Below, one piece after another: positions 1 through 38,776 of a DNA stretch of 38,776 nt. Position 1 is the stretch's first letter; each line of letters opens with the position of its first letter. The notes below the pieces were generated by a model. The model was given only the letters and a program-made list of their open reading frames with translations. It did not search any database and was not told the origin of the DNA. Source of the stretch: Deltaproteobacteria bacterium (GTDB lineage Bacteria; Myxococcota_A; UBA9042; PHBI01); NCBI GenBank assembly GCA_006226565.1, contig SBGO01000522.1, positions 1-38,776 on the forward strand, read 5' to 3'. The translations under genes and the position numbers were made by a program.

Positions 1-1
1 G

Positions 2-3000
2 TCCGAGCGCGCGTGGCCCCGGACGAGCGCGGCGGCGCGCCGCGGCGGAGACATCCTGGCGGCCACCGGCCGGGTCGAGCAGGCGCTCGAGCTCCTCGGG
101 GTCGCCGTGAGCCTGGCCGAAGACGGGACCGAGGCGGCTCGCGCGCTCGGTCGCATCGGCGCGCTGCAGGCGCATCAGTCGCGCCACCCCCAGGCCCTCG
201 AGGCGCTCCGAGAGGCCCTGCAGCGCGGGGGTGACGGCCTCGAGCCGCGCGACCGCGCGGAGATCCTGGCGACCCTCGCGAAGAGCGCGGTCCTGTCCGG
301 CGCCGTCGACGACGCCGCGCTCTGGTCCGAGGAGGGCCTCACGGCCGCCGGCGACGACGACGCCCTGGCCGCGCGCCTCGGCTACGCCAAGGGGCTTGTC
401 CGCTACTTCCGGGGCGAGCTGCCCGAGGCCCACGACGCGTTCGGGCAGGCGCTCGCGGCCGCCCGCCGGACCGGCGACCGCGTCGAGGAGGCGGGCATCA
501 CCACCGGCCTCGGGCTGGTCGCGCACCGCAAGGGCGACCTCGACGGGGCGCTCGACCACTACCGCGCCGCCCTGAAGCTCGGCGAGGAGACCGGTGACCA
601 GGCGCGGGTGCTGAGCGCGCTCCAGAACCTCGGCGTCGTCTTCCACGAGCGCGGCGAGTGGATCGCCGCCCTCGACACCTACCGCGAGGCGCTGGGCCTG
701 GCGGAGGCGCTGGCCCAGACCGGCCGCGTGGTCCAGATCTCGGGCAACCTCGGCAACCTCTGGCGCTACCTCGGCGAGCTCGACCGCGCGCGCGAGGTGC
801 TCCAGATCGGGCTCGAACGCGCGCGCTCCGAGGGCAACCGCTACATGGAGGGCCTGCTCCTGAACCTCCTCGGCGACGTCGCGTCGGACGACGAGGCCTG
901 GGATCAGGCCGAGCGCCTGTGGCTCGACGCCATCCGGGTCACCGAGGAGGCCCAGTGCGCCGCCGAGGAAGCCGAGGCCCGGCTCAACCTCGGTCGCCTC
1001 CAGCTCGAGCGGCAGAGCTACGAGCCCGCGCGGAGCTCCCTCGAGCGCGCCCTGGAGGTCGCCGAGCGGGTGAGCCACGCGACCTTCACGAGCCAGAGCC
1101 TGGCGCTCCTCGCGGCGGTGGAGCGCGTCAGCGTCCACGGCGCGCTCGACCGCGCGCAGGCCCACATCGATCGCGCGCTGGCGCTCCTGCCTCAGGTCGA
1201 CAACCCCGGCGCGCGCTGGCCGATCCTGCTCGAGGCCGCGTGGATCGCCCGCGACACCGGCGACCTCGACGCCGCCGCCGACCGCGTCCGCGAGGTCCGC
1301 CAGCTCCTCCAGAGCCAGCTCGACGCCGTCCCGGCGCGCCACCGCACGGCCTTCCGCGCCCGCCGCGACCGCCGCCGGGCGCTGGCCGACACCGCCACCT
1401 TCGTCGCCGCGACCCGCTCCGGCGAGCGCGCGCAGGCGCGGGACCGCGGCTGGAACCGCCTCCTCGAGATCAACAAGCGCCTGGCGACCGAGCACAACCC
1501 GACGCGGCTCCTCGAGTACATCATGGACTCGGCGATCCAGCTCACCGACGCCGAGCGCGGCTTCCTCCTGCTCGACGAGGACAGCCACGGGGACGAGGAC
1601 CTCGCGGTCCACGTCGCGCGCAACCTCGATCAGGAGAACATCCGCAACAAGCAGCTCAAGATCAGCCACGGCATCGCGCGCCGCGTCGTCGAGTCCGGCA
1701 TGCCGGCCATCACGATCGACGCCATGGAGGACGAGCGCTACCGGGACCAGCTCTCGGTCCACGACCTGCGCCTCCGCTCCATCCTGTGCCTGCCCATGAT
1801 CGGGCGAGGGCGCGTCCTCGGGGCGATCTACCTCGACAACCGCTTCCGCAGCTCCGCCTTCTCCGAGGCGGACCTCCCCTTCATGGAGGCGTTCGCCGAC
1901 CTCGCCGCCATCGCGCTCGACAACGCGCGCCTCATCGACGCCCAGGAGCGCGCGCAGAAGGCCCTCGAGAAGGCCCGCGCCGAGGTCGAGGCCCTCAACA
2001 AGCGCCTCGAGGGCGAGCTCGAGGCGCGCACCCAGGAGCTGGCCGACACGCACCGCGTCGTCATTCGCCAGCAGCGTGAGCTGGTCGCGCGCCACCAGTA
2101 CGACAACATCATCGGGCAGGCGCCGAGCGTCCGACGCCTCTTCGCGATGATGGATCGCCTCCTCGACAACGACGTGCCCGTCCTCATCGAAGGCGAGAGC
2201 GGCACCGGCAAGGAGCTCGTCGCGCGCGCCATCCACTTCAACGGCGCCCGCCAGTCCCGCCCCTTCGTCGCCGTCAACTGCGGGGCGATCCCGCCGTCGC
2301 TCCTCGAGAGCGAGCTCTTCGGCCACGTCCGCGGCGCGTTCACGAACGCCACCTCCGACAAGAAGGGCCTCTTCGAGGCCGCCCACACCGGCACGCTCCT
2401 CCTCGACGAGATCGGCGAGCTGCCCCTGGAGATGCAGGTCAAGCTCCTGCGCGTCCTCCAGAGCGGCGAGGTCAAGAAGGTGGGCTCGACGCGCGAGATC
2501 AAGGTCGACGTCCGCATCCTCGCGGCCACCAACCGGAAGCTCGACGAGGAGGTCCGGGCGCAGCGCTTCCGCGAGGACCTCTACTACCGGCTGTCGGTCG
2601 TCCCGATCCAGATCCCCCCGCTCCGGGCGCGCAAGGAAGACATCCCGCTCCTCGTCCAGCACTTCCTGGAGCAGAACCGCGCCGCCGGGCTCGGCAACGT
2701 CGCCGGGATCTCCAAGCCCGCCCTGGCCCTCCTCCAGCGCTACAGCTGGCCCGGGAACATCCGTCAGCTCGAGATGGTCCTGAAGAACGCCTCGGTCTTC
2801 GCCGAGGGCCAGACCCTCGAGCCGCGCGACTTCGAATCCTTCCCCGACATCATCGGCCACGAGAGCGCGAGCCCGGCCCAGGCGGCGGCCCTCCTCGGCA
2901 AGACGCTCGCCGAGATCGAGCGCGAGGCGATCATCGCCGCGCTCCGCGAGAACCAGGGCAACAAGAAGCGGTCGGCCGAGCAGCTCGGCATCGACCGGCG

Positions 3001-3064
3001 GACCCTCTACAACAAGCTCTCCGCCTACAACATCGTCGTCGAGCGCGAGCTCCGCGTGCGCTGA
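2..3064 (+). CDS. Sigma54-dependent transcriptional activator with TPR, GAF, AAA+ and Fis-type HTH domains (5' truncated)
   Basis: The frame is open to the left window edge, so the N-terminus is missing; GTG at 107 is only an internal candidate start. The visible order is TPR-like helical repeats (about nt 60-1400), a GAF sensor domain (about 1450-1950), a coiled coil rich in Glu, Arg and Ala (about 1930-2090), a sigma54-interacting AAA+ ATPase (about 2100-2790) and a C-terminal Fis-type helix-turn-helix (about 2900-3060). Walker A is GESGTGKE (2192-2215) and Walker B lies in [12 protein letters not shown]. The sigma54-contact loop reads GAFTNA (2333-2350) instead of GAFTGA. Known family role: ATP-driven remodelling of sigma54 holoenzyme at -24/-12 promoters. 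The TPR and GAF parts probably sense a protein partner or small ligand. There is no receiver domain in the visible part. Related proteins can carry an N-terminal Ser/Thr kinase, but none is visible here. Confidence 0.93.
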
Positions 3065-3179
3065 GCGACGCTGGGCCCGCGCCTTCGCGATGCAACAGCC
3101 GGGGGGTGGCATCGGCCCATGCGCCGTGCGACCATCCCCTGGCTGTCACCCTGTTCCCCAAGGCCGCCGGAGCTTGCTG

Positions 3180-5393
3180 ATGCGTGCTGGACGACGCGCC
3201 GCGATCCTCGCCCCTCTCGTCGTCGGCCTCGCTGCGGGCTGCGGCGCGGCCGACGCACCGGCCGACGCGACCGGCGCGCTCAGCGTCGTCATCGCGCCGC
3301 TCGACCTGCCCGAGGTCACCGACGCGGACTACACCCTCTCCGTCTACAACGACGCCGAGGAGCTGGTGTGGACCCGCGCGATCAGCAGCGACCGGCACGG
3401 CAGCGGAAGCGGCGACGCGACCTACATCGGCACCTGCGACGCGACCGAGACCGACGCGGCCGACGCGGGCCAGGCCCTCAATCGGGTCGACCTCGTCGTC
3501 GATGCGCTCTACCGCGACGACCCGGCCAGCCCGGGGACCGACGTGCCCCTCGCCGTCGACCTCTGGATGAACCCCTGCCCCTCCGCCTCGCCGTGCCAGC
3601 TGACCACGCCGTGCGTCGAGAACGCCGACGTCGCCGTCACCTTCGACCTCACCATCATGCGCGCCGCCGCCCAGGGCTTCTTCGACGTCGCGGTCAGCTT
3701 CGAGGACCTCTTCTGCTCCGCCAAGCTCGACTGCCGCTACGACAGCGACGGCGACACCGACGTCGACACGGCCGACAGCTACCTGCAGCTCCTCCACACC
3801 GCCGACGGCGCGCGCGGCGACACCGCCATCGTCGCGTTCGCGTGCACCGCGGGCGTCGGCGACGACACGGCCCTCTACCTCACGACGCTCACCCTGAGCT
3901 GCGACGAAGGCGACTTCACGGTCACCCCGCACGCCGGTCCCGGGAACCTCGCCGGCAGCGCCGGCGCGGCCCCCGCCATTCCCAACGCCGCGCTCTTCCA
4001 GGCCGCGATCTACCGCGGCGTCGAGCAGCTCGAGACGGGCGGACAGCCCGTCGACAAGCGGTATTGGAACATCGCCCTCGGGCTCGCCGGCGCCACCGCC
4101 TGCCAGCTGACCCTCGAAGGGACTGCCGCCCCAGCGCCCTTCGACGGCGGCGTCACCCCCAGCGACACGACCTACCCCTTCATCCGGTGGACGGCCGACC
4201 TCGACAGCTGCACCCAGCACCCCCTCGGGAGCCCCGAGGTGTCGACCGCCTACACCCCCCTCGGCGCGCCCCACGCCTACGCCAGCGCCTACTACGGCGC
4301 CACGGCGCTGCCCACCTGTGCCGGCGACGCCGACTGTGACGGCGTCGCGGACGTGTCGGACAACTGCCCCAGCGACCCGAACGCGGACCAGCGCGACGGC
4401 GACGGCGACGGCGTCGGGGACGCCTGCGACCCCTGCCCTCGCGACCCGGCCGATGGCGTCGGCTGCGACGTCTGCCCCTGCGGAACCCACGGAGGCAGCT
4501 GCGAGCTGGCCGGCGTGACGCCGATCGCGTCGGGCGTCGTCGCGACGCAGATCGCCGCGTGCCTCCCCGCGGCCACCAACGGTTTGACCCGCAACACCGA
4601 CGGCAACGTCTACGGCGTCACGTCGACCGCGACGCTCGCCAACAACGCCCTCGTGTTCCGCTTCCCCGTCGCCGGCGGCGCCGTGGCAACCCTCGGCCAG
4701 CTTCACCGCGGGACGCTGACCAACGCGCGCCTCCACCGGATCGCCCAGGGCCCCGGCGGCGTGTGGCGGAGCGACATGTACCTCTTCGACTGGGTCTCCG
4801 GCAACGGCGCCTACATCGACACGATCGACGGCACGCCGAGCTTCACGAGCTCGGTCTACGCGCTCCCCGAAGGATCCGGCGGCAGCCCCAACACGCTGAC
4901 GAGCGGGCCCGCCTTCTCGTCGAGCGGCACCTTCGGCAGCTACACCTACTTCGGGGCCGACGGCGGCTACGTGTACCGCTTCTCGACCAGCAACAGCGTC
5001 AGCAACCTCGGGCGCGTCGCGAACGACCTCCGCGGCGTCGCCCTCGGCCCCGGTGGCGCCTGGGGCACCGACCTCTACCTCGCGACGAGCAGCGTCACGA
5101 ACGGCTTCACCGGGACCCCTGGGGCCGTCGTCAAGCTGACCACAACGAGCATCAGCAGCGCGACGACCGTCGTCCCGGAGGCCGCGGGGCTCGACTTCCC
5201 GAAGGACCTGGCCTTCGTCGGCACGCGCCTCCTCTACAAGGAGGACAACGGGCGTGTCGTCGAGGTCTTCCCCGACGGCACCTTCACGCCGCTCTTCACC
5301 GCCTACTCGGGCTCGACGCTCGTCGCGATGCCGGACGGCAGCGTGATCGTCGAAGGCGACCGAGCCGCGTTCGCGGTGACCCTGGGCCCCTGA
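3180..5393 (+). CDS. Secreted lipoprotein with thrombospondin type 3-like calcium-binding segment and C-terminal repeat domain
   Basis: ATG at 3180 is preferred over an in-frame ATG at 3090. It has GGAG at 3169-3172 and starts directly with a signal peptide: basic MRAGRRAA, a hydrophobic core, then LAAGC with the lipid-acceptor Cys at residue 21. The product is 737 aa. Residues about 22-375 form an unrecognised, Asp-rich domain with several Cys and one EF-hand-like loop, [12 protein letters not shown], near residue 188. Residues about 380-436 hold Cys-rich, Asp-rich DxDxDG repeats of the thrombospondin type 3 kind. The last 300 residues contain at least two copies of a GPGGxWxxDxYL motif, which suggests a beta-propeller-like fold. 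It probably sits on the outer membrane or cell surface. Function unknown. It is convergent with the tRNA unit downstream. Confidence 0.85.
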
Positions 5394-5413
5394 GCCCACG
5401 GAGTCCAGACGCG

Positions 5414-5445
5414 AAAAAGCCCGCTGCGTTTCCGCAGCGGGCTTT
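5414..5445. terminator. Bidirectional rho-independent terminator
   Basis: A perfect 10-bp stem (5419-5428 with 5433-5442, GCCCGCTGCG / CGCAGCGGGC) encloses a 4-nt loop. It is followed by TTTCTC on the plus strand and by five T on the minus strand (A-tract 5414-5418). It lies between the convergent lipoprotein gene and the tRNA-Gln/Glu/Glu unit and can end both transcripts, with the stronger U-tract serving the tRNAs. Confidence 0.9.
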
Positions 5446-5454
5446 CTCGGTGAT

Positions 5455-5530
5455 TGGTAGGGCGTACGGGAATCGAACCCGTGTTACCGGCGTGAGAGGC
5501 CGGCGTCCTGGACCGCTAGACGAACGCCCC
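5455..5530 (-). tRNA. tRNA-Glu(CTC), second copy in the unit
   Basis: A full cloverleaf of 76 nt with encoded CCA (5455-5457). The anticodon stem CCGGC/GCCGG closes the loop CTCTCAC, giving anticodon CTC for GAG codons. The T-arm has ACGGG-TTCGATT-CCCGT. The acceptor stem begins with a G1-U72 wobble. The 76 nt are identical to the copy at 5605-5680, so this is a recent or homogenised tandem duplication. It is the last tRNA before the terminator. Confidence 0.97.
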
Positions 5531-5535
5531 ATCAC

Positions 5536-5567
5536 CTCCGACGGCGATCACATTGTCTCCGTCGGAG
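5536..5567 (-). other. Hairpin in the spacer between the two tRNA-Glu genes
   Basis: A perfect 9-bp stem, CTCCGACGG (5536-5544) with CCGTCGGAG (5559-5567), has a 14-nt loop. Since both tRNAs lie on one transcript, it may aid tRNA processing. It lacks a T-tract, so termination is unlikely. Confidence 0.5.
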
Positions 5568-5604
5568 CATCCACCGACCGACGGCTGTCGGACGGAGGAT
5601 TGAA

Positions 5605-5680
5605 TGGTAGGGCGTACGGGAATCGAACCCGTGTTACCGGCGTGAGAGGCCGGCGTCCTGGACCGCTAGACGAACGCCCC
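5605..5680 (-). tRNA. tRNA-Glu(CTC), first copy in the unit
   Basis: This is identical over 76 nt, including CCA at 5605-5607, to the tRNA at 5455-5530. The anticodon is CTC. It follows tRNA-Gln on the same minus-strand transcript. The spacer 5681-5754 holds a 7-bp hairpin (5719-5725 with 5736-5742) of the kind seen in polycistronic tRNA precursors. Confidence 0.97.
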
Positions 5681-5754
5681 ATTTCGGGCGGCGGGTGACC
5701 GCCCTTTTATTCTCTTCTCTGAGCGCTTCCAGGCACGCTCAGAACTATGTTGCT

Positions 5755-5825
5755 TTCGGGGACTAGGATTCGAACCTAGATAACGAGAACCAGAATCTCG
5801 TGTCCTGCCTTTGGACGATCCCCGA
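5755..5825 (-). tRNA. tRNA-Gln(CTG)
   Basis: A 71-nt cloverleaf. The acceptor stem TCGGGGA/TCCCCGA has the U1-A72 pair typical of tRNA-Gln. The anticodon stem CGAGA/TCTCG closes the loop TTCTGGT, giving CTG for CAG codons. CCA is not encoded: after discriminator A73 the DNA reads AGC, so CCA must be added by nucleotidyltransferase. It is the first gene of the Gln-Glu-Glu unit, about 38 nt after the -10 box. Confidence 0.95.
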
Positions 5826-5862
5826 TCAGGGCGCCGGTGCTCTCGCCGCCGGCGCGACGCGG

Positions 5863-5891
5863 AAGGTATGCAAGCTCTCCCGCGCTGTCAA
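5863..5891 (-). promoter_or_regulatory. Sigma70-type promoter of the tRNA-Gln/Glu/Glu unit
   Basis: On the minus strand a perfect -35 TTGACA (5891-5886) is followed by 17 nt and a -10 TACCTT (5868-5863). The predicted start lies about 30 nt upstream of tRNA-Gln, so the tRNAs need not depend on readthrough from rplQ. Confidence 0.75.
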
Positions 5892-5893
5892 GC

Positions 5894-5958
5894 CCCTGTT
5901 TTGCAGGGTTGCACGAACTTTTGTTCGTGCGTGGGGCCGCCTCTGAGGCGGCCCCCAC
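5894..5958 (-). other. Three consecutive hairpins downstream of rplQ
   Basis: Just after the rplQ stop the minus strand can form a stem of about 13 bp with one bulged base (5931-5958). Next comes a perfect 8-bp stem, GCACGAAC/GTTCGTGC, with a 4-nt loop (5911-5930). A short CCCTG/CAGGG stem follows just before the tRNA promoter. None has a clear U-tract. They probably mark the 3' end of the long ribosomal-protein transcript, through pausing, Rho action or RNase protection. Confidence 0.5.
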
Positions 5959-5962
5959 GAGC

Positions 5963-6412
5963 CTACTCGGCGTCGCCGCCGAACTGCTCCTTGGTGACCG
6001 GCACGGCGCTCGGCTTGAGCGGCGCCAGCGACGGACGGCCCTTGGTCGCCGGCGGACCCGGCGGCATGAGCTCGATGATCGTCATCGGCGCGTTGTCGCC
6101 GAGGCGACGGTTCAGCTTCACGATGCGGGTGTAGCCACCGGCACGCTCCACGAACCCGGGCGCGATCTCGTCAAAGAGCTTCACGAGCACCTCGCGCGTC
6201 CGGATGGTCCGGGCGGCGAGCCGCTTCGCGTGCACCGTGTTCTTCTTGCCCAGCGTGACGAGCCGGTCAGCCAGGCGACGGAGCTCCTTCGCGCGGGTTT
6301 CCGTCGTCGTGACTTTGCCGTGCTCGAAGAGCGAGGTGACCATGTTCCGGAACATCGCCTTCCGGTGGCTCGAGGTCATGCCGAGCTTGCGGCCGGACTT
6401 TTGATGTCGCAT
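5963..6412 (-). CDS. rplQ: 50S ribosomal protein L17
   Basis: The N-terminus MRHQKSGRKLGMTSSHRKAM is the conserved L17 signature. The product is 149 aa, longer than the roughly 125 aa of E. coli because of a Pro-rich, non-conserved C-terminal tail (about residues 117-149). L17 binds 23S rRNA near the exit tunnel rim. It is the last gene of the long ribosomal run, 73 bp after rpoA as in the usual alpha operon, and is followed by hairpins and a separate tRNA promoter. Confidence 0.98.
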   Translation of the reverse strand: MRHQKSGRKLGMTSSHRKAMFRNMVTSLFEHGKVTTTETRAKELRRLADRLVTLGKKNTVHAKRLAARTIRTREVLVKLFDEIAPGFVERAGGYTRIVKLNRRLGDNAPMTIIELMPPGPPATKGRPSLAPLKPSAVPVTKEQFGGDAE

Positions 6413-6485
6413 GACGAAACTCCACGCGTTCCAGCGACGCGTTCAGTTGGACACGGGCGGTGATCGCCCGCGTCCGGAATCGTTA

Positions 6486-7481
6486 TCAGTTGGTCGCGCT
6501 CGAGCGCTTCTCGGGGTCGAAGCCGTCGAGCTTCATCCCCAGCTGCAGACCCATCTCCGCAAGGATCTCCTTGATCTCCTTGAGAGACTTGCGGCCGAAG
6601 TTCTTCGTCTTCAGCATCTCCGCCTCCGTCCGCTGCACCAGCTCACCGATGTAGCGAATGTTGGCGTTCTGCAGGCAGTTGGCCGAACGCACCGACAGCT
6701 CGAGCTCGTCGACCGTCCGGTAGAGGTTCTCGTTGACCGGCTCTTCCTCGGTCTCCTCAACCTCTTCCGGCTCGACGTCCTCGTCGAAGTTGATGAAGAT
6801 CTGGACCTGGTCCTTGAGGATCTTCGCGGCCAGCGCCACGGCGTCCTCCGGGAGGACCGCGCCGCTCGTCCAGACCTCGAGGGTGAGCTTGTCGTAGTCG
6901 GTCCGCTGGCCGACGCGCGCGTTGGTGACGCGGTAGTTGACCTTGCGGATCGGGGAGAAGATGGCGTCGAGGGCGATCATGCCCTCGGGCCAGTCCTCGC
7001 CCTTGTTCTGCTCGGCGGGGACGTAGCCCTTGCCGATGTCCACGATGAACTCGAGGTCGAAGACGCCGCCCTCGCTCACCGTGCAGATGTGCTGCTCGGG
7101 GTTGAGCACCTCGAGGCCCGCGCCGGTCGCCAGGTCACCCGCGGTGACGACGCCCGGCTCGCTGCGGGTGACGCGGAAGGTCTTCGGCCCCTCGGTGACC
7201 AGCTTGAGCTGGACTTCCTTGAGGTTGAGGATGATGTCCGCGACATCCTCGACGAGCCCCGGCACGCTCTGGAACTCGTGCAGCGCCCCCTCGAGCTTGA
7301 GGCCGGTGATCGCCGCGCCGCGAAGGGAGCTCAACAGGAGACGACGAAGCGAGTTACCGATCGTGATGCCGAAGCCACGCTCGAGCGGCTCGGCCACGAA
7401 ACGGCCGTACTTGTCGTTCAGCGAGTCGTGCTCGACCTCGATCTTGCGGGGGCGGATCAGCTGGCGCCAGTTGAGGTACAT
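6486..7481 (-). CDS. rpoA: DNA-directed RNA polymerase subunit alpha
   Basis: 331 aa, of normal length. The N-terminal assembly domain carries the conserved [18 protein letters not shown] stretch near residues 33-50. An acidic linker of repeated Glu (about residues 240-255) leads to the C-terminal domain with its helix-hairpin-helix region (about 260-325), which contacts UP elements and activators. It scaffolds assembly of the beta and beta-prime subunits, which are encoded in this same window. The gene directly follows rpsK with only 87 bp between; the usual rpsD is absent there. Confidence 0.99.
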
Positions 7482-7500
7482 GGTCTTCCTCGCGTGCGAA

Positions 7501-7553
7501 CGCGGGCCTGAGCCCGCGCTTCGTGGATGAACATCCGGCGACGTACATCGCCG
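7501..7553 (-). other. Two hairpins in the rpsK-rpoA gap
   Basis: In the 87-bp gap where rpsD would be expected there is a 7-bp stem CGCGGGC/GCCCGCG with loop CTGA on the plus strand (7501-7518), and a 6-bp stem CGGCGA/TCGCCG (7536-7553). Both lie in the leader of rpoA. They could affect transcript processing or rpoA translation; neither has a T-tract. Confidence 0.4.
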
Positions 7554-7568
7554 TCGCCCGGGCCGGTA

Positions 7569-7955
7569 TCAGACGCGACGGCGCTTCGGCGGGCGGCAGC
7601 CGTTGTGCGGGATCGGCGTCACGTCACGGATGATCGTGATCTTGAGCCCGGAGGTCTGCAGCGCGCGCAGCGCGGCCTCGCGCCCGGAGCCCGGCCCCTT
7701 CACGTTGACCGAGACCGTACGCATCCCGTGATCCATCGCCGTGCGGGCCGCATCCTCGGCCGCGAGCTGCGCCGCGAACGGCGTCGACTTGCGCGAGCCC
7801 TTGAAGCCGCGCTTGCCGGCGGTGGACCAGCTGATCGCGTTGCCGGCCACGTCGGTGATGGTCACGACCGTGTTGTTGAAGGTCGACTGGATGTGCGCGA
7901 CCCCGGTCGGGATGTTCTTCTTGACCTTTTTCTTGGTCTGCTTGGGCTTGGCCAT
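7569..7955 (-). CDS. rpsK: 30S ribosomal protein S11
   Basis: 128 aa. The Lys-rich N-terminus [20 protein letters not shown] and the conserved end [14 protein letters not shown] are diagnostic. S11 sits on the 30S platform and shapes the mRNA path around the Shine-Dalgarno helix. It follows rpsM by 66 bp, as in the alpha operon. The next gene is rpoA, where most bacteria would have rpsD first. Confidence 0.99.
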
Positions 7956-8021
7956 GATCTCCGTCCCTCGTGTTCAGTGCCCCGGCGAAACGCTCGGGGC
8001 TGCGGACTGCCGGTGGCGCTA

Positions 8022-8390
8022 CTACTTCTTCTTCTTGATCGCCTGACGCTTCGGCCCCTTCCGGGTCCGCGCGTTCGTGTGCGTCCGCTGGCCGCGCACG
8101 GGGAGACCGCGCCGGTGACGGAGCCCGCGGTAGCAACCGAGGTCCATGAGGCGCTTGATGTTCATCGACACGTCACGGCGGAGGTCACCCTCGACCCGGA
8201 ACCCGTCGTTGATGACCTGACGAATCCGGGCGACCTCCTGGTCACTCAGGTCGTCGGCGATCCGGACGGTGTCGATCCCCGCGCGACGGCAGATCTCGCG
8301 GGAGGTGGTCTCGCCGATGCCGTAGATGTACGTCAGCGCGACCCAGATGCTCTTGCGCCGCGGGAGGTCGACGCCTGCGATACGTGCCAT
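8022..8390 (-). CDS. rpsM: 30S ribosomal protein S13
   Basis: 122 aa, starting [20 protein letters not shown]. It has the helix-two-turn-helix region and the conserved [20 protein letters not shown] block, then a Lys-rich tail that reaches the decoding area. S13 sits in the 30S head and forms bridges to 50S (L5, also in this window). Only 6 bp separate it from rpmJ, so the two are probably translationally coupled. Confidence 0.99.
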
Positions 8391-8396
8391 GACCGA

Positions 8397-8510
8397 TTAT
8401 CCTTGCCGCTGCTTGTGGCGGGGGTTGTCACAGATCACGCGGACGACGCCGCGCCTCTTGATAACCTTGCACTTTTCACAAATCTTCTTGACCGAAGCCC
8501 GTACTTTCAT
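8397..8510 (-). CDS. rpmJ: 50S ribosomal protein L36, zinc-ribbon form
   Basis: A 37-aa gene, from ATG at 8510 to TAA at 8397-8399. It begins [20 protein letters not shown] and has the zinc-binding pattern Cys11, Cys14, Cys27, His32, so it is the zinc-containing type and not the Cys-free paralog. It lies between secY and rpsM, its usual place. The 114-bp gap on its secY side is too small for infA, map or adk, which often sit there. The Shine-Dalgarno is weak (GAGAGG very close to the ATG). Confidence 0.97.
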
Positions 8511-8624
8511 GGCCTCTCACTCCTCGGACCCGCCCGACGGCGGCGTCGCGTGATACACGATCCGACCCGCTACCGCAAGGTCTTAGTCGGTCCTAGTCTC
8601 TGGTCGCTAGGGAACGGCCGGGGA

Positions 8625-9959
8625 TCAGGCGCGACGGCGCCCACGGGCGCGCGGAGCGCCCTGTCCCCCGAAGCCCTCGTAGTTGTGCGTGATCAGGTGG
8701 CTTTCCACCTGCTGCACCGTGTCGAGGGCGACCGCGACGACAATCAGCAGCGAGGTGCCGCCGAAGTAGAACGGGACCCCGAACTCCGTGTTCAGGAAGG
8801 TCGGCAGCACACAGACCGCCGAGATGTAGATCGCCCCGCCGAGCGTGATCCGCGACAGAACGCGGTCGATGTACTGGGCCGTCTTCTTGCCGGCACGGAT
8901 GCCGGGGATGAAGCCGCCGAACTTCTTCAGGTTGTCCGCCACGTCGACCGGGTTGAAGACGACCGCCGTGTAGAAGAAGCAGAAGAAGATGATCAGCGCG
9001 ACATACACGAAGTTGTAGATCGTGGTGCCGGGCGCCAGGTTGGTGTTCAGCCAGTCGACCATCCCCGAGTCCGGGAAGAGGCCGCCGAGCATGCTCGGGA
9101 ACATCAGGAGCGAGCTCGCGAAGATCGGCGGGATGACGCCCGCGGTGTTGACCTTCAGCGGAAGGAAGGTGTTCTGACCGCCGTACATGCGGTTGCCGAC
9201 GACCTTCTTCGCGTAGCGCACCGGGATTCGCCGCTGCCCTCGCTCGAAGAAGACGATGGCCCCGATGACGCCCACCACGATGGCCCCGATGATGAGCAGG
9301 GTCGGCGTGTGCAGCTCGCCGCCGGCGAACTCACTCATGTTGACGGTCTGGAACAGCGCCTTCGGGAGCTGCGCCACGATGCCGGCGAAGATGATGAGGG
9401 AGATGCCGTTGCCGATCCCGCGCTCGGTGATCTGCTCGCCAAGCCACATCAACAGCATCGAGCCCGAGGTGAGCGTGATGACCGCGATGAGCCGGAAGCC
9501 CCAGTCGCTGAAGAGGACGACACCGGTGGCGCCGCCGCCCTGCTTGCTAGCGCTCTCGAGGAAGAGCGCGAGGCCGAAGCCCTGGACGATCGACAGGAGG
9601 ATCGTCCCGTAGCGCGTGTACTGGTTGATCTTCCGCTGCCCCTGCTCGCCTTCCTTCTTGAGGCGCTCGAGGGACGGCACGACGACCGTCAGGAGCTGGA
9701 TGATGATGCTCGACGAGATGTAGGGCATCACCCCTAGCGCAAACACCGACAGCTGCTCGAGGGCGCCACCACTGAACATGCTGAACATGCCCAGGAGACC
9801 GCCGCTGTTTTGCGCCATGTAGAAAGAGAAGGCCTCACGGCTCACGCCCGGAACGGCGACGAAGACGCCGATCCGGTAAACCGTGAGGACGAGCAAGGTG
9901 AACAAGATCCGTTGCCGGAGCTCGCTCACCTTGCCGATGTTGGCCATCGAGCTAGCCAC
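8625..9959 (-). CDS. secY: Preprotein translocase channel subunit SecY
   Basis: 444 aa with ten hydrophobic membrane segments and the cytosolic loops typical of SecY, such as the block with [13 protein letters not shown]. The C-terminal cytosolic tail ends in an Arg-rich stretch. The chosen start is GTG at 9959, because GAGGTGA lies just upstream; it overlaps the rplO stop by 8 nt. ATG at 9947 is an in-frame alternative giving [13 protein letters not shown]. SecY forms the protein-conducting pore with SecE, also encoded here (33980-34360). No adk or map follows, unlike many spc operons. Confidence 0.98.
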
Positions 9960-10401
9960 CGATCACCTCGACGCTGCCGCCGCGCGCCTTGATCTTGGCC
10001 TCGGCCTGCTTCGAGAACTTGTGAGCCCGCACGTTGACCGCGACCTCGAGGTCGCCGTCACCGAGGATCTTCACGTTGTCGGTGGCCTTGCGGATGAAGC
10101 CCTCGCTCGCGAGGAGCTCCGGCGTCACCTCCGTGCCCGCCTCGAACTCGTTGAGATCGATGACGTTCACGATGGACCAGGCCTTCTTGAAGAGCGGCGT
10201 GAAGCCGCGCGCCGGAAGACGCCGGTAGATCGGCATCTGGCCGCCCTCGAAACCGGGCTTCTTCTTGGAGGCCGCGCGCGCCTTCTGGCCCTTCTGGCCA
10301 CGGCCCGCGGTCTTTCCGTTCCCCGAGCCGGGTCCACGGCCAACGCGGTTGCGGGTCTTGTGGGCGCCCTCGGGCGGACGCAGGTTGCTGAGTTCGTTCA
10401 T
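9952..10401 (-). CDS. rplO: 50S ribosomal protein L15
   Basis: 149 aa. The N-terminal part is the basic, Gly-rich extension [20 protein letters not shown] followed by [20 protein letters not shown], which threads into 23S rRNA. The C-terminal globular domain ends in VEVIGG. It sits between rpmD and secY as usual. Its stop codon lies inside the secY start region (8-nt overlap), so L15 and SecY synthesis are probably coupled. Confidence 0.98.
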
Positions 10402-10468
10402 GGTCGAAACCTTCTCTCTCGCTTCCCCCGGTCCTGTCTCCGGCGGAATAGCGGGCGTGGGAGGGCTC

Positions 10469-10642
10469 TCAGAGGACCTTCACCAGGTGCTGGACCTTGG
10501 CGACCATGCCTCGCACGGCCGGGGTGTCCTCGAGCTCGCTTTCGGCGTTGAGCTTCTTGAGGTTCAGCCCGTCGAGGACGGCCGCCTGCCGCTTATCAGC
10601 CTGAATGCGGCTCCTCACCAGCTTGACGCGGATCTTGCTCAT
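10469..10642 (-). CDS. rpmD: 50S ribosomal protein L30
   Basis: 57 aa from ATG at 10642 (MSKIRVKLVRSRIQADKRQA). An in-frame start eight codons upstream is possible but would add a non-conserved peptide and leave no room for a ribosome-binding site after rpsE. The length and the ending of the single ferredoxin-like domain match bacterial L30. It lies between rpsE (20 bp upstream) and rplO in the standard spc order. Confidence 0.95.
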   Translation of the reverse strand: MSKIRVKLVRSRIQADKRQAAVLDGLNLKKLNAESELEDTPAVRGMVAKVQHLVKVL

Positions 10643-10662
10643 TGTTCCGTTGCTCCCCGCGC

Positions 10663-11202
10663 TCACTTGCGGACGTGACGGCGATGCAGCTCGTCAGCCG
10701 GGAGACCGCGACGGTTCGCGACCTCTTCCGGACCGGAGAGCTCCTGGAGCGCCGTAACGGTCGCGTGAACGACGTTGTGCGGGTTGTTCGACCCGATGCA
10801 CTTCGTCAGGATGTTGTGCACACCAGCGGCCTCGAGGATGGCGCGAACCGCGCCACCGGCGATGACGCCCGTACCGGCCGAGGCCGGCTTGAGCAGCACC
10901 TGACCCGCGCCGTAGTGGCCCAGGACCTCGTGCGGGATGGTCCCGTCGACGATCGGCACACGGAACATGGCGCGGATCGCGCCCTCCTTGCCCTTACGGA
11001 TCGCCTCCGGCACCTCGTTCGCCTTCCCGAGGGAGGCGCCGACGTTGCCCTGACCATCACCCACAACCACCAGCGCGGAGAAGCTGAAGCGGCGTCCGCC
11101 CTTCACAACCTTCGCGACGCGGTTGATGTGGATGACCTTGTCGATGTACTGCGAGTCTTCCTCGCGATCGCGCCTCTCGCGCCTGTCTCGATCTCGCGCC
11201 AC
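10663..11202 (-). CDS. rpsE: 30S ribosomal protein S5
   Basis: 179 aa from GTG at 11202, chosen because GGGGAGGG lies about 6 nt upstream and the gene then begins 16 bp after the rplR stop. A longer frame from 11256 would overlap rplR. A charged N-terminal tail (Arg, Asp, Glu-rich, about residues 1-16) precedes the double-stranded RNA-binding fold with its [18 protein letters not shown] stretch. S5 lines the mRNA entry channel and affects decoding fidelity. Confidence 0.97.
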
Positions 11203-11218
11203 GGTGCGCCCTCCCCAA

Positions 11219-11584
11219 TCAGAACTGAAGTCCACCCTGGCGGGCGCCATCCGCAAGCGCGGCGACTCGTCCAGTGTAGATGAAGCCGTTGCGGTCGAAG
11301 ACCACCTTCGCGATGTTCTTCTCGAGGCAGCGCTTCGCCGCGAGCTCGCCGACCTTCTTGGCCGCCTCGAGCTTCTTGGCCTCGCTGACCTCGCCCTTCA
11401 CGTCCACGACGAGCGTCGAGGCCGAGGCGAGGGTCGTGCCCGAGGAGTCGTCGATAACCTGCACGTAAATGTGCTTGTTCGACCGGTAGACCGTCATGCG
11501 CGGACGCTCGGCAGTCCCGAAGATGTTCTTCCGGATGCCCTTCTTGCGGCGCGCGCGCGCTTCGAGTTTGGTGACCTTGCTCAT
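11219..11584 (-). CDS. rplR: 50S ribosomal protein L18
   Basis: 121 aa. The basic N-terminus ([19 protein letters not shown]) and the block [20 protein letters not shown] are typical of L18, which docks 5S rRNA on the central protuberance together with L5. The conserved ending [20 protein letters not shown] is intact. It sits between rplF (35 bp upstream) and rpsE. Confidence 0.98.
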
Positions 11585-11619
11585 CGTTGGCCCCTATACG
11601 TACCTTGGCTTGGCGCCGA

Positions 11620-12153
11620 CTACTTGGCGGCCTTGCCGGCCTTGCGGCGGATGACCTCTTCCTTGTACTTCACGCCCTTGCCCTTGTAGGGCTCCGGCGG
11701 ACGGAAGGACCGGATCTTCGCGGCAGCCTGACCCAGGGCCTCCTTGTCGATGCCCTTGAGGGTCACGATCGTCTGCTTGTCGACGACGGCCGTGATGCCC
11801 TGGGGCAGCGGGAAGACAACCGGGTGGCTCTTGCCCAGGCTCAGAACCAGATCCTTGCCCTGCACCTCAGCGCGGTAGCCGACGCCGTTGATCTCGAGCA
11901 CGCGCTCGAAACCCTTCGAGACCCCCGTCACCATGTTGTTGATGAGCGTGCGGCTCAGGCCCCACAGGGCGCGGCTCTGGCGGCTGCCGTCCTGCGGCGC
12001 GACCTTGATCTCCTTGCCGGCGTCCTCGATGCGAACGCCCTTGAAGGTGCGCTCGACCGACCCGAGGGGGCCTTCGACCTTCACGTGGAGGCCGGAAATG
12101 GCGACCTTCACCTTGTCCGGCAGGACCACCGGCAGCTTTCCGATGCGTGACAT
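11620..12153 (-). CDS. rplF: 50S ribosomal protein L6
   Basis: 177 aa with the two repeated L6 domains. It starts MSRIGKLPVVLPDKVKVAIS and ends with the conserved KIRSFRPPEPYKGKGVKYKE followed by a Lys-rich tail. L6 lies near the factor-binding site and the sarcin-ricin loop, where the EF-G and EF-Tu encoded in this window act. It lies 52 bp after rpsH. Confidence 0.99.
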   Translation of the reverse strand: MSRIGKLPVVLPDKVKVAISGLHVKVEGPLGSVERTFKGVRIEDAGKEIKVAPQDGSRQSRALWGLSRTLINNMVTGVSKGFERVLEINGVGYRAEVQGKDLVLSLGKSHPVVFPLPQGITAVVDKQTIVTLKGIDKEALGQAAAKIRSFRPPEPYKGKGVKYKEEVIRRKAGKAAK

Positions 12154-12205
12154 TGGGGTGTCTCCTTACACGTCGCCCCGGGCGCGCCCGCGGGCGACCA
12201 GCGGC

Positions 12206-12604
12206 CTACCAAACAGTGCAGATCAGCTCGCCGCCGACGTTTTCCTTGCGCGCGACATGGTCGGCAAGGATGCCCTTCGGCGTGCTCACGATGGAGATGC
12301 CGAGGCCGCTGCGGACCTGGGGGATCTCCTTGGCGCCCACGTAGACCCGACGGCCAGGCGTGCTGGCGCGCTTGAGCTCGTGGATGGCGCCCACGCCAGC
12401 GCGGTCGTACTTCAGCGTCACCTCGAGCGTGCCGCGGGGCGTGCCCGCGTGCTCGGCGTAGCCGGCCACGAAGCCCTCCTCGAGGAGGATCTTCACCACG
12501 GCCGTCTTCTCCTTGGAGATGGAGACCGTGATCGACTTGTGGCCCGCGTGCTGTCCGTTACGGATGCGCGTGAGCAGGTCGCTGATGGGGTCGGTCATCG
12601 TCAT
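12206..12604 (-). CDS. rpsH: 30S ribosomal protein S8
   Basis: 132 aa, starting MTMTDPISDLLTRIRNGQHA; ATG two codons later is an alternative start. The C-terminal part ends with the conserved GLGISIVSTPKGILAD and a terminal GGELICTVW. S8 binds helix 21 of 16S rRNA and in E. coli represses the spc operon at rplE. Here rplE ends only 27 bp upstream, so the usual rpsN gene between them is absent. Confidence 0.99.
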   Translation of the reverse strand: MTMTDPISDLLTRIRNGQHAGHKSITVSISKEKTAVVKILLEEGFVAGYAEHAGTPRGTLEVTLKYDRAGVGAIHELKRASTPGRRVYVGAKEIPQVRSGLGISIVSTPKGILADHVARKENVGGELICTVW

Positions 12605-12631
12605 GACTGGGTTCTCCGTAACTGACCAGTG

Positions 12632-13171
12632 CTACTTGCGGAACGGCATCCCGAAGTAGCGAAGCAGCGCCCGCGCCTCGTCGTCGGTCTTGGCCGTGGT
12701 CCCGATGGTGATGTTCAGACCCTTCACCTTGTCGACCTTGTCGTAGTCGATCTCGGGGAAGACGATCTGCTCCTTGATGCCCATCGAGAAGTTCCCGCGG
12801 CCATCGAAGCCCTTGGGCGAGATGCCGCGGAAGTCGCGGACGCGCGGCAGCGCGAAGTTCATCAGGCGGTCGAGGAACTCGTACATCCGGTCGCGCCGCA
12901 GCGTGACCGAGACGCCGATCGGCATCCCCTCGCGCAGCTTGAAGGTCGCGATGGACCGACGAGCGCGGGTGATGACCGGCCGCTGACCCGTGATGAGCCC
13001 GAGCTCCTCACGAGCGCTGTCGATGATCTTCGGGTTCTTGATCGCCTCGCCGAGCCCCATGTTCACCGTGATCTTGGTGAGCTTCGGAATCTCCATGGGG
13101 TTCGTGTAGCCGAAGTCCTTCTTCAAGGACTCGATGATCTCGGATGTGTACTTGTCGCCCAGGCGGGACAT
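12632..13171 (-). CDS. rplE: 50S ribosomal protein L5
   Basis: 179 aa, starting [20 protein letters not shown]. The blocks [15 protein letters not shown] and [20 protein letters not shown] are characteristic. L5 binds 5S rRNA and contacts S13 and P-site tRNA from the central protuberance. It lies 22 bp after rplX. The rpsN gene that normally follows is missing and rpsH comes next. Confidence 0.99.
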
Positions 13172-13193
13172 TGGTGCGCTCCCTCTTGCTACT

Positions 13194-13505
13194 TCAGTCG
13201 AGGTACTCTTCGTACTTCGAGCTGTAGCGGACCTTCTGGCCGTCCTCGTTGATGCGGAACTGAACCCGAGTCGGCTTCCCGCTGGGCGTCAGCGGCATGA
13301 GGTTCGAGAGGTGGATACCCGCCTCCTTCTCAATGATGCCGCCGGCCTGGTTGGTCTGCGTCGGCCGCGTGTGCCGCTTGACCATGTTCAGCTTCTCGAC
13401 CAGGGCCCGCTCGCCGTTGTGGGAGAAGCCGAGGACCTTGCCCTCTTTGCCCTTCTCCTTGCCGGCGATCACGCGAACCAGGTCGCCTTTCTTGATGCGG
13501 TTCAT
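13194..13505 (-). CDS. rplX: 50S ribosomal protein L24
   Basis: 103 aa with an N-terminal KOW motif ([20 protein letters not shown] followed by EGKVLGF) and the conserved [21 protein letters not shown]24 is an assembly initiator binding the 5' domain of 23S rRNA. It lies 10 bp after rplN and 22 bp before rplE. Confidence 0.99.
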
Positions 13506-13515
13506 CGCTGGTCTC

Positions 13516-13884
13516 CTACAGAACTTCGGGGGCCAGCGACACGATCTTCATGTAGCGCCGGGCGCGCAGCTCGCGCGCGACGGGCCCGAAGATACGAGTG
13601 CCGATCGGCTCGCCGGCAGCGTTGATGAGGACGGCGGCGTTCTCGTCGAAGCGGATCCGCGACCCGTCGGGGCGCGTGACTTCCTTCTTCGTGCGGACGA
13701 TGACCGCCTTCATCACGTCCTTCTTCTTGACCTTGGCCTTCGGCATGGCCTCCTTCACGGAGACGACGATGACGTCCCCGATCGAGGCGTACTTGCGCTT
13801 CGACCCGCCGAGAACCTTGATGCACTGCAGACGCTTCGCTCCCGAATTGTCTGCCGCGGCCAAGATCGTTTGCATCTGGATCAT
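13516..13884 (-). CDS. rplN: 50S ribosomal protein L14
   Basis: 122 aa, the usual length. It begins [20 protein letters not shown] and ends [20 protein letters not shown], both strongly conserved. L14 forms an inter-subunit bridge with 16S helix 14 and binds the silencing factor RsfS in other bacteria. It starts the L14-L24-L5 part of the spc operon, 56 bp after rpsQ. Confidence 0.99.
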
Positions 13885-13940
13885 GTCGGACTCCTTTTGC
13901 GCGCCGTGCGCTCAGTTCCCACGAGCCGAGGGCTTAAAGC

Positions 13941-14198
13941 TCAGACCGCGCGGTCCAGGATCTGCTTGACGCGCCACCGCTTGTCCTTGCTGATCGGCCG
14001 GCACTCCTCGATGAGGACCCGGTCGCCGACCCGACACTCGTTGGCAGGATCGTCAGCCTTGTAGCGGTTCCGCTGCTTGATGTACTTCTTGTAGACCGGG
14101 TGACGCATCCGGCGCGTGACCTCGACGACGACCGTCTTGGCCATCTTGTCGCTGGCGACCAGCCCGATGAACGTCTTCTTGTTGCCCTGAGTACTCAT
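13941..14198 (-). CDS. rpsQ: 30S ribosomal protein S17
   Basis: 85 aa with an OB fold. Conserved motifs include [20 protein letters not shown] and the basic block [14 protein letters not shown], followed by [21 protein letters not shown]17 is a primary binder of the 16S 5' domain. It lies 46 bp after rpmC in the normal order rplP-rpmC-rpsQ. Confidence 0.99.
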
Positions 14199-14244
14199 CT
14201 GAAAAACCTGCGGCGTGCCGGTGTGGGGGGGTGAGGTCGGCGCC

Positions 14245-14441
14245 CTAGCTGGCGGCCGCGGCCTTGCGCTCGGCGAGGATGGTCTTGGCGCGGGCCAGGA
14301 CCTGCTTCGCCTTGCCGATCTTGGAGGTATCGGACAGCTGCGCGGTGGCGTGCTGGAAGCGGACCTTGAACAGGTCCTCCTCGAGCGCCTTCACCTTCGC
14401 CTCGAGGTCCACCAGCTCCAGGCTCCTGAGCTCGTCGGCCT

Positions 14442-14445
<4 letters not shown>
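14245..14445 (-). CDS. rpmC: 50S ribosomal protein L29
   Basis: 66 aa, all alpha-helical, starting [20 protein letters not shown], with the conserved [20 protein letters not shown] and an Ala-rich end. L29 is near the tunnel exit next to L23, where trigger factor and SRP dock. Its ATG overlaps the rplP stop in an ATGA arrangement (4 nt), which indicates translational coupling. Confidence 0.98.
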
Positions 14446-14861
<416 letters not shown>

Positions 14862-14893
14862 CGTTCATAGCTCCTGACTTCGGCAGGCTCAGC

Positions 14894-15559
14894 TCAGCGG
14901 CGCTGCTGCTGCTGCTGCTGCTGCTGGCGGCGCTCCTTGAGAACGTCACCCTTGTAGATCCAGACCTGGACGCCGATGACGCCGTAGGTGGTCTTCGCGA
15001 CCGCGTAGCCGTAGTCGATATCGGCGCGGAGCGTGTGGAGGGGCACGCGGCCCTCACGGTACCACTCGCGGCGCGACATCTCGGCCCCGCCGAGACGGCC
15101 CGACGCGTTGAGGCGGATGCCCTTGGCGCCGAACTTCATGGCAGTCTGGACCGACTTCTTCATCGCGCGACGGAACGACACGCGGCGCTCGAGCTGCGTG
15201 GCGACGTTCTCGGCGACGAGCTGGGCGTCCGTCTCGGCCTTCCGCACCTCATGGATGTTGAGGTAGACCTTCGAGTCGGTGAGCTTCTGGATCTCCGTCT
15301 TGAGGAGCTCCGCGCCCTGGCCCTTCTTGCCGATGATGATGCCGGGACGCGCCGTGTAGACGTTCACCGTGCACTTCGTCGAAGAGCGCTCGAGCTCGAC
15401 GCGCGAGATACCCGCGTGGCCCATCTTCTTCTTGATCTCACGCTTGATGGCGAGATCCTCGTGAAGCCACTTGGCGTAGCCCTTCTCGGAGTACCACTTC
15501 GACGCCCAGGTCTTGGTGGTCCCGATGCGGAAGCCGATAGGATGGACTTTCTGACCCAC
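14894..15559 (-). CDS. rpsC: 30S ribosomal protein S3 with a polyglutamine C-terminal tail
   Basis: 221 aa from GTG at 15559 ([18 protein letters not shown]), chosen for AGGAGA just upstream; the same frame runs far further 5' but overlaps rplV. The KH domain has the GKKG loop within [17 protein letters not shown]3 lines the mRNA entry site and has helicase-related basic residues. The protein ends KERR, eight Gln, then RR. The Gln run is encoded by eight perfect CAG codons (14903-14926). This tail is not part of the conserved S3 fold. Confidence 0.97.
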
Positions 15560-15570
15560 GATCGTTTCTC

Positions 15571-15912
15571 CTACTCGCGCTCTGCGACGACTACGGTCAC
15601 GTGGCTGGTGCGCTTGTTGATGCGCGTCGCCCGGCCCTGCGCTCGGGGCTGGAAGCGCCGAAGCGTCGGGCCCTCGTTCGCGTAGGCCTCCTTCACGAAG
15701 AGCCGCCCCGGGTCGTTGACGCCGAACTTCGTCCCGGCGTTGGCGACCGCGGACGCGAGCAGCTTGTAGACGAGGCGCGCCGCGTGGCGGTTCTCGAACT
15801 TGAGCTTCGACAGCGCGATCTCCGCATCGGCCGTCTCGCGAATGGCGTCCAGGACGAGCCGGACCTTCCGCGGGGCGATTCGGATGTACTTCAATGTCGC
15901 TTTGGCTTCCAC
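15571..15912 (-). CDS. rplV: 50S ribosomal protein L22
   Basis: 113 aa from a GTG start at 15912. It begins with [20 protein letters not shown] and has the extended beta-hairpin of L22 near its end ([20 protein letters not shown]), which lines the exit tunnel near the macrolide site. It lies 11 bp before rpsC and 26 bp after rpsS, as in the S10 operon. Confidence 0.98.
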
Positions 15913-15938
15913 GTTGGGGCTCCCAGCTGGCTCCGCGC

Positions 15939-16217
15939 CTACTTGCGGCGCGCCTTCTTGTCGGCGGCGTGGCCGTAGAACGTGCGCGTCGGCGCGAACT
16001 CACCGAGCTTGTGACCGACCATGTTCTCGGTCACGAAGACCGGAAGGAACTTGCGGCCGTTGTGGACGGCGAAGGCCATCCCCACCATCTCGGGGGTGAC
16101 GGTCGAGCGCCGGCTCCAGGTCTTGATGACCTTCTTGTTGCCCGAGCGCGCGCAGTCTTCGACCTTCTTCTGCAGGCTCTGGTCGACGAACGGACCTTTC
16201 TTGATCGAGCGGGGCAC
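15939..16217 (-). CDS. rpsS: 30S ribosomal protein S19
   Basis: 92 aa from a GTG start at 16217. The sequence ([18 protein letters not shown] ... [20 protein letters not shown] ... [19 protein letters not shown]) is highly conserved. S19 sits in the 30S head and bridges to L5. It starts 9 bp after rplB. Confidence 0.99.
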
Positions 16218-16226
16218 GGGCTACCT

Positions 16227-17054
16227 CTACTTCTGGTGCCGACGGCGGACGATGAGCTTGTCCGTCGACTTGTTGTTGCGGGTCTTCTTGCCCTTCGTCG
16301 GCTGGCCCCACGGGGTCACCGGATGGCGGCCACCGGAGGTCCGGCCCTCACCACCACCGTGCGGGTGGTCGATCGGGTTCATCGCGACACCGCGGACGTG
16401 CGGCCGACGCCCCTGCCAACGGACGCGCCCGGCCTTGCCGAGGTCCATGTTCTGCTGCTCCGAGTTGCCGACCGTCCCGACGGTGGCGCGGCAGGTCGCG
16501 AGGACCTTGCGGAGCTCGCCCGAGGGGAGGCGGAGCAGGGCGTACTTGCCCTCCTTCGCCATCAGCTGGGCGGAGGACCCGGCGCCACGCGCGAGCTGGC
16601 CGCCCTTCTTGGGCTTGAGCTCGATGTTGTGGACGACCGTACCGGTCGGGATCGCCTCGAGGGGGAGGCAGTTGCCCGGCTTGATGTCGGCGTTGCGGCT
16701 CGAGATGACGTCGTCACCCACCGACAGGCCGGCCGGCCAGATGATGTAGGCCTTCTCGCCGTCGGCGTAGTGCAGCAGCGCCAGGCGCGCGGTGCGGTTC
16801 GGATCGTACTCGATCGCCGCGACCTTCGCCGGCACGCCGACCTTGGCGCGCTTGAAGTCGACCACGCGGAAACGGCGCTTGTGTCCACCCCCGCGGAAGC
16901 GGACGGTGATCCGACCGGTGTTGTTGCGGCCACCGGACTTCTTGAGCGGGCGCAGCAGGCTCTTCTCGGGCGTCGTCTTGGTGACCTCCTCGAAAGTCGA
17001 GGCGCTCATCCCGCGCCGCCCGGCGCTCGTCGGCTTGTATCGCTTGATACCCAT
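16227..17054 (-). CDS. rplB: 50S ribosomal protein L2
   Basis: 275 aa, the usual length. It starts [20 protein letters not shown] and carries the conserved [20 protein letters not shown] block, whose His corresponds to the residue implicated in peptidyl transferase function in E. coli (His229). L2 is needed for subunit association and tRNA binding. It lies 10 bp after rplW and 9 bp before rpsS. Confidence 0.99.
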
Positions 17055-17064
17055 CGTGTGGCTC

Positions 17065-17358
17065 CTACACGCCCTCGAAGAGCTCGATCTGGTCCTCGGG
17101 GTGGACCGTCACGAAGGCCTTCTTCCAGTTCGGCTTCTTCCCGAAGGTCCGCTTCACCCGCTTGATCTTGCCGCGCACCACCGAGGTGCGGACGTCGAGC
17201 ACGCGGACGCCGAAGATCGACTCGACAGCCTGGCGGATCTGGACCTTGTTCGCGTCGCGAGCGACCTCGAACGTGTACTGGTGGTCCTCCTCGCGAAGCT
17301 CGGTCGTCCGCTCGGTGACGACCGGTCGCTTCAGGACGCTGTAGAGGTTCTGGGACAT
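17065..17358 (-). CDS. rplW: 50S ribosomal protein L23
   Basis: 97 aa. The N-terminal block [20 protein letters not shown] and the RNA-binding loop with [20 protein letters not shown] are typical. L23 is the docking site for trigger factor, SRP and SecYEG at the tunnel exit. Its ATG overlaps the rplD stop (TGATG), so the two are translationally coupled. Confidence 0.99.
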
Positions 17359-17975
17359 CAGCCGATCCTCGCTTGCAGGTCCTCGGCCGCCGCCGTGCTC
17401 ATCAGCACCGTGTGGGCCCGGAGGATGTCGTAGACGTTGAGCTCGCCGACGGGGAGGAAGTGCGCGTCGGCGAGGTTCCGCGTGCTGAGGCGGAGCTTGT
17501 CGTTGTCCGTGTCGACCATCAGCGCGCGGCCGGCCTCGAAGCGATCGACGAGCTTGGCCACCAGCTTGGTCTTCACCTCGGCGAGGCCCAGCTGATCGAT
17601 GAGGATCAGCCGCCCCTCCTGCTGGCGGCGCGACAGCGCGGCGCAGAGCGCGGCGCGACGCACCTTCTTGTTCACCTTGATGGTGTAGGCGCGGGGGTTG
17701 GGCCCGTGCGCCGTACCACCGCCGACCCAGTGCGGGGCCGACTTCATGCCCTGGCGGGCGCGACCCGTGCCCTTCTGCTTGAAGAGCTTCTTGGTCGTAT
17801 GCTTGACCTCGGCGCGGGTCTTGGACTTGGCGTTGCCGCCGCGGCGGGTCGCGAGCTGGGCGCGCACGACCTCGTGGAAGAGGTGCTCGCGGACCTCGAC
17901 GTCGAATACGTCGTCGGACAGGGCGAACGTGCCGACCTTCTGGCGGTCCAAGTTGTAGACGTCAACCACTGGCAT
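17358..17975 (-). CDS. rplD: 50S ribosomal protein L4
   Basis: 205 aa from ATG at 17975 ([20 protein letters not shown]), preceded by AGGAG. The same frame is open further upstream but without conserved sequence. The tunnel loop [20 protein letters not shown] is intact. In E. coli L4 binds the S10 leader and 23S rRNA and represses the operon. Here it is the first gene of the continuous run to rplQ: the rplC gene that normally precedes it is absent, and a possible promoter lies about 57 nt upstream. Confidence 0.98.
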
Positions 17976-18242
17976 GGTCGTGAGCTCCTGAACTCGTGTT
18001 TTCACGCGCACCGGCCGCGCGAAGGCAGGGGCAAGTACCACCGGCCTTCGGGGGTGTCAAGCAGGAGACTTGGCTCGTCGAGCGCAGCACCTGACGCTTT
18101 GCCGGTGCCGGTTCGCGAGCTCGGTCTCGAGAGGTCGCGTGATGTCAACCCACCCTTTGCGCCTTTGAGATCGACTCGGGAGGGCTTGGTCTCTAGCGCG
18201 CTACGAGCGCGCCTGAAGGCAACGGATCCGGCGCGCCGGACC
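17976..18242 (-). other. 267-bp gap between rpsJ and rplD, without rplC
   Basis: The normal rpsJ-rplC-rplD order is broken here. None of the frames in this gap encodes an L3-like sequence, and 267 bp is too short for the roughly 210-codon rplC. After the rpsJ stop there is a perfect palindrome, TCCGGCGCGCCGGA (about 18228-18241), and a 7-bp GCGCGCT/AGCGCGC hairpin near 18200-18216, neither with a T-tract. A promoter-like element lies at 18032-18060. A second TTGACA at 18148-18143 lacks a matching -10 box. Confidence 0.7.
18032..18060 (-). promoter_or_regulatory. Possible promoter for rplD and the genes after it
   Basis: A perfect -35 TTGACA (18060-18055) is followed by 17 nt and a weak -10, TACTTG (18037-18032), on the minus strand. 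The start would lie about 50 nt before rplD. The -35 matches those of the other promoters in the window; the poor -10 keeps confidence moderate. Confidence 0.45.
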
Positions 18243-18548
18243 TCAGGTCTTGATCTCGACGTCGACACCCGCCGACAGGTCGAGCTTCATGAGCGCGTCC
18301 AGGGTCGCCTGGGTCGGCTCGAGAATGTCGAGGAGGCGCTTGTGGGTCCGGATCTCGAACTGCTCGCGGCTCTTCTTGTCCACGTGCGGCCCGCGCAGAA
18401 CCGTGTAGCGGTTGATGCGCGTCGGGAGCGGAACCGGCCCGGCCGTGCGGGCGCCAGTGCGCAGGACCGTGTCGATGATCTCCGTCGCCGACTGGTCGAG
18501 CAGCTTGTGGTCGTACGCCTTGAGGCGAATCCTGATCCTCTGTGCCAT
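18243..18548 (-). CDS. rpsJ: 30S ribosomal protein S10 (NusE)
   Basis: 101 aa, starting [20 protein letters not shown]. The conserved loop and the block [20 protein letters not shown] are intact, and it ends [11 protein letters not shown]10 also acts as NusE in antitermination with NusB and couples to NusG, whose gene is at 33383-33925. It has its own promoter (18662-18691) and is followed by a 267-bp gap in place of rplC, so it may be transcribed apart from the rest of the S10 genes. Confidence 0.99.
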
Positions 18549-18661
18549 GGCCCGTATATCTCCGACTCGTATCCGCTGAGGGTTGCGCCCTTCAGCGCTT
18601 CACCGCCGCGTTGAACGACGATGTCAGTTACCGCCGGGGCCCCCGGGGCAACGGCCGCGTA

Positions 18662-18691
18662 CTCTTACAGGGAGCCATCGTGGCTTGTCAA
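18662..18691 (-). promoter_or_regulatory. Promoter upstream of rpsJ
   Basis: Minus-strand TTGACA (18691-18686), 18 nt, then TAAGAG (18667-18662). It predicts a leader of about 105 nt before the rpsJ ATG. The region 18549-18842 between rpsJ and the EF-G-like gene otherwise holds no gene. It contains a GC-rich self-complementary patch (GGGGCCCCCGGGGC, about 18637-18651) inside the predicted leader, which could be regulatory. Confidence 0.65.
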
Positions 18692-18842
18692 CGGAGTTTT
18701 CCCGAGTACGCAGGGTGGATTGTCCCGCCCCTCTCCGCGGCGCCCCGAGGTCGGGTTTTGCGCCGCCACAAACATCACACAACCAGCTGAATTCACGTGC
18801 GATCCGCTCGCGATGGGCGGCGCGAGGGGCCGCTGGGCGACG

Positions 18843-20891
18843 TCACGACGGTTCGACCGGCTCGTAGCCGACGGGCTCCATCGTAAAGAGGCCCCGACCG
18901 CCGCTCATCGACCTCAGATCCGTCGCAAACCCAATCATTCTCGCGAGCGGCGCCTCGGCGGACACGATCTGGCTCGCGCCCCGGCTCTCGCTACCTCTGA
19001 TCCGAGCGCCGCGCCGCGCCAGATCGCCGACGAGCCGTCCGACGACCGCCTCCGGAACCACCACGCCGAGGGACACCCACGGCTCGGCGTTCTCGAGACC
19101 GCCGGCCTCCAGCGCGGCCCGGACGGCGTCGCGTGCCGCGTCCCGGAAGACGACCGGCGCGATGTCCGATCCGGAGATCTCGATCGTGGTCACGATCAGC
19201 TCCACGCCGACGACGTCGGTCATGCTCATGCCGTCGGTCCCGATCCCGGCCTGGAGGCCGGCCTCGAGGGCCTCGCGCCAGTCCGGCCGCCGGCAGCGGG
19301 TGGCCTCGTAGCGCACCACGTCGCCGAGGCCGTGGGGGATGGGCCGCGCCGTGATCTCGATCGCGACGTGGCCGCGGCCGCCCCAGGTGTCGCTCTGCTC
19401 GGCGCGCCCGGTGCCCTCGGCGATGATGATCTGGCGGATCCGCGCGATCGGGAGCCCGGTGCGGATCTCGTGGCCGGTGTCCCGGGCGGCGCGCTCGACC
19501 GCCAGCGCAACGTGGAGCTCGCCCATCCCGGAGAGCATCGTCTGCCCCGTGCCCGGGTCGACGCTCAGGACCAGCGACGGGTCGTCCGCGGCGAGCTCGC
19601 GGAGGTAGCCGTGGATACGCTCGTGCGCCTCCGGATCGCGCGCCTCCACCGTGACCGAGATCACGGGCTGTGGCGCGTCGATGCGCTCGAAGGTCACCCC
19701 CTGCCCCGCCGCCGCCAGGGTCTCGCCAGTGAGCGGCGAGGCCGCGTCCCGGGGCCACGGGAGGCCTCCGATCATGCCGGTCTCGAGGCGCGGGACCGGA
19801 TCGGCGTCGCCCCCCATGATCCGGTCGATCTCGGTGATGCGGCAGGGCTCCCCGTCGGGGAGCCGGATCAGCGGCTGCCCCACCTCGAGCGTGCCACTGA
19901 AGACCCGCACGAAGACGAGGCGCTCGCCCCGGGGCCGGATCTCGGTCTTGAAGACGAACGCGGCCGGCACCGCTGGATCGAGCCCTTCCCCGGGCCCGAG
20001 CTCCTGCCCGGTCGCGAGCTCGTAGGTCAGCGGCGGTGGCACCTCGTCGGGTGCCGGCAGCAGATCCACGATCGCGTCGGCGACCTGCTCGACGCCGATG
20101 CCGAAGCGAACCGCGCCATAGAGCACCGGCAGGCACGCCTGGGCGGCCATGGCGCGGCGGAGCGCCCGCCGGATCGAGGCCGGCGCTGGCACGTCGCCGC
20201 TGAGGACCTCCTCGGCGAAGGCGTCGTCGAAGCTCGCGACCGCGTCGATCAGCCGCTCGAGGGCCGCGTCGCGGACCGCCCGCTCGGCGTCGCTGAGCCC
20301 CCTTCGCGTCGAGCTGGCGCGCTGCCGTCGGACCAGGCCGTCGAGCGCCCAGCTGACGACGTCGCCCTCGACCACGTCGACCAGCGCGATCTCGCCCTCG
20401 CCGCTGCAGGGCACGAAGAGCGGGATCGGCTCGATCCCGAGGCGCTCGCGGATGTCGGCGAGCACGCGCCCGTCCTCGAAGCCCGGCCGATCGAGCTTGT
20501 TGATGGTCGCGATCGCCGGGATGCGGCGCCGGAGCGCCTGGTGCCAGACCGTCTCGGTCTGCGCCTGGACGCCGTCCGGGCCGCTGATCACCAGCACGAC
20601 CCCGTCGAGCACCCGCAGGCTCCGCTCCACCTCCATGGTGAAGTCGACGTGGCCGGGGGTGTCGACGATCGTGATCTCGACGTCCCGCCAGCGGCAGCTG
20701 ATGGCCGCGCTCGCGATCGTGATGCCGCGCTCCTGCTCCTGGAGCAGCCAGTCCGTCGCCGTCGAGCCGTGCTCGACCGCGCCCGGGTACCGGATCGCGC
20801 CCGTCGCGTGGAGCAGGTTCTCGGTCAGGGTCGTCTTCCCCGCGTCGATGTGGGCGAGGATCCCGATGTTCCTGAGCGGCTGACGTGCCAT
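18843..20891 (-). CDS. Divergent EF-G-like translational GTPase
   Basis: 682 aa. The GTPase motifs are present: AHIDAGKTT (residues 13-21), switch I QEQERGITI (51-59), DTPGH (77-81) and NKLD (131-134, where NKMD is usual). The G-prime insert, domain II, domain III (MLSGMGELHVALAVERAARD) and domain V (MIGFATDLRSMSGGRGLFTM) follow in EF-G order. Domain IV is diverged: the catalytic tip region with His-Asp-Val-Asp in canonical EF-G reads TTIEISGSDIAPVVF, so the translocation-critical His is missing. It lies where fusA normally sits, after rpsG, but behind a terminator and an inverted repeat. It could be the sole EF-G or, more likely, a paralog (EF-G2-like, recycling or stress role). The fusA symbol is withheld for that reason. 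Confidence 0.88.
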   Translation of the reverse strand: MARQPLRNIGILAHIDAGKTTLTENLLHATGAIRYPGAVEHGSTATDWLLQEQERGITIASAAISCRWRDVEITIVDTPGHVDFTMEVERSLRVLDGVVLVISGPDGVQAQTETVWHQALRRRIPAIATINKLDRPGFEDGRVLADIRERLGIEPIPLFVPCSGEGEIALVDVVEGDVVSWALDGLVRRQRASSTRRGLSDAERAVRDAALERLIDAVASFDDAFAEEVLSGDVPAPASIRRALRRAMAAQACLPVLYGAVRFGIGVEQVADAIVDLLPAPDEVPPPLTYELATGQELGPGEGLDPAVPAAFVFKTEIRPRGERLVFVRVFSGTLEVGQPLIRLPDGEPCRITEIDRIMGGDADPVPRLETGMIGGLPWPRDAASPLTGETLAAAGQGVTFERIDAPQPVISVTVEARDPEAHERIHGYLRELAADDPSLVLSVDPGTGQTMLSGMGELHVALAVERAARDTGHEIRTGLPIARIRQIIIAEGTGRAEQSDTWGGRGHVAIEITARPIPHGLGDVVRYEATRCRRPDWREALEAGLQAGIGTDGMSMTDVVGVELIVTTIEISGSDIAPVVFRDAARDAVRAALEAGGLENAEPWVSLGVVVPEAVVGRLVGDLARRGARIRGSESRGASQIVSAEAPLARMIGFATDLRSMSGGRGLFTMEPVGYEPVEPS

Positions 20892-21049
20892 CGTGAAGCC
20901 GACCGTGGCGGGGCGAGGGGAGAGCCGGCGGGCGACCGCCGCGAGCGCGCCCGACCTCCCCCGAAAGAAGCTAACCGATGTTGCGGTGCCGCGCGCGCAT
21001 TATTGCAGGGGCGCGTGGCTGCCCGTTTGCGACCTGGCGAGCGATTGAG
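20892..21049 (-). other. Upstream region of the EF-G-like gene
   Basis: Part of the 317-bp gap between rpsG and the EF-G-like gene. It is very GC-rich, and no convincing -35/-10 pair, ribosome-binding site of note or coding frame is visible. The rest of the gap holds an inverted repeat (21050-21109) and the rpsG terminator (21159-21184). Confidence 0.5.
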
Positions 21050-21109
21050 CCACAGAGGACACGGAGGACACGGAGGTGGCGTTCTCCGTGTCCTCCGCGT
21101 CCTCTGTGG
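21050..21109. repeat. 26-bp near-perfect inverted repeat with internal direct repeats
   Basis: The left arm is 21050-21075 and the right arm 21084-21109, with an 8-nt loop; 25 of 26 positions pair. Each arm is built from CCACAGAGGACRCGGAGG-type units, with the 9-mer GGACACGGA repeated in tandem in the left arm. Its composition (purine-rich arm, pyrimidine-rich arm) is unlike the neighbouring coding DNA. It has no T-tract and lies downstream of the rpsG terminator, so it is more likely a dispersed REP- or MITE-like palindrome than a terminator. Confidence 0.9.
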
Positions 21110-21158
21110 TTCGAGAATCGGCCGCCGGCTCGCAGAGACGAGGCCCAGGGCCCATACG

Positions 21159-21184
21159 AAAAAGGCCGGGCACCAGGCCCGGCC
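21159..21184 (-). terminator. Rho-independent terminator of rpsL-rpsG
   Basis: On the minus strand GGCCGGGC pairs with GCCCGGCC (21184-21177 with 21171-21164) around a 5-nt loop and is followed by five T (21163-21159). It starts about 25 nt after the rpsG stop. It separates rpsL-rpsG from the EF-G-like gene. Confidence 0.9.
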
Positions 21185-21208
21185 TCATTCGTTGGGGAAG
21201 TCCCGCGA

Positions 21209-21679
21209 CTACCAGCGGTAGTGGGCGAAGGCCTTGTTGGCCTCGGCCATGCGGTGCGTGTCTTCCTTCTTCTTCACCGCGGCGCCGCGGTTGTTGGCGG
21301 CGTCGAGCAGCTCGCCGGCGAGCTGGTTGACCATGCCCTTCTCGCCGCGGGAGCGGGCGTACTGGATGATCCAGCGCATCGCCAGGGCGGTCTTGCGGTT
21401 CGGACGCACCTCGATCGGCACCTGGTAGTTGGAGCCGCCGACACGGCGCGACTTGACCTCGAGCTGCGGCTTCGCGTTGTCGAGCGCCTTCTTGAAGACG
21501 CGGACCGGATCGTCGCCCGAGCGCTCGGCCATCTTGTCGAACGCCTCGTACACGATGCTCTCGGCGACGGACTTCTTGCCGTCGAGCATCAGCACGTTGA
21601 CGAACTTGGCGACAAGCGTGTCCTTGAACTTGGGATCCGGGTTGATCCGGCGCTTCGGAATTTCGCCTTTACGGGGCAT
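21209..21679 (-). CDS. rpsG: 30S ribosomal protein S7
   Basis: 156 aa, starting [20 protein letters not shown]. The blocks [20 protein letters not shown] and [20 protein letters not shown] are conserved, as is the C-terminal FAHYRW. S7 nucleates the 30S head and contacts E-site tRNA. It lies 20 bp after rpsL and is followed by a strong terminator instead of running directly into fusA. Confidence 0.99.
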
Positions 21680-21699
21680 CGCGGTCTCTCCTGATCCTG

Positions 21700-22071
21700 C
21701 TACTTGCCGCGCTTGGTGCCGTACTTGGAACGGCCGCGCTTACGGTTCGCGACACCGCTGGCGTCCAGCGTCCCGCGGATGATGTGGTAGCGAACACCCG
21801 GCAGGTCCTTCACGCGGCCACCGCGGATCAGAACCAGGGAGTGCTCCTGGAGGTTGTGGCCCTCACCGGGGATGTAGGAGGTGACCTCCATACCGTTGGT
21901 GAGGCGGACACGCGCGATCTTCCGGAGGGCCGAGTTCGGCTTCTTCGGGGTCGAGGTGTACACACGAACGCAGACGCCACGCTTCTGGGGGCAGCTCTGC
22001 AGCGCCGGCGCGGTCGTCTTCTTTCGCGCCTTCAGACGTCCATCGCGGACGAGCTGATTGATGGTCGGCAT
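21700..22071 (-). CDS. rpsL: 30S ribosomal protein S12
   Basis: 123 aa, starting [20 protein letters not shown]. The decoding-site loop has Lys43 ([11 protein letters not shown]) and Lys88, the wild-type residues linked to streptomycin sensitivity. Asp89, the known beta-methylthiolation site, is present in [13 protein letters not shown]. It has its own promoter 50-75 nt upstream and does not depend on readthrough from rpoC. Confidence 0.99.
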
Positions 22072-22119
22072 GTCGTTGTTCTCTCTAGTCGCGTAGTGTC
22101 ACCGCTGAACGGCCGGCGC

Positions 22120-22147
22120 ATTCTAGGCAGCCGAAGAGCGAAGTCAA
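22120..22147 (-). promoter_or_regulatory. Promoter of rpsL-rpsG
   Basis: Minus-strand -35 TTGACT (22147-22142), a 16-nt spacer and -10 TAGAAT (22125-22120), five of six matches in each box. The predicted start is about 40 nt before the rpsL ATG. Confidence 0.8.
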
Positions 22148-22186
22148 GGGAGATTCGGATCGGCCTCCGCGGGCGGAGAGGCCGCC

Positions 22187-22211
22187 GGGTGCGCGCCCAA
22201 CGCGCGCACCC
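22187..22211 (-). terminator. Hairpin after rpoC, possible terminator
   Basis: A perfect 10-bp stem, GGGTGCGCGC with GCGCGCACCC and a 5-nt loop, starts 12 nt after the rpoC stop. A second GC-rich stem (GGCCTC/GAGGCC type) follows near 22160-22185. Neither is followed by a T-tract, so termination may be partial or need Rho. Confidence 0.5.
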
Positions 22212-22222
22212 AGCATTTACCT

Positions 22223-26359
<4,137 letters not shown>

Positions 26360-26426
26360 TTCTTGCCTCCGATTCCGCCTGAAAAACGTGTGTGGGTGAC
26401 CGGTTGCGGGCTCTGAGGGGCTGGGC

Positions 26427-30536
<4,110 letters not shown>

Positions 30537-30640
30537 GGTTCCTCCTTGGGGGGCCCGGTCACCGCTCTGTCGTCGCTGTTGCCCCGGTGTTTAAGGCGCC
30601 CGGGAGGCCCGCGACGGTGGGCCAGCGCCAATCGCACGAA

Positions 30641-30676
30641 GAGGGCAGTGACCCCGCATGCGGGATCACTGCCCTC
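30641..30676 (-). terminator. rplL-rpoB intergenic hairpin (attenuator or processing site)
   Basis: A 17-bp stem (30641-30657 with 30660-30676), with all positions paired if one G-U wobble is allowed, has its apex around CATG. It begins 14 nt after the rplL stop. Only a weak pyrimidine run (CTCTTCGT) follows, so partial termination or RNase III-type processing is likely. The E. coli rplL-rpoB gap has the same two functions. Confidence 0.7.
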
Positions 30677-30690
30677 GAAAGCTCGCCAAC

Positions 30691-31077
30691 TTACTTGATG
30701 TCGGCCTTGCCGCCAGCGGCCTCGATCTTGGCCTTGATGCCCTCGGCCTCCTCCTTCGAGACGGCCTCCTTGAGGGTGGACGGCGCGCCGTCGACGGCCG
30801 CCTTGGCCTCCTTGAGGCCGAGGCCCGTGACCTCGCGGACGGCCTTGATCACCTGGATCTTGGCGGCGCCGGCGTCGGTCAGGACGACGTCGAACTCGGT
30901 CTTCTCCTCGGCCTCCTCAGCGGCCGCCGCCGGGGCGCCGCCGACCGCCGCGACCGCGACCGGAGCCGCCGCCGAGACGCCCCACTCCTCCTCGAGCTGC
31001 TTCACGAGGTCCGCCATCTCGATGACGGTGAGCTTGCCGAGGAATTCCTTGACCTGAGCGATGGTGAGATCAGCCAT
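30691..31077 (-). CDS. rplL: 50S ribosomal protein L7/L12
   Basis: 128 aa. The N-terminal dimerisation helices ([20 protein letters not shown]) are followed by an Ala-rich flexible hinge (about residues 35-55) and the C-terminal factor-binding domain ([20 protein letters not shown] ... [15 protein letters not shown]). Multiple dimers bind L10 and recruit EF-Tu, EF-G and IF2. It lies 77 bp after rplJ. Confidence 0.99.
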
Positions 31078-31154
31078 TTTATTGTTCTCCTGAGATTCGA
31101 TGGTGCTTGGGTTTCGCTAGAAACGGTGTGGAAACGATGTCTGGACGGGTCGCG

Positions 31155-31691
31155 TTACGCCGCGGCGTCTTCGCCGGACAGCTGACGCCGCCGGGCCTCG
31201 AGGACACCCACGAAGTTGCGCGCCGGCGCGGCCATGAGGCTGACGAAGTTGCGCGGCACACCCGCGAGGGTGCCGAGCAGCATCGCGCGCAGCTGGTCCT
31301 TCCCAGGCAGCGTGCTGAGCGCCTCGACGCCATTCTCGCCGAGCACCGAGCCGCCGGGGAGGAGCCCCGCCGTCACCTTGAACTTCGGGTGCGTCTTCTT
31401 GAACGCCATCAGCGCCTTCGCGACGCCCGCCGGATCCTCCGTCGTGAACGCCATGGCGATCGGACCCTTGAAGTGCTTGTCCAGCCCTCCGAAGTCCGAG
31501 TCCTTGGTCGCCAGCTTGGCCAGCGTGTTCTTGACGATCCGGTATCGACCAGTGACCTTCCGGAGCTCCTGGCGGAGCTCGACCATCTCGGAGACGGCGA
31601 GCCCGGAGTACTCCGTCAGGACCACCAGCTGGGCGCCGTCCAGGAGCTCTTGGATCCGTTGGATCTCTTCAGCTTTCTCCTGTCGGTTCAT
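31155..31691 (-). CDS. rplJ: 50S ribosomal protein L10
   Basis: 178 aa from ATG at 31691, with GGGAGG 5-6 nt upstream. It starts MNRQEKAEEIQRIQELLDGA and carries the 23S-binding domain (TGRYRIVKNTLAKLATKDSD) and a C-terminal helix for L12 dimers. L10-L12 represses its own mRNA leader in E. coli and Bacillus. The 407-bp region upstream is a fitting place for such a leader. Confidence 0.98.
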   Translation of the reverse strand: MNRQEKAEEIQRIQELLDGAQLVVLTEYSGLAVSEMVELRQELRKVTGRYRIVKNTLAKLATKDSDFGGLDKHFKGPIAMAFTTEDPAGVAKALMAFKKTHPKFKVTAGLLPGGSVLGENGVEALSTLPGKDQLRAMLLGTLAGVPRNFVSLMAAPARNFVGVLEARRRQLSGEDAAA

Positions 31692-32098
31692 CCTGCCTCC
31701 CTGGAGACTCGCCAGCTGGTTCGCAGCTCGCTCGCCCCCGTGCTGGGGTTGCCCTGAAGTGCCTGGTCACCGTCCGAATCGCCAACCGTTCCGCACGGGG
31801 TTGAGTCCGTGCTGAGAAACGAGAGGCTCGAGGGTCCGTCGACCGCCATCGCCTCAGCCGGCCCGCGGTTGGTCCCGTCGCGAAATCCGCAGCAGGACCT
31901 GTCACGATTCAAGGGCGACCTTGCGAGCGCCCACCGACTTCTCTGACAACGAGCGACCGGACGAACCGGGCACCATCTTTGACGCGCGTGGAAACACGCG
32001 CGCTTATCTCACGTGCCCCGCAGCTGGAGCACGGGTGGGACTGGGCGCCCACCCTGCCGAACGCCGCCGGGACCGAAGCCCCGCCGGCGATGTCTCTC
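31692..32098 (-). promoter_or_regulatory. Long rplA-rplJ intergenic region, probable L10 leader
   Basis: This 407-bp non-coding stretch has no conserved frame. Just after rplA it holds a perfect 8-bp hairpin, CGCGCGTG/CACGCGCG (31983-31990 with 31995-32002), without a T-tract on the minus strand. Closer to rplJ several short stems can form, for example around 31730-31750 and 31785-31815. A TTGTCA box near 31944-31949 could be a -35 but lacks a clear -10. L10 autoregulation through its leader is known in other bacteria. Placing it here is an inference from position and length. Confidence 0.45.
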
Positions 32099-32803
32099 TT
32101 AGAGGATCTCGCCGGAGAGCGAGCCGACGTTCACCTTGATGCCCGGGCCCATCGTCGAGCTCAGGTTGATCGCCTTGACGTAGGTGCCCTTGACCGTGGC
32201 CGGCTTCAGCTTGATCAGCCGGTCGTAGAGGGCGCGGACGTTCTCGGCGATCTTCTCGGCCGAGAAGGACACCTTGCCGACGCCGGCGTGAACGATACCG
32301 GCCTTCTCCACGCGGAAGTCGACCTTGCCGCCCTTGGCGTCCTGGACGGCCTGGGCGACGTCGAAGGTCACCGAGCCCGACTTCGGGTTCGGCATGAGAC
32401 CGCGTGGCCCGAGGATACGACCAATGCGACCCACGGTGCCCATCATGTCGGGCGTCGCGATCGCCTTGTCGAACTCCATCCAGCCGTCCTTGATGCGCTC
32501 GACCAGGTCGGCCTCGCCCACCACGTCCGCCCCGGCCTCCTCGGCCTCACGGGCCTTGTCGCCCTTGGCGAACACGGCCACGCGGACGCTCTTGCCCGTG
32601 CCGTGCGGGAGCACCACGGCGCCGCGGACCATCTGGTCGGCGTGGCGCGGGTTCACCCCGAGGCGGATCGAGCACTCGACGGTCCCGTCGAACTTGGTGT
32701 ACGCGGTCTCCTTGACCAACTTCGCGGCGGCCTCGAGGTCGTAGCGGGTCTCCCGCTCGACCTTCTCCACCATCGCGCGATGCTTCTTGCCGTGCTTGGG
32801 CAC
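32099..32803 (-). CDS. rplA: 50S ribosomal protein L1
   Basis: 234 aa from a GTG start at 32803 ([20 protein letters not shown]). The block [20 protein letters not shown] and the ending [12 protein letters not shown] are conserved. L1 forms the mobile stalk at the E site and represses the L11 operon by binding its mRNA in E. coli. It lies 70 bp after rplK. Confidence 0.98.
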
Positions 32804-32873
32804 TTGCGTTCCTCCTCACTGGCAGTACGGACGACACCCCGCTGAGGGGCATCTCCTGCCAACCCGATTGGGT

Positions 32874-33299
32874 TTAGCCTTCGATCTCGATCCCCATGCT
32901 GCGCGCCGTGCCGGCGATGGTCTTCATCGCCGTCTCGATCTCGTAGGCATAGAGGTCAGGGAGCTTGGTCTCGGCGATCTCACGCAGCTGCTCGCTGGTG
33001 ATCTTGCCGACCTTCTTCTGGTTCGGGACGCCCGAGCCGCTCTTGATGCCAGCGGCCTTCTTGAGCAGGTCCGAAGCCGGCGGCGTCTTCGTCACGAAGG
33101 TGAACGACCGGTCCGCGTAGACCGTGATCACCACCGGGATGATCGAGCCGATCTGCTTCTGAGTACGCGCGTTGAACTCCTTGCAGAACTGCATGATGTT
33201 CACGCCGTGCTGACCGAGCGCCGGACCCACCGGCGGCGAGGGGTTCGCCTTGCCCGCGGGGACCTGAAGCTTGATGAAGCCGGTAATCTTCTTCGCCAT
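32874..33299 (-). CDS. rplK: 50S ribosomal protein L11
   Basis: 141 aa, starting [20 protein letters not shown]. The Pro-rich N-terminal segment [20 protein letters not shown], the thiostrepton and RelA-sensing region, is intact. The C-terminal domain binds the 23S GTPase centre. It lies 83 bp after nusG, the standard order. Confidence 0.99.
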
Positions 33300-33382
33300 C
33301 GTCGATCTCTCCTCGGCCGTGCGGCTCCCGCAGGTGGCTTGGCGGGCTCACCGCGGTGCGTGCGCCTCACGTGCCGTGTAGG

Positions 33383-33925
33383 TCAAATCCTCTCGACCTG
33401 CATGAAGTCGAGCTCGACCGGCGTCGCCCGGCCGAAGATGCTCACCAGGACCCGGACCTTCTGCTTCTGCGGCATGACCTCTTCGACCACGCCGCTGAAG
33501 TTGAGGAAGGGGCCATCGATGACCCGAACGTTCGAGCCCTCGTCGAACGTCTGCTTGGCCTTCGGCCGCACGGTGCCCTCTTCGAGCTGAGCCGTGAGGC
33601 GCGCGACCTCTTTGCTGCTCATGGGCTTCGGGTTCTTGTCGTCCCCGATGAAGCCGATGATCTTCTGGGTGTCCTTGACGAGGTGCCAGGTCTCGTCGTC
33701 GAGGACCATCTGCACGAACATGTAGCCCGGCATGAGCTTGCGCTGCATCGTGCGCTTGGCGCCGCCGCGGAGCTCGACCACCTCTTCGGTCGGGACGAGG
33801 AGCTCGCCGAAGCGGTCCTCCATGCCGGCCGTCTTGATGTTCTCGGCCAGCAGCTTCTTGGCGCGGGCCTCGTAGCCGGACAGCGTGCCGACCGCGTACC
33901 ACTTCATCTTGCTCTCGCTGTCCAT
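33383..33925 (-). CDS. nusG: Transcription termination/antitermination factor NusG
   Basis: 180 aa from ATG at 33925; ATG at 33907 (MKWYAVGTLSGYEARAKKLL) is a plausible alternative that removes six non-conserved residues. The NGN domain binds RNA polymerase and the C-terminal KOW domain (SNVRVIDGPFLNFSGVVEEV) binds Rho or S10. Both partners of the coupled complex, S10 and RNA polymerase, are encoded in this window. It lies 54 bp after secE. Confidence 0.98.
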   Translation of the reverse strand: MDSESKMKWYAVGTLSGYEARAKKLLAENIKTAGMEDRFGELLVPTEEVVELRGGAKRTMQRKLMPGYMFVQMVLDDETWHLVKDTQKIIGFIGDDKNPKPMSSKEVARLTAQLEEGTVRPKAKQTFDEGSNVRVIDGPFLNFSGVVEEVMPQKQKVRVLVSIFGRATPVELDFMQVERI

Positions 33926-33979
33926 CGCGCTTTCGCTCCGTGTGTCGTCAAGCCGGGGCGTGGCGGCGCCCCACGCGGC

Positions 33980-34360
33980 TCAGCTGTAGATCAGCGTGGA
34001 CAGTGCGCCCCAGAGCAGGTCGAGAACGCCGAGGACCAGCGCGATGATGAGCGTCGTCACGATGACCACGATCGTCGCGAGCTTCGTCTCGTTCCACGAG
34101 GGCCACGTGACCTTGGAGAGCTCGTTTCCGACCTCCATCGCGTAGGTCGTGACCTTCTCGCTGCGCTTGAGGAGGACAGCGATCGAGACCGCGGAGACCA
34201 TCGCGATGAGGTCGGCCAGGCGGAAGTTGTGGCCGATGATGGCCATGTTCGCGCCGGTACCGAAGATCTCGATGACCGCGGTGAAGATCTCCGCCAGGAT
34301 CAGGTACGCGAGGAGCCCGATCGCGACGAAGGAGAGGTTGACGTACCGAGCGACACTCAT
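33980..34360 (-). CDS. secE: Preprotein translocase subunit SecE
   Basis: 126 aa, with three hydrophobic segments (about residues 8-28, 45-65 and 95-120). This is the long, three-helix form of E. coli and not the single-helix form of Gram-positive bacteria. The conserved amphipathic motif ELSKVTWPSWNET precedes the essential last helix. It clamps SecY (8625-9959). The gene lies between tRNA-Trp and nusG as in many Proteobacteria. Confidence 0.96.
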   Translation of the reverse strand: MSVARYVNLSFVAIGLLAYLILAEIFTAVIEIFGTGANMAIIGHNFRLADLIAMVSAVSIAVLLKRSEKVTTYAMEVGNELSKVTWPSWNETKLATIVVIVTTLIIALVLGVLDLLWGALSTLIYS

Positions 34361-34418
34361 CTCGCAGCCTGCTCAGTGAAGGGTTCGGGGCGACCCGTAT
34401 GGTCGCCCGCAGAAGATT

Positions 34419-34495
34419 TGGCAGGCCAGGAGGGATTCGAACCCCCAACCCCCGGATTTGGAGTCCGGTGCTCTACCGATTAGAGCTACTGACCC
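34419..34495 (-). tRNA. tRNA-Trp(CCA)
   Basis: 77 nt with encoded CCA (34419-34421) and discriminator G73. The anticodon stem CCGGA/TCCGG closes the loop CTCCAAA, giving anticodon CCA. The acceptor stem GGGTCAG/CTGGCCT has G1-U72 and U4-G69 wobbles. It precedes secE by 58 bp on the same transcript and follows its own promoter. Confidence 0.97.
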
Positions 34496-34549
34496 ACAAT
34501 GACTCCACGCGGTGCCGGTACACAGAGGCACCGGCGCTGAAGCCGCGAG

Positions 34550-34579
34550 ACCATAGGAGCGCTGGCGAGATCCTGTCAA
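34550..34579 (-). promoter_or_regulatory. Promoter of tRNA-Trp-secE-nusG-rplKA
   Basis: Minus-strand TTGACA (34579-34574), an 18-nt spacer, TATGGT (34555-34550). The start would lie about 45 nt before tRNA-Trp. A CGGTGCC/GGCACCG hairpin (about 34510-34535) lies in the leader. Confidence 0.75.
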
Positions 34580-34638
34580 GCAATATTCGGACCGATGCCA
34601 GCAGCCGCCCCTCTGGAGTCGATGAGGGGCGATCTCAT

Positions 34639-34687
34639 CACGTGGCGGCGGATCGGATCGATGATCCATGGGATCCGCCACCGCGTG
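34639..34687 (-). terminator. Hairpin after rpmG
   Basis: A 16-bp stem (34639-34654 with 34672-34687), with one mismatch and one wobble, begins 10 nt after the rpmG stop. No T-tract follows on the minus strand. It lies between rpmG and the tRNA-Trp promoter, so it probably ends or stabilises the tuf-rpmG transcript. Confidence 0.55.
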
Positions 34688-34697
34688 TCCCCTGGAG

Positions 34698-34883
34698 CTA
34701 CTTCGTCTCCCGGTGGAGCGTGTAGCGACGCAGGAACGGGTTGTACTTCTTGAGCTCGAGACGCTTGGGCGTGTTCTTCTTGCTCTTCATGGTGGTGTAG
34801 CGGCTCGGCGACATCCCGAGGCCGCGAGCCTCGGTGCACTCGAGCGTCACGATCACCCGGTTCTTGTTGACCTTGCTAGCCAT
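34698..34883 (-). CDS. rpmG: 50S ribosomal protein L33
   Basis: 61 aa from ATG at 34883 ([20 protein letters not shown]), with GAGGG about 10 nt upstream. The frame is open further 5' but without conserved sequence. It has [20 protein letters not shown] and ends HRETK. Only one Cys (Cys16) remains, so the two CxxC pairs of the zinc form are missing: this is the zinc-independent type, in contrast to the zinc-ribbon L36 at 8397-8510. It sits between tuf and tRNA-Trp as usual. Confidence 0.96.
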
Positions 34884-34942
34884 GGCCCATTCCCTCGCTG
34901 GACGCGGGTTGATCCGCGCGCCCTCCGAACTCGACGTGGAAA

Positions 34943-34972
34943 GGGAGGTGACCCCGGCCGGAGCCACCTCCC
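34943..34972 (-). terminator. tuf-rpmG intergenic hairpin (partial terminator or attenuator)
   Basis: A 13-bp stem with two G-U wobbles and a GGCC loop (34943-34955 with 34960-34972), followed on the minus strand by TTTCC. It begins 37 nt after the tuf stop and could set the very high tuf to lower rpmG ratio. Confidence 0.65.
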
Positions 34973-35009
34973 ATCGTGTTTTTCAGGCCGACGAGCGGCC
35001 CGAAAGCGT

Positions 35010-36203
<1,194 letters not shown>

Positions 36204-36331
36204 GTCGTTTGCCTCGTTGGGTGGCGTGGCCTTGCCGCGTCGAGCGGAAGGATGACCTGGAAACCTGTTCCGGCCCTTTGCTTCGTCTAGATCGATCACG
36301 CCCCTCGCGCGGCGAACCGCGCGAGGGACCT

Positions 36332-36406
<75 letters not shown>

Positions 36407-36436
36407 GTTTGGACCCGGCGTCGTTTTATCGACTGC

Positions 36437-36512
<76 letters not shown>

Positions 36513-36546
36513 ATACAGCCGACGCACCGACGACGAGTCGATGGGG

Positions 36547-36629
36547 TGGAGGGGGTAGGATTTGAACCTACGTAGGCTTACGCCAGCAGATTTACAGTCT
36601 GCCCCCTTTGGCCACTCGGGTACCCCTCC
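36547..36629 (-). tRNA. tRNA-Tyr(GTA)
   Basis: 83 nt, a class II tRNA with a long variable arm. Acceptor stem GGAGGGG/CCCCTCC, discriminator A73. The anticodon stem GCAGA/TCTGC closes CTGTAAA, giving GTA. CCA is not encoded (CCC follows A73). Confidence 0.96.
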
Positions 36630-36684
36630 ACATGAGGCATTCCCCGCCTCTACGATCGACCTGGACTTGTGAAAGAGCTTACCA

Positions 36685-36757
36685 AGCTGACGGTGGGACT
36701 CGAACCCGCAACCTGCTGATTACAAATCAGCTGCTCTACCAATTGAGCTACGCCAGC
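36685..36757 (-). tRNA. tRNA-Thr(TGT)
   Basis: 73 nt without encoded CCA (TGG follows the discriminator T). Acceptor stem GCTGGCG/CGTCAGC with one G-U pair. The anticodon stem GCTGA/TCAGC closes TTTGTAA, giving TGT for ACA and ACG. It is the first gene of the Thr-Tyr-Gly-Thr-tuf transcript. Confidence 0.96.
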
Positions 36758-36794
36758 GCCGTGCGCGGACCGGTGCCCCCGCAACGGAGGCTGG

Positions 36795-36823
36795 CTTATA
36801 AGAGAGGCTCGGCGCCCTGTCAA
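36795..36823 (-). promoter_or_regulatory. Strong promoter of the tRNA-tuf operon
   Basis: Minus-strand TTGACA (36823-36818), exactly 17 nt, TATAAG (36800-36795): the best consensus match in the window. The start would lie about 30 nt before tRNA-Thr(TGT). The initial transcribed stretch is G-rich, as is common at stringently controlled stable-RNA promoters. Confidence 0.88.
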
Positions 36824-36919
36824 CACGGTATCGGCGTCCTTCTTTCGCCAATCGTACGGTTGTTCGGAAGCCGCCGCGTTTCCACGGGATTTCGGGCGTC
36901 TGACGGCGGCTCTCGGGGC

Positions 36920-37651
36920 TCATCGCGCGCCGTGGCGCTGGCGCGCCGCCTCGGCGAGCGCGATTCCGGCGGTCACGCTGACGTTCAAGGATCGCACCGG
37001 CCCCGACAGCGGGAGCGCCGCCACCAGGTCACAGGCCTTCTTCACGCCGGGCCGCAGCCCGCGCCCCTCCGCGCCCAGCACGATGACCGTCGGCTCGCGG
37101 AGGTCGACGTCCCACAGCGTGCTGTCGCCGCCGGCGTCGGCGGCCACGGCCCAGAGCCCCTGATCGCGCAGCTGGCGCACGGCGCGGGCCAGGTTCGTCA
37201 CGCGGATCAACGGCACGTAGGCCGCGGCGCCGGCCGACGCGCGCACTGCGGCGTCGTTCAGCGGCGCGCTGTTGTCCTTTGGGACGATCACGGCCTGCGC
37301 CCCGAAGGCCGCGGAAGATCTGAGGATCGCGCCGAGGTTGTGCGGATCGGTGACCTGATCGAGGGCCACGACGAAGGGCGCCGGGACCTCGTCCGAGGGG
37401 CGCAGCGCGTCGAGGTCGATCGCCGGCGGCGGGCGCAGATCCGCGCCGATCGAGGCGCCTCCGCGGCTGCCCGAGCGATCGCGCTGGGCCGGCGCGCGCG
37501 CCTCCTCGATCCGGATCCCGAGCTCCCGCGCCCGGGCCACGATCGCCTCCGCGGCCGGGCCGCTCCCCGGCGTCCAGACGAGCCGCTCGATCGCCTTGGG
37601 CGCGACGTCGACCAGCTCGCCGACGGCGTTGACCCCATAGATCCTGCTCAT
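36920..37651 (-). CDS. rlmB: SpoU/TrmH-family RNA 2'-O-methyltransferase, RlmB-like
   Basis: 243 aa. A short N-terminal substrate-binding domain (residues about 1-60), then an Arg/Gly/Pro-rich linker, then the SPOUT catalytic domain. Its three motifs are visible: DQVTDPHNLGAILRSSAAFG, LGAEGRGLRPGVKKACD and PLSGPVRSLNVSVTAGIALA, the last with the catalytic-loop Asn. RlmB methylates G2251 of 23S rRNA in the P-loop; a related tRNA or rRNA target cannot be excluded. The start overlaps the proS-like stop (ATGA), so the two are coupled. Confidence 0.9.
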   Translation of the reverse strand: MSRIYGVNAVGELVDVAPKAIERLVWTPGSGPAAEAIVARARELGIRIEEARAPAQRDRSGSRGGASIGADLRPPPAIDLDALRPSDEVPAPFVVALDQVTDPHNLGAILRSSAAFGAQAVIVPKDNSAPLNDAAVRASAGAAAYVPLIRVTNLARAVRQLRDQGLWAVAADAGGDSTLWDVDLREPTVIVLGAEGRGLRPGVKKACDLVAALPLSGPVRSLNVSVTAGIALAEAARQRHGAR

Positions 37652-38776
37652 GCCCCCTCCCCTGCGTCCCGCGCCGCCAGGACCGCGTCCGCGACCTCCG
37701 CGAGCGCGACCTCGATCACGTCCCCACGGAGCCGGCGACGCAGCTCCACCGTCCCGCGCTCGAGCCCGCGCCGACCGACCACCGCGACGATCGGGTGGCC
37801 CATGACCTCGGCGTCACCGAGCTTCTGCCCCGGCCGGAGGTCGCGATCGTCGAAGAGCGTCGCGAGCCCCCGCGCCCGCAGCCCCGCGACCACCTCTTCG
37901 GCGGCCGCGCTGGTCGCGTCCCCGGACGATCCGAGCGAGATCACGGCCACGTCCCAGGGGGCCGCCGCGACCGGCCAGACGAAGCCCGCGTCGCTGATCC
38001 GGGCCTCCGCGATCGCGCCGAGCAGGCGGCCGAGACGCACGCGCACGTGGGCGATCGCGACCTGGGCCTGGCCGCCGCCGGCGGCGTCGACGGCGAGGCC
38101 GGCGCGCTCCGCGGGGGCCGCGCCGTGGCGCGTGATCGCGACGATCTCGGTGCCGGCGCGGAGGTGCCGTGGGGCCCCGCAGATCGGGCACGGATCGCCG
38201 TCGCCGAAGGCGGTGAGATCGCCGACGTGGGTGGCGGCGAAGTCCCGCCCGGGCGAGACGTCGACGAAGTGGACGTCACGGGCATTTCCGCCGGTGATCC
38301 AGGCGGTTCCGGCGGTGAACGCGCGGTCGGCGACGATCGGGATCGTGAGCCCCACCGGGCCGGCGAAGCCCACCGGGGCGCCCGTGGCGGCGGTGACCGC
38401 GGCGTCGCCGGCCAGGCGGAGCTCGCGGGCGCCGAGGACGCCGGCGAGCTTGGTCAGCGACAGCTCGCGATCGCCCGGAACGAGCGCCGCGACGAGCGCG
38501 CCGTCCGCGTCCACGATCATGGTCTTGAGCAGGTCGGCCGGCGTCCGGCCGAGGAACGCCGCGACGTCCTCGACGGAGCGCTGGTCGGGGGTCTCGACCG
38601 CGCGCCAGCCTTCGGTCGGCGCGGCCGGCCGGCCCAGGTGGGTGACCGGTGCCTGCTCGGCCAGGACGCCCTCGGCGCAGCGCTCGCACCAGGCGGCGGT
38701 CACGTCGTCGGTCAGGTCGGGGACCATCCAGCGCGCGCCGTCGCGCTCCGCGACGCGCTCGAAGCGGACGCCGAGC
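37648..38776 (-). CDS. Prolyl-tRNA synthetase-like protein with editing domain and degenerate catalytic core (5' truncated)
   Basis: 376 codons are visible; the 5' part is outside the window. In order: a short catalytic-core piece with two Cys pairs, the YbaK-like INS editing domain (SVEDVAAFLGRTPADLLKTM ... ATGAPVGFAGPVGLTIPIVA, with the Lys and the conserved His of RDVHFVDV kept), a CPIC knuckle, the rest of the core, and the C-terminal anticodon-binding domain (LFDDRDLRPGQKLGDAEVMG). Two core elements are abnormal. The proline-site motif resembling GSIGGSxSHEF is absent just after LGVRFERVAERDG. The GHIFxLGxKYS and motif 3 GCYGIGVSR blocks read IVAITRHGAAPAERAGL and IAHVRVRLGR. Length and frame are otherwise clean. 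It may be a trans-editing or regulatory paralog, or an unusual ProRS. The stop overlaps rlmB by 4 nt. Confidence 0.85.
   Translation of the reverse strand, partial: LGVRFERVAERDGARWMVPDLTDDVTAAWCERCAEGVLAEQAPVTHLGRPAAPTEGWRAVETPDQRSVEDVAAFLGRTPADLLKTMIVDADGALVAALVPGDRELSLTKLAGVLGARELRLAGDAAVTAATGAPVGFAGPVGLTIPIVADRAFTAGTAWITGGNARDVHFVDVSPGRDFAATHVGDLTAFGDGDPCPICGAPRHLRAGTEIVAITRHGAAPAERAGLAVDAAGGGQAQVAIAHVRVRLGRLLGAIAEARISDAGFVWPVAAAPWDVAVISLGSSGDATSAAAEEVVAGLRARGLATLFDDRDLRPGQKLGDAEVMGHPIVAVVGRRGLERGTVELRRRLRGDVIEVALAEVADAVLAARDAGEGA

Follow-up and report, generated by a model that had tools for sequence, protein, structure and literature searches.

An apparently inactivated bacterial-type prolyl-tRNA synthetase with retained editing and anticodon-binding domains, a candidate proline counterpart of archaeal ThrRS-ed

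The trans-editing proteins of the INS family have all been described as single-domain enzymes (PMC11295145). Among them, ProXp-ala consists of one domain that reads the C1:G72/A73 elements of the acceptor stem (PMC10164551). YbaK, another trans-editor of the INS superfamily, is likewise a single domain, specific for Cys-tRNA and without tRNA specificity of its own. A different architecture is found in archaeal ThrRS-ed, which combines an editing domain with an anticodon-binding domain (ABD) and has no catalytic site (PMC11295145, PMC9976931). ThrRS-ed is present in some Archaea (Korencic 2004, as cited in PMC7373986) and is entered in NCBIfam as 'Ser-tRNA(Thr) hydrolase'. A case similar to the proposal made below is the Anabaena ThrRS pair T1/T2, in which one synthetase gives up aminoacylation and serves its partner ligase as an editor, with the difference that T1 is conditionally inactive through zinc loss and is not mutated (PMC4787780). 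In a review of duplicated synthetases, the entry for prolyl-tRNA synthetase (ProRS) is ProRSx, an active enzyme (PMC9437257), and no dead full-length ProRS was reported in the open-access literature that we searched.

The editing of Ala-tRNA-Pro by INS in E. coli relies on recognition of G35/G36 by the ABD, with little contribution from the acceptor stem; the E. coli enzyme also deacylates human Ala-tRNA-Pro, although it cannot charge this tRNA (PMC3973320). Because INS editing depends on these ABD-anticodon contacts, a protein composed of INS and ABD is how an editor serving a ligase of foreign type would be expected to look. Communication between the two domains has been called poorly understood (PMC3973320, PMC11295145).

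The DNA analysed here (the window, 38,776 bp) is the whole of contig C129 of a MAG, G000, which comprises 7.7 Mb in 780 contigs and is 94.8% complete with 3.8% estimated contamination. On the minus strand at the end of the contig (37648..38775) lies a ProRS-like gene with 375 visible codons, whose 5' end is cut by the contig end and whose N-terminal third is absent from the assembly. From the contig end its frame runs uninterrupted to a TGA overlapping the ATG (ATGA) of rlmB, the gene for the SpoU-family 23S rRNA Gm2251 methyltransferase (36920..37651, minus strand; TIGR00186 above cut-off). Just downstream of rlmB, positions 34419-36757 hold tRNA genes (Thr, Tyr, Gly, Thr, then Trp) among tuf, rpmG, secE and nusG, in the order usual for bacteria around tuf.

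The nearest solved structures to the encoded protein were bacterial-type (P-type) ProRSs, and its INS domain and ABD were found to be intact. The INS domain (38236..38610, minus strand; Pfam tRNA_edit, PF04073, E = 4e-23) carries a KTMIV Lys, the GxxxGP loop (GAPVGFAGPVGL) and the pocket His in TGGNARDVHF, and thus belongs to the INS superfamily, defined by a PF04073 domain with the catalytic Lys and GxxxGP loop. We take this Lys, with an assumed numbering offset, to occupy the position of E. coli K279. The ABD (37678..37953, minus strand; HGTP_anticodon, PF03129, E = 6e-17) includes DDRDLRPGQKLGDAEVMGHP. Each of the two domains kept 17 of 19 near-invariant columns.

The motifs needed for aminoacylation were lost, as was seen in alignments with canonical ProRSs of the class and phylum. 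A remnant of the catalytic fold N-terminal of INS (LGVRFERVAERDGARW; 38728..38775, minus strand) is followed by a deletion of IGGSxSHE, from the GGSxSHEF loop of the proline pocket. The GHIFxLGxKYS block (38098..38154, minus strand) is ruined (GTEIVAITRHGAAPAERAG), with GTEIVAITRHGAAPAER in place of GIEVGHVFxLGTKYS. In class II motif 3 (38002..38052, minus strand), AHVRVRLGRLLGAIAEA stands in place of GCYGIGVTRIMAAAIEQ; canonical ProRSs have MGCYGIGVTR where this protein has IAHVRVRLGR, and the Arg alone is kept. The NCBIfam proline--tRNA ligase model gave 210 bits against a cut-off of 558, a score that is lowered by the truncation of the sequence. The protein therefore has neither the pocket loop, the GHIF block and motif 3 nor the equivalog-level score of a functional P-type ProRS, and we infer that it no longer aminoacylates. 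No N-terminal half with motifs 1 and 2 was found elsewhere in G000, and at the locus the contig ends before them. These results agree with a preliminary description of the sequence, which had recognized both retained domains, the missing pocket segment and the replacement of the other two motifs around a single Arg.

To quantify the difference between the domains, we aligned the protein with 77 canonical P-type ProRSs. Mean identity to the canonical proteins was 41% in INS and 36% in the ABD, as compared to 42% and 45%, respectively, among the canonical proteins themselves; in the C-terminal catalytic part it was 25% versus 55%, and in the pocket segment 20% versus 51%. Of the near-invariant positions, 34 of 38 were kept in INS and ABD together, as against 19 of 44 in those catalytic parts that are visible (Fisher p = 1e-5). 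The GHIF block and motif 3 were both missing in two of the 88 P-type open reading frames collected, this protein and one other locus; all canonical relatives examined carried the pocket loop as well as these two motifs, with the exception of a few trivial motif variants and the contig-truncated L012. An AlphaFold model computed from two sequences only had a pLDDT of 40.

A sequencing error or frameshift hiding the motifs was ruled out. In tblastn searches, every canonical protein gave a single continuous alignment in one frame across the gene; matches in other frames were weak and came from flanking translations, and none restored the lost motifs, in line with the earlier reading that neighbouring frames hold no compensating frameshift. 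GC3 was 0.91-0.96 in every segment of the open reading frame, similar to tuf and rlmB. The gene is thus confirmed as a P-type ProRS gene in which the aminoacylation motifs are destroyed and INS and ABD are retained.

A search of G000 for another proS, recommended in the preliminary description, found an intact one of a different type. Contig C635 encodes a complete ProRS of the archaeal/eukaryal type (E-type) that has no INS domain (TIGR00408, 490 bits against a cut-off of 437); therefore, the inactivated protein is not the prolyl-tRNA ligase of this organism. A search of G000 for the class II core (PF00587) detected this enzyme and ThrRS (C589, TIGR00418), and no second P-type ProRS was found in the genome. 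SerRS was absent among the PF00587 matches, probably owing to an assembly gap. A contaminant origin of C635 is unlikely: its tetranucleotide signature correlated with those of G000 contigs at a mean r of 0.86, as compared to 0.73-0.85 among G000 contigs themselves, and the compositions of both C635 and C129 fit the genome. In addition, a genome of a sister genus in the same family, G001, has an E-type ProRS that is 73% identical.

Among 53 relatives, mostly of the same class, the E-type and P-type enzymes were mutually exclusive, with both present in G000 only. In a sample of 379 genomes of the phylum, P-type matches were present in 248 and E-type matches in 112; six genomes had both (G000, G055, G080, G257, G292 and G321). 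The P-type ProRSs of G055, G257, G292 and G321 (L138, L143, L139 and L144) have canonical motifs beside the E-type enzyme; these genomes may be at an early stage of replacement, or may use both enzymes stably. One further genome, G351, contains two P-type copies with identical match scores (C99:8293-9354 and C116:63101-64162), likely a duplicated or contaminating contig.

The gene neighbourhood suggests where the inactivated gene came from. G000, G001 and G002 are sister genera of one family. In G002, a canonical proS overlaps rlmB stop to start (GTGA), the same arrangement as in the window, and in G003 and G004 rlmB lies shortly downstream of proS. In G001, rlmB is present (57%), the gene upstream of it is unrelated and divergent, and no trace of a ProRS was found there when the locus itself was read in this 85% complete genome. 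The family thus includes P-type alone (G002), E-type plus dead P-type (G000) and E-type alone (G001), which appear to be steps of one replacement. Judging from sequence and gene order, the window gene is best understood as the ancestral P-type proS, which has stayed in its original place while a ProRS of another type took over its role. The position of the gene, the other type of the second ProRS and the lack of a further P-type copy rule out a duplication paralog, so this half of the preliminary suggestion of a catalytically dead paralog editing in trans does not stand; the other half, a dead protein that would act as a trans-editor, is well supported, as an inference, by the presence of the E-type enzyme. 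A functional coupling to rRNA methylation, also suggested earlier, was rejected: the proS-rlmB overlap is an inherited order shared with the canonical relative G002, and is therefore no sign of such a link.

Examination of the P-type proteins of dual-type genomes revealed a second dead ProRS, L140 (G080:C142:1471-3063, minus strand), in a distant family of the same phylum; the G080 genome also carries an E-type ProRS. Its open reading frame of 530 amino acids begins with MRLTRLLAPTLRESPADA, so that the N-terminus is visible. L140 has lost motif 2 (RDE, GREF), SHEF, GHIF and motif 3, and has kept INS (LKTLVL, GALPGSLGAV, TGANREGHHVRGV) and the ABD (YDDRDERAGPRFKDADLYGSP); near-invariant columns were retained at 35 of 38 positions in INS and ABD versus 44 of 99 in the catalytic parts (p = 2e-7). 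In a tree of INS plus ABD, L140 grouped with canonical ProRSs of other families in a well-supported clade (100/99) that did not include the window protein, and a tree constrained to a common origin of the two was not significantly worse (AU p = 0.079). Independent inactivation is thus favoured, but not proven. With the window protein excluded, a dead P-type enzyme was found in one of five dual-type genomes and in none of about 73 other P-type proteins checked (p ~0.06, hand calculation), which is only suggestive of an association with the E-type ProRS. No close orthologue of either protein was detected in the 379 phylum genomes or in 142 relatives of G080, and no second genome of the genus of G000 was found.

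We also compared the editing proteins of these genomes. G000 has two tRNA_edit domains, that of the window protein and that of a YbaK-like protein (C119; TIGR00011, 146.7 bits against a cut-off of 153), whose nearest structure is a Cys-tRNA(Pro) deacylase; ProXp-ala is absent. G001, which has no P-type proS, has a YbaK-like protein together with a NUDIX-ProXp-ala fusion (7e-34 to ProXp-ala). That the E-type genome without the old gene has ProXp-ala, and that G000, without ProXp-ala, kept the old INS, is suggestive, but not compelling. The fusion protein (L086, G001:C190, 1450-2571, minus strand) joins a MutT/MTH1-like NUDIX hydrolase to the ProXp-ala domain and so unusually combines nucleotide sanitation with tRNA proofreading. 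E-type genomes of family f8 in the class mostly lack any INS-family (tRNA_edit) protein, and editing is therefore not strictly required beside an E-type ProRS. G009, G014, G017, G021, G027, G029 and other f8 genomes have no known Ala- or Cys-tRNA-Pro editing.

We propose that the window protein is probably a displaced synthetase that has become a two-domain trans-editor acting on Ala-tRNA-Pro, and is for proline what ThrRS-ed is for threonine in Archaea. The lineage would have gained an archaeal/eukaryal-type ProRS without INS, while the old P-type gene stayed in place. Aminoacylation would then no longer have been selected, allowing loss of the proline-pocket loop, the GHIF block and motif 3; selection for editing would have continued, preserving INS together with the ABD that would give it its tRNA specificity. 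The dead ProRS may capture mischarged tRNA-Pro via the anticodon, and its INS domain may hydrolyse Ala from Ala-tRNA-Pro made by the E-type enzyme, which would recharge the freed tRNA-Pro. The separate YbaK would clear Cys-tRNA-Pro.

Similar to ThrRS-ed, the window protein is synthetase-derived, combines an editing domain with an ABD, has a dead catalytic site, and is accompanied in the genome by a separate, editing-free ligase. ThrRS-ed differs in being archaeal and directed at threonine, in its unrelated DTD-like editing fold and in the complete absence of the catalytic domain; the window protein, in contrast, keeps remains of the catalytic fold, and the ligase beside it belongs to another evolutionary type. 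Its INS fold and ProRS lineage indicate that it is an analogue of ThrRS-ed, not a homologue. Its locus, its two retained domains and what is left of its class II fold mark it as an apparent direct descendant of the bacterial P-type ProRSs (NF006625, TIGR00409), from which it differs in its lost motifs and low model score. The reaction proposed for it, hydrolysis of Ala-tRNA-Pro in trans for a ProRS without INS, is that of ProXp-ala, but in the window protein INS is joined to an ABD and a remnant core, unlike the single-domain ProXp proteins and YbaK.

It is possible, though we consider it unlikely, that the protein is a sensor or regulatory subunit which binds tRNA-Pro or the E-type ProRS and regulates or stabilises the ligase, with editing secondary or absent. 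Some dead paralogs of synthetases do have regulatory roles, and the ABD is kept. However, a conserved INS active site, with its Lys, GxxxGP loop and pocket His, would be unexpected in a pure sensor, and no regulatory gene is linked, the adjacency to rlmB being inherited context.

The gene might instead be a functionless relic of the displaced ProRS that is on its way to being lost, with G001 as the end point, an explanation that we regard as improbable. Its dispensability in G001 and the destroyed active site would fit, and its 5' end lies beyond the contig end. However, the decay is limited to the aminoacylation parts, with the INS and ABD columns kept, and neutral drift over a time sufficient for the loss of motif 3 would have erased INS as well. 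The frame open over 375 codons, the GC3 at the level of tuf and rlmB throughout, and the same selective loss over a full-length open reading frame in the distant lineage of L140 also argue against a relic.

Very doubtful is a remodelled enzyme of new specificity that still performs some synthetase-like adenylate or aminoacyl-transfer reaction: the Arg of motif 3 and some of the fold remain and the half with motifs 1 and 2 lies beyond the contig end, but the protein has lost the loop of the amino-acid pocket and the glycines of the ATP site, and L140, visible in full, lacks the RDE and GREF of motif 2 as well. An artefact, whether a chimeric contig or an E-type ProRS from another organism, might be suspected in a 780-contig MAG with some estimated contamination and with the gene at a contig end, but is scarcely credible given the single continuous frame, the fitting composition of both contigs, the E-type enzyme of G001 and the independent case in G080.

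For the phylum, we lean towards the view that when ProRS is replaced, the resident enzyme is repeatedly stripped to a two-domain, anticodon-reading INS-ABD 'ProRS-ed', unlike the known INS trans-editors, in at least two lineages. Free-standing editing factors are themselves common, but their separation from synthetases has rarely been caught in progress. The window protein would be a natural separation-of-function ProRS, which makes it testable whether INS and ABD suffice for specific editing. If the proposal is true, it would add an origin of trans-editing enzymes that has not been described before.
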